DNA of 64,000 nt from Rubrivivax sp. A210 (GTDB lineage Bacteria; Pseudomonadota; Gammaproteobacteria; Burkholderiales; Burkholderiaceae_C). Position 1 is the first letter of the stretch. The number at the start of each line of letters is the position of its first letter. Under the pieces are notes generated by a model. That model searched no databases and was not told the origin of the DNA. It worked only from the letters and a program-made list of their open reading frames with translations. The stretch spans positions 248,001 through 312,000 of the forward strand of contig NZ_CAJGBN010000034.1 of assembly GCF_904426505.1 (NCBI RefSeq), given 5' to 3'. Positions 1 to 64,000 of this stretch are shown here, piece after piece. The translations under genes and the position numbers were made by a program.

Positions 1-43
1 GCAGCCCGAGCGCGTTCTTGTTGTTCTGCAGCTTTTCAAGCAT
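1..43 (-). CDS. Sugar ABC transporter permease, N-terminal fragment
   Basis: Only 14 codons are inside the window, read leftwards from an ATG at 43; the peptide begins MLEKLQNNKNALGL. That opening resembles the short cytoplasmic start of MalF/UgpA-type permeases, which precedes their first membrane helix. Position supports it: it follows the binding-protein gene by 71 bp on the same strand, as the third gene of an ATPase, binding protein, permease order. There is no clear Shine-Dalgarno site. The call rests on this short peptide and context, so it is tentative. The 71 bp between the two genes hold nothing else I can name. Confidence 0.5.
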   Translation of the reverse strand, partial: MLEKLQNNKNALGL

Positions 44-114
44 GGGGTTGGCGGCTGTTCATCGAAGGGGCGCCGCGGCACCGGCTTGCACCGGGCCGGC
101 AGCGCCGCGGGGGC

Positions 115-1443
115 TCAGACCTTGTAGTAGCGCTCGGCCCGCTTCTGCGCGCGTTCCATCGCTTCCTTGGGCGACTTGGAACCGCTCACCGCCTCGGCCA
201 CCATGTTGACCATGATGAAGTCGGCCGCCGCGCCCGCCGAGGCATAGCCCAGCTTGCCGGCATAGCCGGCCGGCCGCATGCTCTTGACGCCGTCGCGGTA
301 GGGCGTGTGCTTGGGGTCGACGGTCCAGATCGGCGCGCTCTCGTAGGCGCGCAGCGGCTGGGCGATGTAGCCGCCGGCGCCGGTGAGCCAGGGCTCGAAC
401 TGTTCCTTCTCCATCATGAAGCGCAGGAACTCTTTCGCCGCCTGCGGGTACTTGGTGTACTTCATCACCATCTGGTTGAAGAACAGGTGCGATTCGGTCG
501 GCGCGCCCACCGGCCCCACCGGGAAGGCGGCGTGGCCGATGTCAGCAGCCAGCGCATTGACCTTCTCGTCCTTGGAGTTCTTGGCCGCGTAGTAGATGCT
601 GATGCCGTTGTTGGTGACGCTCACCTGGCCGTCGAGGAAGGCCTTGTTGTTGTTCGGGTCCAGCCAGCTCAGCGTGCCGGGCACGAAGTTGGCGTAGAGC
701 TCGCGGCCGTATTCCAGCGCCCGCAGCGTCTCGATGCTGTCGATGACGACGCGGTTGTTGCGGTCGACCAGCATGCCGCCGTGCGACCACACCAGCCAGT
801 TGCACCACAGGCCGTCGCCGGTGGCGTTGCCCAACGCCATGCCGCCGGGCGTGCCCTTGTCCTTGAGCGCCTTCATCAGGGCGAGGAAGCCGGTCGTGTC
901 TTTCGGGAAGGCGTCGAAGCCAGCGGCCTTGATGTGGCTCTGGCGGTAGACCATGTAGGAGCCGGCGGCGCCCAGGCCCAGGCCCAGCCACTTCTTGCCG
1001 TCAGGCTTGAGGTAGGCCTCCACCGCCGGGTACCAGCCGCCGTACTTCTTGCCCAGGTACTCGGCCAGGTCGGTGACGTCGAGCAGCTTCTCGGGGTAGA
1101 GGTTGGCGTCGTCGTTGGTCGACAGGATGATGTCGGGCCCGGTGCCGGTGTTGGCCGCCACCGCGGCCTTGGGGCGCACGTCTTCCCAGCCTTCGCTGTC
1201 CACGCGCACCTCGATGCCGGTTTTCTCGGTGAACTTCTTGACGTTCACCAGGTAGGCATCGATGTCGCCCTGCACGAAGCGGCTCCAGCGCAGCACGCGC
1301 AGCTTGGCGCCCTTCTCGGGCTTGAAGGCCAGGCCCTGGGCATGGACGGCCGGGGCCCAGATGGCGCCGGCCGTGCCCAGCGCCGAAGTGGCGGCCAGGC
1401 CAGCGCTGCCTTCGAGGAAGCGGCGGCGGTTGATCTCGTTCAT
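115..1443 (-). CDS. ABC transporter sugar-binding protein (family 1), Tat signal
   Basis: Periplasmic solute-binding protein of 442 residues, the usual length for family 1 (MalE/UgpB-like) receptors that deliver a sugar or sugar derivative to an inner-membrane ABC importer. The N-terminus has a twin-arginine motif (RRRFLEG, residues 6-12), a hydrophobic stretch and a probable cleavage site near HAQG (about residue 36), suggesting export by Tat. The ATG at 1443 has a strong Shine-Dalgarno site (AAGGAGAC) just upstream; an in-frame ATG at 1476 has none. It lies 29 bp after the ATPase gene and before the permease, so the three form one operon. The ligand cannot be read from the sequence; the neighbouring DenD and SDR genes suggest a sugar or sugar acid. 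Confidence 0.88.
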   Translation of the reverse strand: MNEINRRRFLEGSAGLAATSALGTAGAIWAPAVHAQGLAFKPEKGAKLRVLRWSRFVQGDIDAYLVNVKKFTEKTGIEVRVDSEGWEDVRPKAAVAANTGTGPDIILSTNDDANLYPEKLLDVTDLAEYLGKKYGGWYPAVEAYLKPDGKKWLGLGLGAAGSYMVYRQSHIKAAGFDAFPKDTTGFLALMKALKDKGTPGGMALGNATGDGLWCNWLVWSHGGMLVDRNNRVVIDSIETLRALEYGRELYANFVPGTLSWLDPNNNKAFLDGQVSVTNNGISIYYAAKNSKDEKVNALAADIGHAAFPVGPVGAPTESHLFFNQMVMKYTKYPQAAKEFLRFMMEKEQFEPWLTGAGGYIAQPLRAYESAPIWTVDPKHTPYRDGVKSMRPAGYAGKLGYASAGAAADFIMVNMVAEAVSGSKSPKEAMERAQKRAERYYKV

Positions 1444-1472
1444 CGATGTCTCCTTGGGTCTTCTGGTGCGGC

Positions 1473-2546
<1,074 letters not shown>

Positions 2547-2627
2547 GCGGCTGGGCTCCCGACAGACTGGACTTGACCGGCGGGACGATACCCGCGCGGC
2601 GGGCGCCCGCACCACCGGGCTAACCCC

Positions 2628-2664
2628 TTGTCGACCCAAAAACTTGTCTGATAACCTGATGACA
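2628..2664 (+). promoter_or_regulatory. Possible promoter and operator of the GntR gene
   Basis: A possible -35 (TTGTCG, 2628-2633) and -10 (TAACCT, 2652-2657) are 18 bp apart and would start transcription almost at the ATG at 2664. The stretch 2645-2664 has outer arms TGTC and GACA around a repeated CTGAT. FadR-type regulators often bind short dyads near their own start. Weak evidence by itself. Confidence 0.3.
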
Positions 2665-3431
2665 TGAGCCCTTCCACGCCCGCCGCCCCGGTGCGCGCCG
2701 GCGGCCGTCTCGGCCGCGAGACGCTGGCCGACCGGCTGGCCGCGCTGCTGTCGGCGCAGATCGCCGATGGCGCACTGGCGCCGGGCGACCGCCTGCCCAC
2801 CGAGGCCCAGCTTGCGGCCGCGCACGGCGTCTCGCGCAGCGTGGTGCGCGAGGCGGTACACCGCATCAAGTCGCGCGGCCTGCTGTTGTCGCGCCAGGGC
2901 TCGGGCGTCTACGTCGCCCAGCCGCCGCCGCACCGGCCACTGGAGTTCGATCCCACGGTGCTCGACTCGGTCGACGCCGTGGTACATGTGGTGGAAGTGC
3001 GCCAGGTGCTCGAAGGCGCGATGGCCGGCCTGGCCGCGGCGCGCGCCACCAAGACCCAGGTCACCGGGCTCAAGCGCGCGCTGGCGGCATTGGACGTGGC
3101 GGTGGCCGCCGGCCGCGACGGCGTGGAGGAAGACATGGCCTTCCACCGCGCCATTGCCTCGGCCACCGGCAACCCGCAGTTCAGCCTGCTGCTGGGCTTT
3201 CTGGAGCAATACCTGCGCGAGGGCATGCGCATCACGCGCGGCAATGAGGCGCGTCGGCTCGACTTCATGGAGGCCGTGCGCAAGGAGCACCACCTCATCG
3301 TCGACGCCATCGCCGCCGGTGACGCCGCCGCCGCCCGCCGCGCCGCCGCCCGCCACCTGCTGCACGGCCGTCGCCGGCTCGAGCGCGGCGGCGTGCTCGA
3401 GGCGCCAGCGCCGGCGCGGCGCCGCGCCTGA
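2664..3431 (+). CDS. GntR-family transcriptional regulator, FadR subfamily (FCD domain)
   Basis: DNA-binding repressor or activator of 255 residues. Residues about 18-85 form the GntR winged helix (LPTEAQLAAAHGVSRSVVRE, then a basic wing with SRQGSGVYV). The rest is an all-helical FCD ligand domain; the histidines in FHRAI and in the C-terminal ARHLLHG region are of the kind that bind a metal in this family. It is divergent from the ABC importer and co-directional with denD and an SDR, so it probably controls both arms in response to the imported compound or a breakdown product. No Shine-Dalgarno site is evident before the ATG, so the message may be nearly leaderless. Confidence 0.88.
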   Translation: MSPSTPAAPVRAGGRLGRETLADRLAALLSAQIADGALAPGDRLPTEAQLAAAHGVSRSVVREAVHRIKSRGLLLSRQGSGVYVAQPPPHRPLEFDPTVLDSVDAVVHVVEVRQVLEGAMAGLAAARATKTQVTGLKRALAALDVAVAAGRDGVEEDMAFHRAIASATGNPQFSLLLGFLEQYLREGMRITRGNEARRLDFMEAVRKEHHLIVDAIAAGDAAAARRAAARHLLHGRRRLERGGVLEAPAPARRRA

Positions 3432-3468
3432 CACCACCTCTATCCATCCCCTGCAAGGACATCCCCGC

Positions 3469-4503
3469 ATGAAGATTCTCATCACCGGCGGTGCCGGCTT
3501 TGTCGGCGCCCGGCTGGCGCGCACGCTGCTGGCGCGCGGGCAGCTGGCCGGCCGCGAGATCGCGCAGATCGTGCTGGCCGACCAGTTCGCGCCGCCTGCC
3601 GATCTCGCCGCCGAGGCCCGCGTGCAGGCCCGTACCGGCCCGCTGCTGGCCCAGTGCGCGGCGCTGCGCGAGGAAGGGGAAGGGGGGGGCTTCGACGGCG
3701 TCTTCCACCTCGCCTCGGCGGTGTCGGGCGAGTGCGAGGCCGATTTCGAGCTGGGCCTGCGCTCCAACCTCGACAGCACGCGGGCGCTGCTCGATGCGCT
3801 GCGCGCCCGCGCTGATGCCGGCACTCATGCCGGCGCGGCGCCGACCCGCCTGGTCTTCTCCAGCTCGGTGGCGGTGTTCGGCCCCGACCCGGCCGTGCCG
3901 TTGCCGGCGGTGGTGGCCGACGACACGTTGCCGGCGCCGCAGACCTCCTACGGCACGCACAAGCTGATCTGCGAGCACCTGGTGGCCGACTACACGCGCA
4001 AGGGCTACATCGACGGCCGCTCGGCGCGGCTGATGACGGTGACAGTGAGGCCGGGCCGGCCCAATGGTGCCGCCAGCAGCTTCTTCAGCGGCATCATCCG
4101 CGAGCCGCTGGCCGGCGAGGAGGCCATCCTGCCGGTGGCACCCGATGTCTCGCACCCGGTGTCGTCGCCGCGGCGCACGGTCGAGGGCCTGATCGCCGTC
4201 TTTGAAGCCAGCCGCGAGGCCTATGGCGGCCGGCTGGCGCTCAACCTGCCGGCGCTGAACGTCACGGTGCAGCAGATGCTGGATGCGCTGCAGGCCGTGG
4301 CCGGCTCCGCGGTTCGTGCGCGCGTGAAGCCGCAGCCCGATGCGCGCATTGCCGGCATCGTCGCCAACTGGCCGCGCGGCGCCAGCGCGGCGCGTGCCGC
4401 CGGCCTGGGCCTGCAGCCCGAGGCCAGCTTCGAGGACATCATCCGCCAGTACATCGCAGACTGCGCCGCCAGCAATCCGGCGGCATTGAGGGGCATGGCA
4501 TGA
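3469..4503 (+). CDS. denD: NAD-dependent epimerase/dehydratase family protein, DenD-like D-erythronate dehydrogenase
   Basis: Extended SDR of 344 residues. It has the N-terminal nucleotide motif TGGAGFVG (residues 5-12), a catalytic serine in the SSSVAVFG segment, and the Tyr-Lys pair in SYGTHK. DenD enzymes oxidise D-erythronate to 2-oxo-tetronate with NAD, the first step of tetronate breakdown; sequence layout and neighbours fit, but the substrate is inferred. The ATG at 3469 follows a Shine-Dalgarno-like CAAGGA; a much longer upstream frame only overlaps the GntR gene. The stop overlaps the next start (ATGA). A run of eight G at 3682-3689 lies inside the gene. The usual partner genes (kinase, decarboxylase, isomerase) are not in the window. 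Confidence 0.8.
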   Translation: MKILITGGAGFVGARLARTLLARGQLAGREIAQIVLADQFAPPADLAAEARVQARTGPLLAQCAALREEGEGGGFDGVFHLASAVSGECEADFELGLRSNLDSTRALLDALRARADAGTHAGAAPTRLVFSSSVAVFGPDPAVPLPAVVADDTLPAPQTSYGTHKLICEHLVADYTRKGYIDGRSARLMTVTVRPGRPNGAASSFFSGIIREPLAGEEAILPVAPDVSHPVSSPRRTVEGLIAVFEASREAYGGRLALNLPALNVTVQQMLDALQAVAGSAVRARVKPQPDARIAGIVANWPRGASAARAAGLGLQPEASFEDIIRQYIADCAASNPAALRGMA

Positions 4504-5252
4504 ACCAGATCGACCTGAACGGCCGCGTCGCGGTTGTCACCGGCGGCGCCCAGGGCATAGGCCTGGCCATCGGCCAGCGCCTGCTGGCCTCGGGCGCGCG
4601 GCTGCTGATCTGGGACATCGACGCCGCGCGCCTGCAGGCGGCCTGTGACGCTTTGTCAGCGCTGGGCCCGGTGCGCGGCGAGGCCGTCGAACTCACCGAC
4701 GATGCCGCCGTCGCCGCCGCCACGGCCAACGCGCTGCGCATCGACGGGCAGATCGACATCCTCGTCAACAACGCCGGCATCACCGGCGGCAATGCGCCCA
4801 CCTGGGAACTCGACCCCGTGGTGTGGCGGCGCGTGATCGAGGTCAATCTGATCGCGCCCTACCTGACCTGCCGCCATGTCGCGCCTGCGATGGTGGCGCG
4901 CAGTTACGGCCGCATCGTCAACATCGCCTCGGTGGCCGGCAAAGAGGGCAATCCCAATGCCAGCCACTACAGCGCCAGCAAGGCCGGCCTGATTGCGCTG
5001 ACCAAGAGCCTGGCCAAGGAAACCGCGACCAAGGGCGTGCTCGTCAACGCCATCACCCCGGCGGTGGCGCGCACCGCGATGTTCGAGCAGATGACCGAGG
5101 CCCACATCGCCTACATGCTGGGCAAGATACCGATGGGCCGCTTGCTCGAGGTCGAGGAGATCGCGGCCATGGCGGCGTGGCTGTGCAGCGCGGATTGCTC
5201 GTTTTCGACCGGGGCGGTTTTTGATATCACGGGGGGGAGAGCGACGTACTGA
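4500..5252 (+). CDS. SDR family oxidoreductase
   Basis: Classical short-chain dehydrogenase of 250 residues. It has cofactor motif TGGAQGIG (residues 14-21), the NNAG motif, a catalytic serine in IASVAG and YSASK, and the C-terminal SFSTGAVFDITGGR typical of sugar and polyol dehydrogenases. The acidic residue at the end of beta-2 (WDID) favours NAD over NADP. It is translationally coupled to denD through an ATGA overlap, so it probably works on the same pathway, perhaps on a sugar, lactone or keto-acid intermediate. The exact substrate cannot be read from sequence. Confidence 0.87.
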   Translation: MNQIDLNGRVAVVTGGAQGIGLAIGQRLLASGARLLIWDIDAARLQAACDALSALGPVRGEAVELTDDAAVAAATANALRIDGQIDILVNNAGITGGNAPTWELDPVVWRRVIEVNLIAPYLTCRHVAPAMVARSYGRIVNIASVAGKEGNPNASHYSASKAGLIALTKSLAKETATKGVLVNAITPAVARTAMFEQMTEAHIAYMLGKIPMGRLLEVEEIAAMAAWLCSADCSFSTGAVFDITGGRATY

Positions 5253-5270
5253 ACGGTTGGCGATCCCGCC

Positions 5271-5957
5271 TCAACGGTTGGCCCAGCCGCCACTGATTGG
5301 AAAGATCTGGCCGACGAAGCAGGAGGCCGCGTCGCTGCACAGGTAGGCGGCGAACTGGGCGTCCTCCTCGGCGCTCACCAGCCTGCCCAGCGGCACCTCC
5401 CGCTTCAGCCGTTCCTGGAACCGCGGGTTGGCCTGGACCTCCGCGCCGTAGTAGGTGGGGTTGGCGACGAAGTTCTGTGCAATGGCATTGATCTGGATGC
5501 CGTGCTGCACCAACTCCAGCGCGACCGACTGCACATAGGCCAGTTGTGCGCCCCGTGCGGCGCTGTAGCTGCCGGTGCGCTTCTGGCCCCGGAGTGCCGC
5601 GGCGCTGCCCATCACGAGAATGCGGCCACTGCGGCGCTCGATCATCTGCGGCAGCACCGCAGCCACCAGCCTTGGCATCGGGTCGACCAGATGCGCGAAC
5701 ACGGTGCGCCACTCGGCATCGCTGATCTCGCCGGCCGGCGTGCTCGGCGCGGGGAGTGCGAGGTGGATCAACAGCACATCGATCCGCCCGGCCGCGCCAA
5801 CAACGGCGGCAGGCAAGGCCGGATCATCGTCCAGGGCGCGCGGATCGGCGATCACCTCCGCCCCTAGTTGCGAGAAGACTTCATTGAGGGCCGGCCCCAT
5901 GAAGTCGCCCGACTGGGTGAGCAGCACCCGCTTGCCGTCGAGTCTGGTGGAAATCAT
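5271..5957 (-). CDS. SDR-fold protein with halohydrin-dehalogenase fingerprint
   Basis: Protein of 228 residues with the SDR fold but without the cofactor motif TGxxxGIG and without the YxxxK pair. It matches instead both signatures reported for halohydrin dehalogenases: T-x4-F-x-G at the N-terminus (T14, F19, G21), where a halide pocket replaces the cofactor site, and S-x12-Y-x3-R (S118, Y131, R135), the catalytic triad. Such enzymes convert vicinal halohydrins to epoxides without a cofactor. The start at 5957 has a Shine-Dalgarno-like CGGAGTC. It converges on the SDR above with 18 bp between them. If it is not a dehalogenase it is a divergent, cofactor-free SDR relative; function is unproven. 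Confidence 0.72.
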   Translation of the reverse strand: MISTRLDGKRVLLTQSGDFMGPALNEVFSQLGAEVIADPRALDDDPALPAAVVGAAGRIDVLLIHLALPAPSTPAGEISDAEWRTVFAHLVDPMPRLVAAVLPQMIERRSGRILVMGSAAALRGQKRTGSYSAARGAQLAYVQSVALELVQHGIQINAIAQNFVANPTYYGAEVQANPRFQERLKREVPLGRLVSAEEDAQFAAYLCSDAASCFVGQIFPISGGWANR

Positions 5958-6071
5958 CGCTGACTCCGTCTGATCGATTTCATCGTCTGGTGGTCAGTTG
6001 GCCCGCGAGCGGCGGGGCGCTGACCGCGGCGCAGCCCCTATTTCCGCGGGCGCAGCTGGCGCGTGGCCACT

Positions 6072-7034
6072 TCAGCCTATCCGCCCCAGCAGCAAATACT
6101 CCATCAGCGCCTTCTGCACATGCATGCGGTTCTCGGCCTCGTCCCAGACCACCGATTGCGGCCCGTCGATGACCTCGGCCGTGACTTCCTCGCCGCGGTG
6201 GGCGGGCAGGCAGTGCATGAAGAGGGCGTCGGGCTGGGCCACGGCCATCATCTCGGCGTCCACGCACCAGTCGACGAAGGCCTTGCGGCGCTCTTCGTTC
6301 TCGGCCTCGTAGCCCATGCTGGTCCAGACGTCAGTGGTGACGAGGTGGGCGCCGGCGCAGGCCTCGAGCGGGTGGTTGAAGACTTCAAAGCAGCGGCTGT
6401 CGCGGATGCCGGCGGCTTCGGGGTCGACCTCGTAGCCGCTGGGCGTGCTGACGTGGACCTTGAAGCCCAGGATCTCGGCCGCCTGCAGCCAGGTGTTGGC
6501 CATGTTGTTGCCGTCGCCCACCCAGGCCACGACCTTGCCCTGCAGGCATTGCAGCGGGTCGTGGCCGCCGCCGCGCGGGCCGCGGTGCTCGATGTAGGTG
6601 AAGAGGTCGGCCAGGATCTGGCAGGGGTGGTACTCGTTGGTCAGGCCGTTGATCACCGGCACGCGCGAATGCGCCGCAAAGGCCTCGAGCTTGGCCTGCT
6701 CGAAGGTGCGGATCATCACGATGTCGACCATGCGGCTGACCACGCGTGCCGTGTCCTCGGCCGGTTCGGCGCGACCGAGCTGGCTGTCGCCGGCGGTGAG
6801 GTTCACCACCGAGCCGCCCATCTGGTACATGCCGGCCTCGAAGCTCACGCGCGTGCGCGTGCTGGCCTTCTCGAAGATCATCGCCAGCGTGCGGTCCACC
6901 AGAGGCTGGTAGCGCTCGTAGTTCTTGAAGCGCGACTTGATGACGCGGGTGCGCTCGAAGAGGTAGGCGTACTCCTCGGCGCGCAGATCCTTGAACTGGA
7001 GGAAGTGCTTCATCAGGCTGGGGCCCGGCTTCAT
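6072..7034 (-). CDS. argF: Ornithine carbamoyltransferase
   Basis: Cytoplasmic enzyme of arginine synthesis that joins carbamoyl phosphate to ornithine to give citrulline. The 320-residue product carries the carbamoyl-phosphate motif ASTRTR, the HPCQILAD motif, and the ornithine-site FMHCLP motif near the C-terminus. The ATG at 7034 overlaps the argD stop (ATGA), implying translational coupling; a second ATG at 7013 gives the more usual family N-terminus (MKHFLQFKD), and neither has a clear Shine-Dalgarno site. The argD-argF pair is a common arrangement in Burkholderiales. The 114 bp after it, up to the start of the SDR-fold gene, hold no recognisable feature. Confidence 0.96.
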   Translation of the reverse strand: MKPGPSLMKHFLQFKDLRAEEYAYLFERTRVIKSRFKNYERYQPLVDRTLAMIFEKASTRTRVSFEAGMYQMGGSVVNLTAGDSQLGRAEPAEDTARVVSRMVDIVMIRTFEQAKLEAFAAHSRVPVINGLTNEYHPCQILADLFTYIEHRGPRGGGHDPLQCLQGKVVAWVGDGNNMANTWLQAAEILGFKVHVSTPSGYEVDPEAAGIRDSRCFEVFNHPLEACAGAHLVTTDVWTSMGYEAENEERRKAFVDWCVDAEMMAVAQPDALFMHCLPAHRGEEVTAEVIDGPQSVVWDEAENRMHVQKALMEYLLLGRIG

Positions 7035-8278
7035 GCGGTCTCTAGGAGAAAGGTCTTGATCAGCGGGCACAGGATGGCGACGATCTGTGCCGCCTCGTCG
7101 GCGCTCAGGATGAGCGGCGGCACGAGCCGGATCACGCTGTCGGCGGTGACGCTGAGCATCAACCCGGCTTCGGCCGCGCGGCCCAGCAGCACGCCGCAGG
7201 GGCGGGCCAGTTCGATGCCCAGCATCAGGCCGGCGCCGCGGATCTCGGTCACGCCGGCCACGCCTGCCAGTTCGCGTTCGAGCCCGGCGCGCAGGGCCGC
7301 GCCCACGGTGGCGGCATTGGCGAGCAGGCCGTCTTCTTCCATGATTCGCAACGTCTCGACGCCGGCGCGCATGGCCAGCGGGTTGCCGCCGAAGGTGGTG
7401 CCGTGGTTGCCCGGGCCCAGCACGTCGACGGCGCGCTCGCCCACGACGATGGCGCCTATCGGCACGCCCGAGCCCAGGCCCTTGGCCAGCGGCATCACGT
7501 CGGGGCGGATGCCGGCCCACTGGTGGGCAAACCACTTGCCGGTGCGGCCGATGCCGCACTGCACCTCGTCCAGCATCAGCAGCCAGCCGTGCTCGTCGCA
7601 GAGGCGGCGCAGGCCCTGCAGATAGTCCCAGCGCGAGGCGTTGATGCCGCCCTCGCCCTGTATGGTTTCGAGGAAGACCGCCACCACGTCGGGGTTGCTG
7701 CGCGCCACCTCTTCGACCGCGGCGAGATCGTTGAGCGGCACGCGCACGAAACCCTCGACCAGGGGCTCGAAACCCTTTTGCACCTTGGGGTTGCCGGTGG
7801 CCGACAGCGTGGCGATGGAGCGGCCGTGAAAGGCCTTCTCGTAGACGATGACCTGGGGCCGCGCGATGCCGCGGTCATGGCCGTACTTGCGCGCGATCTT
7901 CAGCGCCCCCTCGTTGGCTTCCAGCCCCGAATTGCAGAAGAAGGCCGCCTTCAGGCCCGAGATCTCGCACAGCTTGGCCGCCAGCTGCTCCTGCAGCGGC
8001 ACCTCGTAGTAGTTGGAGCTGTGGATGAGGCGGGCGACCTGATCCTGCAGCGCGGGCACCAGGCGCGGATGGGCGTGGCCCAGGGTGTTGACGGCGATGC
8101 CGCCGAGGCCATCGAGATAGCGTCGGCCCTCGGTGTCCCAGACCCAGCAGCCGCGGCCGTGCGACAGCGCGATGGGCAGGCGGCCATAGGTGTTCATCAC
8201 ATGCGGCATGGGCCGCTGAATCGGCAGAGACGGGGGCTGGGCCGCTTGCTGGGCCAGGGCGGGCTCGGGTGCGTTCAT
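7031..8278 (-). CDS. argD: Acetylornithine transaminase
   Basis: Class III PLP-dependent aminotransferase of 415 residues converting N-acetylglutamate semialdehyde to N-acetylornithine in arginine synthesis. Visible motifs are the phosphate-binding NSGLEANEGALK region, the LDEVQCGIGRTG segment with its cofactor-binding Asp, and the Schiff-base lysine in PLAKGLGSG. The first 23 residues are Ala/Pro/Gln-rich and not typical of the family; a shorter start at the Met of MPHVMNTYGR is possible. It is the first gene of argD-argF and divergent from the DUF3579 gene, with 248 bp between them. Related enzymes also act on succinyl-diaminopimelate, and this could be bifunctional. Confidence 0.95.
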   Translation of the reverse strand: MNAPEPALAQQAAQPPSLPIQRPMPHVMNTYGRLPIALSHGRGCWVWDTEGRRYLDGLGGIAVNTLGHAHPRLVPALQDQVARLIHSSNYYEVPLQEQLAAKLCEISGLKAAFFCNSGLEANEGALKIARKYGHDRGIARPQVIVYEKAFHGRSIATLSATGNPKVQKGFEPLVEGFVRVPLNDLAAVEEVARSNPDVVAVFLETIQGEGGINASRWDYLQGLRRLCDEHGWLLMLDEVQCGIGRTGKWFAHQWAGIRPDVMPLAKGLGSGVPIGAIVVGERAVDVLGPGNHGTTFGGNPLAMRAGVETLRIMEEDGLLANAATVGAALRAGLERELAGVAGVTEIRGAGLMLGIELARPCGVLLGRAAEAGLMLSVTADSVIRLVPPLILSADEAAQIVAILCPLIKTFLLETA

Positions 8279-8526
8279 CGGCTATCGTCCTCGAATTCCG
8301 GGTCCAAAGACAGGAATGCCGGTCGGCAACCCCAAGGTCACCGCCCGGCGGACCGCGATTCTAAGGTCGGGCCGCGCACGCCAGCCTGACGCGAGACCTA
8401 CTTGGCGCCGGCATGCAACATGCATGCTGCAACGCAACACATGCGAGGCACAATCCAGCCCGTGCGCCCCCTTCGGCGGCCACCGACCCCACCCCTCGGC
8501 CAGGCGGCAGCGCCCGACCGTCCGCG

Positions 8527-8847
8527 ATGAGTAAAACCAAGGCGCGTCAGTTCCATATCCACGGGGTTACCCGGGAGGGCAAGACCTTCAGGCCCAGCGA
8601 TTGGTCCGAGCGCCTGGCCGGCGCGATGTCGAGCTTCCGTCCCAGCGGCGGCGCCGGTGGCATCGGCGCCTTCATCGGCTACTCGCCCTACTGCGTGCCC
8701 CAGGTTGTCGACGGCGTGCGCTGCGTGCTTGTCAACGAGGCGCTCAAGGGCATCGAGCCCATGGCCTGGGATTTCGTGATGAGCTTCGCCCGCGACAACA
8801 ACCTGCCGGTGATCGAAGTCTTCGAACCCGGTGCGGGCGAGGCCTGA
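8527..8847 (+). CDS. DUF3579 domain-containing protein
   Basis: Small acidic cytoplasmic protein of 106 residues matching the DUF3579 family of betaproteobacteria, which commonly sits between argD/argF and rpsT; no function is known. No signal peptide, membrane helix or catalytic motif is visible. The ATG at 8527 begins the conserved part (MSKTKARQFHIHG); the longer reading frame upstream has no family support. The 248-bp region before it, shared with argD, contains two GCATGC palindromes (8411-8416, 8422-8427) and repeated GCAACA words that may be operator sequence; no clear promoter hexamers were found. Confidence 0.85.
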   Translation: MSKTKARQFHIHGVTREGKTFRPSDWSERLAGAMSSFRPSGGAGGIGAFIGYSPYCVPQVVDGVRCVLVNEALKGIEPMAWDFVMSFARDNNLPVIEVFEPGAGEA

Positions 8848-8874
8848 TCACAAGGGCGCAGCGCTTCCAGACGC

Positions 8875-8900
8875 AAAAAAGCCCGCATCAGCGGGCTTTT
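8875..8900. terminator. Bidirectional intrinsic terminator between DUF3579 gene and rpsT
   Basis: Stem GCCCGC (8881-8886), loop ATCA, stem GCGGGC (8891-8896), with six A on the left and TTTT on the right, so it can terminate transcripts from both converging genes. Confidence 0.88.
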
Positions 8901-8917
8901 CTTTGAGGCGAGGAGCC

Positions 8918-9220
8918 TCAGGCGGCCAGAGCCAGCGCCTTGACCTTGGCGGACAGGCGGCTCTTCAGGCGCGCGGCCTTGTTCTTGTGGAAGATGCCCT
9001 TGTCGGCCACCGAGTCGATCACGCTTTGCGCCGACTTGAAGACCTCGGTCGCCTTGGCCTTGTCGCCGCCAGTCACGGCCTTCTGCACGTTCTTGACGAC
9101 GGTGCGGAAGCGCGAGCGCAGCGAGGTGTTGGCGGCGTTCAGGGCCACGTCCTGGCGCGCACGCTTGCGGCCCGAGGCGAGGCGAACGGTCTTCTTCTTG
9201 GCTTTGGACGAGGTGGCCAT
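8918..9220 (-). CDS. rpsT: 30S ribosomal protein S20
   Basis: Primary 16S rRNA-binding protein of the small subunit, 100 residues, strongly basic and helical. The N-terminus [10 protein letters not shown] and the [16 protein letters not shown] segment are diagnostic of S20. The ATG at 9220 is the family start; an upstream in-frame ATG at 9343 would add 41 unrelated residues. It converges on the DUF3579 gene through a shared terminator and is divergent from murJ. Confidence 0.98.
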
Positions 9221-9261
9221 GCTGGTTGAGTTGGTGGGAACCGTGGATACAAAGACCGTCG

Positions 9262-9270
9262 AGTATAGCA
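9262..9270 (-). promoter_or_regulatory. Extended -10 promoter of rpsT
   Basis: On the minus strand this reads TGCTATACT, an extended -10 (TG-N-TATACT), about 40 bp upstream of the rpsT start. No good -35 is visible at the usual distance, as expected when the extended element is used. Confidence 0.6.
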
Positions 9271-9321
9271 CCCATATTGCAGCCAGGCCAGGGGCAGGGC
9301 GGTCGTGGCGAGGGTGCCACC

Positions 9322-9327
9322 TATAAT
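9322..9327 (+). promoter_or_regulatory. Consensus -10 hexamer upstream of murJ
   Basis: A perfect TATAAT lies 50 bp before the murJ GTG start. The -35 region is GC-rich and has no convincing hexamer. Confidence 0.5.
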
Positions 9328-9376
9328 TGGCGCTACGCGGCAACGCGCCGGCCCGGTGTCCGGCCCTATTTCTCCT

Positions 9377-10933
<1,557 letters not shown>

Positions 10934-10948
10934 CCTACACTGACACGG

Positions 10949-11803
10949 ATGGCCGGACTCCTTCCCTTCGCAACGCCGACCGCACTGGATTACTTCGCCG
11001 CGCTGGTGGCCGATGACAGCAGCCTGCCGCTGCTCGAAGCCGCCTTCGCGCTGGCGCTGGACGACGATCCCGGGCTCGATGTGCAGGGCGAGCTGGCGCG
11101 CATCGACGCCCTGGCCGAGAACCTGCGCAGCCGCATCCCCGCTGACACCGCGCCGCTGCCGCGGTTGCGCCTGCTCAACCGCTATTTCTTCGACGAGCTC
11201 GGCTTCGCTGGCAACGTCAATCACTATTACGACCCCTGCAACAGCCTGCTGCCGGCGGTGCTGCAGACGCGGCGCGGCATCCCCATCACGCTGGCCCTGC
11301 TCTACATCGAGTTCGCGGCCCAGATCGGCCTGAGTGCCCAGGGCGTGTCGTTCCCGGGGCATTTCCTGGTCAAGATCCACCTGCCCCGCGGCGAGGTCGT
11401 GATCGATCCCTTCAGCGGCCAGTCGCTGTCACGCGACGAACTCGACGAGCGCCTGGCGCCCTATCTGCGCCAGGAGGGCCTGGTGGGCGACAACGAGGTG
11501 CCGTTGGGCCTCTTCCTGCAGCCGGCGCCGGCGCGCGACGTGCTGGCGCGCATGCTGCGCAACCTGAAGGAAATCCACCGCCAGGCAGGCGACGCGCGCC
11601 GCCTGGTGGGCGTGCTCGAACGCCTGGTGGTGCTGCTGCCGCAAGACTGGGACGAGCGGCGCGATCTGGCCCTGGCCCTGGCCGACGTCGGCCGCCATGC
11701 CGGCGCGGCGCACGAGCTGTCGGCCTATCTGCTCAACCGCCCCCAGGCCGACGACGCCCCGGCGCTGCGCCATCGCCTGCAGGCCTGGCGCCGCCTGGGC
11801 TGA
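10949..11803 (+). CDS. SirB1-family protein (transglutaminase-like plus TPR region)
   Basis: Cytoplasmic protein of 284 residues. Residues about 40-165 match the SirB1 transglutaminase-like fold (LNRYFFDELGFAGN, RGIPITLALLYIEFA, GVSFPGHFLVK), and the C-terminal third has helix pairs of tetratricopeptide type. Despite the name, family members are not shown to be regulators, and the biochemical role is unknown. It follows murJ by 15 bp and precedes hda by 26 bp; this order recurs in related bacteria, but no shared function is established. Confidence 0.87.
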   Translation: MAGLLPFATPTALDYFAALVADDSSLPLLEAAFALALDDDPGLDVQGELARIDALAENLRSRIPADTAPLPRLRLLNRYFFDELGFAGNVNHYYDPCNSLLPAVLQTRRGIPITLALLYIEFAAQIGLSAQGVSFPGHFLVKIHLPRGEVVIDPFSGQSLSRDELDERLAPYLRQEGLVGDNEVPLGLFLQPAPARDVLARMLRNLKEIHRQAGDARRLVGVLERLVVLLPQDWDERRDLALALADVGRHAGAAHELSAYLLNRPQADDAPALRHRLQAWRRLG

Positions 11804-11829
11804 ATGGCCGAACTGGATCACCGCGCCGC

Positions 11830-12516
11830 ATGAAGCAGATTCCCCTGGCCATGCAGCCTGAGCCGGACGCGAGCTTCGACAGCTTCGTGCCCGGCGCCAA
11901 CGCCGCCGCGCTGGCCCATCTGCGCACGCTGGCGGCATCAACCTCAGCAGCGGCGCCGGTCTATCTGTGGGGCGCCGCCGGCACCGGCAAGACGCACCTG
12001 CTGCGCGCGCTGGCCGGCCAGCAGCGCGCCCAGGGCCTGCGGGTGGGCTGGTTCGATGCCGCCGACCGCCTGCCGTGGGAGCTGTCACCGGAATGGTCGC
12101 TGGTGGTGGTGGACCGTTGCGAGGCGCTGGACCCAGCCGCCCAGCACGCCGCCTTCGCGCTCTTTGTCGACGCCATGACGCACCTGGTGCAGTTCGCAGC
12201 CGCCGGCCGCCTGCCGCCGGTGGACCTGGCGCTGCGCGACGACCTGCGCACACGCCTGGCCTGGGGCCATGTCCATGCGCTGCGGCCGCTGGCCGAGTCC
12301 GAAACCCGCGCCGCGCTGCGCCGCGACGCCGACCGCCGCGGCATCTTTCTCTCCGACGAGGTGATGGACTACCTGCTGACGCGCTTTCCGCGCGACCTGG
12401 CCCATTTGCTGGCCCTGCTGGACCGCCTCGATGGCTACGGCCTGGCGCTGGGCCGGCGCGTCACCGTGCCGCTGCTGCGCCAGATGCTGGCCGAGGCCGA
12501 ACCCGTGGACCATTGA
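11830..12516 (+). CDS. hda: DnaA regulatory inactivator Hda
   Basis: AAA+ protein of 228 residues related to DnaA but lacking the DNA-binding domain. With the loaded beta clamp it stimulates hydrolysis of DnaA-bound ATP and so limits re-initiation. The N-terminal KQIPLAM is the clamp-binding motif expected at this position. Walker A is GAAGTGKT, the Walker B region is the VVVDRCEAL segment, and the sensor-2 helix is in the FPRDLAHLLALLDRLDGY segment. It sits just before a HAD gene and pcnB, an arrangement seen in many betaproteobacteria. Confidence 0.92.
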   Translation: MKQIPLAMQPEPDASFDSFVPGANAAALAHLRTLAASTSAAAPVYLWGAAGTGKTHLLRALAGQQRAQGLRVGWFDAADRLPWELSPEWSLVVVDRCEALDPAAQHAAFALFVDAMTHLVQFAAAGRLPPVDLALRDDLRTRLAWGHVHALRPLAESETRAALRRDADRRGIFLSDEVMDYLLTRFPRDLAHLLALLDRLDGYGLALGRRVTVPLLRQMLAEAEPVDH

Positions 12517-12521
12517 CTGCG

Positions 12522-13193
12522 ATGAACCTGACGCTCTTCGACCTCGACGGCACCCTGCTGCCCGGCGATTCCGACCACGCCTGGGGCGAGTTGATGCAGG
12601 CCCTGGGCTGGGCCGACCGTGGCGACTTCAAGCGCCGCAACGACGCCTTCTTTGCCGACTACCAGGCAGGGACGCTGGACATCCACGCCTACGTCGAGTT
12701 CGCCACCTCGGCTTGGCGCGGACGCTGCGCGGCCGAGTTGCAAGCGGCCCAGCACCGCTTCCTGGCCGAGTGGATCAGTCCCATGCTGCACGAGCCGGCG
12801 CGCGCTCTGCTGCAATGCCATCGCGAGCAGGGCGACCTGATCGCCATCGTCACCGCCACCAATGATTTCGTGACGCGGCCGGTGGCCACGCTGCTGGGCG
12901 TGGACGAACTGATCGCCACCGAACTGGCGCGCGACGCCGCGGGCCGGGTCCTCGGCACCATTGAAGGCGTGCCCAGCTTCCGCGAAGGCAAGATCGCGCG
13001 TGTCGAGGCCTGGCTGGCGCGGCGCGGCCTGGGCTGGGGCGACTTCGGGCGCAGCACCTTCTACAGCGATTCCACCAATGACCTGCCGCTGCTCGAGCGC
13101 GTCAGCCATCCCGTGGCCACCAACCCCGGCGCGGCGCTCGAGCGCATCGCGCAAGAGCGCGGCTGGCCCGTCCTGAGACTGTTCCAAGCATGA
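12522..13193 (+). CDS. HAD-IB family phosphatase
   Basis: Cytoplasmic HAD hydrolase of 223 residues. It has catalytic motif I DLDGTL (residues 7-12), motif II VTATN, the lysine of motif III in FREGKI, and motif IV YSDSTNDLPLL. This is the SerB-like IB group, whose members act on phosphoserine, phosphoglycerol or related phosphomonoesters; the substrate here is not predictable. The gene begins 5 bp after hda and its stop overlaps the pcnB start (ATGA), so translation is coupled. Confidence 0.9.
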   Translation: MNLTLFDLDGTLLPGDSDHAWGELMQALGWADRGDFKRRNDAFFADYQAGTLDIHAYVEFATSAWRGRCAAELQAAQHRFLAEWISPMLHEPARALLQCHREQGDLIAIVTATNDFVTRPVATLLGVDELIATELARDAAGRVLGTIEGVPSFREGKIARVEAWLARRGLGWGDFGRSTFYSDSTNDLPLLERVSHPVATNPGAALERIAQERGWPVLRLFQA

Positions 13194-14794
13194 TCAAGAA
13201 ATTCATCAACCGCCTGCTCGGCAAGGCGCCCGCAGAACCGCCGCCCCCCGCCGTGCCGGTGATCCCGCTCGGCCAGCGCGTCGAGATCCCGGCCGCCGCC
13301 CACGGCATAGACCCGGCCCTGCTCGACGCCAACGCGGTGCGCGTGGTCAAGACGCTCAAGGACGCCGGCCACGAGGCCTACATCGTGGGCGGCGCGGTGC
13401 GCGACCTGCTGGTGGGCCTGCGCCCCAAGGATTTCGACGTCGCCACCGACGCCACGCCCGAGCAGGTCAAGGCGCTGTTCCGGCGCGCCTTCATCATCGG
13501 CCGGCGCTTTCGCATCGTGCATGTGGTGTTCGGGCGCGGGCGCGAGCACGAGACCATCGAGGTGAGCACCTTCCGCGCCTACATGGACGCAGCGGCCGCC
13601 GAGCAGGTGCCGGGCGACGAGCGCCACAGCCAGCGCGAGATGGCCGACAAGAAACATGTCGTCGACGCCGCCGGGCGCGTGCTGCGCGACAACGTCTGGG
13701 GTCCGCAGATCGAGGACGCGGCGCGGCGCGATTTCACCATCAACGCGATGTACTACGACCCGGTGACGCAGACCGTGGTCGACTACCACCAGGGCATCGC
13801 CGACGTGCGCGCCAAGCTGCTGCGCATGATCGGCGACCCCGACACGCGCTACCGTGAAGACCCGGTGCGCATCATCCGCGTCGTGCGCTTCGCGGCCAAG
13901 CTGGGCTTTGCGCTGGAGCCGGCCACCGAGCGCCCGCTGCGTGCGATGAGCGCGCTGCTGCCCAATGTGCCGCCCTCGCGCCTGTTCGACGAGATGGTCA
14001 AGCTGCTGCAGACCGGCCACGCCATCGCCAGCGTGGCCCAGCTGCGCCGCCAGGGCCTGTTGGGGGGCGGCATCTTCCCGGTGCTCGACGCGGCGCTGGC
14101 GCCGGCCCAGGCCAACCCGGCGCGCGAGACCTTTGTGCGCCTGGCGCTGGAGGACACCGACCGCCGCGTCGGCGAGGGCAGGGCGGTGGCGCCCAGCTTC
14201 ATGCTGGCCTGCCTGCTGTGGCACGACGTGCTGGATCGCTGGAGCGCGCTGCGCGCCGGCGGCGAGCCGGCCTACCCGGCGCTGCAACAGGCGGTGGACG
14301 CCGTCTTCGACGCCCGCATCGGCGACATCTCGGGCCGCGGCAAGCTGGCCGCCGACATGCGCGAGATCTGGCTCATGCAGCCGCGCTTCGAGCGCCGCAC
14401 CGTGGCCTCGGCCATCGCTCTGGTCAACCAGGTGCGCTTCCGTGCCGGCTATGACTTCCTGCGCCTGCGCGCCGACGGCGGCGAGATCAGCCCCGAACTG
14501 GCCGACTGGTGGGAGGATTTCCACCTCGGCAGCGACGACGACCGCGAGGCCATGCTGGCCGATCTGCGTGCCAAGGCCGGGCCGCGCACGCGCCGGCCGG
14601 CGGCGGCCGCGGTGGGGGAGGGCGCCACTGTCACGCCCGCCGCAGCGGCGCGCGACGACGACGAGCCCGGCGAGGGTGGGACGGAGGGCGGCGCCGAGCC
14701 CGGCACCGCGCCGCGCAAGCGCCGCCGCCGCCGCCGCCGGCCCGGCGGCGGTGGCGGTGGCGGCGGCGCGGAAGGGGCGCCACCCGCGGCGTGA
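13190..14794 (+). CDS. pcnB: Poly(A) polymerase I
   Basis: Adds 3' poly(A) tails to RNA and promotes RNA decay. The 534-residue protein has the nucleotidyltransferase core with GGAVRD (67-72) and the metal-binding DFDVA (81-85). The GRRFRIVHV segment separates poly(A) polymerases from CCA-adding enzymes. The last 90 or so residues are low-complexity: an Ala/Gly/Glu stretch, then a run of about nine basic residues, then eight glycines, presumably an RNA-binding or flexible tail. It overlaps the HAD stop and shares one base with folK (TGATG). Confidence 0.95.
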   Translation: MIKKFINRLLGKAPAEPPPPAVPVIPLGQRVEIPAAAHGIDPALLDANAVRVVKTLKDAGHEAYIVGGAVRDLLVGLRPKDFDVATDATPEQVKALFRRAFIIGRRFRIVHVVFGRGREHETIEVSTFRAYMDAAAAEQVPGDERHSQREMADKKHVVDAAGRVLRDNVWGPQIEDAARRDFTINAMYYDPVTQTVVDYHQGIADVRAKLLRMIGDPDTRYREDPVRIIRVVRFAAKLGFALEPATERPLRAMSALLPNVPPSRLFDEMVKLLQTGHAIASVAQLRRQGLLGGGIFPVLDAALAPAQANPARETFVRLALEDTDRRVGEGRAVAPSFMLACLLWHDVLDRWSALRAGGEPAYPALQQAVDAVFDARIGDISGRGKLAADMREIWLMQPRFERRTVASAIALVNQVRFRAGYDFLRLRADGGEISPELADWWEDFHLGSDDDREAMLADLRAKAGPRTRRPAAAAVGEGATVTPAAAARDDDEPGEGGTEGGAEPGTAPRKRRRRRRRPGGGGGGGGAEGAPPAA

Positions 14795-15267
14795 TGGCCG
14801 AGCGCGTCTTCATCGGCCTGGGTGCCAATCTGGGCGATGCCCGCGCCACGCTGGAGGCCGCGATCACGCAGCTGGCTGCGCTGCCGGCCACGGAGTTGGT
14901 GGCCGCCAGTGCCTGCTACCGCAGCACCCCGGTCGACGCCCAGGGGCCCGACTTCGTCAACGCCGTGGCTGAGTTGCACACCGCGCTCGAGCCGCTGGCG
15001 CTGCTGGCTGCGTTGCAGGCCATCGAGGCGGCGCATGGCCGCGAGCGACCGTACCGCAACGCACCGCGCACGTTGGATCTAGACCTGCTGCTCTACGGCC
15101 AGCGCCTCGTCGACGAGCCCAGCCTCACCGTGCCCCATCCGCGCCTGCATGAGCGCGCCTTCGCGCTCGTGCCGTTGATCGAGCTGGCGCCGGGCTTCGT
15201 CCACCCCCGCCTGGGGCCGCTGGCGGCGCTGCCGCGGCCGGACCAGGCCCTGGAACGCCTGCCATGA
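14794..15267 (+). CDS. folK: 2-amino-4-hydroxy-6-hydroxymethyldihydropteridine diphosphokinase
   Basis: Transfers pyrophosphate from ATP to the pterin precursor in folate synthesis. The 157-residue product has GLGANLGD (residues 8-15), the YRSTPVDAQGPDFVNAV region, the RTLDLDLLLYG signature and the PHPRLHERAFALVPL segment. The ATG at 14794 shares a base with the pcnB stop, and the folK stop overlaps the next start (ATGA at 15264), so hda to the DUF486 gene is one tightly packed unit. Confidence 0.96.
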   Translation: MAERVFIGLGANLGDARATLEAAITQLAALPATELVAASACYRSTPVDAQGPDFVNAVAELHTALEPLALLAALQAIEAAHGRERPYRNAPRTLDLDLLLYGQRLVDEPSLTVPHPRLHERAFALVPLIELAPGFVHPRLGPLAALPRPDQALERLP

Positions 15268-15623
15268 ACCCCTCGCAATGGCCGCTGGGCCTGCAGACCT
15301 TCGGCTTGCTGGCGCTGGCCAATGTCTTCATGACCTTTGCCTGGTACGGCCATCTTCGCCACCTGGCGGGCAGCCCCTGGCTGGTGGCGGCGCTGCTGAG
15401 CTGGGGCATCGCCCTGATTGAGTATCTGCTGCAGGTGCCCGCCAACCGCATCGGCTTTGCCGGCGGCTACAGCCTGGCCCAGCTCAAGATCGCGCAGGAG
15501 GTGATCACGCTCTGTGTGTTCGTCCCCTTTGCCGTGCTCTACATGGGCCAGCCGCTGAAGTGGGATTACCTCTGGGCCGGCCTGTGCCTGTTGGGCGCCG
15601 TCTACTTCATCTTCCGCGGCTGA
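15264..15623 (+). CDS. DUF486 (DMT-like) small membrane protein
   Basis: Inner-membrane protein of 119 residues with four predicted helices (about 10-30, 37-57, 75-93, 98-117). It matches the DUF486 family, related to small multidrug-resistance-like members of the drug/metabolite transporter superfamily; no substrate is known. The start overlaps the folK stop. It ends 31 bp before the Pho-box-like repeats of the next operon. Confidence 0.85.
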   Translation: MNPSQWPLGLQTFGLLALANVFMTFAWYGHLRHLAGSPWLVAALLSWGIALIEYLLQVPANRIGFAGGYSLAQLKIAQEVITLCVFVPFAVLYMGQPLKWDYLWAGLCLLGAVYFIFRG

Positions 15624-15653
15624 GGGTCGGGCGAGCCTCTATACAATCTTGGT

Positions 15654-15682
15654 GTGACAAACCGATGACGCATCGGTGACAG
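15654..15682 (+). promoter_or_regulatory. Triple Pho-box-like repeat before DUF47-pit
   Basis: Three 7-bp units with exact 11-bp spacing: GTGACAA (15654-15660), ATGACGC (15665-15671) and GTGACAG (15676-15682). Read on the other strand they match the PhoB half-site CTGTCAT. A -10 candidate (TACAAT, 15642-15647) lies upstream, so bound PhoB would sit on the transcript start and repress. The inner part also forms a 7-bp inverted repeat (15661-15667 with 15671-15677). Confidence 0.6.
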
Positions 15683-15689
15683 GGGCACC

Positions 15690-16337
15690 ATGGTTTTCGG
15701 CAGACTCCTCCCGCGCGAGGGCAATTTCTTCGAGCTGTTCAACCAGCACGGGCAGCACATTGCCGAGGGCGCGCTCGCCTTCCTGGCGATGGTGCAGAAC
15801 TACGACAACGTGCCCGAGCGCGAGCGCCATGCCGCCGCGGTGGGCGACGCCGAACGCGCCGCCGACAAGATCACCGCCGAGGTACACCGGCTGTTGCACC
15901 GCACCTTCGTCACGCCGCTGGACCGCGACCAGATCCATCGCCTGATCAACGCGATGGACGACGTGCTTGACCTGCTGCAGGACACCAGCGAGGTGATGTC
16001 GCTGTACGACCTGCAGCGCGTCTCCGAAGACGTGATGCGGCTGTCCGAAATCTCGGTGCGCTGTTGCGACCGCGTGCGCCATGTGCTGACCCTGCTGCCG
16101 CGCCTGAAGGACGCCGCGGTGGCCGAATCGGTGCTCAAGCACTGCGAAGAGATCGATCAGCTCGAATCCGACGCCGACCGCGTGATGCGCGCCGCCATGT
16201 CCAGCCTCTTCCGCGACGAGCCCGACACGCGCGAGCTGATCAAGCTCAAGGCCGTCTACGAGCACCTCGAATCGATCTCCGACCGCTGCGAAGACGTGGC
16301 GAACCTGGTCGAAGGCATCGTGCTCGAGAACTCCTGA
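15690..16337 (+). CDS. DUF47 family protein (PhoU-like), Pit accessory
   Basis: Cytoplasmic all-helical protein of 215 residues of the DUF47/PhoU-like group, with the repeated acidic helix motifs expected (for instance LINAMDDVLDLLQD and LESISDRCEDVANLVEGIVLE) that bind metal clusters. Members are encoded directly before Pit phosphate carriers and are thought to modulate them; in Sinorhizobium the equivalent orfA-pit operon is repressed by PhoB. The ATG at 15690 is 7 bp after the Pho-box-like repeats, leaving no room for a separate ribosome site. Confidence 0.9.
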   Translation: MVFGRLLPREGNFFELFNQHGQHIAEGALAFLAMVQNYDNVPERERHAAAVGDAERAADKITAEVHRLLHRTFVTPLDRDQIHRLINAMDDVLDLLQDTSEVMSLYDLQRVSEDVMRLSEISVRCCDRVRHVLTLLPRLKDAAVAESVLKHCEEIDQLESDADRVMRAAMSSLFRDEPDTRELIKLKAVYEHLESISDRCEDVANLVEGIVLENS

Positions 16338-16494
16338 AATGATGCGACCCCCACGCTCACTGCGTTCGCTGCCAGGCAGCTTGCAAGCTGCCTGGCGTTC
16401 GCCGGCCACTCGCGAGCGCGCAGGCGCTCGCTCGGTGCGGGCTCACCCCCCCGAGGAGGCGCTCACAGTCTTCGGAACGGCCGGGCGGTACTGA
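16338..16494 (+). repeat. Intergenic repeat, copy A, interrupted by palindromes
   Basis: Same element as at 27277 and 63505: left part CCCCCACGCT...CGTTCGCTGCC, right part CTTCGGAACGGCCGGGCGGT ending at the pit start codon. Here about 75 bp of extra sequence lie in the middle, including a perfect 26-bp palindrome (16371-16396; half-site GCCAGGCAGCTTG) and a hairpin with 8-bp arms GCGAGCGC (16412-16419) and GCGCTCGC (16424-16431). Confidence 0.85.
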
Positions 16495-17505
16495 GTGGAT
16501 GCCGCCCCGATCGCCCTCTGGGGCGTGGTGATGCTCGTCGTGCTGGCGCTGCTGTTCGATTTCATGAACGGCTTCCACGACGCCGCCAACTCCATCGCCA
16601 CGGTGGTTTCCACCGGCGTGCTCAAGCCGCAGCAGGCGGTGGCCTTCGCCGCGGTGTTCAACGTCATCGCGATCTTCGTCTTCCAGCTCAAGGTGGCGGC
16701 CACCATCGGCAAGGGCATCGTCGACCCGGCGGTGGTCGATCAGCATGTGATCTTCGGCGCCCTGGTGGGCGGTATTGCCTGGAACGCCATCACCTGGTGG
16801 TATGGCATCCCGTCGAGCAGTTCGCACGCCCTCATCGGCGGCATCGTCGGGGCCACGTTGGCCAAGGCTGGTACCGCACCGCTGGTGGCCGCCGGCGTCA
16901 TCAAGACGGTGGCCTTCATCTTCGTCTCGCCGATGCTGGGCTTTCTGCTGGGTTCGCTGCTGATGGTGGGCGTGGCCTGGATCTGCCGGCGCAGCTCGCC
17001 GCTGCGCGTGGACAACATCTTCCGCCGCCTGCAACTCGTCTCGGCCGGGCTTTATTCGTTGGGCCACGGCGGCAACGACGCGCAGAAGACCATCGGCATC
17101 ATCTGGCTGCTGCTCATTGCCGCCGGCATGAGCGACGCGCACGACAAGATGCCGCCCGCCTGGGTGATCTGGAGCTGCTACCTGGCCATCGGCGCGGGCA
17201 CGCTGTTCGGCGGCTGGCGCATCGTCAAGACCATGGGCCAGCGCATCACCAAGCTCAAGCCGGTGGGCGGCTTCTGCGCCGAGACCGGCGGCGCCGCCAC
17301 GCTCTTCCTGGCCACCGCCCTGGGCGTGCCGGTGTCCACCACCCACACCATCACCGGCGCCATCTTCGGCGTCGGCTCGGTGCGCAATGCCTCGGCCGTG
17401 CGCTGGGGCCTGGCGGGCCACATCGTCTCGGCCTGGGTGCTGACGATACCGGCCACTGCGCTGGTGGCGGCCCTCTTCTACTGGATCAGCCTGGCGCTGT
17501 TCTGA
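16495..17505 (+). CDS. pit: Inorganic phosphate transporter, Pit family
   Basis: Inner-membrane low-affinity phosphate/proton symporter of 336 residues with about ten hydrophobic segments. The duplicated Pit signature is visible: DFMNGFHDAANSIATVVSTG near the N-terminus and SLGHGGNDAQKTIGII in the second half. The GTPVSTTHT-like segment (here GVPVSTTHTITGAI) also fits. GTG at 16495 is the start, immediately after the intergenic repeat, without a separate Shine-Dalgarno site. It forms an operon with the DUF47 gene. Confidence 0.94.
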   Translation: MDAAPIALWGVVMLVVLALLFDFMNGFHDAANSIATVVSTGVLKPQQAVAFAAVFNVIAIFVFQLKVAATIGKGIVDPAVVDQHVIFGALVGGIAWNAITWWYGIPSSSSHALIGGIVGATLAKAGTAPLVAAGVIKTVAFIFVSPMLGFLLGSLLMVGVAWICRRSSPLRVDNIFRRLQLVSAGLYSLGHGGNDAQKTIGIIWLLLIAAGMSDAHDKMPPAWVIWSCYLAIGAGTLFGGWRIVKTMGQRITKLKPVGGFCAETGGAATLFLATALGVPVSTTHTITGAIFGVGSVRNASAVRWGLAGHIVSAWVLTIPATALVAALFYWISLALF

Positions 17506-17511
17506 TCGCTG

Positions 17512-17988
17512 TCAGGGGCGGGCCTCGGCCGGCGCCGCCAGCTGCCACTCGAAGAACTTCTGGCCACTGAAGGCGATGGTGCCCATCAGCACCGCGCCTC
17601 CCACCATCAGCGCCGCAATGGCCGCCAGCACCGCGCCCCAGGCGGTGGGCACGACGGCATGGCCGGGGTTGTGGCGGGCGTCCCATTTCTCGTCGGGGGT
17701 CAGGGCATAGACGATGGCCGCCAGCATGGCCGCCGAGATCATCAGGCCCAGCAGCGGAATCAGGAGCCAGGCCAGGCGGTCGTCCTGGCCCAGGGTGCGC
17801 ATGCGCCACACGCCCAACAGGCCCAGGGCCGTGGGCAGCGGGTGCAGCCAGGCCAGGGCGTCGCCGCGGCCGTGCAGATAAAGCCGGTGCAGGCCCAGGC
17901 TGCCCAGGGCCAGCGCCAGCCAGGCGGCCAGGGTCTTGGAGCGGTAGCGCGCGGGCCCGGTGCCGGCGCCGGGGTTGGCTGGATTCAT
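17512..17988 (-). CDS. TM2 domain-containing membrane protein
   Basis: Inner-membrane protein of 158 residues. Residues about 20-60 hold the TM2 motif (LGSLGLHRLYLHG), followed by two more hydrophobic segments, the last near residues 125-145. Function is unknown for the family. The ATG at 17988 gives the family-like N-terminus; a longer frame to 18117 runs into the rpsP leader. It converges on pit with 6 bp between stops. Confidence 0.8.
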   Translation of the reverse strand: MNPANPGAGTGPARYRSKTLAAWLALALGSLGLHRLYLHGRGDALAWLHPLPTALGLLGVWRMRTLGQDDRLAWLLIPLLGLMISAAMLAAIVYALTPDEKWDARHNPGHAVVPTAWGAVLAAIAALMVGGAVLMGTIAFSGQKFFEWQLAAPAEARP

Positions 17989-18026
17989 CTGTAGCTGCGA
18001 TCTGATCTGCTTGCGAGAAGCCAGTT

Positions 18027-18032
18027 TATAAT
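18027..18032 (+). promoter_or_regulatory. Consensus -10 upstream of rpsP
   Basis: A perfect TATAAT about 170 bp before the rpsP start implies a long leader. No good -35 is visible at 17 bp. The 214-bp gap between the divergent TM2 and rpsP genes holds no other clear feature. Confidence 0.45.
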
Positions 18033-18202
18033 GCGCGGTTTTCGGCGCTGGCCTGGGTCTGAATGATCCTGGCGTATCTACGGCGCCGGCAGCGGCTGGC
18101 GGCTTGAATGGTTTCAAGATTGCCGGCCACCAGGATGGTCAGCCACGGTGTGTCTCCCGGGGTGCGGCGATCGAGAGTTCTCTATCCAAGGAAAAGCACG
18201 CC

Positions 18203-18451
18203 ATGGTCGTGATCCGTCTGTCCCGCGGCGGCGCCAAGAAGCGCCCCTTCTACAACATCGTCGTTGCCGACTCGCGCGAGCGCCGCGACGGCCGCTTCAT
18301 CGAGCGCGTGGGTTTCTACAACCCCGTGGCCTCTGGCGCCGAGCAGCCACTGCGCGTGGCGCTGGACCGCGTCGCCCATTGGGCCGGCGTTGGCGCCCAG
18401 CTGTCGCCCACCGTGGCGCGCCTGGTCGACCAGGCCAAGAAGGCGGTCTGA
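18203..18451 (+). CDS. rpsP: 30S ribosomal protein S16
   Basis: Small-subunit protein of 82 residues. [20 protein letters not shown] and the [14 protein letters not shown] segment are diagnostic. A Shine-Dalgarno-like AAGGAAAA precedes the ATG. It heads the conserved rpsP-rimM-trmD-rplS group. Confidence 0.98.
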
Positions 18452-18461
18452 AGACCGTCTC

Positions 18462-19061
18462 GTGAGCGAAATCCCGGCACGGCCTGTGGCCGGCGATGAC
18501 ACGCCGGCCCTGCCGCCCGATGCCGTGGAAGTGGCCCGCGTGCTCGGCGCCTGGGGCGTGAAGGGCGGCATACGGCTCAAGCCCTTTGCCGCCGACCCGC
18601 AGGCGCTGTTTTCCACCAAGCGCTGGTTCCTGCAGCCGCCCGAGGACGCCAGCCCGCGACCGCCCGGTGCCAAGGCCGCGCTTCCCTTGCCGCCGCTGCT
18701 GCGCGTGATGCAGGCCAAGGAACACGGCGACGGCATCGTCGCCACCGTACACGACATCGTCGAGCGCGATGCTGCCGAGGCCCTCAAGGGCGCCCGCGTC
18801 TTCGTCTCGCGCGCCAGCTTTCCCACCCCCGACGAGGGCGAGTTCTACTGGGTCGACCTGATCGGCCTCGACGTCGTCAACCGAGGCGCGCAGGCACTGG
18901 GCCGCGTCGTGGGCCTGCTTGAGACCGGCCCTCATTGCGTGTTGCGCCTGCAGGCCGAAGGCGCCGAGGCCGAGACCTTGATCCCCTTCGTCGATGCCTA
19001 TGTCGACCGCGTCGACCTTGGCGCGCGGCGCATCCACGTCGACTGGGAAGCCGAATACTGA
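18462..19061 (+). CDS. rimM: Ribosome maturation factor RimM
   Basis: Assists 16S rRNA processing and binds S19 during 30S assembly. The 199-residue protein has an N-terminal RimM barrel (VARVLGAWGVKGGIRLKPF) and a C-terminal PRC barrel (EFYWVDLIGLDVVN, LIPFVDAYVDRVD). The GTG at 18462, 10 bp after rpsP, is the start that keeps the family N-terminus. The middle has a Pro/Ala insertion (about residues 57-75) longer than in E. coli. Confidence 0.94.
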   Translation: MSEIPARPVAGDDTPALPPDAVEVARVLGAWGVKGGIRLKPFAADPQALFSTKRWFLQPPEDASPRPPGAKAALPLPPLLRVMQAKEHGDGIVATVHDIVERDAAEALKGARVFVSRASFPTPDEGEFYWVDLIGLDVVNRGAQALGRVVGLLETGPHCVLRLQAEGAEAETLIPFVDAYVDRVDLGARRIHVDWEAEY

Positions 19062-19075
19062 CGGCGGCGCCGGCC

Positions 19076-19843
19076 ATGCGCTTCGACGTCGTCACGTTGT
19101 TTCCCGAGCTTTTCGAACCCCATCTGCGCCAGGGCATCACGCGGCGCGCCTTCCAGCCGGGCGGCGACGGTGGGCCAGCGCCGGTCGAGGTGAGGTTGTG
19201 GCCGCTGCGCGACTTTGCCGACGACGCCTACCGCCGCGTCGATGACCGCCCCTACGGCGGCGGCCCCGGCATGGTGATGCTGGCCGAGCCGCTGCTGCGC
19301 GCGCTGGCCGCGATCACGGGCGAGCGCGGCGGCACGCCCGCCATCGTCCACTTCACGCCTACCGGCCGCCGCATCGACCAGTCCGTTGTCGAGCAGTTCG
19401 CCGCCGGGCCTGGCGCGGTGCTGCTGTGCGGGCGCTACGAGGGCATAGACCAGCGCTTCATCGATGCCCATGTGACGCTGGAACTGAGCCTGGGCGATTT
19501 CGTGCTCTCCGGCGGTGAACTGCCGGCCCTGGCCCTGCTCGACGCGGTGGCGCGGCTGCAGGAGGGCGTGCTGCATGCGCCCTCGCACCAGCAGGACAGC
19601 TTCTCCGACGGCCTGCTCGAAGGGCCGCAGTACAGCCGGCCGGAAAGGCTGACGATTGCCGGCGCGGAACAGGCGGTGCCGGCCGTGCTGATGTCCGGCC
19701 ACCATGGCGAGATCGCGCGCTGGAAGCGCGAGCGCTCGCTCGAGCTGACAGCGCGGCGCCGCCCAGACCTCATCGCCGCGGCGCGCGCCGCCGGGCGGCT
19801 GAGCAGCGCCGACGAGAAGTGCCTGGCCCGCCTCGGGCTATAA
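19076..19843 (+). CDS. trmD: tRNA (guanine-N1)-methyltransferase
   Basis: SPOUT-class enzyme of 255 residues that methylates G37 of tRNAs to prevent frameshifting. The trefoil-knot motifs are clear: [15 protein letters not shown] and [12 protein letters not shown], plus the YGGGPGMVM segment that contacts S-adenosylmethionine. ATG at 19076, 14 bp after rimM. Its stop codon overlaps the -10 element proposed for rplS. Confidence 0.97.
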
Positions 19844-19844
19844 T
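19839..19844 (+). promoter_or_regulatory. Internal -10 (TATAAT) for rplS overlapping the trmD stop
   Basis: The perfect hexamer contains the trmD TAA stop. It would give rplS a separate transcript with a leader of about 95 nt. Confidence 0.45.
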
Positions 19845-19946
19845 CAAAGGCTTTTCGATCCTCTGCCGGGCACCAAGGCCTTCCCAGGCCAAACCAGAAT
19901 CTGCCCGCCAACCAGCCCGCGCCATGATCGAATCCGGAGAGTTTCC

Positions 19947-20300
19947 TTGAACCTGATTGCCACCCTTGAGCAGGAAGAGATTACCCGTCTCAACCGCACC
20001 CACCCGTCGTTTGCCCCCGGCGACACGGTCATCGTCAGCGTCAACGTGGTCGAAGGCACGCGCAAGCGCGTGCAGGCCTACGAAGGCGTGGTCATCGCCA
20101 AGCGCAACCGCGGCCTCAATAGCAGCTTCATCGTGCGCAAGATCTCCAATGGCGAAGGCGTCGAGCGCACCTTCCAGACCTACAGCCCGCTGATCGCCAC
20201 CATCGAGGTCAAGCGCCGCGGCGACGTGCGTCGCGCCAAGCTGTACTACCTGCGCAACCGCAGCGGCAAGTCGGCGCGCATCAAAGAGAAGCTCGCCTGA
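19947..20300 (+). CDS. rplS: 50S ribosomal protein L19
   Basis: Large-subunit protein of 117 residues at the 30S/50S interface; [17 protein letters not shown] and the [20 protein letters not shown] segment identify it. The start is TTG at 19947, with CGGAGAG upstream; the only nearby ATG (19924) opens an 8-codon frame whose stop overlaps this TTG. The last codons of rplS are part of a 67-bp sequence repeated 84 bp downstream. Confidence 0.97.
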
Positions 20301-20437
20301 CGAAGTCAGGCCCGCCGCGCAGCGGCGGCTTGCGCGCAGCGCAAGCAGGAGCGAACGGCGCGAAAACGCCAGAAGCTCGCCTGACGAAGTCAGGCCCGCC
20401 GCGCAGCGGCGGCTTGCGCGCAGCGCAAGCAGGAGCG
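20287..20437 (+). repeat. 84-bp-period tandem duplication at the rplS 3' end
   Basis: An identical 67-bp segment occurs at 20287-20353 and 20371-20437. It includes the last four sense codons and stop of rplS, then two hairpin-forming stretches (CCGCCGC/GCGGCGG and GCTTGCGC/GCGCAAGC). The second copy is non-coding. Confidence 0.85.
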
Positions 20438-20443
20438 TTCCAA

Positions 20444-20467
20444 GCAAGCCGCCTTCGGGCGGCTTGC
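20444..20467 (+). terminator. Intrinsic terminator-like hairpin after rplS
   Basis: Perfect 10-bp arms GCAAGCCGCC (20444-20453) and GGCGGCTTGC (20458-20467) around a TTCG tetraloop. The following T-run is weak (GCGTTTG), so termination may be partial. Confidence 0.6.
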
Positions 20468-20491
20468 GCGTTTGTGCGTCAAGATCGCGCC

Positions 20492-21187
20492 ATGACCCTG
20501 CCGCGCATCACCGATCCCCGCGCCATCCCCGTCGTCGGCGACGACGCCCACCTGCCGCCGGTCGCCGATGAGCGGCTCAGCGTTCCCGCCCTGCGCCAGC
20601 GCTTCGCCGACGCGGCCCCCTGGGTGCCGCCCATCGCCGGCGACGGCCGCCTGCACCACGACCGCGAGCCCTCGCCGGCGGCCGTGCTGGTGGCCCTGGT
20701 GGCCCGCGACGACGGCCTGCGCGTGCTGCTGACGCGCCGCACCGACCATTTGCGCGACCACGCCGGCCAGATCAGCTTTCCCGGCGGCCGCACCGAGCCC
20801 GAAGACGGCGGCCCGGCCGCCACCGCGCTGCGCGAGGCGCAGGAGGAAGTCGGCCTCGCGCCGACGCGGGTCGACGTGATCGGCCAGCTGCCGGTCTACA
20901 CCACCATCACCCGCTATGTCGTGACGCCGGTGGTGGCGCTGGTGCAGCCGCCGCTGGCGCTGCAGCTCGATGCCTTCGAGGTGGCCGAGGCCTTCGAGGT
21001 GCCGCTGGCTTTTCTGATGAACCCGGCCCACCACCGGCGCCACCACTTCCATTACGAAGGCGGGCAGCGCCAGTTCCTCTCGATGCCCTGGCAGGGGCCA
21101 GGCGCCGACGGCGTGGAGCGCGAGTACTTCATCTGGGGCGCAACGGCGGCGATGCTGCGCAACCTCTACCACTTCCTGGCCGATTGA
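20492..21187 (+). CDS. NUDIX hydrolase, coenzyme A pyrophosphatase (NudL-like)
   Basis: Cytoplasmic hydrolase of 231 residues. The NUDIX box (GGRTEPEDGG...TALREAQEEVGL) is preceded by the DHAGQISFPGG segment that marks the CoA-pyrophosphatase group, which cleaves CoA to phosphopantetheine and 3',5'-ADP. The ATG at 20492 follows the rplS terminator; the longer frame crosses the repeated hairpins. The next gene is CobD-like, a neighbour pair common in Burkholderiales. Confidence 0.88.
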   Translation: MTLPRITDPRAIPVVGDDAHLPPVADERLSVPALRQRFADAAPWVPPIAGDGRLHHDREPSPAAVLVALVARDDGLRVLLTRRTDHLRDHAGQISFPGGRTEPEDGGPAATALREAQEEVGLAPTRVDVIGQLPVYTTITRYVVTPVVALVQPPLALQLDAFEVAEAFEVPLAFLMNPAHHRRHHFHYEGGQRQFLSMPWQGPGADGVEREYFIWGATAAMLRNLYHFLAD

Positions 21188-21268
21188 CGGCTGCGTGAGC
21201 CCGCCGTCGGGCGGCCCCTGGCGAGCCCCTAAGGGCGCGGGCCGGGTTCGCCTCTATCATGCGCGGCG

Positions 21269-22258
21269 ATGAGCTTCTTCGCTGTCCTGTTTGCCCTGCT
21301 GGTTGAGCAGCTCAAGCCGTTGCCGCGCGACAACTGGTTCCATGAGATGCTGACCTCGTGGGTGCGTTGGACCGGGCGCAATTTCGACGCCGGCGAGAAG
21401 CATCACGCCTGGGTGGTCTGGGGCGTCTCGGTGCTGGCGCCGGCCCTGCTGTCGGGCCTGGTCTACCTGCTCGTCGTGCGCTACAGCCTGCTGCTGGCGC
21501 TGGCCTTCGACGTCGCGCTGCTTTACCTGACGCTCGGCTTCCGGCAGTTCAGCCACTACTACACCGACATCCGCGATGCGCTGGAGCGCGCCGACGAGGA
21601 CGAGGCGCGCCGCCTGCTCGCCGAATGGCGCCACCTTGACGCCAGCGAACTGCCGCGCACCGAGGTGCTGCGCCACGTCATTGAGCACTCGCTGCTGGCA
21701 GCCCACCGCCATGTCTTCGGCGTCTTCTTCTGGTTCGTCGTGCTCTCGGCGGTCGGCCTCGGGCCCATGGGCGCCGTGCTCTACCGCATGGCCGAGTACA
21801 TGAGCCGCTACTGGGGCTACCGCCAGCGTGCGCTGGAGGCACCGGCCAACGACAGCCTGCTGGCGCTGTCGCGTCAGATGTTCGGCATCATCGACCATGT
21901 ACCGGCCCGCCTCACGGCCTTCGGTTTTGCCGTCGTTGGCAATTTCGAAGAGGCGGTGGCCGGCTGGCGGCGCGATGCCGGGCTCTGGCTCCATCCCAAC
22001 GAGGGCATCATCCTCGCCGCCGCTGCCGGCGCGGTGGGCGTGCAACTTGGCGGTGCGGCGGCGCCCAGCGTCACGCCCGACCGCTCCAAGACCTTCAGCG
22101 CCGGCGGCGAGCCCGATCTCTCGCAGGCCCAGGGCTCGACGCCCGGGGCGCCGGCCCAGCCCGGCCACCTGCAGAGCGCGGTCGGCCTGGTCTGGCGCTC
22201 GGTCGTGCTGTGGATGCTGCTGGTGGCACTGCTGACCCTGGCCAATGTGCTTGGCTGA
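21269..22258 (+). CDS. CobD/CbiB family membrane protein
   Basis: Inner-membrane protein of 329 residues with about five hydrophobic segments, related to the adenosylcobinamide-phosphate synthase family CobD/CbiB. Retained segments include VEQLKP at the N-terminus and the ANDSLLALSRQMFGIIDHVPARLTAF region. No other cobalamin gene is nearby, and in Burkholderiales this copy usually lies beside the NUDIX gene rather than in a cobalamin operon, so a role in cobalamin synthesis is uncertain. Confidence 0.8.
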   Translation: MSFFAVLFALLVEQLKPLPRDNWFHEMLTSWVRWTGRNFDAGEKHHAWVVWGVSVLAPALLSGLVYLLVVRYSLLLALAFDVALLYLTLGFRQFSHYYTDIRDALERADEDEARRLLAEWRHLDASELPRTEVLRHVIEHSLLAAHRHVFGVFFWFVVLSAVGLGPMGAVLYRMAEYMSRYWGYRQRALEAPANDSLLALSRQMFGIIDHVPARLTAFGFAVVGNFEEAVAGWRRDAGLWLHPNEGIILAAAAGAVGVQLGGAAAPSVTPDRSKTFSAGGEPDLSQAQGSTPGAPAQPGHLQSAVGLVWRSVVLWMLLVALLTLANVLG

Positions 22259-22276
22259 GATCGGTCTCAGGCCTGA

Positions 22277-23227
22277 TCACCAGCGCTTCTGCGACAACTC
22301 CTCGAACAGCGCCTCGTAAATGCGCTGGCGGCTGGGGGTGATGTCGCCGCGGGCAATGGCCTCGCGCACGCCGCAGCCGGGTTCGTGGCGGTGGCTGCAG
22401 TTGTGGAAGCGGCAGCTGCCCAGCGCCGCGGCGTAATCGGGCATCAGTGCCGCCAGCTGCTCGGGGGCAATCTGGCGCAGGCCGAATTCCTGGAAGCCGG
22501 GTGAATCGATGAGGGCGCCGCGCCTGGCCTCGTCCAGCCAGTACCAGCTGGTGGTGGTCGTCGTGTGGCGGCCGGCGCCCAGGGCCTGCGAGATCTCGCC
22601 CACCTGGGCCGCGGCGCGTGGCACCAGCAGGTTGATGAGGGTGCTCTTGCCCATGCCGCTGGGGCCCAGCACCAGGGTCACGCGGCCGGCCAGCTGCTCG
22701 GCCAGGCGTGCCGACGCGGCCGCGGGCTCGGCCTTGAGCGCCAACTCGATCACCGCCACGCCCATCGCGACATAGGGTGCCAGGCGCGCTCGCGCGGCGG
22801 CGGCCGAGGGCAGGTCGGTCTTGTTGAGGCCGATCAGCGCCGGTATGCCGGCGGCCTGGGCGGCGATGAGGGCGCGCGTGAGCTGCGATTCGCTGAACAC
22901 CGGCTCGCCGGCCACCAGCACCAGCAGCTGGTCGAGGTTGGCAGCGAAGGACTTGGTGCGCCACTCGTCCTGCCGGAACAGCAGGTTGCGGCGCTCCTCC
23001 AGGTGCTCGATGACGCCACCGTCGCCGGTGGTCTGCCAGCGCACGCGGTCGCCGACGACGATGTCGCCGTCCTTGCGCCGGCCCTTGCCGCGCGGATGGC
23101 ACATCACGCGCTCGCCCTCGGGCGTCTCGACGACGACATGGCGGCCGTGGGCCGCCACCACCAGGGCCAGATCGAGGGCGGCGGCGCGCTCGCGGCCGGC
23201 CGCCGGGTCGCCGCCGGTCGGCCTCAA
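22277..23227 (-). CDS. rsgA: Ribosome small subunit-dependent GTPase A
   Basis: Circularly permuted GTPase of 316 residues that checks late 30S assembly. Order of motifs: OB-fold N-domain, G4 NKTD, G1 GPSGMGKST, the TTTTTS switch, G3 DSPGF, and a C-terminal zinc knuckle (C-x4-C-x-H-x5-C in the segment GSCRFHNCSHRHEPGC). The start at 23227 overlaps the stop of the protease gene upstream (ATGA), so the two are coupled. Confidence 0.95.
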   Translation of the reverse strand: MRPTGGDPAAGRERAAALDLALVVAAHGRHVVVETPEGERVMCHPRGKGRRKDGDIVVGDRVRWQTTGDGGVIEHLEERRNLLFRQDEWRTKSFAANLDQLLVLVAGEPVFSESQLTRALIAAQAAGIPALIGLNKTDLPSAAAARARLAPYVAMGVAVIELALKAEPAAASARLAEQLAGRVTLVLGPSGMGKSTLINLLVPRAAAQVGEISQALGAGRHTTTTTSWYWLDEARRGALIDSPGFQEFGLRQIAPEQLAALMPDYAAALGSCRFHNCSHRHEPGCGVREAIARGDITPSRQRIYEALFEELSQKRW

Positions 23228-24510
23228 GCGGCGGGCGCCGGCTTTGCCACCGCGGACAGGGCGGCCAGGCGCTCCGAGGCCGGCGGGTGCGAGTAGTAGA
23301 AGCGCACGTAGAGCGGGTCGGGCGTCAGCGTCGCTGCGTTGTCCTCGTGCAGCTTGAGCAGGGCATTGGCGAGGTCGCGTCCGCTGGCCTGCTGGCAGGC
23401 GTAGGCATCGGCCTCGAACTCCTGGCGGCGCGAGAGCTGGGCCAGCAGCGGCGCGATGAAGAAGGTGAATACCGGCATCGCCAGCATGAAGAGCAGCAGC
23501 GCCAGCGCGTCATTGGGTGCGGCCAGATTGGGCAGCACGCCCAGGCCGGTGTAGAAGGCGCCGTTGCCGGCCAGCCAGCCCAGCAGCGCCAGCCCGGCCA
23601 GGCTGAAGGCGAAGATGCCGATCATGCGCTTTTGCACGTGGCGGTGCCTGAAATGTCCCAGCTCGTGGGCCAGCACCGCCTCCACCTCGGCCGACGACAG
23701 GCGTTGCAGCAAGGTGTCGAAGAAGACCACGCGCTTGGACGAGCCCAGGCCGGTGAAATAGGCGTTGGCGTGCGCCGAGCGGCGGCTGCCATCCATCACG
23801 AACAGGCCCTTGGCGGCGAAGCCGCAGCGCTGCATCAGCGCCTGCACGCGTGCGCGCAGCGATTCGTCGGCCAGCGGCTCGAACTTGTTGAACAGCGGCG
23901 CGATCACGGTCGGGTAGAGCAGCAGCAGCACGAGATTGAAGCCCACCCAGGCGAACCAGGCCCACAGCCACCACAGCCCGCCCGAGGCGGCCATGATCCA
24001 GAGGATGAGGGCGGCCAGCGGCAGGCCGATGAGGGCGCCGACGGCCGCGCCCTTGAGCATGTCCAGCAGCCACAAGCGCAGCGACATGCGGTTGAAGCCG
24101 AAGCGCTGCTCGATGCGGAAGGTGCCGTACCAATCGAGCGGCAGTTCGAGCAGGCCGCCAATGAGGGCGAAGGCCCCGAGCAGCGCCAGCTGGTAGGCCA
24201 TCGCGCCCCACTGGGGCAGCAGGGCGTCGCGCAGCGTGGCGTTCAGGAGATCGAGGCCGCCCAGCAGCGTCCAGCCCAGCAGCACGGCGGCGCCGACGGC
24301 GGCGCCGACGAGGCCGAAGCGGGCATGGGCCAGGGTGTAGTCGGCCGCCTTCTGGTGTACCTCCAGGCTCACGGTGCTGGCAAAGGCCGGCGGCACGCTG
24401 CCGCGGTGGGCCGCCACATGGCGCATCTGCCGCGTTGCCAGCCACAGCCGCGTCAGGTAGGACAGCAGCAAGGCGGCGACGAAAGCGGCTGTGAAAAGCG
24501 AACTCTGCAT
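23224..24510 (-). CDS. M48 family metalloprotease (Ste24/CAAX prenyl protease type)
   Basis: Inner-membrane zinc protease of 428 residues. An N-terminal half with several helices is followed by the HELGHFRHRH active site and the third zinc ligand in RRQEFEADAYA. It is longer than HtpX (about 290 residues) and matches the Ste24-like bacterial group; likely role is membrane protein quality control. The ATG at 24510 puts a membrane helix at the very N-terminus. It is divergent from orn and coupled to rsgA. Confidence 0.88.
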   Translation of the reverse strand: MQSSLFTAAFVAALLLSYLTRLWLATRQMRHVAAHRGSVPPAFASTVSLEVHQKAADYTLAHARFGLVGAAVGAAVLLGWTLLGGLDLLNATLRDALLPQWGAMAYQLALLGAFALIGGLLELPLDWYGTFRIEQRFGFNRMSLRLWLLDMLKGAAVGALIGLPLAALILWIMAASGGLWWLWAWFAWVGFNLVLLLLYPTVIAPLFNKFEPLADESLRARVQALMQRCGFAAKGLFVMDGSRRSAHANAYFTGLGSSKRVVFFDTLLQRLSSAEVEAVLAHELGHFRHRHVQKRMIGIFAFSLAGLALLGWLAGNGAFYTGLGVLPNLAAPNDALALLLFMLAMPVFTFFIAPLLAQLSRRQEFEADAYACQQASGRDLANALLKLHEDNAATLTPDPLYVRFYYSHPPASERLAALSAVAKPAPAA

Positions 24511-24576
24511 GGTGCGCGAGTGTAGGCGTGGGTGAGAATGGATTCCCCTTCCAGCCCCCTTGCCCGCCTCATCACC

Positions 24577-25137
24577 ATGACCGACACCACCCTCGCCGCG
24601 GGCGAGAACAACCTGATCTGGATCGACCTCGAGATGACCGGCCTGCTGCCCGACAGCGACCGCATCATCGAGATCGCCGTCGTCGTCACCGATCCGCTTC
24701 TGGCCCAGCGCGTCGAGGGCCCGGTGTTCGCGGTACACCAGAGCGACGCCGTGCTCGACGGCATGGACGCCTGGAACAAGGGCACGCACGGGCGCAGCGG
24801 TCTCATAGATCGCGTGCGCGCCTCCACCGTCGACGAGGCCCAGGCCGAGGCCGAGGTGATCGCCTTCCTCAAGCGCTATGTACACAAGGGCAAGAGCCCG
24901 ATGTGCGGCAACAGCATCTGCCAGGACCGCCGTTTCCTGGCGCGCACCATGCCTGCGCTCGAGGCCTTCTTCCACTACCGCAACCTCGACGTGAGCACGC
25001 TCAAGGAACTGGCGCGGCGCTGGAAGCCGGCGGCGCTGGACGGCTTCAAGAAGGCCCAGGCCCACACGGCGTTGGCCGACATCCACGAATCGATCGACGA
25101 GCTGATCCACTACCGCACCCACCTGCTGGCGCTCTAG
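24577..25137 (+). CDS. orn: Oligoribonuclease
   Basis: 3'-5' exoribonuclease of the DEDDh family, 186 residues, which degrades di- and short oligoribonucleotides including the c-di-GMP product pGpG. Motifs: WIDLEMTGL (Exo I), the middle Asp in [10 protein letters not shown], and [11 protein letters not shown] with the catalytic His and last Asp. The ATG at 24577 is the family start; two upstream in-frame ATGs only add basic residues. It is divergent from the M48 protease gene. Confidence 0.95.
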
Positions 25138-25151
25138 CAGATGCGGTGCCG

Positions 25152-25185
25152 TTGTCATCGCGCTGTCGCATGCCGTTCATAAACT
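25152..25185 (+). promoter_or_regulatory. Pho-box-like repeats and -10 before ppk1
   Basis: Units TTGTCAT (25152-25158), CTGTCGC (25163-25169) and CGTTCAT (25174-25180) are spaced exactly 11 bp, the PhoB half-site pattern. A -10 candidate TAAACT (25180-25185) lies 10 bp after the first two units, the geometry of PhoB-activated promoters. Transcription would then begin at or next to the ATG. Confidence 0.55.
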
Positions 25186-25191
25186 GAGGCG

Positions 25192-27276
25192 ATGATCGAA
25201 ATCCGTCCGTCCGCCGCGGCCGAGCCCGCGGTGGCAGCGGCCCCCGCCGGGCCTCTGAAGCTGCTGAACCGCGAACGCTCCATCCTCCAGTTCAACCGCC
25301 GCGTGCTGGCCCAGGCACAGCGCGACGACGTGCCGCTGCTCGAGCGGCTGCGCTACCTCACCATCGTCTCGTCCAACCTCGACGAATTCTTCGAGGTGCG
25401 CGTGGCCGACATCATCGAGGCCACGCGCCAGCCCGACTCCGGCGTCTCTCGCCACGATCTCGCCGCGGTGGCCGGCGCGGCTCATGAGCTGATCGACGAG
25501 CAGTACGCGCTCTTCAACGACGTGCTGATGCCGGCGCTGCAACGCCAGGGGCTGGTCGTGCTCAACCACGCCGACCGCAATGCCGAGCAGCGCAAGTGGG
25601 TGGCGCGCTTTTTCGAGACCCAGGTGCGCCCGCTGCTGGTGCCCGTGAGCCTGGACCCCAGCCACCCGTTTCCGCTGGTGGCCAACAAGTCGCTCAACTT
25701 CATCGCCCGGCTGAGCGGGCGCGACGCCTTCGGGCGCGCCAACCAGATTGCCATCGTCAAGGTGCCGCGCGTGCTGCCGCGCGTGATCCGCCTGCCCGAC
25801 GCGCTGACGCCGGGCCAGCAGGGCTTCGTGCTGCTGACGAGCGTGATCCGCGCCCACCTGGCCGAGTTGTTCCCGGGGCGCGAGGTCGAATCGTTCTCGC
25901 AGTTCCGCGTCACGCGCGACTCCGACCTCGAGGTCGACGAGGACGACGTGACCAATCTGCGCCAGGCGCTGCGCAGCGGCCTCACCACGCGCCACTTCGG
26001 GCTCGCCATCCGGCTCGAGGTGGTCAACACCTGCCCGCCCGAGCTTTACAGCTTCCTGCTCGAGCAGTTCTCGCTGCCTGAGCTGGCGCTGTACCGCGTC
26101 AACGGGCCGGTCAACCTGGTGCGGCTGAACCAGCTCATCGACCAGGCCGACGCCGACGGGCTGCGCTTCCCGCATTTCGAGGCGCACTGGCCGGCCGACC
26201 GCCTGCCGCGCGGGCAGAGCATCTTCGAGCGCCTGCGTGCCGGTGACGTGCTGCTGCACCATCCCTTCGAAAGCTTCGAGCCGGTGGTGCAGTTCCTGCG
26301 CGAGGCAGTGGAAGACCCCGATGTGCTGGCCATCAAGCAGACCATCTACCGCACCGGCGCGCAAAGCGTGCTGATGGACCTGCTGATCGAGGCCGTGCGC
26401 CGCGGCAAGGAAGTGCTGGCGGTGGTGGAGCTGAAGGCACGCTTCGACGAAGAGGCCAACATCAACTGGGCCGAGCGGCTGGAGGCCGTGGGTGCCCAGG
26501 TCGTGTACGGCATCGTCGGCCTCAAGACCCACGCCAAGATGCTGCTGGTGACGCGGCGCGAGGGGGCCCGGTTGCGCCGCTACGTCCATCTCAGCACCGG
26601 CAACTACAACCCACGCACGGCGCGGCTGTACACCGACCTGGGCTTCCTCTCTGCCGATGCCGCCGTTGCCGCCGATGCCGACGCCGTTTTCCTGCAACTG
26701 GCCAGCCAGACCAAGGTGCGCCCCCCGCATCAACTGGTGACCGCGCCCTTCGCGCTGCACAAGCGCATGCTCAGGCACATCAACCAGGTGGCGGCGGCGG
26801 CCCGCGCTGGCGGCGTCGCCCGCATCGTGGTCAAGATCAATGCCCTTACCGACCCGGCGCTGATTGCGGCCCTGGTCGAGGCCGGCCAGGCCGGCGCGAG
26901 CATCGACCTCATCGTGCGCGGCGCCTGCATGCTGCCGCCCGGCTTGCCGGGCCTTACTGACAACATCCGCGTGCGTTCGGTGGTGGGCCGCTTCCTCGAG
27001 CATTCGCGCATCGCCTACTTCGCCTGGGGCGAGGGCGACGACGACGAGGCGCTCTACCTCAGCAGCGCCGACTGGATGAGCCGCAACATGTTCCGCCGCA
27101 TCGAGCTGGCCTGGCCGCTGCGCGACAAGGCGCTGCGCCAACGCGTCATCGACGAAGGCCTGGTGCCCTACCTGCACGACGAGCGTGAGGCCTGGACGCT
27201 GGACGGCGAGGGCCGCTACCGCCGTGTCGCCGAGGGCGGTCTCAGCGCCCAGCAGGCCTTGATGCGGCGGTATTGA
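25192..27276 (+). CDS. ppk1: Polyphosphate kinase 1
   Basis: Makes long-chain polyphosphate reversibly from ATP. The 694-residue protein has the full PPK1 layout: an N-terminal helical domain (NRERSILQFNRRVL, SSNLDEFFEVRVA), a head domain, and two phospholipase-D-like catalytic domains. The autophosphorylated histidine is in GLKTHAKMLLV, and the second conserved His is in LEHSRIAYF. ATG at 25192 gives a 15-residue Ala-rich extension before the family start. It is followed, after an intergenic repeat, by sixA. Confidence 0.97.
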   Translation: MIEIRPSAAAEPAVAAAPAGPLKLLNRERSILQFNRRVLAQAQRDDVPLLERLRYLTIVSSNLDEFFEVRVADIIEATRQPDSGVSRHDLAAVAGAAHELIDEQYALFNDVLMPALQRQGLVVLNHADRNAEQRKWVARFFETQVRPLLVPVSLDPSHPFPLVANKSLNFIARLSGRDAFGRANQIAIVKVPRVLPRVIRLPDALTPGQQGFVLLTSVIRAHLAELFPGREVESFSQFRVTRDSDLEVDEDDVTNLRQALRSGLTTRHFGLAIRLEVVNTCPPELYSFLLEQFSLPELALYRVNGPVNLVRLNQLIDQADADGLRFPHFEAHWPADRLPRGQSIFERLRAGDVLLHHPFESFEPVVQFLREAVEDPDVLAIKQTIYRTGAQSVLMDLLIEAVRRGKEVLAVVELKARFDEEANINWAERLEAVGAQVVYGIVGLKTHAKMLLVTRREGARLRRYVHLSTGNYNPRTARLYTDLGFLSADAAVAADADAVFLQLASQTKVRPPHQLVTAPFALHKRMLRHINQVAAAARAGGVARIVVKINALTDPALIAALVEAGQAGASIDLIVRGACMLPPGLPGLTDNIRVRSVVGRFLEHSRIAYFAWGEGDDDEALYLSSADWMSRNMFRRIELAWPLRDKALRQRVIDEGLVPYLHDEREAWTLDGEGRYRRVAEGGLSAQQALMRRY

Positions 27277-27354
27277 TGATGCCCCCACGCTCTCTACGTT
27301 CGCTGCCCCCCGAGGGGGCGCTCAGTACCTTCGGAACGGCCGGGCGGTACTGAG
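27277..27354 (+). repeat. Intergenic repeat, copy B
   Basis: Fills the whole gap from the ppk1 stop to the sixA ATG. It contains hairpin GCCCCC/GGGGGC (27305-27310, 27314-27319) and a second hairpin with perfect 9-bp arms CTCAGTACC (27321-27329) and GGTACTGAG (27346-27354) whose last base touches the ATG. Related copies are at 16338 and 63505. Confidence 0.88.
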
Positions 27355-27816
27355 ATGGACCTCATCCTCTGGCGCCACGCCGAGGCCCTGGAGCTGCGCG
27401 ACGGCCTGGCCGACGCCGACCGGCCGCTCACGCCCAAGGGCGAACGCCAGGCGGCGCGCGTGGCGGCCTGGCTCAACCGCCAGCTGCCCGCTGGCGCGCG
27501 TGTGCTGGTCAGCCCCTGCCTGCGCGCCCAGCAGACCGCGGCGGCGCTCGACCGCAAGCTGCGCACCGTGGCCGCCCTGGCCCCGGGCGAGACGGTGGAG
27601 GCCCTGTTGCACGCGGCGCGCTGGCCCGATGCGCGCGAGCCGGTGCTGGTGGTCGGCCACCAACCCACACTGGGGCTGGCGGCGGCCTATTTGCTGTCGG
27701 GCCAGGCCCAGCCCTGGTCGGTGCGCAAGGCCGGCCTGTGGTGGCTGCGCGGGCGCGAGCGCGACGGCCTGCTGCAGGTGGTGCTGCACGCCGCGGTGTC
27801 GCCCGAACTGGTCTGA
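27355..27816 (+). CDS. sixA: Phosphohistidine phosphatase SixA-like
   Basis: Histidine-phosphatase-superfamily protein of 153 residues. The catalytic histidine is H8 in the RHAE motif, with SPCLRAQQTA and VVGHQPTLG as the other phosphate-pocket segments. SixA removes phosphate from histidine residues of signalling proteins. The start codon directly adjoins the repeat, without another ribosome site. With ppk1 upstream and ppx converging, it belongs to a phosphate and polyphosphate cluster. Confidence 0.88.
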   Translation: MDLILWRHAEALELRDGLADADRPLTPKGERQAARVAAWLNRQLPAGARVLVSPCLRAQQTAAALDRKLRTVAALAPGETVEALLHAARWPDAREPVLVVGHQPTLGLAAAYLLSGQAQPWSVRKAGLWWLRGRERDGLLQVVLHAAVSPELV

Positions 27817-27843
27817 CGCGCGGCCCGCGCCGCGGCCGGGCGT

Positions 27844-29352
27844 TCAGGCTGCCGCGGCAGTGAGCAGGCGCAGCGGCCCGCTGCGCAACCAGGCAGCGGC
27901 TTCTTCCTGCAGCAGGTAGAGCGTGCGCGGGTTGCGTTCGGCCCAGGCTGGGCGCCAGGCCAGCTGCGCCTCGCGGCCGCGGCAGCGCAGGCTGATCGCA
28001 CCGGCATCGGCCTCGCCGCGCGCATGGCACTTGATGGCCGCCAGGCGCAGGCACAGCACCTGCCAGGCAAAGGTCTCGCTGGACAACTGCGGCTCGATCT
28101 TGCGCAGCCCGCCGCGCTGGCCCAGCACCAGCTCGCCAATGCGCCGCTGCTGGCTTTGCGAGAAGCCCGGCGCATCGACGTGCGTGAGCAGATAGGCGCT
28201 GTGGCGGTGGTGGTCGTGGTGCGACACCATCTGGCCGATCTCGTGCAGCGCGCAGGCCCAGGCCAGCTCGCGCCGGTTGTCGGCCTCGGCGTCGGGCAGG
28301 GCGCTGTCGAAAAGGGCCAGCGCCACCGTGGCGACGCGTTCGGCCTGGGCCGTGTCGACGGCAAAGCGGCGCTGCAGCTCGGCCACCGAGGTGTCGCGCA
28401 TGTCGCCGGGGCGGCGGTGCTGCAGCGCCAGCCGGCGCTCGTGCAGGTCGATGATGACGCCCTGGCGCAGCGCGCCCTTGGCCGGCCACAGCTCGGCGAT
28501 GTCGAAGTGCGCGGCCAGCGTGTAGAGGATGGCCAGGCCGCCGGGCAGCACGGCGCGCCGCTCGGGCTTGAGGCCGGGCAGGGCGATGCGCTCGGTCTGG
28601 CCGGCTTCCAGGCAGCGCTGCATGGCCCAGCGCAGGCCCTGGGGCGTGATGCGGCCATCGCTGACGCCCGAAGCCTGCAGCAGCTGCGACACCGCCCCGG
28701 CCGTGCCGGATGAGCCCAGCGCCAGCCGCCAGTGCTCGCGGCCAAAAGACTGCAGGCCTTCCTCGAACTCGGCGCCGGCCGCCACCTGGGCGGCGCGAAA
28801 GCCGGCCTCGGTGATGGCGCCGCCCTCGAAGAAGCGCAGCGACAGGCTGACGCAGCCGACGCCGAAGGACTCGGCCACGCGCGGCAGCTTGCCCTGGCCC
28901 AGGATCAGCTCGGTCGAGCGGCCGCCGATGTCGACCACCAGGCGCTCTTCGCTGCCGGGCTGCATGTGGGCCACGCCGGCATAGATCAGGCGCGCTTCCT
29001 CGCGGCCCGAGATCACCTCGATGGGAAAGCCCAGGGCCTCCTGCGCGCGCAGCAGGAAGGCATTGCGGTTGCGCGCCTCGCGCAGCGTCTGCGTCGCCAC
29101 CGCGCGCACCTGGCCGGGCTCGAAGCCGGCCAGGCGGGCCGAGAACTGGCGCAGGCAGGCCAGGCCGCGCTGCGCCGCCTCTTCGGTGAGCATGCCGTTG
29201 GCATCGAGGCCTGCGCCCAGGCGCACCGTCTCCTTGAGGTAGTCGACGCGGCGGTAGCGGTCCTGGTGGACCTGGCCGATCTCGAGCCGGAAGCTGTTGG
29301 ACCCCATGTCGATGGCGGCCAGCGCCCGCGGCGGGTTGCTGCGTGGATTCAT
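27844..29352 (-). CDS. ppx: Exopolyphosphatase / Ppx-GppA family phosphatase
   Basis: Releases terminal phosphate from polyphosphate (or acts on pppGpp). The 502-residue product has the ASKHA ATPase fold with AIDMGSNSFRLE near the N-terminus, the VVDIGGRSTEL phosphate loop, and a C-terminal HD-like helical domain (ALHEIGQMVSHHDHHRHSAYLL). I chose ATG 29352 (MNPRSN); ATG 29376 adds 8 residues and neither has a clear Shine-Dalgarno site. It converges on sixA with 27 bp between stops. Confidence 0.93.
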   Translation of the reverse strand: MNPRSNPPRALAAIDMGSNSFRLEIGQVHQDRYRRVDYLKETVRLGAGLDANGMLTEEAAQRGLACLRQFSARLAGFEPGQVRAVATQTLREARNRNAFLLRAQEALGFPIEVISGREEARLIYAGVAHMQPGSEERLVVDIGGRSTELILGQGKLPRVAESFGVGCVSLSLRFFEGGAITEAGFRAAQVAAGAEFEEGLQSFGREHWRLALGSSGTAGAVSQLLQASGVSDGRITPQGLRWAMQRCLEAGQTERIALPGLKPERRAVLPGGLAILYTLAAHFDIAELWPAKGALRQGVIIDLHERRLALQHRRPGDMRDTSVAELQRRFAVDTAQAERVATVALALFDSALPDAEADNRRELAWACALHEIGQMVSHHDHHRHSAYLLTHVDAPGFSQSQQRRIGELVLGQRGGLRKIEPQLSSETFAWQVLCLRLAAIKCHARGEADAGAISLRCRGREAQLAWRPAWAERNPRTLYLLQEEAAAWLRSGPLRLLTAAAA

Positions 29353-29451
29353 GGGCTGATCGTACCCGGCAGCCATGACGGCACGACCGGGCTTGACAGC
29401 CTCTGTAGGATGGCTTCAGCGCCCCTGGCCTTCTGCCGCGGCGCCCATTGA

Positions 29452-30237
29452 ATGACCCTTTTCTACATCGTCCTGGCCACCGCGGCCGGGGGCGTGCTGT
29501 CCGTCTTCATCGCCGCCAGCCTGACCGTGGCCGTGCTCGGCCGCCTCGTCAAGAGCCTGGTCAGCCTGTCGGCCGGCGTGCTGCTGGGCACGGCGCTGCT
29601 GCATCTGCTGCCCGAGGCCTTCGAGTCCGGGCCCGAGCCGCAGGCGCTGTTTGCCACGTTGCTGGCCGGGCTGCTGTTCTTCTGGCTGCTCGAGAAGGCC
29701 GAGCTCTACCGCCATGACCACCACCACGAGGGCGACGGCCACGACCATCACCACCCCTTTGACGCCCAGCAGGCCGGGCGCGGCGGCTTGAGCGTGCTGG
29801 TGGGCGACACGGTCCACAACTTCTGCGACGGCGTCATCATTGCCACCGCCTTCCTGGCCGACGCCGGCCTCGGCGTGGTGACGGCGCTGGCCATCATGGC
29901 GCACGAGATCCCGCAGGAGGTGGGCGACTACATCGTGCTGCTCAATGCCGGCTTCACGCGCCAGCGCGCACTGATGTTCAACGCCCTCTCGGGCCTGGCC
30001 GCGGTGGCGGGCGGCGTGGCCGCCTACTACCTGATAGGCCCCTGGGCCTCGCTGCTGCCCTATCTGCTGGTGGTGGCCTCGAGCAGTTTCATCTATGTGG
30101 CCGTGGCCGACCTGCTGCCGCAGCTGCAGCAGCGCCTGTCATGGCGCGACACCCTGGCCCAGGTGGCCTGGCTCGGCGGCGGCCTGCTGCTGGTGCTGCT
30201 GGCCACTGACAGCCTGCACGCAGGCCATGGGCATTGA
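29452..30237 (+). CDS. ZIP family metal transporter
   Basis: Inner-membrane divalent-metal permease of 261 residues with about eight helices and a histidine-rich cytoplasmic loop (HDHHHEGDGHDHHH, about residues 88-101). The paired binding-site motifs of the ZIP family are present in helices 4 and 5: VHNFCDG and HEIPQE. Zinc is the usual substrate. It is divergent from ppx by 99 bp. The 108 bp to the next convergent gene hold nothing I can identify. Confidence 0.92.
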   Translation: MTLFYIVLATAAGGVLSVFIAASLTVAVLGRLVKSLVSLSAGVLLGTALLHLLPEAFESGPEPQALFATLLAGLLFFWLLEKAELYRHDHHHEGDGHDHHHPFDAQQAGRGGLSVLVGDTVHNFCDGVIIATAFLADAGLGVVTALAIMAHEIPQEVGDYIVLLNAGFTRQRALMFNALSGLAAVAGGVAAYYLIGPWASLLPYLLVVASSSFIYVAVADLLPQLQQRLSWRDTLAQVAWLGGGLLLVLLATDSLHAGHGH

Positions 30238-30345
30238 AGCGGATTCGCCTTCGACCGCCTGGCGTCGTTGGGGCGCCTCGCCGTGCCTGAGCACAGTCTT
30301 TGGCGCCCCGCCTAGCCATGCGGCCGAATGCGAACCCGCAAGGGC

Positions 30346-30780
30346 TCAGCGCACCACCAGCACCGGCAACGTGCCGTGCGTGAGCACCTTCTGCGTCTCG
30401 CTGCCCAGCAGCAGTGCGCTGACGCCGCGGCGGCCGTGCGAGGCCATCACGATGAGATCGCAGCCCTGGGCCTTGCCGTGGTCGAGGATGGCCTCCCAGG
30501 GGTGGCTGGCTTCCACCGTGTGGCTCTGGCAGGGCACGCCGGCCGCTGCCGCGGCATCGGCCACGCGCTGCACGCGTGCCGCGGCCACGCGCTGCTGGGC
30601 ATCGAAGTACTCCTGCGGCGGCATGGGCTGGATCTCGGAGATCGCGCTGTAGGGGAAGGGCTCCTTCACCGCCAGCGCGAACAGCTCGGCGCCGTTGAGC
30701 TTGGCCATGGCGACGGCCGTGGCAATGGCCTTGGCGGTGATCTCGGAGCCGTCGGTCGGGAACAGGATGCGCGTGTACAT
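30346..30780 (-). CDS. Universal stress protein (UspA family)
   Basis: Cytoplasmic single-domain Usp of 144 residues. It has the N-terminal LFPTDGSE strand-turn and the ATP-binding pattern G-x2-G-x9-G-S spread over SHGRRGVSALLLGSETQKVL. ATG 30780 has a strong Shine-Dalgarno site (AAGGAGAT). A perfect FNR/ANR box lies 79 bp upstream, so induction under low oxygen is likely, as for Anr-controlled Usp proteins in pseudomonads. Confidence 0.92.
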   Translation of the reverse strand: MYTRILFPTDGSEITAKAIATAVAMAKLNGAELFALAVKEPFPYSAISEIQPMPPQEYFDAQQRVAAARVQRVADAAAAAGVPCQSHTVEASHPWEAILDHGKAQGCDLIVMASHGRRGVSALLLGSETQKVLTHGTLPVLVVR

Positions 30781-30858
30781 GGAATCTCCTTGCAAGGCCG
30801 GGGGTATCGGGTGGATGCCCGGCCGGTGCCCAGTGTTCCTCGACCGCGGGCGCCGCGC

Positions 30859-30872
30859 TTGATGCGGATCAA
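30859..30872 (-). promoter_or_regulatory. FNR/ANR box upstream of usp
   Basis: TTGATGCGGATCAA matches the consensus TTGAT-N4-ATCAA perfectly. A -10-like AACACT at 30832-30837 on the minus strand would place the box near -41.5, the class II activator position. Confidence 0.65.
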
Positions 30873-30926
30873 CGGTGCGGGGCTATTGGAGAACTGACTC
30901 GGGCTTAGGGGCTTGATCCGCGCCGT

Positions 30927-31766
30927 TCACCCGCGTTCGACCGGCCGCGCCGGGTCGCTGCACCACTCGCTCCAGGAGCCGGGGTAGAGCAGGCCCGGCT
31001 GCAGCCCGGCATGGGCCATGGCGAGCAGGTTGTGGCAGGCGGTGACGCCCGAGCCGCACTGGTGTACGACCGTCGCGTCCAGCCCGCCCAGCGCGGTGAA
31101 TTCCTCGCGCAGTCGCGTCGCCGGCTTGAAGCGGCCGTCGGCCTCGAGGTTGTCCTTGAAGAAGCGCAGCGTGGCGCCCGGGATGTGGCCTGCCACTGGG
31201 TCCAGAGGCTCGACCTCGCCGCGGTAGCGCTCGCCGGCGCGGGCGTCGAAGAGGCGCACCTGGCCCAGCCGCGCCAGCAGCGCACCGGCCTCTATCGCCG
31301 GCATGGCGGCGGCGCCGGCCGGGTAGGGCGGCGCGGCGGCTGGCGCTGCGGTGGTGGTTTCGAACGCGCCGCCGGCGGCGCGCCAGGCGGCCTTGCCGCC
31401 GTCGAGCACGGCCACCTCGGCGTGGCCCAGCCAGCGCAGCAGCCACCAGGCGCGCGCCGCATAGGGGCCGCCCTGGTCGTCGTAGGCCACCACCGGCAGG
31501 CCCGGCCGCAGGCCCCAGCGGCCCGCGCTGGCGGCCAGCGCCTCGCGCGCCGGCAGCGGATGGCGGCCGTTGCGGCCGTTGCGCGGGCCGGCGAGGTCGC
31601 GGTCGAGGTGGGCGTAGACCGCGCCCGGCAGATGGCCGGCCGCGCAGGCGCGCTCGCCGGCGGCGGTGTCGGCCAGGTCGAAGCCGCAGTCCAGCAACAG
31701 CAGCGGCTGGCCGCTTGCCATCAAGGCCTGCAGTTGCGCGGCGGAGATCAGGGTGTCCAGGCTCAT
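30927..31766 (-). CDS. sseA: 3-mercaptopyruvate sulfurtransferase (two rhodanese domains)
   Basis: Transfers sulfur from mercaptopyruvate or thiosulfate to an acceptor. The 279-residue protein has an inactive N-terminal rhodanese domain and a C-terminal one with the catalytic cysteine in CGSGVTA, the loop typical of mercaptopyruvate enzymes. The N-terminus (LISAAQLQALMASGQPLLLLD) is family-like. It lies upstream of usp on the same strand with 146 bp between, and 13 bp after the EamA gene. Confidence 0.92.
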   Translation of the reverse strand: MSLDTLISAAQLQALMASGQPLLLLDCGFDLADTAAGERACAAGHLPGAVYAHLDRDLAGPRNGRNGRHPLPAREALAASAGRWGLRPGLPVVAYDDQGGPYAARAWWLLRWLGHAEVAVLDGGKAAWRAAGGAFETTTAAPAAAPPYPAGAAAMPAIEAGALLARLGQVRLFDARAGERYRGEVEPLDPVAGHIPGATLRFFKDNLEADGRFKPATRLREEFTALGGLDATVVHQCGSGVTACHNLLAMAHAGLQPGLLYPGSWSEWCSDPARPVERG

Positions 31767-31779
31767 CGTGTCTTGCCCT

Positions 31780-32688
31780 TCAGGTCTCGGTGGGGGGATT
31801 GTCCGGACGGCGCACCGGGGCGCGCCCGCGCAGCAGCGTGGCGGCCACGCCAGCGGCCACGATCAGCAGCATGCCGGCCACCGACATTGCCGTCACCGGG
31901 TCGTCGAAGATCAGCACGCCGAAGCCGAAGCTGAACAGGATGCCCAGGTACTGCAGTGCCGCCACGCCCAGCGCGGCACCGCGCGCATAGGCCGCCGTCA
32001 TCATCCATTGCGCCACCGTTGCCAGCGCACCGATGGCCAGGAGCAATGCGAGCCCGCCGGCCGTGTGTGCATGGCCCCCGCCTGTAGCGACGACGATGGC
32101 CGTGCCGGCGACGGTGCCGCTGGCCGAGAAGTAGAGCACCACGCGCTCGGTGGGCTCGCCCGCGCGGCCCAGAGCCGAGACCTGCAGATAGGCCACCGCC
32201 GCCAGCATGCCCGAGAGCAGCCCCACGAGGCCGAACCAGAGCTGGTCCTGCGCCAGCGTCGGCCGCAGGATCAGCGCCACGCCGGCAAAGCCCGCCAACA
32301 CCGCACTGACGAGGCGGCCGTCGACGCCGCCCTGGCCCAGCAGCGTGGCGCCGCCGATCAGGAACAGCGCGATCCACACCGGCGAGAGGTAGTTGAGCGT
32401 CATCGCCGTCGCCAGTGGCAGGCCGCCGATGGCGTAGAACCACAGGCACAGCGCCGTCGTGCCGCTGGCGGCGCGCCAGAAGTGCATCGCCGGCACGGGG
32501 GTGCGCCAGGCGATGCCGCGCCAGCGCAGCAGCGCCAGCATCAGCACGAGGCCGATGAGCGAGCGGTAGAGCACGATCTCGCCGGCGCCGTAGCGCGACG
32601 AGGCGAGCTTGACGCACACCCCCATCAGCGCGAACAGCAGCGAGGCGCCCACCATCAGCAGCGGGGCCGGCAGCGGCCGCATCGCCAT
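31780..32688 (-). CDS. EamA/DMT family transporter
   Basis: Inner-membrane protein of 302 residues with ten hydrophobic segments formed by two repeats of the EamA domain (LLFALMGVCVKLASSRYG in the first; the second ends near FDDPVTAMSVAGMLLIVAAG). Such proteins export metabolites, amino acids or drugs; the substrate is unknown. The start could also be the Met two codons later. It lies 15 bp after the Rieske gene, suggesting one operon Rieske-EamA-sseA. Confidence 0.9.
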   Translation of the reverse strand: MAMRPLPAPLLMVGASLLFALMGVCVKLASSRYGAGEIVLYRSLIGLVLMLALLRWRGIAWRTPVPAMHFWRAASGTTALCLWFYAIGGLPLATAMTLNYLSPVWIALFLIGGATLLGQGGVDGRLVSAVLAGFAGVALILRPTLAQDQLWFGLVGLLSGMLAAVAYLQVSALGRAGEPTERVVLYFSASGTVAGTAIVVATGGGHAHTAGGLALLLAIGALATVAQWMMTAAYARGAALGVAALQYLGILFSFGFGVLIFDDPVTAMSVAGMLLIVAAGVAATLLRGRAPVRRPDNPPTET

Positions 32689-32703
32689 GCGTGCGCGCCC
32701 CGG

Positions 32704-33825
32704 TCAGGCGAGCGTGGCCGCGCTGCCGATTTCGCGCCGGTACCACTCGTGGAAGTGCTGCATGCCGTCTTCCATCGGACTCTGGTAGGGGCCGACCTCG
32801 TTGTCGCCGCGCGCCATCAGCGCCTGGCGGCCGGCGTCCATGCGCAGCGCGATCTCGTCGTCCTCGATGCAGGTCTCCATGTAGGCGGCCTGCTGGGCGT
32901 CGACGAGCTCGCGCTCGAAGGCGGCGACTTCCTCGGGGTAGAAGAACTCGACCATGTTGAGCGTCTTGCGCGGGCTCTGGGGGATCAGCGTCGAGACCAC
33001 CAGCACATGCGGATACCACTCGACCATCACGCCCGGGTAGTAGGTGAGCCAGATCGCACCCTGCTCGGGCGGCCGGCCGCCGCGGAAGGCCAGCACCGCG
33101 TCCTGCCAGCGCCGGTAGGCCGGCGAGCCCGCCTTGGCCAGCGCCTTGTTGATGCCCACCGTCTGCACCGAGTGGTGGCGGCCGAATTCCCAGCGCAGGT
33201 CGTCGCAGGTCACGAACTGGCCCAGGCCGGGGTGGAAGGGGCCGACGTGGTAGTCCTCGAGGTAGACCTCGATGAAGGTCTTCCAGTTGTAGTCGCACTG
33301 ATGCAGGTGGCGGCGGTCGAAGACGTAGCCGTCGAAAGCCAGGGCCGGTGCGCAGCCCAGCCCGGCCAGATCATCGGCAACCTCGCGCCCGTTGCGCTCG
33401 AACAACAACCCCTGCCAGTTCTGCAGCGGGTAGTTGCGCAGGTTGAGGCAGGGATCGTGGTCGAAATGCGGCGCGCCGACGAGCTGGCCGCCGAGGTCGT
33501 AGGTCCAGCGGTGCAGCGGGCACACCACATGGCCGCTCGTCGTGCCGCGGCCCTTGAGCATCACCGCCTGGCGGTGGCGACAGACGTTGGAGATCAGCTC
33601 GACGCCGGCGGCATGGCGCACCAGGGCCCGGCCGTCGCCTTCCTGCTCCAGCGCCAGATAGTCGCCGACCCCTGGCACGGCCAGTTCGTGCCCGAGGTAG
33701 CGCGGGTATTGCTGGAAGATGAGTGCCTGTTCGCGCTGGAACAGATCCTCGTCGAAGTAGCTGGAAACCGGGAGTTGGGAGCGGCTGCGCTCGAGTGCTT
33801 CAAGAGAGATGCTCAGGTCCGACAT
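32704..33825 (-). CDS. Rieske [2Fe-2S] aromatic ring-hydroxylating oxygenase, alpha subunit
   Basis: Non-haem iron oxygenase of 373 residues. The Rieske centre is C-x-H (CRHRQ) followed by C-x2-H (CPLHRW); the mononuclear iron site has H-x4-H in YHVGPFHP. The ATG at 33825 has AGGAGGA upstream; the longer frame to 33927 lacks support. The protein resembles the large family of ring-hydroxylating and quaternary-amine monooxygenases; substrate unknown. No reductase or beta subunit is adjacent. The 255 bp to xseB contain a possible -10 for this gene (TAGAAT on the minus strand, 33948-33953). Confidence 0.9.
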   Translation of the reverse strand: MSDLSISLEALERSRSQLPVSSYFDEDLFQREQALIFQQYPRYLGHELAVPGVGDYLALEQEGDGRALVRHAAGVELISNVCRHRQAVMLKGRGTTSGHVVCPLHRWTYDLGGQLVGAPHFDHDPCLNLRNYPLQNWQGLLFERNGREVADDLAGLGCAPALAFDGYVFDRRHLHQCDYNWKTFIEVYLEDYHVGPFHPGLGQFVTCDDLRWEFGRHHSVQTVGINKALAKAGSPAYRRWQDAVLAFRGGRPPEQGAIWLTYYPGVMVEWYPHVLVVSTLIPQSPRKTLNMVEFFYPEEVAAFERELVDAQQAAYMETCIEDDEIALRMDAGRQALMARGDNEVGPYQSPMEDGMQHFHEWYRREIGSAATLA

Positions 33826-34080
33826 GATCCGACCGGATCCTCCTATGGGACTGCACGACGGCCCCATCGGCTGGGATGGGGGCCTGGCCCGGACGAGCCG
33901 CCTGGCATGCGGCCTGTCGTTGCGCAATGCGCGCGTCGGGGGCCGGGATTCTAGCCCTGGGGCATGGCCAGGGTTCAGCCGGGCGCGGCGGCAGGCGGGC
34001 TTCGTCGCCTGGCATGCCAGGCCATGGCGGCGGCGCGACAGCGATTGTCTAGAATCGCCGTCTTGATTTCATCTCCCGAA

Positions 34081-34317
34081 ATGCCGCGCAGCGCCCCGAC
34101 CGCCCCCAAGGAGCCCGCCAGCTACGAGCTGGCCCTGGCCGAGCTGGACAGGCTTGTCCAGCAGATGGAAGGCGGCCAGCTGCCGCTGGACCAACTGCTC
34201 GAAGGCTATCGCCGCGGCGCTGACCTGCTGGCCTTTTGCCGCACGCGGCTGCAGGCCGTGGAAGAGCAGGTGAGGCTGCTCGACGACGGCAAGCTCAAGC
34301 CCTGGAGCGGCGCCTGA
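34081..34317 (+). CDS. xseB: Exodeoxyribonuclease VII small subunit
   Basis: Small helical subunit of the single-strand nuclease ExoVII, 78 residues; [19 protein letters not shown] and the [16 protein letters not shown] helix are diagnostic. The ATG at 34081 is chosen because the upstream part is not family-like. A -10 candidate TAGAAT lies at 34050-34055. The stop shares a base with the ispA start. Confidence 0.94.
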
Positions 34318-35210
34318 TGGTCACGCCGGCCGATGCCGACGCCTGGACGCGCGAGCAGCTCGCCACGGTGGAGCGCGCGCTGCAGGACTGGGTGCCCGAG
34401 GACGCCCCCGCCGGGCTGGGCCTGGCCATGCGCTATGGCGTGCTCGACGGCGGCAAGCGGCTGCGGCCGCTGCTCGTGCTGGCCAGTTGCCGGGCAGTGG
34501 CGGGCGATTGCGCCGCCGCGCTGCGCGCCGCGGTGGCAGTGGAACTCATCCACGCCTATTCGCTGGTCCACGACGACATGCCCTGCATGGACAACGACGT
34601 GCTGCGCCGCGGCAAGCCCACGGTACATGTGCAGTTCGGCCAGGCCCAGGCCATGCTGGCAGGCGACGCGATGCAGGCCCTGGCCTTCGAGGTGCTGACG
34701 CCCGACGAGGGCGTGGCGCCGGCGCTGCAGGCACGCCTGGTGGGCCTGCTGGCGCGCTCGGCCGGCCACGCCGGCATGGCCGGCGGCCAGGCCATCGACC
34801 TGGCCAGCATAGGCCGTGACCTCAGCGAGGCCCAGCTGCGCGACATGCACCAGCGCAAGACCGGCGCCCTGCTGCAGGCCAGCGTGCTGATGGGCGCCGC
34901 CTGCGGCGCCACCACGGCGGCGCAATGGCAGGCCCTGTCGGAATACGGCGCCGCCATCGGCTTCGCCTTCCAGGTGGTCGACGACATCCTCGACGTCACC
35001 CAGGCCTCCGAGACGCTGGGCAAGACTGCCGGCAAGGACCTGGACCACAACAAACCCACCTATGTGTCGGTGCTGGGCCTCGAGGCCGCGCGCCGCACCG
35101 CCGAGGCGCTGCGCCTGGAGGCCCACCGGGCCCTCACGGCCAGCGGCCTGGGCGCTGCCGCCTGCCTGCTGGCCATGCTGGCCGACAAGGTCGTCGAGCG
35201 GGACAACTGA
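34317..35210 (+). CDS. ispA: Farnesyl diphosphate synthase / polyprenyl synthetase
   Basis: Condenses isopentenyl diphosphate with allylic diphosphates. The 297-residue protein has the first aspartate-rich motif in [12 protein letters not shown], the second in VVDDILD, and GGKRLRP for diphosphate binding. Start ATG overlaps the xseB TGA by one base. It precedes dxs by 4 bp, so xseB-ispA-dxs is one operon, as in many proteobacteria. Confidence 0.96.
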
Positions 35211-35214
35211 AGCC

Positions 35215-37095
35215 ATGCTGCTGAACAAGATCAACACGCCGGCCGATCTGCGCAAGCTGCCGCGCAGCGAGCTCGGCGCCCTCGCCGCCGAGCTGCGCAA
35301 TTTCGTGCTCGACACCGTCAGCCAGACCGGCGGCCACCTGGGCAGCAACCTGGGCACGGTCGAGCTCACGGTGGCGCTGCACTACGTCTACAACACGCCC
35401 TACGACCGCATCGTCTGGGACGTCGGCCACCAGACCTATCCGCACAAGGTGCTCACCGGCCGCCGCGACCGCATGCACACGCTGCGGCAGCTGGGCGGCA
35501 TCGGCGGCTTTCCGCGCCGCGACGAGAGCGAGTACGACACCTTCGGCACGGCGCACAGCAGCACCAGCATCAGCGCCGCGCTGGGCATGGCCCTGGCCGC
35601 CAAGCTCAAGAACGAAGACCGCAAGGCCGTGGCCGTGATCGGCGACGGCGCCATGACGGCCGGCATGGCCTTCGAGGCGCTCAACAATGCCGGTGTCAGC
35701 CATGCCGGCATCAATGCCGACATCCTGGTCGTGCTCAACGACAACGACATGTCGATCAGCCCGCCGGTGGGCGCGCTCAACAAATACCTGGCTCGGCTGA
35801 TGAGCGGCCAGTTCTATGCCGCGGCGCGCGAGGGTGTGAAGGGCGTGCTGAAGGCGGCGCCGCCGCTGTTCGAGCTGGCGCGGCGCTTCGAAGAACACGC
35901 CAAGGGCATGGTCGTGCCCGGCACCATCTTCGAGGAATTCGGCTTCAACTACGTCGGCCCCATCGACGGCCACGACCTCGAGTCGCTGATCCCCACGCTC
36001 GAGAACCTGCGCAGCAAGCGCGGCCCGCAGTTCCTGCACGTCGTCACCAAGAAGGGCTATGGCTACAAGCTGGCCGAGGCCGACCCGGTGAAGTACCACG
36101 CCGCCAGCGGCAAGTTCGATCCGGCCCTGGGCTTCCCCAAGAGCGCGCCCAGCAAGCCCAGCTTCACCCAGGTGTTCGGCCAGTGGCTGTGCGACATGGC
36201 CGAGGCCGACGAGCGCCTGGTGGCCATCACGCCGGCCATGCGCGAAGGCTCGGGCATGGTCGAGTTCCACAAGCGCTTTCCGCGCCGCTACCACGATGTC
36301 GGCATCGCCGAGCAGCATGCCGTCACCTTTGCCGCGGGCCTGGCCTGCGAAGGGCTCAAGCCGGTGGTGGCCATCTACAGCACCTTCCTGCAGCGCGGCT
36401 ACGACCAGCTCATCCACGACGTGGCGCTGCAGAACCTGCCGGTGGTGTTCGCGCTCGACCGTGCCGGCATCGTCGGCGCCGACGGCCCCACCCACGCTGG
36501 CGCCTACGACATCGCTTACCTGCGCTGCATCCCCAACTGCAGCCTGCTCGCGCCCAGCGACGAGAACGAGTGCCGCCAGGCACTGACCACCGCCTTCCGC
36601 CACGACCACCCGGTGGCGGTGCGCTACCCGCGCGGCGCCGGTGCCGGCGTCACCATCGAAGCGGCGCTCACGGCCTGGCCCTGGGGTCGTGGCCTGCTGC
36701 GCCGGCGCGGCCAGCGCATCGCCATCCTGGCCTTCGGCACCCTGCTGCACCCGGCGCTGCAGGCGGCCGAGCGCCTGGGCGCCACGGTGGCCGACATGCG
36801 CTTCATCAAGCCGCTGGACGAGGCCCTGGTGCTCGAGCTGGCGCGCGGCCACGAGGGCCTGGTCACGGTGGAAGAGGGTTGCGTGATGGGCGGTGCCGGC
36901 AGTGCGGTGCTCGAATGCCTGGCCGCCGCCGGCGTCTCGGTGCCGGTGCTGCAGCTGGGACTGCCCGACCGCTACGTCGAGCACGGCGAGCCGGCCCGGC
37001 TGCTGTCGTTGTGCGGGCTGGACGCCGCCGGCATCGAGGCCTCGGTGCTCAAGCGCTTCGGCGCCCGTCCGACGCTGGCAGCGGCCAACGAATAG
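35215..37095 (+). CDS. dxs: 1-deoxy-D-xylulose-5-phosphate synthase
   Basis: First enzyme of the non-mevalonate isoprenoid pathway, joining pyruvate and glyceraldehyde 3-phosphate with thiamine diphosphate. The 626-residue protein has the [18 protein letters not shown] cofactor motif, the [13 protein letters not shown] segment and the transketolase-type [15 protein letters not shown] region with its catalytic Glu. ATG 35215 gives the family N-terminus ([15 protein letters not shown]). The 119 bp to folE2 contain a 10-bp palindrome (37164-37173), otherwise nothing clear. Confidence 0.97.
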
Positions 37096-37214
37096 CCGCG
37101 TTCAGTGCCTTTGAGCGCTGCGATGTAATCCGCGCGGGCCTGTAGTTGCCGGATCGCTGGCATGCTGTACAGCTGACATGAACCCCGGCCCGACCAAGGG
37201 CCGCGGCTGACTAG

Positions 37215-38006
37215 ATGACCAAGCCCACCGACGCCCTCCACATCCCCGACACCCAGAGCGCACGCGACGAGCGCCATCTGGCCATACAGCGCGTGGGCAT
37301 TCGCGACATCCGCTACCCGCTGCAGCTGCGCGTGGCCGGCGCGACGCAGTCGACGGCGGCACTGTGGTCGCTGGACGTGGCGCTGCCGGCCGAGAAGAAG
37401 GGCACGCACATGTCGCGCTTCGTGGCCTGGCTGGACGCGCTGGACCTGCCGCTGGACGCCGCCACGCTGCGCCTGCGCCATGCCCAGATGCTGGACAAGC
37501 TGGGCGCGCAGGACGGCCGCATCGAGGCCGCCTTCAGCTTCTTCCTGCGCAAGCGCGCCCCGGTGTCGGGCCTGGCCAGCCTGCTCGACTACCAGGGCCG
37601 CTGGATCGCCGAGACGCGCGGCGGCGTCACCGCCATCTGGGCCGAGGTGGCGGTGCCGGTGAAGAGCCTGTGCCCCTGCTCGAAGGAGATCTCCGAGTAC
37701 GGCGCGCACAACCAGCGCTCGCAGGTCACGCTGCGCGTCGAGGTGCTGCAGCCCATCGAGTGGCACGAGTTGGTGCGCTTCGCCGAGAACGCCGCTTCCA
37801 GCGAGCTGTGGCCCATGCTCAAGCGCGCCGACGAGAAGTGGGTCACCGAGCACGCCTACGAGAACCCCAAGTTCGTCGAGGATCTGGTGCGCGACGTGGC
37901 ACTGGCGCTCAATGGCGACGCCCGCATCGGGCGTTACACGGTGGACGTCGAGAACTTCGAGTCGATCCACAACCACAGCGCCTACGCGCGCATCGAGCGC
38001 CTGTAG
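37215..38006 (+). CDS. folE2: GTP cyclohydrolase FolE2
   Basis: Type IB GTP cyclohydrolase of 263 residues, which opens GTP to start folate and related pterin synthesis and can use metals other than zinc. Motifs: KGTHMSRF, the catalytic cysteine in VKSLCPCSKEIS, AHNQRS and the ESIHNHSAYA C-terminus. In many bacteria folE2 is the zinc-starvation copy; here it is the only GTP cyclohydrolase in the window, and no clear Zur site is seen upstream. Confidence 0.96.
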   Translation: MTKPTDALHIPDTQSARDERHLAIQRVGIRDIRYPLQLRVAGATQSTAALWSLDVALPAEKKGTHMSRFVAWLDALDLPLDAATLRLRHAQMLDKLGAQDGRIEAAFSFFLRKRAPVSGLASLLDYQGRWIAETRGGVTAIWAEVAVPVKSLCPCSKEISEYGAHNQRSQVTLRVEVLQPIEWHELVRFAENAASSELWPMLKRADEKWVTEHAYENPKFVEDLVRDVALALNGDARIGRYTVDVENFESIHNHSAYARIERL

Positions 38007-38159
38007 GGCCTGCGCCTACACGCGGTGCCACGGCCCGCGTGCCATCCGTGACCGAAATCACACATGCCCACCGGGCTTGGCCCCAGCGTGGCAGCTTGCG
38101 CCTGCGCGGCCGGGCTGGTGGGCGTCGCCTGTAGGAATTTGCCTTACACGGGCGTTGGA

Positions 38160-38185
38160 AGTTCCGGGACTCAAGCGACGGAACT
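38160..38185. promoter_or_regulatory. Dyad in the flhDC promoter region
   Basis: Perfect 7-bp arms AGTTCCG (38160-38166) and CGGAACT (38179-38185) with a 12-bp spacer, about 77 bp before flhD. The size fits a dimeric regulator. The whole 255-bp gap to folE2 is otherwise non-coding and is presumably the flhDC control region. Confidence 0.4.
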
Positions 38186-38261
38186 GGCCTGATGTCGCCA
38201 TCCATTTCCGGTCACTACAGTTCGTTTCATCCCATCCCGCAGACGTAACAGGACAGCGACC

Positions 38262-38585
38262 ATGAACTCCGAACAGATCCTTGCCGAAATCCGCGAAGCC
38301 AACCTGTCCTACCTGATGCTGGCCCAGAGCCTGATTCGCACCGACCGCGAGCAGGCCCTGTTCCGCCTGGGTGTCAGCGAAGAGACCGCGACGCTGATCG
38401 GCACGCTGACGCCGGCGCAGATGATGAAGGTGGCCACCGGCAACACGCTGCTGTGCCGCTTCCGCATGGACGACGACATCGTCTGGAACCTGCTCACCAG
38501 CCACGGCAAGGGTGCCGCCAACGACGGCCTGTCGCGCCTGCACGCCTCCATCCTGATGGCCGGCCGCCACGACGAAGCCGCCTGA
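38262..38585 (+). CDS. flhD: Flagellar transcriptional regulator FlhD
   Basis: Subunit of the FlhD4C2 master activator of flagellar class II genes, 107 residues, all helical; EIREANLSYLMLAQ and LTPAQMMKVATGNTLLCRFR identify it. A Shine-Dalgarno-like ACAGGACAG precedes the ATG. It is 40 bp ahead of flhC. Confidence 0.95.
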   Translation: MNSEQILAEIREANLSYLMLAQSLIRTDREQALFRLGVSEETATLIGTLTPAQMMKVATGNTLLCRFRMDDDIVWNLLTSHGKGAANDGLSRLHASILMAGRHDEAA

Positions 38586-38625
38586 ACGCGCCGCCACCAT
38601 CCTCCGGTAGTCACGAAAGCCCATC

Positions 38626-39219
38626 ATGAGCCGCAACAAGAGCATCCTGACCGAGGCCCGCCAGATCGAGCGCGCTGTCACGCTGATCAAGCTCGGTGCC
38701 CGCCTGCAGGTGCTCGAGAGCGAGACCGACCTCAGCTACGAGCGCCTGCTGCGCCTGTACAAGGAAGTCGCCGGCAAGAGCCCGAGCAAGGGCCAGCTGC
38801 CGTTCTCGACCGATTGGTTCATGACCTGGCAGCCCAATATCCACGCCAGCCTCTTTCTCAACACCCACGAATACCTCAACAAGGTGGCCGCGCTCGACGA
38901 GATCGACACCGTCATCAAGGCCTACCAGCTCTATGTCGAGCAGATGGCCTCGCAGGGCCTGGAGCCGCTCTTGAGCGTGACGCGTGCCTGGCGCCTGGTG
39001 AAGTTCGTTGACAACGGCATGCTCACGATGACCGCCTGCAGCAAGTGCGGCGGCCATTTCGTGACCCATCCGCACGAGATTGCACGCCACTATGTCTGCG
39101 GCCTGTGCAGCCCGCCGGCGCGCGCTGGCAAGGGCAAGCTGGCCGGTGCGCTGGGCAGCGAATCCGCTCGCGGCGCAGCGGCGCTGGCCGCTCGTTCGGC
39201 AGTGCGTTCCGGTGATTGA
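38626..39219 (+). CDS. flhC: Flagellar transcriptional regulator FlhC
   Basis: Zinc-binding partner of FlhD, 197 residues. The four zinc-ligand cysteines are in CSKCGG and CGLC near residues 137-165; TRAWRLVKFVDNGMLTMTAC is a family segment. The last 30 residues are an Ala/Gly-rich tail. No mot or che genes follow; a strong terminator ends the transcript. Confidence 0.95.
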   Translation: MSRNKSILTEARQIERAVTLIKLGARLQVLESETDLSYERLLRLYKEVAGKSPSKGQLPFSTDWFMTWQPNIHASLFLNTHEYLNKVAALDEIDTVIKAYQLYVEQMASQGLEPLLSVTRAWRLVKFVDNGMLTMTACSKCGGHFVTHPHEIARHYVCGLCSPPARAGKGKLAGALGSESARGAAALAARSAVRSGD

Positions 39220-39321
39220 TCACGGCGGCCTGGTTCAAGCTTTCCGCCGCCGCGGTCGATAAGCAGGAAGATTGTTTCGGTTCCTTGTTCGTCTCCTCCT
39301 GGCACAGTACCCTGTGCTTTC

Positions 39322-39350
39322 AAGCGGGCTCCTCGTGAGCCCGCTTTTTT
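39322..39350 (+). terminator. Intrinsic terminator after flhDC
   Basis: Perfect 10-bp arms AAGCGGGCTC (39322-39331) and GAGCCCGCTT (39337-39346) with a run of six T at the end. It separates flhDC from the next gene. Confidence 0.92.
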
Positions 39351-39398
39351 CATGGCGGCGCGAGATGCGACACTGCGGCGCCTGATCCCGCTGCCGCC

Positions 39399-39824
39399 AT
39401 GAACGCCACCGCCGACTCCAAGCCTCGCCAGCCGCATCGCGGCCCTGCTTGGGAGCGCGCGCTCTCGCTCTTGCTGCGCACCGGCCACCTGATGGCGGTG
39501 ATCGCCCTTGGCGCGGCGCTGCTGGGCGCGCCGGTTGCGCGTGGCCATGTCGGCCCCTTCGTGCTGGCCAGCGGCGCGGCTTTGCTGGGGCTGGACCTGT
39601 GGGCGCGGCGGCTGAGCCTGCTCGACCTGGCCGGTGTTGTGGTGCTGCTCAAGCTGGCCGCCAGCGCCTGGATGGCCTGGGGCCATGCCGGCGCGCTGCC
39701 GCTGTTCTGGGCCGTGGTGGCGTTGTCGTCGCTGTCGGCCCACGCGCCCAAGGCGCTGCGCCACTGGCGGCCGGGGCGCGCCGCGCCTCAGAGCCGCGCC
39801 AGCAGGGCCGGCAGGCCGGGGTAG
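39399..39824 (+). CDS. Small hypothetical membrane protein
   Basis: Protein of 141 residues with three or four hydrophobic segments (about 29-46, 52-66, 72-92 and 97-112) and basic, Arg-rich ends. I do not recognise a family. The ATG at 39399 has only a weak ribosome site (CCGCTGCCGCC upstream). Its 3' end overlaps the end of the convergent DUF364 gene by 37 bp, so the last dozen codons share sequence with it. It may be a membrane accessory of the neighbouring locus, but nothing shows this. Confidence 0.55.
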   Translation: MNATADSKPRQPHRGPAWERALSLLLRTGHLMAVIALGAALLGAPVARGHVGPFVLASGAALLGLDLWARRLSLLDLAGVVVLLKLAASAWMAWGHAGALPLFWAVVALSSLSAHAPKALRHWRPGRAAPQSRASRAGRPG

Positions 39825-40666
39825 CTGCCGGCCCGCAGCGCGACCTTGCGCGCGGCGCCGCTGCGCTTGTCGCCGCTGGCCAGGGCCTCGATGTAGGCCG
39901 GGCCGTCCTCGACCCAGCTGCCGCCCAGGGCGCTGATGCGGCGTGCGAACAACGGGTCGGGCAGGCTCCCGGCGCTGGGCCCGACGAGGGCGAAGCGTTC
40001 GGCCTGGGGTGCCGCCGCCCGCATGCGGGCCAGCGTGCCGTTGAGCAGCAGGGTGCCGGTGGCCAGCACCTTGTTGCAGCTGGCCAGCGCTGCGGCGTCG
40101 GCGGTGACGGTAACGCCCTCGCGCTCGCCGATCAGGTCTTCGCGCAGCTCGATCACCACCAGCGCCGCGCCAGCGGCCGTGATGCGCGGCACCAGGGGCG
40201 GGAACCAGCCGATCATGCCGATGCGGTCACCCGGCCGGGGATCGATGGCGGCCAGCGAATCGCCGGCGTCCGGCGGCATGTAGCCGGCACGCATGAAGAG
40301 CCAGGCCGTGAGCGCATTGACGGCGGCCAGGCCCAGCGTGCGCGGCGTGCCCCGATCCTGGGCCGGCGGCGCGGCATAGCCGGCAGCCAGTTGCAGGGCG
40401 TCGGCGCCGGCGCAGGCCGGCGCGGCCTCGCGCAGCGCCGCCAGCGTGTCGCCGAAGAGCACATAGCTCAGGCCCAGCGCACCGCCTTCAAGCTCGACGG
40501 CGCAGGATTCGCCCGCCATCGCCGAGGGCGGCCGGCGCGGCGGCAGGTGCAAGGCCTTGACGCGTGGCAGGCGGCCGGCCAGGGCGGTGCCGGCAAAGGC
40601 CGCCCGCAGCAGGGCCAGGGTGTCGGCTTCGACGCCGCCGAAATCGGGCACCGCGCTCGCGTTCAT
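39788..40666 (-). CDS. DUF364 domain-containing protein
   Basis: Cytoplasmic protein of 292 residues matching the DUF364 group, thought to fold as two Rossmann-like halves with a possible metal or ligand site (GDRIGMIGWFPPLVPRI, then NKVLATGTLLLNGTL, then VGPSAGSLPDPLFARR). Function is unknown. It is the last gene of the 13-gene unit, with its ATG overlapping the stop of the VWA gene (ATGA), so its product is made together with the AAA/VWA pair. Confidence 0.75.
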   Translation of the reverse strand: MNASAVPDFGGVEADTLALLRAAFAGTALAGRLPRVKALHLPPRRPPSAMAGESCAVELEGGALGLSYVLFGDTLAALREAAPACAGADALQLAAGYAAPPAQDRGTPRTLGLAAVNALTAWLFMRAGYMPPDAGDSLAAIDPRPGDRIGMIGWFPPLVPRITAAGAALVVIELREDLIGEREGVTVTADAAALASCNKVLATGTLLLNGTLARMRAAAPQAERFALVGPSAGSLPDPLFARRISALGGSWVEDGPAYIEALASGDKRSGAARKVALRAGSYPGLPALLARL

Positions 40667-42156
40667 CCAGCCTCTCCACCGCCCAGGCGCTGGCGAGCCG
40701 CGGGCGAGAGCGCATTGGGAAAGTACAGCGCGGTCAGGCTCTTGCTGTGTACCGGGCTGGCGCCACGGCGGTCGGCGCGCAACTCGGCGTCGGCGCTGTC
40801 GGCGTGGCGGCGCCAGTCGCGCACCCAGTGGATGTCGTCGCACACCTCCAGCAGGCCCAGGGTCTCGCGGTCGCCGATCAGCACGCCTTGCACATGCAGT
40901 CCCAGCTCCTGCCGCGCCGCGTCCAACTTTTGCAGCGTGGCCGGCACGCAGCCGAACTCACCGTCGCTGACGATCAGCAGGTCGGCACCGGCCCAGCCGG
41001 CTTCGTGGATGCGGGCGATGGCGCGTTCTATCGGTGTCTGGATGTCGGTGCCGCCGTCGAAGGCCTGGCCCATCAGGCGCAGCATCGCGGCCAGGCCACC
41101 CTCGGCGATGTCTTGTTCTATCACTTCGTCGGGGCCACCAAAGGCCAACAGCCGGCAGCCGCGCCCGGTCTGGCGGGCCAGGCGCAGGGCGGCCAGGGCC
41201 ACGGCCTTGGCGACGTTCTCGGGCGCGCCGCGCATCGAGCCCGAGGTGTCCAGGCACAGCACGATGGGGCCGCGCTCGCGCGCCAGCTGCTCGGGTGCGC
41301 GGCCGGTGTCGCGGGCGCGGCCGTCGGGATCGGGCCGCCAGTCGAATACCAGGGCCGCGGTGTCGTGGGCGAGCAGCCGGCCCTCGGCCTGGCGCGCACG
41401 CCACAGGCGGCGCAGCAGCGGGTGGCGCAGGCCCAGGGCCTCGCTGGGCAGCATGTGCTCGATGCGGCTGTCGAGCCGGATGCCGGTGATCTCGCCCGGG
41501 GCGCCGGCCAGCAGCGTGGCCACGGCGCGCAGCGGCACGCGGGCCTGGGGCCGGGGACGCTCGGGCGCCGGCTGTGGCGTGCGACGGGCGCTGAACTCGC
41601 GCCGTCCCAGGCGCTTCAGCAAGGCCTGCAGCTCGGGCAGTTCGGCCAGGCGCTCGGCGGCGCGGCGCGCGGCCTGCCATTCGCGCGTGCGCAGGCGGCC
41701 GCGCAGCTGGTCCCATTGCAGCAGGCTGCCGCTGGCCAGCTCGCGCAGCAGGGCCAGTTCGGACTCGAGGCCGGCGGTCTCGATCTGCCAGCTGGCGCGG
41801 AATTCCTCGGTGATGGCGGCGATGGCCTGAGCGCGCGTCCGGCGCGGCTGCAGCGCGTTGATGCGGTCGAGGTGCCAGAAGGCGCTGCGCAGGATTTGCT
41901 CGGCCAGCGCCGTCAGCCCTTGGGCCAGGGCCGGCAGGCCCAGCTCGCCCGCCACCCGGCGCAGCGGTGCGCTGGCCGCGGCGTCGCCGAAGTCGGCCGT
42001 GGCGGCGGGGAGCTTGCCGCCCCCCAGCGCGTCCAGCCAGGCCGCGGCATGGTCCAGCCGCGCCTCGCGCGTGCCCACGGCCGCCGTCAGCGTGGGCAGC
42101 CAGGTGGGGCGCGGCAGCGGCTGCAGTTGGTCGTAGGGGGTGTCGAGGGCGTGCAT
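40663..42156 (-). CDS. VWA domain-containing protein (ViaA-like)
   Basis: Protein of 497 residues: a helical N-terminal part of about 300 residues and a C-terminal von Willebrand A domain with an intact MIDAS site (DTSGS, then the Thr of GGTDIQ, then the Asp of VSDGEFG). ViaA-type proteins act as partners of MoxR/RavA AAA ATPases, and such an ATPase is encoded 14 bp upstream. The pair may act as a metal-dependent chaperone for a membrane or periplasmic-enzyme assembly step. Substrate unknown. Confidence 0.82.
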   Translation of the reverse strand: MHALDTPYDQLQPLPRPTWLPTLTAAVGTREARLDHAAAWLDALGGGKLPAATADFGDAAASAPLRRVAGELGLPALAQGLTALAEQILRSAFWHLDRINALQPRRTRAQAIAAITEEFRASWQIETAGLESELALLRELASGSLLQWDQLRGRLRTREWQAARRAAERLAELPELQALLKRLGRREFSARRTPQPAPERPRPQARVPLRAVATLLAGAPGEITGIRLDSRIEHMLPSEALGLRHPLLRRLWRARQAEGRLLAHDTAALVFDWRPDPDGRARDTGRAPEQLARERGPIVLCLDTSGSMRGAPENVAKAVALAALRLARQTGRGCRLLAFGGPDEVIEQDIAEGGLAAMLRLMGQAFDGGTDIQTPIERAIARIHEAGWAGADLLIVSDGEFGCVPATLQKLDAARQELGLHVQGVLIGDRETLGLLEVCDDIHWVRDWRRHADSADAELRADRRGASPVHSKSLTALYFPNALSPAARQRLGGGEAG

Positions 42157-42170
42157 GGCGACGGCCGCTG

Positions 42171-43568
42171 TCAGGCCGTTTGCAACTCGATCTCGACCGC
42201 CGCCGGCGCCGTTGCGGGCGCCGCGCCATCGTCCACCGGCAGCGCGGCAAAGCCCTGCTGCACCGCGGCCAGGCGCGCGGCGCAGCCGGCCAGCATCTGC
42301 AGCGCCGTGGCGTGGGCGCCGAGCAGGCGTTCGCGCAGGGGCTGCGGCATCCAGACACGCAATTCCAGCGCTGCCGCCAGTGCCTGGGCGCGTGCGGCCA
42401 GCGCCTGCTGCGCCTCGTCGACCTGGGCCTGGATCTGCGCCACCTGGGCGCAGCGGGCGGCGATGTGCACCGGGCTCCAGCGCCTGGCGAGCTTGGCTTC
42501 GAGCTGGCGCGAGACGATGCGCTGCATGCCGCCGCCTTCGTCATCGTCGCCGCCGCGGCCGATGGCGCGGGCCAGCGCCAGCTTGCCGGCGACGTCGTCG
42601 CCTTCTTCGGCCGGCATGCGCTGCTCGATTTCGAACTGCTTCTCGAAGGCCTGGATGGCGCGCGCCAGCCAGGGCGCCTCGGCCGCCGGCAACTGCAGCC
42701 AATCGGCCTCGAACCACTGCACCAGCGGCGGCACCGCCTGCGGGCCGGCGCTGGCGACGAACGGCGCGAGCCAGAGGTCGAGCGCATCCAGCTCGCCGCG
42801 GCGCTCGCTCGCCGCCATCGTGCGCGCCAGGCCCACGATCTGGCGCCAGCGGCGGTCGGACAGCGGCGCGTTCTGGGCCGCCAGCCAGGCGCGCAGCGCA
42901 ACGCAGCCATCGACAAAGGCTGCGCCCAGCGCCACCTGGCCGGCCGCCGCGGCGATGGCAGCGCGTTCTGCGGGCGTGATGGGCTCGGGCGGCGCCTCCA
43001 GCACGGGCTCCAGCGCCAGCAACTCGCGGAAGGCGTGGTCGCTGACCGGCAGCACCGGGATGCGCACGAGGAAGCGGTCGAAGAAAGCCTGCAGCGACTC
43101 ATCGGCCGGCATCTCGTTGCTGGCCGCCACCACCGCCACCAGCGGCGTGCGCAGGCGTTCGCTGCCGTTGTCGAACTCACGCTCGTTGAGCAGGGTCAGC
43201 AGCGCATTCAGGATGGCCGAATTGGCCTTGAAGACCTCGTCGAGGAAGGCGATGCCGGCAGTAGGCAGGAAGCCGTCGACCTGGCGCTCGTAGCGGTCCT
43301 GCTCCAGCGCCGCCAGCGAGAGTGGGCCAAACAGCTCCTCGGGTGTGGAAAAGCGCGTCAGCAGGCGCTCGAAGTAGCGGGTGCCGGCAAAGGCGCCGTG
43401 CAGGCGGCGCGCCAGCGCGCTCTTGGCCGTGCCGGGCGGGCCGATCAGCAGCACATGCTCGCCGGCCAGCGCTGCCAGCAGGGCCAGATGGACGGCATCG
43501 CCGCGCTCCAGCAGGCCCCGGCTCAGGGCCTGGAGCAGGCGGCGCAGGCGCTCGGGACTGGGCGTCAT
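42171..43568 (-). CDS. MoxR-family AAA ATPase (RavA-like)
   Basis: ATPase of 465 residues. Residues 1-230 hold the MoxR AAA core: Walker A GPPGTAKS, Walker B GIAFLDEVFKANSAILNALL, sensor ASNEMP and the arginine finger in FFDRFLVRIP. The rest is a lid plus a helical, partly coiled-coil C-terminus of the RavA type. MoxR was named for methanol dehydrogenase maturation, which makes its place in a quinoprotein-associated operon suggestive. ATG 43568 gives the family start (MTPSPERLRRLL). Confidence 0.85.
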   Translation of the reverse strand: MTPSPERLRRLLQALSRGLLERGDAVHLALLAALAGEHVLLIGPPGTAKSALARRLHGAFAGTRYFERLLTRFSTPEELFGPLSLAALEQDRYERQVDGFLPTAGIAFLDEVFKANSAILNALLTLLNEREFDNGSERLRTPLVAVVAASNEMPADESLQAFFDRFLVRIPVLPVSDHAFRELLALEPVLEAPPEPITPAERAAIAAAAGQVALGAAFVDGCVALRAWLAAQNAPLSDRRWRQIVGLARTMAASERRGELDALDLWLAPFVASAGPQAVPPLVQWFEADWLQLPAAEAPWLARAIQAFEKQFEIEQRMPAEEGDDVAGKLALARAIGRGGDDDEGGGMQRIVSRQLEAKLARRWSPVHIAARCAQVAQIQAQVDEAQQALAARAQALAAALELRVWMPQPLRERLLGAHATALQMLAGCAARLAAVQQGFAALPVDDGAAPATAPAAVEIELQTA

Positions 43569-43587
43569 GGCAGGACTGCCGCGGGAC

Positions 43588-44598
43588 TCAGCTGCCCTGG
43601 CGCGCCAGGCCCAGGCGCTCGACCGTGCGGCGCTCGGTGGCATAGGCCTCGCGCATGGCGCGGCCGTAGTCCTCGGGCCCCAGGTAGGCCAGTTCCTGGT
43701 CGTACTTGGCCAGCTCGGCGAGGTGGATGGGGTCCTGCATCGCGGCGCGGAAGGCGTCGTGCAGGGTCTGCACCACCTCCTTGGGCAGGCCGCGCGGGCC
43801 GGCCAGGCCATAGGGCGAGGCGGCGACGATGCCGTGGCCCAGCTCGCGCAGTGTCGGCACCTGGGGCCAGCGGCGCGTTCGGTGTTCGCCGAAGGTGACC
43901 AGCAGACGCAGCTGGCCGCCGTCGACGAAGGGCGCGAAGCCATTGCTGTTGACGCCGATCTGCACCTGGCCGTTGGCCACCGCCAGCATCTGCTCGGCCG
44001 TTCCCTTGTAAGGCACATGGATGAACTCGAGGCCGCGGCGCGCGAACAGCTCGTCCATCACCACATGCGGCGTGGTGCCGACGCCGTTGGTGGCCACCGT
44101 CAGCGTGCCGGGACGTTCGCGCGCCAGGGCAAAGATGTCGTCCAGGCTGCGCAGCGGGCTGTTGGCGGCGACGACGATGCCGAAGGTGACGCCGCTGACC
44201 TGCACGATGGGCGTGGTGTCACGGATCGGATCCCACTGCACCTTCTGGATCCAGGGTGCGCGGAACACCGGCTGCGGTAGCTGGGCGATGACATAGCCGT
44301 CAGGCGCGGCCTGTTGAAGCACCGGCATCACCAGGGTGCCACCGGCACCGCCCCGGTTCTCGATGATGACCTTCTGGCCCAGGCGGCGGCCGGCCAGCTC
44401 GGCCAGCAGGCGCATCGTCAGGTCGGTGGCGCCGCCAGCCGGCCACGGCACCCACAGCGTGATGTGGCGCGACGGAAACTGCTCCGGCGGGCTGGCCAGG
44501 GCGCGGCCGAAGGCCGGGCCCATGGCGGTGGCGGCCAGGGCGCCGGCGATGCGCCGGCGGCGCAGGTCCGGCGCGCCCGCGGGCCGCTCGGGATTCAT
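43588..44598 (-). CDS. Tripartite tricarboxylate transporter substrate-binding protein (TctC/Bug)
   Basis: Periplasmic binding protein of 336 residues with the Bug-family pattern (ITLWVPWPAGGATDLTMRLL, VIIENRGGAGGTL, ANGQVQIGVNS). RRRRIAG near residue 16 starts a Tat-like signal. The ATG at 44598 overlaps the lipoprotein stop (ATGA). No TctA/TctB membrane genes are present, as is common for the many orphan Bug genes in Burkholderiales; here it sits inside the 13-gene unit, so it may bind a small acid or cofactor related to it. Confidence 0.88.
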   Translation of the reverse strand: MNPERPAGAPDLRRRRIAGALAATAMGPAFGRALASPPEQFPSRHITLWVPWPAGGATDLTMRLLAELAGRRLGQKVIIENRGGAGGTLVMPVLQQAAPDGYVIAQLPQPVFRAPWIQKVQWDPIRDTTPIVQVSGVTFGIVVAANSPLRSLDDIFALARERPGTLTVATNGVGTTPHVVMDELFARRGLEFIHVPYKGTAEQMLAVANGQVQIGVNSNGFAPFVDGGQLRLLVTFGEHRTRRWPQVPTLRELGHGIVAASPYGLAGPRGLPKEVVQTLHDAFRAAMQDPIHLAELAKYDQELAYLGPEDYGRAMREAYATERRTVERLGLARQGS

Positions 44599-45302
44599 TG
44601 CCATGTCATCAACTCCATCGTGAGCACGCCGCCGACCAGAAAGGTCGACTGTGCCGGTTCGCGTCGCTCCAGCCTGGCCAGGCCGACGCCCTTGCAATAC
44701 CACTCGGTGGTGGACAGCGGCATGTCGCGCCAGCCCGTCACCGGGTCGGCGAAGACGCGCATGCGCGCCTCGCCGCGCACGCGCAGGCAGTCGTCGAAGC
44801 GGCCTGCCGGCGTGGCCAGCTTTTCGCCCAGCGCCTCTATCGTGTAGCTCATCGCCACCGGCGGATGGCTGTGGCGGATCTCGCGCGGAAACTCCTGGCG
44901 CCGTTGCAGCAGGTAGGCCGTGGTCGGCGCGGCCCAGCTGGTGCCGGCCACCAGCGGTGCCTTGAGTACGTAGCGCGGTGCCGGGTCGGGCTTGGGATCG
45001 GCATCGAGATCGCTCTTGCTGGCGACGCGGTAGATGCCGCTGGCGTCGGCGCGCAGCCAGTAGTCAACGCCGGTTTCGCTGCGCCGCCGCCAGGCAGCGC
45101 CGCCTTCTATCGTTTCGCGGCCCAGGGTCAGCAGGGTCAGCTGCTCGTGCTCTACCGTGTTGTTCTCGCGCTCGGTCTTCATGTCGTAGACCCAGCGGTG
45201 GCCGCTTTCGAGCGGGAAATAGCCGCTGTCCGGTGCCGGCCCGCAGCCGGCCAGGGCCAGCGGCAGGGCGGCAATGAGGAAAACGGCGGCTCGCGTGCTC
45301 AC
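44595..45302 (-). CDS. Hypothetical lipoprotein
   Basis: Protein of 235 residues with a lipobox (LAGC, cysteine at residue 20) after a short signal. Mature protein is beta-rich, beginning with YFPLESGHRWVYDM, a start seen in several uncharacterised surface or periplasmic proteins. Asp follows nearby but not at +2, so outer-membrane placement is likely. It is 4 bp downstream of the small membrane protein and coupled to the TctC gene. Confidence 0.75.
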   Translation of the reverse strand: MSTRAAVFLIAALPLALAGCGPAPDSGYFPLESGHRWVYDMKTERENNTVEHEQLTLLTLGRETIEGGAAWRRRSETGVDYWLRADASGIYRVASKSDLDADPKPDPAPRYVLKAPLVAGTSWAAPTTAYLLQRRQEFPREIRHSHPPVAMSYTIEALGEKLATPAGRFDDCLRVRGEARMRVFADPVTGWRDMPLSTTEWYCKGVGLARLERREPAQSTFLVGGVLTMELMTWQ

Positions 45303-45306
45303 GGCT

Positions 45307-45801
45307 TCACTTCTCGGGCAACTGCGGCGTGGGCAGGTCGCGGATCTTGACCTTCTGCTCGTCGTTGCCCGGGCGCAGCCACGAGACGCCGCGGCTGCCG
45401 CTGCGGGGCTCGGCCGTGCCCATCTGGCTCACGCCCTGGCGCACCTTCTTCATGCCGTCGTCGAGCAGGTTGTGCAGGTCCTTGGCATAGGGCAGGCGGT
45501 AGGCGCGCGGCTCGCGCGCCGGCTTGCCGTTCTCGAGCGCGTTGAGCCAGACGTAGAGCGCGCCCTTGCTGCGCGCCGTGGGCTCCTCGATCACCGCAGC
45601 CAGCAGCACGAAGCGCTCGGGCAGGGCGTCGGTGGAAGGCCAGCCCCACATCTGGTGTACGCGCTCGTCGGCGACGAAGTACAGGCCGCTGGCGAAGACC
45701 ACCAGCATCAGCTTGGCCCAGGCCGGCCAGGGCGACCACAGCAGGGCCAGCACCAGCAGCAGCAGCAGCAGCGAAAAGCCGATCACGAGTTCTAAGGTCA
45801 C
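45307..45801 (-). CDS. Hypothetical membrane-anchored protein of the PQQ-locus operon
   Basis: Protein of 164 residues: one or two membrane segments at the N-terminus (residues 5-36, Leu-rich) and a soluble C-terminal part of about 125 residues. Family not recognised. The start is GTG at 45801, overlapping the stop of the ExbD-like gene (GTGA); the longer frame runs through two upstream genes. Placement between the ExbD-like gene and the lipoprotein suggests the four form one envelope complex. Confidence 0.72.
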   Translation of the reverse strand: MTLELVIGFSLLLLLLVLALLWSPWPAWAKLMLVVFASGLYFVADERVHQMWGWPSTDALPERFVLLAAVIEEPTARSKGALYVWLNALENGKPAREPRAYRLPYAKDLHNLLDDGMKKVRQGVSQMGTAEPRSGSRGVSWLRPGNDEQKVKIRDLPTPQLPEK

Positions 45802-46403
45802 AGTCTTTGCACCAGGGTCTTGGCCAGCGTGTTGACGTTGCCCACCGAGCCGTCGGGCAGCACCGTGAAGCGCACGGCCGTGCCCTCGTCGCCCTTGCGC
45901 GCCAGTGTCAGCTGGCCGTAGAAGACGACCTCGGCGCGCGGGTTCACCTTGATCACCGACACCGTCACCTCGACCGGCTTGCCGTCCTTGCTCTCGAAAT
46001 AGTGGGCGTTGACGGTGTACTCGCCGGCGGCGATGCCGCGCAGTGTCACCACCTCCTGGTTGAGCGGGTTCACGATCTCGCGGCCGTTGACGACGATGAC
46101 GTCCTGGGCCAGGCCGCGGTCGTCGCGGTCCAGGTGCATCAGCCCGGCCTCGCGCGAGCGGTACCAGACGACATTGCCGGCCGGATCCTGCACCCAGGTG
46201 TCGATATCGTCGGGGTTGAGGTCGGGCCAGGACAGGTTGACGATGAACTCGGCCTTGGACGGGATGTCGCCGGTCTTCAGCGCCTTCGGGTTCATCGCCA
46301 GCAGCGCGATGATGAAGCAGAAGACGAAGGCGATCAGCATGTTGAACAACATGTCGTAGAAGGGATCGACCTCCTGCTCGCGCGTGTGGCGGCCGCGGCG
46401 CAT
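45798..46403 (-). CDS. ExbD/TolR/MotB-like membrane protein
   Basis: Bitopic inner-membrane protein of 201 residues. The single helix (about 18-37) begins with DMLFNMLIAFVF, in which D17 occupies the place of the proton-carrying aspartate of ExbD, TolR and MotB. The periplasmic part is unlike the usual ExbD domain and looks like a beta-sandwich (LRGIAAGEYTVNAHYFESKD). It lies 6 bp after the ExbB-like gene. Family assignment rests on the helix and the pairing. Confidence 0.72.
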   Translation of the reverse strand: MRRGRHTREQEVDPFYDMLFNMLIAFVFCFIIALLAMNPKALKTGDIPSKAEFIVNLSWPDLNPDDIDTWVQDPAGNVVWYRSREAGLMHLDRDDRGLAQDVIVVNGREIVNPLNQEVVTLRGIAAGEYTVNAHYFESKDGKPVEVTVSVIKVNPRAEVVFYGQLTLARKGDEGTAVRFTVLPDGSVGNVNTLAKTLVQRL

Positions 46404-46409
46404 GGCGGT

Positions 46410-47078
46410 TCAGCGGCCCCGTTCCAAGCCCCGTTGCTGGGCGGCGGCGACGAACTGGTCGGCGCTGCGGTCCAGCCGCGTCAGCTGCAGGCCGAGCAGG
46501 ATGTTGGCCACCAGGCCCACCATGGTGGTGAGCAGGGCCACGCCCAGCCCCGCGGTGAGGTTGCGCAGCAGATCCTGCGACTGCGCCGGGTCGAAGCTGT
46601 CGAGCTGGCCGATCTGGATCGCCAACATCGAAAAGCCGATGACCTTGCCCAACAGGCCCAGCTTGAGCTGGATGCCGTTGACCCACCAGGCCGTGTGGTG
46701 GGGGCCGTGGCTGCGTTCGAGCAGCAGGTCCAGCGGCGCGGCGGCGTCGCGCGGCGTGCTTTCCAACGCCTGCCAGTAGGCCGCCGCCCAGCCCGCGCCG
46801 CCGGCCTCGAGCGCCTGGCGCTCGCGTTGCAGCTCGCGCGCACGGGTGCCGCACCACAGCGTGGCGGCGACGAAGACGACGATGATGACCAGGGTGATGC
46901 CGGTGGGGTCGGACTGCAGCAGCAGCCGCCAGACGCCGCGCCCGCCCAGCAGCCAGGCGGCAAAGCCCAGCATGCCGGCCAGGGCCAGCCACTCCAGCCA
47001 CAGCGGCTCGATCAGGGGCTGGCCGCGCGCCGGCGCGGCGCCCAACCGTGGCAGCGGTGGCAATCGCAGCAAGGTCAT
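46410..47078 (-). CDS. MotA/TolQ/ExbB-like proton channel protein
   Basis: Inner-membrane protein of 222 residues with about four hydrophobic segments. The last (LTAGLGVALLTTMVGLVANI) is the conserved ExbB/TolQ/MotA signature; the preceding segment VIGFSMLAIQIGQL is also typical. The start shares a base with the permease stop (TGATG). It should form a proton-motive-force driven motor with the next gene's product. Confidence 0.78.
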   Translation of the reverse strand: MTLLRLPPLPRLGAAPARGQPLIEPLWLEWLALAGMLGFAAWLLGGRGVWRLLLQSDPTGITLVIIVVFVAATLWCGTRARELQRERQALEAGGAGWAAAYWQALESTPRDAAAPLDLLLERSHGPHHTAWWVNGIQLKLGLLGKVIGFSMLAIQIGQLDSFDPAQSQDLLRNLTAGLGVALLTTMVGLVANILLGLQLTRLDRSADQFVAAAQQRGLERGR

Positions 47079-47932
47079 CAGCCCGGTCCCCCGGCGCGCT
47101 TGGTCAGCTGGCCGAAGCCGCGCTGCGGGTCATAGCCCCAGGCGGCGAGGCCGAAGCACAGTGCCAGCGTGCCCAGCACGACCCAGGGCGAGAGGCCGGC
47201 GTCCTTGCCCAGCATGGCGAAGCGCATCCACTCCACCGCATGCGTGAAGGGGTTGAACTGCGCCAGCCGCCAGACCCAGGTGGCGCCCGATTCCTCGAGC
47301 TTCCACAGCGGATAGAGCGCGGTGGAGATGAAGTACATCGGGAAGATCACGAAGTTCATCGTGCCGGCGAAGTTCTCGAGCTGGCGGATGTGGACCGACA
47401 GCAGCAGGCCCAGGGCCCCCAGCATCAGCGCCGCGGCGCTGGCAGCCGCCAGCAGCGCCGGCGTCTGCGGCCCCCACAGCGGCAGCTCGGTGCCCAGCAG
47501 CACCGCCACCGCCACAAAGGCGACGGCCTGCACCAGCGAGAGCACGGCGGTGGCGCAGAGCTTGGCCAGCAGCACCCAGGCACGCGGCAATGGTGCCGTG
47601 AGCAGCAGGCGCATCACGCCCATCTCGCGGTCGTAGACCATGGCCAGGCTGCTCTGCATGCCGTTGAACAGCAGCACCATGCCCACCAGCCCCGGCACGA
47701 TGTACTGGTCGTAGGTGACGTAGGTCTCGTAGGGCTCGGTGATGGCGATGCCGAAGACATTGCGGAAACCCGCCGCGAACACCGCCAGCCACAGCAGGGG
47801 CCGCACCAGGGCCGAGGCCAGGCGGCCGTACTGGCGCGAGAACTTGAACAGCTCCCGGGCCACGATGGCCACCAGTGCCTGCAGCGCGTGCGGGATGCCG
47901 CGGCGGCGGCCGTCGCCGCCTGCCGTGCTCAA
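47078..47932 (-). CDS. ABC-2 type permease, PQQ-associated system
   Basis: Inner-membrane exporter permease of 284 residues with six hydrophobic segments and the ABC-2 signature region (FPMYFISTALYPLWKLEE; EWMRFAMLG). The start is TTG at 47932, overlapping the stop of the binding-protein gene (TTGA); no better ATG exists upstream of the conserved part. It matches the permease of the ABC system found with PQQ-dependent alcohol dehydrogenases (ped-type loci of pseudomonads). Confidence 0.85.
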   Translation of the reverse strand: MSTAGGDGRRRGIPHALQALVAIVARELFKFSRQYGRLASALVRPLLWLAVFAAGFRNVFGIAITEPYETYVTYDQYIVPGLVGMVLLFNGMQSSLAMVYDREMGVMRLLLTAPLPRAWVLLAKLCATAVLSLVQAVAFVAVAVLLGTELPLWGPQTPALLAAASAAALMLGALGLLLSVHIRQLENFAGTMNFVIFPMYFISTALYPLWKLEESGATWVWRLAQFNPFTHAVEWMRFAMLGKDAGLSPWVVLGTLALCFGLAAWGYDPQRGFGQLTKRAGGPG

Positions 47933-49134
47933 GAGCGCACCTTGCACAGCTTCTCGGGCGCGTCGGCGCCCAGGGTGTCGAGGTTGTTCTTCGGATGCAG
48001 CATGCCGTCGATGGGTGCCAGCGCCGCCGTGCTGTAGCCGTCGCTCAGCAGCAACGGCTGGCGCAGCTGGCCGTCCCAGGGGCGGAAGCTCATCGCCACG
48101 CCCTTGCTGCCATCGAGCTCGCCCTCGGCCAGTGCCTTGGCGAAGGCCGGGCCCGGCCCCTTGGGCGCGGCCACCGCGGCCGCCACCAGGGCCTTGCCGG
48201 CCATCCAGGCCGGCCAGTCGTGGGCGCCCATGGGACGGCCCACGGCCTTGGTCAGGCGCCGCGTCACCTGGGGTGCGCCATAGCGCTCGAAGCGCGGCGA
48301 CCAGGCCAGCGCCGCCAGTCCGGCATCGCCTACGACCGGCCGCGGCAGCCCGGTGCGGTAAGGCAGGGAGGTGGCGAACTCGCCATCGCTGTCGACCACC
48401 CAGACCACGTCGTAGGCGCCCACTGAGGGCCCGGTCAGCAGGGCCGGATTGGCGAGGTCGCGCTCGCGCGGATCGGCCGAGAGCTTGAAGGGCCGCGTGG
48501 CCACCAGCTTGAGGCCCATGCGCTTGATGGACGCCTGGGCGGTGGCAATGCGGGCGCGGTCCTCGTCGGCCGGGCCGGTGAGCAGCAACACCTGCTGCCA
48601 ACGCCGCGCCACCAGGAACTGCGCCACCGCGTCGGCGCGCATGCGCTCGCTGGGCAGCAGATGCCAGAGCTGGCGGCGGCAATCGGCCTGGCGCAGCGCG
48701 TCGTCGGTCGCGCCGACATTGAGCACCGGCGCCTTGACGGCATCGGCCGCGGCCAGCAGCCAGGGCGCCGGCAGGTCGGCCACCAGGGCCGCCGTGCCGG
48801 CTGCCTCGGCCTTGGCGGCGGCGGCGCGTGCGCCCGCGGCATCGGCGACTTCGGTGATCTCGAGATCGATGCGCGCGCCCACCGATTCGAGCTCGGGCTT
48901 GCCCTCGGCCAGCGCGATCTTCAGCGCGTCGGCCAGCGGCCCGCCGCGCTGGCCCAGGTAGCCACGCTCAAGCCGGTTGCGCTCCAGGCGCGGGTCGTTG
49001 GCCATCACCAGCAGCGTCACCTTGAAGGGGGCGGCAGCGGCCAGGCCGCTGGCCAGGGCCAGGCCGGTGGCCAGGCTGCCGACCTGCGCGTACAGGGAGG
49101 TGCGGCCCACTTTATTCGACGAGAAGAACGGCAT
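47929..49134 (-). CDS. ABC substrate-binding protein, PQQ-dependent dehydrogenase associated
   Basis: Periplasmic protein of 401 residues with a signal peptide (cleavage near residue 35, after LAAAA) and a type I periplasmic binding fold (LLVMANDPRLERNRLERGY; LLLTGPADEDRARIA). It fits the NCBIfam group PQQ_ABC_bind. The ATG at 49134 overlaps the beta-propeller gene by 23 bp. It is unusual for an ABC-2 exporter to have a dedicated binding protein; the ligand is unknown. Confidence 0.86.
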   Translation of the reverse strand: MPFFSSNKVGRTSLYAQVGSLATGLALASGLAAAAPFKVTLLVMANDPRLERNRLERGYLGQRGGPLADALKIALAEGKPELESVGARIDLEITEVADAAGARAAAAKAEAAGTAALVADLPAPWLLAAADAVKAPVLNVGATDDALRQADCRRQLWHLLPSERMRADAVAQFLVARRWQQVLLLTGPADEDRARIATAQASIKRMGLKLVATRPFKLSADPRERDLANPALLTGPSVGAYDVVWVVDSDGEFATSLPYRTGLPRPVVGDAGLAALAWSPRFERYGAPQVTRRLTKAVGRPMGAHDWPAWMAGKALVAAAVAAPKGPGPAFAKALAEGELDGSKGVAMSFRPWDGQLRQPLLLSDGYSTAALAPIDGMLHPKNNLDTLGADAPEKLCKVRS

Positions 49135-50107
49135 AGGGCACGCGGCCGACCTTGACCGTCTTCAGCGGCTTGGCGGCGGCCACGTCGATCACCGTCATGT
49201 CGTCCGAGAGGCCGTTGACGACGTAGAGGGTCTGCTCGGCCTTGTCCAGGCTCAGGCCCCAGGCGCGCTTGCCCACCAGCACCAGGTTGGTCACCTTGCG
49301 CGCGGCCACGTCGACGAAGGCGACATGGTTGGCGCGGCCCAGGCTGACGAAGGCTCGCTTGCCATCGCGCGACATCGCCAGGCCCACCGGCGTGATGTCG
49401 GCCTTGCGCACGCCGGGCACGGCGAAGTCCAGCGTCGCCGTGACCTTGTTCGTCGCGGTGTCGATGATGCTGACGCTGGCGCCGAGTTCGTTGCTCACCC
49501 AGAGCTGGCCGCCGTCGGGCGTGAGCGCGAAGCGGCGCGGTCGCTTGCCGACCTTGATGATGTGGGCCACCTTGGCCGCGGCGGCGTCGACGACGTAGAC
49601 GGCGCTCGCCACTTCCGAGGCGACATAGACCCACTTGCCATCGGGCGACACCTTCACGCCCTCGGGCTCACCGCCGACCTTGACGCCACCCGTGCGCTTG
49701 CCGCTGGCAAGGTCGTAGTAGCCCAGTTCGTGGTCTTCCTCGTCGGAGATATAGGCGGTCTTGCCGTCGGGCGAAAGATCGAAGGCCTCGGGGCCCTCGC
49801 CGAGGGCGAACTGGCGCAACGCCTTGCGGGTGGCAAGGTCGATGATCTCGATCTGGCGCGAATCGCCGCAGGCCACCATCAGTTGCTTGCCGCCGGCCAG
49901 CAGCGCCATGTGGCGCGGACGCTTGCAGGTGGCGATGCTGCCGGTGACGGCGTGGGTCTTGGTGTCCAGCACGGTGAGGGCGTGGTCCTTCTCGCTCGAC
50001 ACCAGGGCCAGGCCTTGAGCCTGGGCGGTGGCGGCCAGGCTCAGCAGGGCAAGGCCGGCGAAGACGCTGCGGGGCAGGCGCCGCGGCGCCGATTGCATGG
50101 GTTCCAT
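49112..50107 (-). CDS. YVTN-family beta-propeller protein, PQQ-associated
   Basis: Periplasmic seven-bladed propeller of 331 residues after a Sec signal (residues 1-31, AQAQ). Repeats of about 42 residues carry the pattern VxPDGKxxYVxxE (SPDGKTAYISDE, SPDGKWVYVASE, TPDGGQLWVSNE). It fits the NCBIfam group PQQ_ABC_repeats. ATG 50107 has a strong CAGGAGTC site. The propeller may bind a quinoprotein or cytochrome partner; it has no haem or PQQ motif of its own. Confidence 0.9.
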   Translation of the reverse strand: MEPMQSAPRRLPRSVFAGLALLSLAATAQAQGLALVSSEKDHALTVLDTKTHAVTGSIATCKRPRHMALLAGGKQLMVACGDSRQIEIIDLATRKALRQFALGEGPEAFDLSPDGKTAYISDEEDHELGYYDLASGKRTGGVKVGGEPEGVKVSPDGKWVYVASEVASAVYVVDAAAAKVAHIIKVGKRPRRFALTPDGGQLWVSNELGASVSIIDTATNKVTATLDFAVPGVRKADITPVGLAMSRDGKRAFVSLGRANHVAFVDVAARKVTNLVLVGKRAWGLSLDKAEQTLYVVNGLSDDMTVIDVAAAKPLKTVKVGRVPYAVLLVE

Positions 50108-50131
50108 GTTGACTCCTGGTTCAGCTTTGTT

Positions 50132-50884
50132 TTATGCCGCCGCCGCTGCAGGGCGGACGGCCGCGGTGGCGCGCAAAAAGGCTTGCTCCAGCGTGCCGCC
50201 GCCCAGCGCAGTGGCCACCTCGGCCGGGCTGCCGTCGGCCAGCAGCTTGCCGCGGTAGAGCACCAGCACGCGGTCGGCGCGCTCGGCCTCTTCAACCAGG
50301 TGGGTGGCCCAGAGCACGGCCGTGCCCTGCTGGCGCACGCGCTCGGCGGTGGCGTCCAGCAGTTCGTGGCGCGAGCGCGGGTCCAGGCCCACGGTGGGCT
50401 CGTCCATCAGCAGCAGGGCCGGGTCGTGCAGCAGGGCGCGCGCCAGTTCCACCTTGCGTCGGTTGCCGCCGGAGAGTTCGCGCACGGCGCGTTGGCGGTC
50501 GGCCGCGATGCCGTGTCGCTGCAGCGCGGCGTCCATGCGCTCGCGCGCCAGCGGCCCCGGCATGCCATGCAGCGCGGCGTGGAAGCGCAGGTTGCGTTCG
50601 ACCGAAAGATCGAGGTCAAGCGCGCTCTGCTGGTAGACCACGCCCAATTCGCGCAGTGCCAGCGCCGGGTGGCGTCTCATGTCGTGGCCGGCCACCTGGA
50701 CGCTGCCGGCGTCGGCGGCGAACAGGCCGGTCAGCACCGCAAACAGCGTGCTCTTGCCGGCGCCATTGGGCCCCAGCAAGGCCACCCATTGACCGCGTGG
50801 CAGGGTCAGGCTGACGCCGTCGAGGGCTGCGCGCTGGCCGTAGCGCTTGACGATGCCCTCGGCCACCAGGCTGGCCACGCTCAA
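50132..50884 (-). CDS. ABC transporter ATP-binding protein, PQQ-associated
   Basis: ATPase of 250 residues: Walker A GPNGAGKST, signature LSGGNRRKVELARALLHDP, Walker B LLLMDEPTVGLD, switch His in WATHLVEEAE. It fits the group PQQ_ABC_ATP and pairs with the ABC-2 permease two genes downstream. TTG at 50884 overlaps the stop of the PqqB-like gene (TTGA); a GTG at 50878 is the alternative start. Confidence 0.9.
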   Translation of the reverse strand: MSVASLVAEGIVKRYGQRAALDGVSLTLPRGQWVALLGPNGAGKSTLFAVLTGLFAADAGSVQVAGHDMRRHPALALRELGVVYQQSALDLDLSVERNLRFHAALHGMPGPLARERMDAALQRHGIAADRQRAVRELSGGNRRKVELARALLHDPALLLMDEPTVGLDPRSRHELLDATAERVRQQGTAVLWATHLVEEAERADRVLVLYRGKLLADGSPAEVATALGGGTLEQAFLRATAAVRPAAAAA

Positions 50885-51678
50885 AGCTCGATCTCCATGC
50901 CGTCGCGGGCCAGCGCGATGCCGCGGCCGGCCAGCCACGGCGCCTCGGCGTCGCGCGCCAGCACGACCTTGTGCCGTGCCGGCAGCTGGTCCAGCCATTC
51001 CCCCCAGCCCAGGCGCGCCGCGGTGGCCGGGTCGGGCTCGTCGAGCAGCACGCAATCGCTGTTGCGCAGCCAGGCCTGCTCATCCGGGCCCGGCATGGTG
51101 AGACCGGGGGCGCAGAACACGCTGCGGCCGGTGGCGTGGTCGTGTACGGCCAGTGCGATGCTCTCGCCGACCACCGGCGCGCGCTGCTCCAGCGCGTGCG
51201 GCCAGGGCGGGTTGAGGGTGGCGATGGCGGTGAACTCCAGCGTCGGCAGGCCCTCGACCTGGAAGCTGCCCACGCGCTGGTCACCCGAGACCGGGATCAC
51301 CCGCCAATGCACGCCGCAGTAGTGCTGCAGCGCGGGCAGGATGGGCAAATGGGTGCTCAGGTCCTCGAACACCGCCGGCGTGGCGTAGAGATCGATGGGG
51401 GCGCCGCGGCGCAGGCCGAGCAGGCCGCCGGCGTGTTCGAGCTGGGCGTCGGTGAGCACAATGGCTCGCACCTTGGCGTCGCTGAGCCCGGGCCAGCCGG
51501 CACTGGGGTCGGCGCAGGCCAGGCTGTGGGCGACCGCGGCCGACACGTTGATCAGCACCCATTGGTCGCCCACGCCAACGGCGCAGACGCCGCTGTCGGC
51601 AGTGTCTGCACGCGTCAGGCCACCGGCGCGGCGTTGCACGGCGCCGCCGCGGAGGATGACGACCTTCATGGCCGGCAT
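50881..51678 (-). CDS. PqqB-like metallo-beta-lactamase-fold protein, atypical
   Basis: Protein of 265 residues related to PqqB, an enzyme of PQQ synthesis. Clear PqqB-like parts are WVLINVSAAV, IVLTDAQLEHAGGLLGLR (residues 73-90), LYATPAVFEDL and the C-terminus DGMEIEL. It lacks the N-terminal GGGFPQWNCNC-type segment with its conserved cysteines (here GGAVQRRAGG), and it is about 35-40 residues shorter than usual PqqB. It may be a paralogue with a changed role. The start follows a sigma-54 promoter by about 105 nt and opens the 13-gene unit. Confidence 0.8.
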   Translation of the reverse strand: MPAMKVVILRGGAVQRRAGGLTRADTADSGVCAVGVGDQWVLINVSAAVAHSLACADPSAGWPGLSDAKVRAIVLTDAQLEHAGGLLGLRRGAPIDLYATPAVFEDLSTHLPILPALQHYCGVHWRVIPVSGDQRVGSFQVEGLPTLEFTAIATLNPPWPHALEQRAPVVGESIALAVHDHATGRSVFCAPGLTMPGPDEQAWLRNSDCVLLDEPDPATAARLGWGEWLDQLPARHKVVLARDAEAPWLAGRGIALARDGMEIEL

Positions 51679-51795
51679 GGCGGTCGCAGGACCGGCACGT
51701 TTGCTGCAAGGGGGAGGCGGTGTGGATGCATAGTCAATCAGGGCCGGCCGCGTCCCGCGGCCAGGGCTGGGCCGCGGGGGGTGAGGTCGAGCCTC

Positions 51796-51810
51796 GCAAG
51801 TCGTGTGCCG
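51796..51810 (-). promoter_or_regulatory. Sigma-54 (-24/-12) promoter of the 13-gene unit
   Basis: On the minus strand the sequence is CGGCACACGACTTGC, matching TGGCAC-N5-TTGC with GG and GC 10 bp apart. It is nearly identical to the element before pedF. A GC-rich dyad upstream (arms CTGGGAG and CTCCCAG, 51838-51864) may be an activator or structural site. Confidence 0.65.
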
Positions 51811-51914
51811 CCAGCGTGGCCGCTGTCCTCAGGGCCGCTGGGAGGGGTGCAACCCCACTCCCAGTCGGATTGCGACGGTGGCCGCGTGCCATTCCGGAGA
51901 CAGCGCGTCACAGC

Positions 51915-52880
51915 ATGGCACAGGGAATACCCGCGATATGCCGGCGCTGGATGCTTCTTCTGGCCATGGCGCTTGGTGTGGCGGCTGATGTAGATGCCGC
52001 CCCAGGTACCGAATGTCCCGGCCCGGCGCTGGACTTCGTGGCGCTGGCACCTGCGCTGTGGCTGATACCGGCACGCGGCGACAAGGCCGATGGCGACAAC
52101 CGCGGCCAGGTCGTCAACCTGCTGCTTGCCCGCCAAGGCGGGCGGCTCTGGCTGCTCGGCGCCGGCCCCAGCCCCGCCTTCGGCCGCGCGCTCGCCTGCC
52201 AGGCGCACCTGCGTCTGGGCCTGGCGGTGAGTGAGGTGGCCATTCCGCGCGCCCGCGCCGAGCTGGCTCTTGGCGCCGCCGGCCTGCCCGCGGCTCGCCT
52301 GTACGCCACGGCAGCGGTGCGCGCCGCGATGCGGCGGCAGTGCGCCGTCTGCGAACAGCGCCTGCGCGATCAGCTGGGTGAGGCCGCCGCGGATCTGGGC
52401 GCGGCGCCGGTGCGCATGCCCGAGCGCCTGCTGACCGGCACCCAGGGCCGTTGGGGGCCGTTTGCCTGGCGCCAGATTGCGCTCGGTGGCAGCGTCACCA
52501 CGGTGTGGCGTCATCAGGGCGCCGATGTCGTGGCCGCCTGGGGCTTGATGTGGCCGGGCCAGCCGCCCGACGGCCGCGACAGCGGGATCGTTCGCCTGGT
52601 TGCCGTCGGCCCGCTGTGGCTGCACGGTGCCGGGTCGGCGACGCGATTCATCGGCGAACAAGGCCCGCCCGCCGGCCTGGACGAGGCCCGGCGCCAAGCC
52701 GCCTACTGGGCCTGGATGTGGCAGGAGGCGCAGGCCGCTGTCGCCCGCGGAGAAAACCCCGGCGCGGCGCCACCCCCGCCCGTGGCCGCCTGGGGCCTGC
52801 ACGAGCGTCACGCACTGAACTGGCAGCGCGCCTGGCGCCAGGCCGAGGACGAATTCCTGGCCGGCGCGCCGCGCCGCTGA
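51915..52880 (+). CDS. Degenerate metallo-beta-lactamase-fold protein, PQQ-relay associated
   Basis: Secreted protein of 321 residues (signal about 1-29). It resembles the quinoprotein-relay zinc metallohydrolase group (LAPALWLIPARG, NRGQVVNLLLARQGGRLWLLGAGPSPAFGRAL split over residues 44-92), but where the group has its HxHxxN/DH zinc ligands this protein reads PRARAE (111-116), so metal binding is probably lost. ATG 51915 has GGAGAC upstream; an ATG at 51951 is possible. The 236-bp gap before it holds the sigma-54 promoter of the opposite strand. It converges on the acoR-type gene with 18 bp between stops. Confidence 0.7.
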   Translation: MAQGIPAICRRWMLLLAMALGVAADVDAAPGTECPGPALDFVALAPALWLIPARGDKADGDNRGQVVNLLLARQGGRLWLLGAGPSPAFGRALACQAHLRLGLAVSEVAIPRARAELALGAAGLPAARLYATAAVRAAMRRQCAVCEQRLRDQLGEAAADLGAAPVRMPERLLTGTQGRWGPFAWRQIALGGSVTTVWRHQGADVVAAWGLMWPGQPPDGRDSGIVRLVAVGPLWLHGAGSATRFIGEQGPPAGLDEARRQAAYWAWMWQEAQAAVARGENPGAAPPPPVAAWGLHERHALNWQRAWRQAEDEFLAGAPRR

Positions 52881-52898
52881 CCTGCCGCCCCACTGCAT

Positions 52899-54992
52899 TC
52901 AGCCGGCCTGGCCCTGGTTCCAGCGCAGCTTGCGGTAGATGGTGTTGCGGCTGATGCCCAGGCGCTTGGAGGCCTCGGAGATATTGCCGCCCACCGCTTC
53001 CAGCGTGCGCTTGATGGCCTGCAGTTCCATGTCGTCCAGCGTTCCGGCGGGGCCGGCCGCAGGTGCTGCGGCCGTCGTGCTCGAGGCGGCCACCGCCACC
53101 GCTGCCGCGGCCTCGGGCACGGCGGCGCTGGCTGCGCGCGCCACGGCCAGGCGGGCCTGGGCGGCCTCGGCTTCCTCAAGAAAGTCGTCGGGCAGGTGCA
53201 GCCGCGTGATCGCCGCCTCGGGCCCGGCCATCACGCAGGCGGTGCGCAGCACATGGAAGAGCTGGCGCACATTGCCCGGCCAGGGATAGCCCTCGAACAG
53301 GGTCGCCACGTCAGCCGCCAGGTGGTGTTGGCGGCCGCCGCTCTCGCGGTCGAGGATGCGCCGCACCAGCGGCATCAGGTCGCTGCGCTCGCGCAGCGGC
53401 GGCAGGCGCACGGCCAGCCCGTTGAGGCGGTAGTAGAGGTCTTCGCGGAAGGTGCCGCGCTCCATCATCTCGCGCAGGTTGCGGTGGGTGGCGCAGATGA
53501 TGGCCACGTCCACCGCCACCGAGCGCGCGCTGCCCAGCGGCGTGACCTGGCGCTCCTGCAGCACGCGCAGCAGGTGGGCCTGCAGCGGCAGCGGCATGTC
53601 GCCGATCTCGTCGAGGAAGACGGTGCCGCCGTTGGCCTGCACGATCTTGCCCGGCGCGCCCTTGCGCCGCGCGCCCGTGAAGGCGCCTTCCTCGTAGCCG
53701 AAGAGCTCGGCCTCGATCAGGCTGTCGGGGATGGAGGCGCAGTTGACGGCCACGAAGGGTTGCTTGCCGCGCGCCGAATCGGTGTGGATGGCGCGCGCCA
53801 GCAATTCCTTGCCGGTGCCGGTCTCGCCCAGCACGAGGATGGGGATGTCGCGGTCGAGCACGCGGCGGATCTTCTCGATCACGGTGTCGACCTGGGTGTC
53901 GCCGGTGCGCAACTGGGCCAGGGCGGCGCCGGGCGCGGCGCGGGGCTCGCTGCGTTCGGCGGCCTTCTCGGCCCTCTCAGCGCGCGCCTCGCCACGGTCG
54001 GCCGGCGCCGGTGCGGGCGCCGCGTTGCTTTCGCCACTCTCGCCCGGGGCCGACCACATCGGCCAGTTGCAACGCGCGAAACCGGCGAACTGGCGCCCGC
54101 TGGGCAGGGTCAGCGCCATCGGCGTGGCCAGACGGGCGCGGCAGTGGTCCATCAGGTTGGACAGCGTCGTGCCGAAGAGCGAGGGCAGGGTCTGCATGCG
54201 CAGCGCGGCGCCGCTCATGCCCAGTTGTTCGAGTGCGCCGCGGTTGGCGCCGATGATGCGGCCATCCTCGCCCACCGCGACGATGCCTTCCATGAGCGTG
54301 CCGATGAACTCGGCGCGGCTGTGGAAGTGCAGGCGCAGCGCATGGCTGAAGTCTTCGCTGAGCCAGCGGTTCTCGATCATGCGCGCCGACATGCGCACCA
54401 GCGCCAGCGTGTGCTTGTGGTAGCTGCGGAAATCGCCCGAGACGTCCAGCACGCCCAGCATGTTGCCGCGCGGGTCGAGGATGGGCGCGGCCGAACAGGT
54501 GAGAAAGTGATTGGCGTGCAGGAAGTGCTCGTCGGCGTGTACGAGCATCGGCCGCTCGTCGACCAGGGCCGTGCCAATGGCATTTGTGCCCTTGGCGCTT
54601 TCGCTCCAGTTGGCACCCGGGCGCAGCGCCACCTTGTTGGCGCGATCCAGGAATTCGTCGTCGCCGACGGCGTGGATGATGGTGCCCACGGTGTCGGTGA
54701 GCAGCACCATGCTCTCGGTGCGCGCAATCTGTTCGCGCAGCATCTCCATCACCGGCGCCGCGTGCTCATGCAGGCGGCGGTTGCGCTCGAGGCTGATCAC
54801 CAGGTCGGCGCGGCCGATGGGCGAGTGGTCGGGGCGGTCGATGCGCGAGACCCCCAGTGCGGCGCTGCGTTCGTGCGACTGCACGATGGCGTCGGTGTGC
54901 GCCGGGTCGCCGGGCGACGACGGCGCGGCCGCACCGGCGGCCGGGCGCTCGGCGCCGGGCTGGGGTGGCCTGGCGTAGGCAGGCATGCGCAT
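52899..54992 (-). CDS. Sigma-54 dependent transcriptional activator, AcoR type
   Basis: Enhancer-binding protein of 697 residues. Order: GAF-like sensor (about 80-215), PAS-like segment (about 230-300), AAA core with Walker A GETGTGKE and the sigma-54 contact loop GAFTGA, and a C-terminal Fis-type helix-turn-helix ([20 protein letters not shown]). AcoR-like members control alcohol, acetoin and quinoprotein dehydrogenase genes. It is divergent from pedF, which has a consensus -24/-12 promoter. A GGAG site lies 10 nt before the ATG; a second ATG is two codons on. Confidence 0.92.
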
Positions 54993-55046
54993 GCTGGGGT
55001 CTCCTGGGGAATCGTTTAAGCCCGCTCTGCGGCGGGCTGCAGCGTC

Positions 55047-55065
55047 AACTTATAGCGCTAACTTA
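55047..55065. promoter_or_regulatory. Candidate activator-binding site between the activator gene and pedF
   Basis: Two AACTTA words (55047-55052, 55060-55065) flank the perfect palindrome TAGCGCTA (55053-55060). It is AT-rich in a GC-rich region and lies about 155-185 bp upstream of the pedF promoter, a normal enhancer distance for sigma-54 activators. The rest of the 310-bp gap has a short hairpin in the activator leader (55019-55038). Confidence 0.4.
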
Positions 55066-55218
55066 TCTTGTCCCTGGCCAACTTGCTACTTCTTGGTTAC
55101 CCGATGCGCCCGCGAATTGCTCCAAATCACAACAGTCAGGCCCAGCGGCGGCGCGAATGCTAAGCGAAGTTGCTAGTCCCGAACCGTCCCCGGCGGCCGG
55201 TTCGGGGCCTGGGGCGAT

Positions 55219-55233
55219 TGGCACGCGGCTTGC
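55219..55233 (+). promoter_or_regulatory. Sigma-54 (-24/-12) promoter of pedF
   Basis: TGGCACGCGGCTTGC is a near-perfect -24/-12 element (TGGCAC-N5-TTGC), placing the transcript start near 55245, about 58 bp before the pedF ATG. Confidence 0.82.
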
Positions 55234-55302
55234 GGTAAGGGGAGTATCGCCCGCTTCCAAAAGCCGGCACCAGGATTTCAACCCCGGTCCCAGGAGACAA
55301 AC

Positions 55303-55782
55303 ATGTTGGCCCCCACCTCCCGTCTTGCCCGCCACGCCCTCGCCGGGCTGCTCACGGCCCTGCTGGCCGGTGCTGCCTGCGCCCATGGCGATGTCACGCC
55401 CCAGGCTGTCGACACCAAGGATTTGCCGACGCTGGGCGCCGACTGGCGCGGCGAGAACCCCTACCGCGCCCACCAGGGAGCGGTGAAGGTGGGCACCTCG
55501 GCCTACAACCAGAACTGCGCGCGCTGCCACGGCCTGGAAGCGGTGTCGGGCGGCATTGCCCCCGACCTGCGGCGCCTGGACAACGATTGCGCGACCCAGA
55601 AGGACGAGAAGAAGAAGGCGGCCTGCGTGAAAGAGATGGACGAATTCTTTGCCACCACCGTGCGGCGCGGGCGCACGCGCAATGGCGCCGTCTACATGCC
55701 GCCGTTTGAGGCCGTGCTCAACCAGGAAGCGGTGTGGGCCATCAAGGCCTATCTCGAAACGCGGCGCGAGAAGCCGCTGTGA
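55303..55782 (+). CDS. pedF: Cytochrome c-550 PedF
   Basis: Periplasmic monohaem cytochrome of 159 residues, electron acceptor of PQQ-dependent alcohol dehydrogenases. Signal peptide about 1-27; haem motif CARCH (72-76); axial Met in YMPPF (M132); extra cysteines C96 and C108 are typical of PedF and may form a disulfide. CAGGAGAC precedes the ATG. Its stop overlaps the next start (GTGA). Confidence 0.92.
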   Translation: MLAPTSRLARHALAGLLTALLAGAACAHGDVTPQAVDTKDLPTLGADWRGENPYRAHQGAVKVGTSAYNQNCARCHGLEAVSGGIAPDLRRLDNDCATQKDEKKKAACVKEMDEFFATTVRRGRTRNGAVYMPPFEAVLNQEAVWAIKAYLETRREKPL

Positions 55783-56627
55783 GCCGCGCCTGCGACGGTT
55801 CACGGCGCCGCTGGCTGGCCGCCGCGGCCCTGGGCTGTGCCGGGGTCGGCGCGGCCTCGGCGCAGGAGGAGTTGTCGGCGCTGGCCAGGGTGAAGCGGCG
55901 CGGGCGCCTGAGCGTGGGTCTCTACCAGGCCATGCCGCCCTTCCATGCCGACGGCAAGGGCATCGACGTCGAGCTGGCCCGCGCGCTGGCCGCCAAGCTG
56001 GGGGTCGAGTTCTCGCCGCTGGCCTTTCCGGCCGGCGAGAACATGGACGACGACCTGCGCAACATGGTCTGGCGCGGCCACTACCTGGGCTACGGCCCGG
56101 CCGACGTGCTGCTGCATGTTCCGGTGGACCGTCCGCTGATGGCGGCCAATCCGCGCGTGCAGATCTTTGGCCCCTATTACCGCGAACAGGTGATGCTGGC
56201 GCGCGACCGCAGCAAGTTGCCCGATCTGCCCTCGCTCGAGGCGCTGGGCCAGGGCGCGGTGGCCGTGCCCGGACTTTCGCTGGCCGGCTGGCTGCTGCTG
56301 GGCGCCGATGGTGGCCGTTACCGCGACCAGCTCAAGACCCGCTGGAAGGATGGCGCCGAGGCCGCGGCCGCGCTGCAGCGTGGCGAGGTCGTCGCCGCCG
56401 CGGGCCAGGGTTCGGAGCTGGAATCGGTGCTGGGCCGCGACGAGCGCTTCGTGATCGAGCCGCTGCCGCTGCCGCAGGCTCGCAATGGCTGGGTGGTGGG
56501 CATGGCGGTCAAGAAAGACGCCACCGATCTGGCCCATGCGCTGCAGGGCGCGCTCAACGAACTGGCCGCCGCCGGCAGCCTCAAGGAGATGTTCGCCAAG
56601 GGCGGCGTGCGCTGGCGTACACCCTGA
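55779..56627 (+). CDS. Quinoprotein dehydrogenase-associated periplasmic binding protein (MoxJ/PedG-like)
   Basis: Periplasmic solute-binding-like protein of 282 residues (family 3 fold; LARVKRRGRLSVGLYQAMPPF, GKGIDVELARALAAKLGVEF). A Tat-like or Sec signal covers residues 1-28 (SRRRWLAAAALG). Homologues sit beside quinoprotein dehydrogenases, such as MoxJ for methanol dehydrogenase, and are thought to help dehydrogenase assembly rather than transport. Start GTG at 55779 is coupled to pedF. Confidence 0.87.
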   Translation: MSRACDGSRRRWLAAAALGCAGVGAASAQEELSALARVKRRGRLSVGLYQAMPPFHADGKGIDVELARALAAKLGVEFSPLAFPAGENMDDDLRNMVWRGHYLGYGPADVLLHVPVDRPLMAANPRVQIFGPYYREQVMLARDRSKLPDLPSLEALGQGAVAVPGLSLAGWLLLGADGGRYRDQLKTRWKDGAEAAAALQRGEVVAAAGQGSELESVLGRDERFVIEPLPLPQARNGWVVGMAVKKDATDLAHALQGALNELAAAGSLKEMFAKGGVRWRTP

Positions 56628-56636
56628 ACGGCAGGC

Positions 56637-57563
56637 TCAGCTGCCGAAAAGCAGCGCGCCCACCGCTCGCGGATCGTTGACGGTGCGAACCATGTCGTAG
56701 GCCGCCTGGGCCTCGGGGTGGCGGCGGCGCAGCAGATTGAGCCATTGCTTCAGGCGCCCGGCACGGTGGCGCGGCGCCACATGGCCGGCGATGCGCTGCC
56801 AGAAGTGCGCCAGCACCGGCAGCAGTTCGCTCCATGACGGCACCGCGGCGCCCCGCAGCGCCAGCGCCAGGCCGGGGTCGGCCACGATGCCGCGGCCCAG
56901 CATCAGCGCGTCACAGCCGCTCTCGGCACGGCAGCGGCGGGCGTCGCCGGCGGTCCAGATCTCGCCGTTGGCCACCACCGGCATCGCCACTGCGGCGCGG
57001 ATGGCGGCGATGCGGTCCCAGTAAGCTGGCGGCCGGTAGCCCTGGACCTTGGTGCGCGCATGGACCACCAACTCGGCCGCGCCGGCGCTCTCGATGGCCC
57101 GCGCGCAGTCCAGCATGCGCGATTCGTCGCGATTGCCGATGCGCATCTTGGCCGTCACCGGCTGCGCCGGCGGCACCGCGCGGCGCACGGCGACGACGAT
57201 GGCGTGTACCAGTTCCGGCTCGTCAAGCAGCACGGCACCGCCGCGGTGGCGATTGACGATGGCTGCCGGGCAGCCGAAATTGAGGTCGACCCCGCCCGTT
57301 CCCAGCGAGGCCAGCCGCGCCGCGTTGTCGGCCAGGCAAGCCGGGTCGCTGCCCAGCAACTGCCCGCGCACCGGCGTGCCGGCGGCGGTGCGACCGCCGT
57401 TCAGCAGCTCGGGCACGATGCGCGTGAACACGCGCTCGGGCAGCAACTGGTCGGTGACGCGGATGAACTCCGAGACGCAGTGATCGATGCCGCCCACCCG
57501 CGTGAGGGCGTCGCGCAGGCTGTGGTCGAGAAGGCCCTCCATCGGGGCGAGCAGGATGCGCAT
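56637..57563 (-). CDS. dusC: tRNA-dihydrouridine(16) synthase
   Basis: Flavoenzyme of 308 residues reducing U16 of tRNA. Motifs: LLAPMEGLLDHSLRDALT at the N-terminus, the catalytic cysteine in NFGCPA, and KMRIG, VVHART and VVANGEI for FMN binding. DusC rather than DusA/B is suggested by the N-terminus and length. ATG at 57563; a longer frame is unsupported. The 271-bp gap to the next gene has two 12-bp tandem units (57585-57608) and otherwise nothing I recognise. Confidence 0.9.
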   Translation of the reverse strand: MRILLAPMEGLLDHSLRDALTRVGGIDHCVSEFIRVTDQLLPERVFTRIVPELLNGGRTAAGTPVRGQLLGSDPACLADNAARLASLGTGGVDLNFGCPAAIVNRHRGGAVLLDEPELVHAIVVAVRRAVPPAQPVTAKMRIGNRDESRMLDCARAIESAGAAELVVHARTKVQGYRPPAYWDRIAAIRAAVAMPVVANGEIWTAGDARRCRAESGCDALMLGRGIVADPGLALALRGAAVPSWSELLPVLAHFWQRIAGHVAPRHRAGRLKQWLNLLRRRHPEAQAAYDMVRTVNDPRAVGALLFGS

Positions 57564-57834
57564 GGCGCCATGATGCCCGAGCCCCGGCGTATGAATCGGC
57601 GTATGAACCGGGCTGCGAATTGGCATGCAAGCGCCGCCCTTTTCGGCGCGACGCGCCGCCGCCACGCTGGCACAGTACATCCCACGACAGGCGAGAACCG
57701 ACCGCAACACTGGGCGGAATACCGGAACCCGTGCCCGGCGCCTGAAGTACCCCCCGCCACCCGCCCCGGCCCAAACCGCGGCGGGTGTGCCTTTTGGGGC
57801 TTCCGCAAGGCCTGGCCCGGTCTTGCGCCGCCGA

Positions 57835-58845
57835 TCAGGCCGCCAAAAGCTCAGGTTGGCTGATCCTGAGCGCGGCCGGGCGACGCAGCGGCGCCGGCGT
57901 GGCGGCTCGCCCCTGATCGGCCATTTCCTGCAGCAGTGCCGCGCAGCGCACCTCGCCCAGGCTGAGCACGAAGTGCTGCCAGCGCCGCTGGACGCGCTCG
58001 AGCAGCCAGGCGTCTTCGAGAGCCTGGCCCAACGTGTGCGGGTCGCTGCCGGCCTCGAGCACGCGAGGCGTCAGCGCGCCGACGAAGAAGAGGAAGTCGT
58101 GGCGCAGCGCCTGCTCGGGCAGGCGCTCGGCCAGGCCGCGGCAGCGCGCCGCCCAGCCGGGCTTCAGGAACAGGGAGGTCACCCTCAGCTGCAGGCGCTG
58201 CACCGGGTTGCACAGCTCAACCCCGGGCGGCGGCAGCAAGGCCAGCGGCAGGCGCGTGGCGGTGGCAAAGTGCAGCGGCGTGGCGAAGGCGCGCAGCGCG
58301 GTGAGGCGCCACCAGGCGCCGGCATCGAGCCCGTCCACCTCGGTGCAGCCCAGCTGTGCGGCGCGTGCGCGGCGCCACAGCGCATCGACATCGAGCCCGT
58401 CCCAAGCCTTGGCGGCACGCCGGCTGAGCGTGGCCAGGCGGCCCGCTGCCCAGGCCGCGGCCGGCGCCAGCGGCTCGATCACCGCGGCATCGGGCTGGTT
58501 CGCGGCGCCCCCCAGTGGCAGGCGCAGCACCGGGCAATGCGTGGCCTGCAGCCGCGCCACGACCTCGGGCGTGACCTCGTCGGCGTCGAGCGTCGCGGCT
58601 TCTTGCCAGGCGCGCAGGCGCAGCTGCAGCCACTGCCTCGTGGCGCGCGACGAGGCCGGCACGCGGCGGCCGAACACGGCCTTGCCGGCCATCCAGCCCT
58701 GGCAGACCGCGCCGCCCTGCTGCAGCAGCCCGGCCGCAGGCACGAGGCCAAGGTGGGCGTGGTCCCAGCCGATGTCGAAGCCGGCACGGTCGGCGACCAC
58801 GGGGGCAGGGTGGGGCAGCGGCAAGGGCAGGGCAACCTGGTTCAT
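57835..58845 (-). CDS. Conserved-looking hypothetical protein
   Basis: Protein of 336 residues, Ala/Leu-rich, with no signal peptide and no clear membrane segment. I do not recognise the family. It has a dense pattern of Trp and Arg (for example AWQEAATLD, RRWQHFVLSLGEV) and two cysteines. Codon use is like that of neighbours, so it is probably a real gene. Start ATG at 58845 has GGAGACGA upstream on the minus strand. No neighbour suggests a role: dusC lies downstream and a VanZ-like gene upstream on the same strand. Confidence 0.6.
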   Translation of the reverse strand: MNQVALPLPLPHPAPVVADRAGFDIGWDHAHLGLVPAAGLLQQGGAVCQGWMAGKAVFGRRVPASSRATRQWLQLRLRAWQEAATLDADEVTPEVVARLQATHCPVLRLPLGGAANQPDAAVIEPLAPAAAWAAGRLATLSRRAAKAWDGLDVDALWRRARAAQLGCTEVDGLDAGAWWRLTALRAFATPLHFATATRLPLALLPPPGVELCNPVQRLQLRVTSLFLKPGWAARCRGLAERLPEQALRHDFLFFVGALTPRVLEAGSDPHTLGQALEDAWLLERVQRRWQHFVLSLGEVRCAALLQEMADQGRAATPAPLRRPAALRISQPELLAA

Positions 58846-58929
58846 CGTCGTCTCCGGTGCGCCCCGGGCGGCATGCCCGGCGTCGTGGAGACAGTCTCGC
58901 GCCCCGGTGGCTCAGAAGATGAGCCAGTA

Positions 58930-59310
58930 TCAGGGCCGCTTCAAATGCCGCAACGCCGCCGCCGCGGCCAGCCCGAGCGCGATGCCGGCGCCATCAGCCA
59001 GCAGGTCGGGCCATTCGCCGCTGCGTCCGGGCAGTTGTGTCTGCACCAGTTCGATGAAGCCGCCATAGGCCAGCAAGCCCGCTGCCGCGGCGACTGCCTG
59101 CCTGCGCGCCGGCGTCAATCCCAGGCAGGCGACGGCCGCCAGCGTGGCAAAGGCCAGCAAGTGGTTGATCTTGTCCCCCTGCGGCAACTGGTTGTCGGGC
59201 GGATGGGGCATGAAGGCCAGCCAGGAGACGGCCATCAGCAAGGCCAGCAGCAGCACCCGCCAGGGCCTGCGCCAGGCCGGATCGTGCAATAAGACTTGCA
59301 ATGTCGGCAT
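58930..59310 (-). CDS. VanZ-like membrane protein
   Basis: Inner-membrane protein of 126 residues with four hydrophobic segments. The VanZ/phosphotransbutyrylase-like pattern is seen in GDKINHLLAFATLA, FIELVQTQLPGRSGEWPDLLADGAGIALG. Function is unknown for most family members. ATG 59310 is chosen; an ATG at 59334 would add 8 residues and overlap the tRNA promoter. Neither has a good ribosome site. Confidence 0.78.
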   Translation of the reverse strand: MPTLQVLLHDPAWRRPWRVLLLALLMAVSWLAFMPHPPDNQLPQGDKINHLLAFATLAAVACLGLTPARRQAVAAAAGLLAYGGFIELVQTQLPGRSGEWPDLLADGAGIALGLAAAAALRHLKRP

Positions 59311-59319
59311 GGGCCAATT

Positions 59320-59347
59320 TTGGCGCAGTCGCATCTCTGTGTAGAAT
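59320..59347 (+). promoter_or_regulatory. tRNA-Thr promoter
   Basis: -35 TTGGCG (59320-59325), 16-bp spacer, -10 TAGAAT (59342-59347), about 48 bp before the mature tRNA. Confidence 0.6.
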
Positions 59348-59394
59348 CTTGGGCTGTTCTGACCTCAGGTGCTGGCAAGCGCCGCGGGTCTTGC

Positions 59395-59470
59395 GCCGGT
59401 GTAGCTCAGTTGGTAGAGCAGCGCATTCGTAATGCGAAGGTCGCCAGTTCGATTCCGGCCACCGGCACCA
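59395..59470 (+). tRNA. tRNA-Thr(CGT)
   Basis: 76-nt cloverleaf: acceptor GCCGGTG pairs with CACCGGC, discriminator A and encoded CCA; D arm GCTC/GAGC; anticodon loop TTCGTAA with anticodon CGT reading ACG (Thr); T arm GCCAG/CCGGC with one mismatch, loop TTCGATT. The anticodon arm is the same as in the E. coli Thr-CGT tRNA. A strong terminator follows. Confidence 0.96.
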
Positions 59471-59483
59471 GAAAATAGCAGTA

Positions 59484-59522
59484 AAAACAAGGGCTTGGCT
59501 TCGGCTAGGCCCTTTGTTTTTT
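59484..59522 (+). terminator. Intrinsic terminator after tRNA-Thr
   Basis: Imperfect stem CAAGGGCTTGGC with GCTAGGCCCTTTG around a TTCG loop, followed by a run of six T. It can also act on the opposite strand because an A-run precedes it. The remaining 155 bp before the rhodanese gene include a TTGCAG/TAATGA pair that may be its promoter, not convincing. Confidence 0.85.
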
Positions 59523-59678
59523 GGGGCCGCGTAACAGCGTCCCAGTCGGGCTGTCTTGGCAAGACTTGTTGCAGGTCAAGTCATACCCTTGGGGGTAATG
59601 ATCCACTGGAGGCCTGCGTCACCGAGCGAGGGCTCGATCCTGAGCCCGCCCGCCCGGCACGCCTGACCGGGAGTCGTC

Positions 59679-61058
59679 ATGAAACGCAAGATTCGAGTGG
59701 CCCTTGGCGCCCTCACCACTGCCCTGGTGCTGCTGCCGGCGGCAAGAGCACAGGCGCCAGCCGCCAAGCCGGCAATGCCGGCTGTCTGCACCTCTTGCCA
59801 CAAGGCCCAGGCCGACGTGATACGGGGCTACTTTGACAACGTGGCCTTCAAGTCGCAGTCCATCCAGCTCGGCCTGGTCACGGCCACCGAGATCGTGCGC
59901 TTCGACCCCAAGACGATCAAGGTCGTCGATGCCGGCGTGGCCAAGACGGCCGAGCACCTGCGCGAGGTCAAGAAGGGCCACGAGGCGCGCATCGAGTACA
60001 CCGAGAAGGATGGCGTCAAGACCGCGAGCCTGATCGAGTTCAAGGGCCCCATCGACATCGCCCAGGACAAGCTGGTGTTCTACCCCGAGATCGAGCGCCT
60101 GGTGGCTGCCGGGCCGGCTGCCGGCGGCTACACCCTGGTCGATTCGCGCCCGCTGCCGCGCTTCCAGGAAGGCACCATCCCCGGCTCCATCAACCTGCCC
60201 TATCCGGCCTTTGACAAGTTCCTCGACCGCCTGCCCAAGGACAAGGACAAGCTGCTGATCTTCTTCTGCCAGGGTGTCACCTGCATGATGAGCCCGAGCT
60301 CGCTGCGGCGCGCCGAAAAGATGGGCTACACCAAGGTGCGCGTCTACCGCGAGGGCTGGCCCGAGTGGACCGAGAAGAACGTCGGCAGCCTCGCACCACA
60401 GTTCCTGAAGGAAGCCTGGATCGACAAGGGCATTCCGCATGTGCTGATCGACGCCCGCCCCGCGCTCGAGATGGCACGCGGCCACATCCCCGGCGCAGTG
60501 GCCATCACGCCGGAGCAGATCAAGGCGGCGCTGAAGCAGTTCCCGGCCAAGGCGCTGAAGCCGCCCTTCATGGTCTATGACGGTGGCGATGGCAAGGCGG
60601 CGCAGGCGCTGGCACGCCAGATCACGGCCGCCGGCTATCCGCTGGTCAACGTCGTGCCGGGCGGCCTGGAGGCCTGGACCCGCCTGGGCTACACCACCGT
60701 GGCCGGCGTGCCCGTCACGACGGTGGCCTACGTGCCCAAGCCGCGCCCCGGCGAGATCGCGGTGGAGGAGTTCAAGAAGCTCGCCGCCGCCACGCCCGCC
60801 AACGTGCTGATCCTCGACGTGCGCAACACTGACGAGGCCAATGCCGGCATGATCAACGGCGCGATGCTCATCCCCGACGAGGAAATTGCCGCGCGCATGG
60901 CCGAAATCCCCAAGGGCAAGCGCATCATCACCCATTGCTCGACCGGCGTGCGCGCCGAGATGGCGTACCACAAGCTCAAGGCCGCCGGCTATGACGTGGG
61001 CTTCGTCAAGGCCGACCTGTCCATCGACAAGAAGGGCGTGCTGAAGCTCAAGAGCTGA
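59679..61058 (+). CDS. Periplasmic multi-rhodanese protein with CxxCH haem motif
   Basis: Exported protein of 459 residues: Sec signal (1-24, ARAQ), then CTSCH (37-41), a c-type haem attachment motif, then three rhodanese-like domains. The first (about 135-235) has a cysteine at the active loop (C197, FFCQGVTC); the second (about 250-345) has Asp301-Gly in place of the cysteine and is probably inactive; the third (about 360-450) has C420 in THCSTGVRAE. A role in periplasmic sulfur transfer linked to electron flow is possible. GGGAG lies before the ATG. Confidence 0.8.
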   Translation: MKRKIRVALGALTTALVLLPAARAQAPAAKPAMPAVCTSCHKAQADVIRGYFDNVAFKSQSIQLGLVTATEIVRFDPKTIKVVDAGVAKTAEHLREVKKGHEARIEYTEKDGVKTASLIEFKGPIDIAQDKLVFYPEIERLVAAGPAAGGYTLVDSRPLPRFQEGTIPGSINLPYPAFDKFLDRLPKDKDKLLIFFCQGVTCMMSPSSLRRAEKMGYTKVRVYREGWPEWTEKNVGSLAPQFLKEAWIDKGIPHVLIDARPALEMARGHIPGAVAITPEQIKAALKQFPAKALKPPFMVYDGGDGKAAQALARQITAAGYPLVNVVPGGLEAWTRLGYTTVAGVPVTTVAYVPKPRPGEIAVEEFKKLAAATPANVLILDVRNTDEANAGMINGAMLIPDEEIAARMAEIPKGKRIITHCSTGVRAEMAYHKLKAAGYDVGFVKADLSIDKKGVLKLKS

Positions 61059-61137
61059 GCGCCAGTCACCCCTCCATCATGCCCAAGCCGCCCTGCCGTC
61101 CCGAGCCCGCGCCGCCCGCCCCCAGGGTGGCGGCCTG

Positions 61138-62283
61138 ATGCGGCGGCGCCTGCTGTGGACGGCGGCGGCCGGCCTGGTGGTCCTTGCTGCCGCCGGTGCC
61201 GCGGCCTGGCGCCATGGCCGCGCCATCGAAAGGCCGCTGGCCACGGTGGCCGAGGGCACGGTGGCGGTGCGCGTGACGGGCCCGGGCACGGTGCAGGCGC
61301 GCGTCGCGGTGACGCTGGGTGCCCGCATCGCTGCCAGCGTGACGCAGATGAATGCCGACGTGGGCGACGCCGTGCGTCAGGGCCAGCTGTTGGTGCTGCT
61401 GGACGACCGCGACCTTGAAGCCCGCCGCGGCGTCGTCAGCGGCCAACAGGAGGCGCTGCAGCGCAACACCGAGGCCGCCGCCGCAGCGCTGGCCAAGGCC
61501 GAGGCCGAACGGGAGCTGGCGCGCAGCCGGCACGGACGCGATGCCGATCTGCTGGCGCGCGGCTTCGTCTCGGCCGCGGCGCTGGACGCTTCCCATGCCG
61601 GCTTGGCCGCCGCCGCCGCCGGCGTCGACGCGGCGCGCGCCGCCCTGGCCGCGCGCACGGCCGATGCGCGCTCGCTGGCGCAGGAGGCGCGCCTGGCCGA
61701 CACCGTGCGCTCGCATGCGCGCGTGCTCGCGCCCATGGATGCCATCGTCGTGCAGCGCACGGCCGAGCCCGGCAGCACTGTGGTGCCGGGCTCGCCGCTG
61801 CTGAAGCTGGTTGTCCCGCGCTCGCTGTGGGTGGCCACGCGCATCGACGAGGCCGTGGTCGGCCGCGTCCAGCCCGGCCAGCCGGCCACCATCCGCCTGC
61901 GCAGCGGCGAGACTCTGGCCGGCCGCGTGGCGCGCATCGCCCGTCAGTCCGACGCCGCCACGCGCGAGCTCGAGGTCGACGTCGCCTTCGACAACCCGCC
62001 GCAGCGCTTTGCCATCGACCAGGAAGCCGAGGTCGGCATCGAGGTCGGCCAGGACCGCGGCCTGCGCGTGCCGCTGGCGGCGCTGGCGCGCGACCGCGCG
62101 GGCCACCAGGGTGTGTGGCTGGTGCTGGACGGGGCCGCCCGTTTCCAGGCGGTCGAGACCGGCGCCGCCGACGCGCAGCATGTACTCGTGCGCCAGGGCC
62201 TGAGGGCGGGCCAGACGGTCGTCGCCGTGGCCGCCGGCGTGGCCGAAGGCCAGCGTGTGCAGGCCGCAGCGCCCCAGCGCTGA
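61138..62283 (+). CDS. HlyD-type membrane fusion protein of an ABC exporter
   Basis: Periplasmic adaptor of 381 residues with one N-terminal helix (about 6-24), a lipoyl-like barrel (TGPGTVQARVAVTLGARI), a long alpha-helical hairpin (about 95-190, Ala-rich) and a C-terminal beta-barrel. It links an inner-membrane exporter to the outer membrane or periplasm. Followed after 27 bp by a permease and then an ATPase, the DevB-DevC-DevA/MacAB order. The 79 bp after the rhodanese gene hold no terminator. Confidence 0.9.
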   Translation: MRRRLLWTAAAGLVVLAAAGAAAWRHGRAIERPLATVAEGTVAVRVTGPGTVQARVAVTLGARIAASVTQMNADVGDAVRQGQLLVLLDDRDLEARRGVVSGQQEALQRNTEAAAAALAKAEAERELARSRHGRDADLLARGFVSAAALDASHAGLAAAAAGVDAARAALAARTADARSLAQEARLADTVRSHARVLAPMDAIVVQRTAEPGSTVVPGSPLLKLVVPRSLWVATRIDEAVVGRVQPGQPATIRLRSGETLAGRVARIARQSDAATRELEVDVAFDNPPQRFAIDQEAEVGIEVGQDRGLRVPLAALARDRAGHQGVWLVLDGAARFQAVETGAADAQHVLVRQGLRAGQTVVAVAAGVAEGQRVQAAAPQR

Positions 62284-62310
62284 AGCACGCGGCGCAGCGG
62301 CACGGCAGCC

Positions 62311-63504
62311 ATGGAACTCGCGCTCAAGGACATCCGGCGCCACCTGGGCAAGTTCCTGTCCACCATCGTCGGCGTGGCCCTGCTGCTGGCCATCGTGCTG
62401 GTGATGAACGGCATCTACCAGGGCAATATCCAGGACGGAGTCTGGCTCATCGAGAACACGGCCACCGACCTGTGGGTGGTGGAGCGCGGGCGCGGCGGCC
62501 CCTTCAACGAACCCTCGCGCCTGCCGCAGGACAGTTGGAAGAGTGTGGCCGCCACGCCCGGCGTGGCGCGCGCCAGCCCGCTGGCCCTGTACACGGCGCA
62601 GCGCCCCATCGCCGGCCGCGAGCAGCAGTTCACCCTCGTCGGCTACGACATCTTCGGCGGCCAGGGCGGCCCCGGCCGCCTGGCCCAGGGCCGCGCCATC
62701 GCCGCACCGCACTATGAGCTGGTGGCCGACGCCAAGCTCGGTCTGCGCCTGGGCGAGCGTGTCGACCTGGGCAGTGACGCCTACACCGTGGTCGGGCTCA
62801 CGCAGGGCGCGGTCGATGCGGGCGGCAACCCGCTGGTCTATCTCGCGCTGGCCGATGCGCAGAAGGTGCAGTTCGAGCAGGACCCGCGCGCCCTTCAGAC
62901 CGCCACCGCGGCCAATCTGCAGCGGCTGGAGCGCGCCGGCTCCAATGCCGAGCAGGCCGCCCGCCTGTTGCCGCTGCTGGCCACCAGCGGCAACAGCATC
63001 AATGCCGTGCTGGTGCGCCTGGCCCCGGGCGCCGATGGCGCGGCCGTGGCGCGCCACATCCGCGACTGGCTCTACCTCGACGTCTACACCAGCGCCGAGG
63101 AACGTGCCCTCATGCTGGACGGCAAGCTGGCGCGGATGTCGGCCGTGCTGGGCTTGTTCCGCACGTTGCTGGTGCTGGTCTCCATCGTCATCATCGCCCT
63201 CATCGTTTATGTGCTGACGATCGAAAAGATACGGTCCATCGCCACGCTCAAGCTGATCGGTGCGCCCAACGGGCTCATCGTGCGGCTGATCATGACGCAG
63301 TCGTTGTTGCTCACGCTGGCCAGCTTCGCCCTCGCTTATGCCCTGCGCGAGCTGATCGCGCCGGGCTTCCCGCGCACCCTGGCCTTCGTCGCGCCCGAGA
63401 CCGCCATCACTTTCGCGGTGATGCTGGCCGGCGGCGTGCTGGCCAGCCTGATGGCGGTGTGGCACGCGCTGCGCACGCCGGCCCAGCTGGCACTGGGCGG
63501 CTGA
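62311..63504 (+). CDS. FtsX-like ABC transporter permease
   Basis: Inner-membrane permease of 397 residues with the MacB/DevC layout: helix 1 (about 15-36), a large periplasmic domain to about residue 280, then three helices (about 287-310, 325-345, 357-385). MELALKDIRRHLGKFLSTIVG is the typical start. Substrates of this group are lipids, peptides or lipoproteins; none can be assigned here. It ends directly at the intergenic repeat. Confidence 0.9.
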   Translation: MELALKDIRRHLGKFLSTIVGVALLLAIVLVMNGIYQGNIQDGVWLIENTATDLWVVERGRGGPFNEPSRLPQDSWKSVAATPGVARASPLALYTAQRPIAGREQQFTLVGYDIFGGQGGPGRLAQGRAIAAPHYELVADAKLGLRLGERVDLGSDAYTVVGLTQGAVDAGGNPLVYLALADAQKVQFEQDPRALQTATAANLQRLERAGSNAEQAARLLPLLATSGNSINAVLVRLAPGADGAAVARHIRDWLYLDVYTSAEERALMLDGKLARMSAVLGLFRTLLVLVSIVIIALIVYVLTIEKIRSIATLKLIGAPNGLIVRLIMTQSLLLTLASFALAYALRELIAPGFPRTLAFVAPETAITFAVMLAGGVLASLMAVWHALRTPAQLALGG

Positions 63505-63584
63505 AATGAAGCCCCCACGCTTCACTTCGTTCGCTGCCCCGTGGGGGGCTCTCGGTACCTTCGGAACGGCCGGGCGGAACTGAG
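63505..63584 (+). repeat. Intergenic repeat, copy C
   Basis: Fills the gap between the permease stop and the ATPase GTG. It shares CCCCCACGCT, CGTTCGCTGCCCC, ACCTTCGGAACGGCCGGGCG and ACTGAG with copies A and B, with a shorter central hairpin. The 9-bp arms next to the start codon are imperfect here. Confidence 0.85.
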
Positions 63585-64000
63585 GTGGCCGTCGTCGAGA
63601 TCCACGCGGTGTCGCAGACCTTCGGCGAGGGCGAGCTGGCCGTGCAGGCGCTCAAGCCCGCCAGCCTGGCCATAGCCGCCGGCGAGCTGGTGGCCCTGCT
63701 GGGCCCCAGTGGGTCGGGCAAGAGCACGCTGCTGCTGGCCATCAGCCTGATCCAGCCGCCCACGCGCGGGCGCATCGTCATCGCCGGCCAGACGCTCTAC
63801 GACGATGGCCCGACCGCCATCGACGTGCGCGCCTTTCGCCGCCGCCACATCGGCTTCGTTTTCCAGCAGCACAACCTCATCCCCTTTCTCACCGCGCAGG
63901 AGAACGTGGCGCTGATGCTGCAGATCAATGGCGTGAGCCGGCGCGAGGCCCGGCGGCGCGCGCTGGACCTGCTCGGCTACCTGGAGATCGCCCACCGCGC
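63585..64000 (+). CDS. ABC exporter ATP-binding protein, N-terminal part
   Basis: Open to the right window edge; 138 codons are visible. Walker A GPSGSGKST is at about residues 43-51 and the Q-loop is in FVFQQHNLIPFLTAQENV. This is the LolD/MacB/DevA group of ATPases. The start is GTG, directly abutting the intergenic repeat. It completes the adaptor-permease-ATPase exporter. Confidence 0.92.
   Translation, partial: MAVVEIHAVSQTFGEGELAVQALKPASLAIAAGELVALLGPSGSGKSTLLLAISLIQPPTRGRIVIAGQTLYDDGPTAIDVRAFRRRHIGFVFQQHNLIPFLTAQENVALMLQINGVSRREARRRALDLLGYLEIAHR

Follow-up and report, generated by a model that had tools for sequence, protein, structure and literature searches.

The question raised by this locus is whether a gene lying beside a sugar-acid locus encodes a halohydrin dehalogenase, and whether its position provides any insight into the substrate of such an enzyme. 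Halohydrin dehalogenases, cofactor-free enzymes that interconvert chlorinated or brominated alcohols and epoxides, are of interest for biocatalysis, and the first-pass annotation of the DNA considered here (the window, a stretch of 64,000 nucleotides from Rubrivivax sp. A210) proposed one at 5271-5957. The open reading frame is present at this position and lies on the minus strand, which that annotation had not stated. We conclude that it is very probably a D-subtype halohydrin dehalogenase gene, a single-gene insertion between the convergent denD-SDR and argF loci that stands outside the sugar-acid pathway. The features on which the argument depends are as follows.

2664-3431, plus strand: GntR/FCD regulator of the sugar-acid locus.
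3469-4503, plus strand: denD, D-erythronate dehydrogenase (NF043036, 344.6 bits; cut-off 325).
4500-5252, plus strand: ordinary SDR (TGGAQGIG and YSASK, by sequence scan), the convergent neighbor, part of the sugar-acid locus.
5253-6071, no strand: stretch holding the dehalogenase gene, around which similarity to seven loci of relatives breaks off.
5271-5957, minus strand: putative hheD-type halohydrin dehalogenase gene, 228 aa, with 66% identity to HheD2 (7b73) and 63% to HheD8 (8xxb).
5553-5606, minus strand: motif 2, S118-x12-Y131-x3-R135, the predicted catalytic triad, read from the protein sequence.
5895-5918, minus strand: motif 1, T14-QSGD-F19-M-G21, the predicted nucleophile pocket that replaces the glycine-rich NAD(P) motif of SDR proteins (motif definition from the portions available of PMC4989007 and PMC11976700).
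5964-5967, minus strand: GGAG, resembling a ribosome binding site, 6 nt before the ATG of the dehalogenase gene (read by eye).
6072-7034, minus strand: argF, ornithine carbamoyltransferase, 114 nt upstream of the dehalogenase gene and on the same strand.

No sigma-70-type promoter-like site was found for the dehalogenase gene. The sugar-acid locus also contains a UgpC-type ABC ATPase and a solute-binding protein.

Both sequence motifs reported by the first-pass annotation, T14-x4-F19-x-G21 and S118-x12-Y131-x3-R135, are exact at the residues it named and occur once each, and its reading that a cofactor motif is absent also holds, with TQSGDFMG occupying the position where the SDR pattern T-G/A-X3-G/A-X-G would be. 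The protein thus carries the family patterns T-X4-F/Y-X-G near the N-terminus and S-X12-Y-X3-R (at S118, Y131 and R135), and has neither the TGxxxGxG nor the YxxxK of classical NAD(P)-dependent SDR enzymes; the motifs and their SDR counterparts are restated in the available part of PMC11976700. Shuffling of the window protein produced both motifs by chance in 8 of 200,000 permutations, where motif 1 was accepted within the first 40 residues and motif 2 in residues 91-170. As controls we used the seven loci L002-L008, taken from 17 other SDR-like matches in the same genome, the adjacent SDR at 4500-5252 included; all seven have the SDR glycine motif with Y-x3-K and none has both dehalogenase motifs, although the reading frame of L008 does contain the motif 1 pattern. 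Residues T14, F19, G21, S118, Y131 and R135 are invariant across a 39-row alignment consisting of the window protein and 38 proteins chosen from 80 relative loci. Both motifs lie within the aligned stretch in 134 of 137 D-type loci, a set that includes some duplicates; two of the exceptions are aligned only from residue 32 or 60, and the third is L171. A stricter scan of called open reading frames recovered both motifs in 140 of 147 rows, and five of the seven failures pass the aligned-stretch scan. L171 (genome G342) is itself a D-type relative with motif 2 intact and with an alteration or shortening around motif 1.

The annotation further assigned the gene, as a new member, to the short subtypes of halohydrin dehalogenase, a placement that our comparison supports and narrows to subtype D. 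The best PDB match of the window protein is 7b73 (E 1.3e-96, 326 bits) and the second is 8xxb (7.7e-89, 301 bits), which the titles of the PDB entries give as HheD2 and HheD8; HheB (4zd6) is third at 2.6e-47 and 165 bits. Other dehalogenase entries among the matches listed score 61-105 bits (HheA2, 1zmo, 72; HheG, 5o30, 65), a range that overlaps the scores of ordinary SDR proteins except at its highest entry (6a41, 105). The comparison with the Hhe types that had been proposed, run here as PDB scores, therefore places the D-types nearest and HheB next, with HheA2 and HheG far weaker. The window protein shares more with known D enzymes (66% and 63% identity) than with other types (43% for HheB), and it is a subtype D protein as judged by its nearest PDB matches, types A, C (HheC, 4ixt) and G being compared by scores only. 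The generic SDR Pfam families match the protein; among the best 25 of 180 NCBIfam models for it, none was enzyme-specific and none reached its cut-off. The PDB codes of HheA2 and HheG are named as such in the available parts of PMC4989007 and PMC11976700.

The AlphaFold monomer model of the window protein (pLDDT 86.5) has a predicted SDR-type Rossmann fold, as expected for a halohydrin dehalogenase, and its top fold matches are HheD2 (66% identity), HheD8 (63%) and HheB (42%). Halohydrin dehalogenases are homotetramers, of which the model covers one subunit. Superposition on 7b73 gives a TM-score of 0.88 and an rmsd of about 3 A, so that the model is moderate only. Values of pLDDT below 50 fall at residues 119-123, directly after Ser118, and at 223-228.

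Comparison with individual enzymes indicates how near the protein stands to those already described. HheD2 (identified as the halohydrin dehalogenase of 7b73 in the available part of PMC9629495 and described in that of PMC5892878) is of similar length, has both motifs and no cofactor motif, and shares 66% identity over 223-225 aligned columns; it differs in 34% of residues and in its genomic place, since it follows a gene similar to the GNAT acetyltransferases found in its group of loci. The protein of the marine gamma proteobacterium HTCC2207 (L034) is, by eye, identical to the 7b73 stretch. HheD8 (8xxb) shares 63% identity and the same motifs in the printed alignment and is chloride-bound according to its title, but the solved form is a triple mutant. 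HheD12 from Halopseudomonas pelagia CL-AP6, taken as the L066 gene and placed in subgroup D by PMC6922532 as far as its available text goes, shares 65% identity with the window protein and differs in that an alpha/beta hydrolase gene lies before its own and overlaps it. HheB (4zd6) is likewise a short form with both motifs and about 43% identity, but it represents a separate subtype with Tyr for Phe in motif 1, and it served as the tree outgroup.

The annotation regarded these enzymes as few, which is outdated for the D-types: the available part of PMC4989007 has names up to HheD38 by 2016. In its accessible text, that study backed its motif search with activity for a selection of 19 enzymes, lists HheD to HheD6 as verified, and gives identities of 57-95% between HheD19 to HheD38 and verified enzymes. 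Counting one match per genome and including the window genome itself, we found a D-type relative in the same family in 59 of 399 genomes (E <= 1e-40), in the order in 27 of 399 (E <= 1e-60) and in the genus in 31 of 81 (E <= 1e-60). The best match of the window protein, at 84% identity, is from Ideonella sp. A 288, and the identity of the window protein to the other copies in the genus is only 61-80%. The window protein is most likely a further member, by its sequence, of an already described subtype, and as such useful but ordinary.

The position of the gene beside the sugar-acid locus is a separate matter. That locus is real, with denD above the NF043036 cut-off; the annotation saw no obvious halogenated substrate in this position and took from it that the natural role may differ. 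The dehalogenase gene is on the strand opposite to denD-SDR and lies 18 nt beyond the SDR stop. The region following argF was compared in those 73 other genus genomes that have this gene, eight of which offer less than 2 kb past it. Within the compared stretches denD is convergent with argF in 23 of the 73, the SDR is also present in 20, and the dehalogenase gene is found in none. Since none of these 73 genomes shares the arrangement beside argF and denD, the place of the gene says little about its substrate, and its sugar-acid neighbors are probably incidental. Membership in the sugar-acid operon was rejected on the grounds of the opposite strand and of absence from the relatives' denD-argF stretch. 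Overall, argF was found in 74 of 81 genus genomes (own included); the seven without an argF match are outside the site comparison, and three of these (G801, G804 and G835) have a D-type gene.

In seven relatives' loci (L201, L205, L212, L223, L228, L230 and L232, with L201 and L230 from the same genome), similarity to the window ends at 5252-5255 and starts again at 6070-6076, and we suggest that the gene may have arrived between these points as an insertion from elsewhere. One of these loci, L228, has an extra 88-nt piece matching 6046-6133 about 100 nt off its main match, and in L232 a 69-nt piece several kb from the site matches 5324-5389 at 74%. Across the genus genomes argF and the SDR match lie between 17 and 4659 nt apart, and the gap between denD and argF is therefore a variable slot; in L199, L200 and L216 a 338-residue open reading frame that looks by eye like an aldo/keto reductase follows argF. 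When 5200-6120 was scanned for repeats, no clear ones emerged on the flanks of the dehalogenase gene, and repeats at both gene ends were rejected, the region containing only a 21-nt imperfect tandem pair plus short chance-like repeats. The tandem repeat (5249-5290, 76%) runs across the stop codon of the SDR gene and into the dehalogenase gene at its 3' end, and coincides with the end of similarity to the sites that have no dehalogenase gene.

To describe the contexts of D-type genes elsewhere, 158 loci were examined, of which 155 had a recognized gene (one, L058, was missed, and two glycerol-kinase loci, L175 and L176, were wrongly included). Removal of duplicates left 147 loci, the window's own included, in a sample biased towards close relatives. 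Linking loci by any neighbor within three genes at >=45% identity, that is at least 45%, gave 90 context groups, a figure inflated by short contigs. The largest group has 14 loci, which by their titles comprise 13 gammaproteobacterial loci and one Magnetospirillum MAG. A conserved D-type neighborhood in general was accordingly rejected, there being this one large shared context with the remainder scattered. No same-strand neighbor of more than 110 residues was called within 100 nt in 63 of the 147 loci; the remaining 84 have 96 such neighbors, among which Acetyltransf_1 (GNAT, 14) is the most frequent Pfam family, followed by MFS (5), alpha/beta hydrolase (5), HMG-CoA-lyase-like (4) and glyoxalase (3). 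We read this as a D-type gene that would work alone and move alone. Horizontal movement is suggested, because the gene is patchy in the genus (31 of 81 genomes), the window protein is only 61-80% identical to the other copies there and the places of the gene change. A plasmid-borne D-type gene was rejected, as tblastn at E 1e-40 gave no match among 72,556 plasmid records. Among the literature matches listed, titles and abstract openings contained nothing on point on natural role, gene transfer or subtypes.

Several recurrent neighbors were observed within this sample. In about a dozen loci of one gammaproteobacterial group (L018, L020, L022, L023, L029, L034, L037 and L048 among them) a gene with a similar N-terminal part lies just upstream of the D-type gene, overlapping it by 4 nt in L018, L022, L023 and L029. 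The upstream protein of L018 is a GNAT acetyltransferase, and some of the 14 Acetyltransf_1 neighbors may fall outside this group. The conserved GNAT-type and D-type pair apparently also occurs at L034, before HheD2. A glyoxalase gene is situated 8-25 nt upstream of the D-type gene in L080 (7574-7972), L082 (7591-7983) and L141 (5574-5972), and that of L080 passes the lactoylglutathione lyase cut-off TIGR00068. In L041, L051, L055 and L060 the D-type gene is 67-87 nt before an HMG-CoA-lyase-like gene, and in L060 a 665-residue protein that looks by eye like a biotin-carboxylase subunit ends 1 nt before the D-type gene.

The mechanism expected for the protein follows that given for halohydrin dehalogenases in the available part of PMC4989007. 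By homology, Ser118 would position the hydroxyl of a vicinal haloalcohol and Tyr131, its pKa lowered by Arg135, would accept the hydroxyl proton; the resulting alkoxide would displace the halide to form an epoxide, and the halide would exit through the motif 1 pocket (T14, F19 and G21), which takes the place of the NAD(P) site of an SDR. In the reverse direction, epoxides would be opened by halide, azide, cyanide or nitrite. Such an activity may serve to remove haloalcohols or epoxides.

Three other explanations bear on function, and they differ widely in probability. It is extremely improbable that the protein belongs to the neighboring sugar-acid pathway as an ordinary NAD(P)-dependent SDR: the generic SDR Pfam families do match it, and the gene adjoins denD and an SDR, but TQSGDFMG stands where the glycine motif would be and YxxxR where YxxxK would be, the strand is opposite to that of denD, 23 relatives have no such gene in their denD-argF stretch, and the protein is 66% identical to a dehalogenase. 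A second explanation is compatible with the assignment to subtype D and differs from it in role: the protein would have the dehalogenase fold and would dehalogenate in vitro, with the detoxification of endogenous epoxides or electrophiles, through addition or removal of a small anion, as its natural task. We consider this possible, if rather doubtful. It is consistent with the lack of a recognized haloalcohol pathway gene beside the dehalogenase gene, with the absence from the same genome of a match to PF06441 (epoxide hydrolase N-terminal domain), with the glyoxalase gene just upstream in three relatives (L080, L082 and L141), and with the statement, in the accessible text of PMC11976700, that the substrates tested are probably not the natural ones for HheC, whereas the two type II haloacid dehalogenases of the genome would fit the breakdown of haloalcohols and haloacids.

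The third explanation concerns glycerol. Here the enzyme would turn 3-chloro-1,2-propanediol into glycidol, which would lead on to glycerol and glycerol kinase, and the window copy would have left an ancestral site next to glpK. The window protein belongs to a 12-member sub-clade (FastTree support 0.98, in a tree built without copies under 190 residues such as L180), and four of its 11 relatives there have glpK nearby, a linkage seen in no other of the 147 loci over the stretches examined. The kinase gene is about 35 nt from the dehalogenase gene in L014, 139 nt in L011 and 1038 nt, with one gene between, in L013, the GlpK assignment being confirmed by NCBIfam for all three; in L119 a partial glpK lies 5.6 kb away. 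On the other hand, seven of the 11 relatives are without glpK over the stretches examined (less than 9.2 kb in three of these), as is L180, the partial copy outside the tree; the best glpK match of the window genome is on another contig (L195), with no dehalogenase in the 15 kb examined around it; and L011, L013 and L014 may reflect one ancestral event, the branching there being weakly supported (0.15). A glycerol-linked role is thus unlikely, and we give similarly little credence to the broader proposal that D-types are self-sufficient, cofactor-free solo cassettes moving between unrelated loci (here into the gap between denD-SDR and argF), of which the sub-clade of the window arose beside glycerol kinase with the conversion of 3-chloro-1,2-propanediol to glycidol as its natural reaction. 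The reading we prefer remains that of a D-subtype dehalogenase gene inserted singly and outside the sugar-acid pathway.

On present sequence evidence, then, the window dehalogenase belongs to a known subtype, and its place is uninformative. It is a clear candidate at 63-66% identity to the solved D-types and therefore useful mainly as a diversity point; HheD, HheD3 and HheD5 are among the more heat-stable of 17 characterized enzymes in the available part of PMC4989007. The glpK linkage in close relatives is a modest lead that provides a concrete and cheap natural-substrate hypothesis.

Two further observations concern possible partners of the enzyme. A soluble-epoxide-hydrolase partner in the same genome was rejected in a search that covered the PF06441 type, with no match, and the type II haloacid dehalogenases (L234 and L235, at G000:C23:56711-57325 and 171163-171762) are above the TIGR01428 cut-off. 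In L066, the alpha/beta hydrolase gene at 7024-8004 overlaps the presumed HheD12 gene by 4 nt and is a candidate epoxide hydrolase partner.
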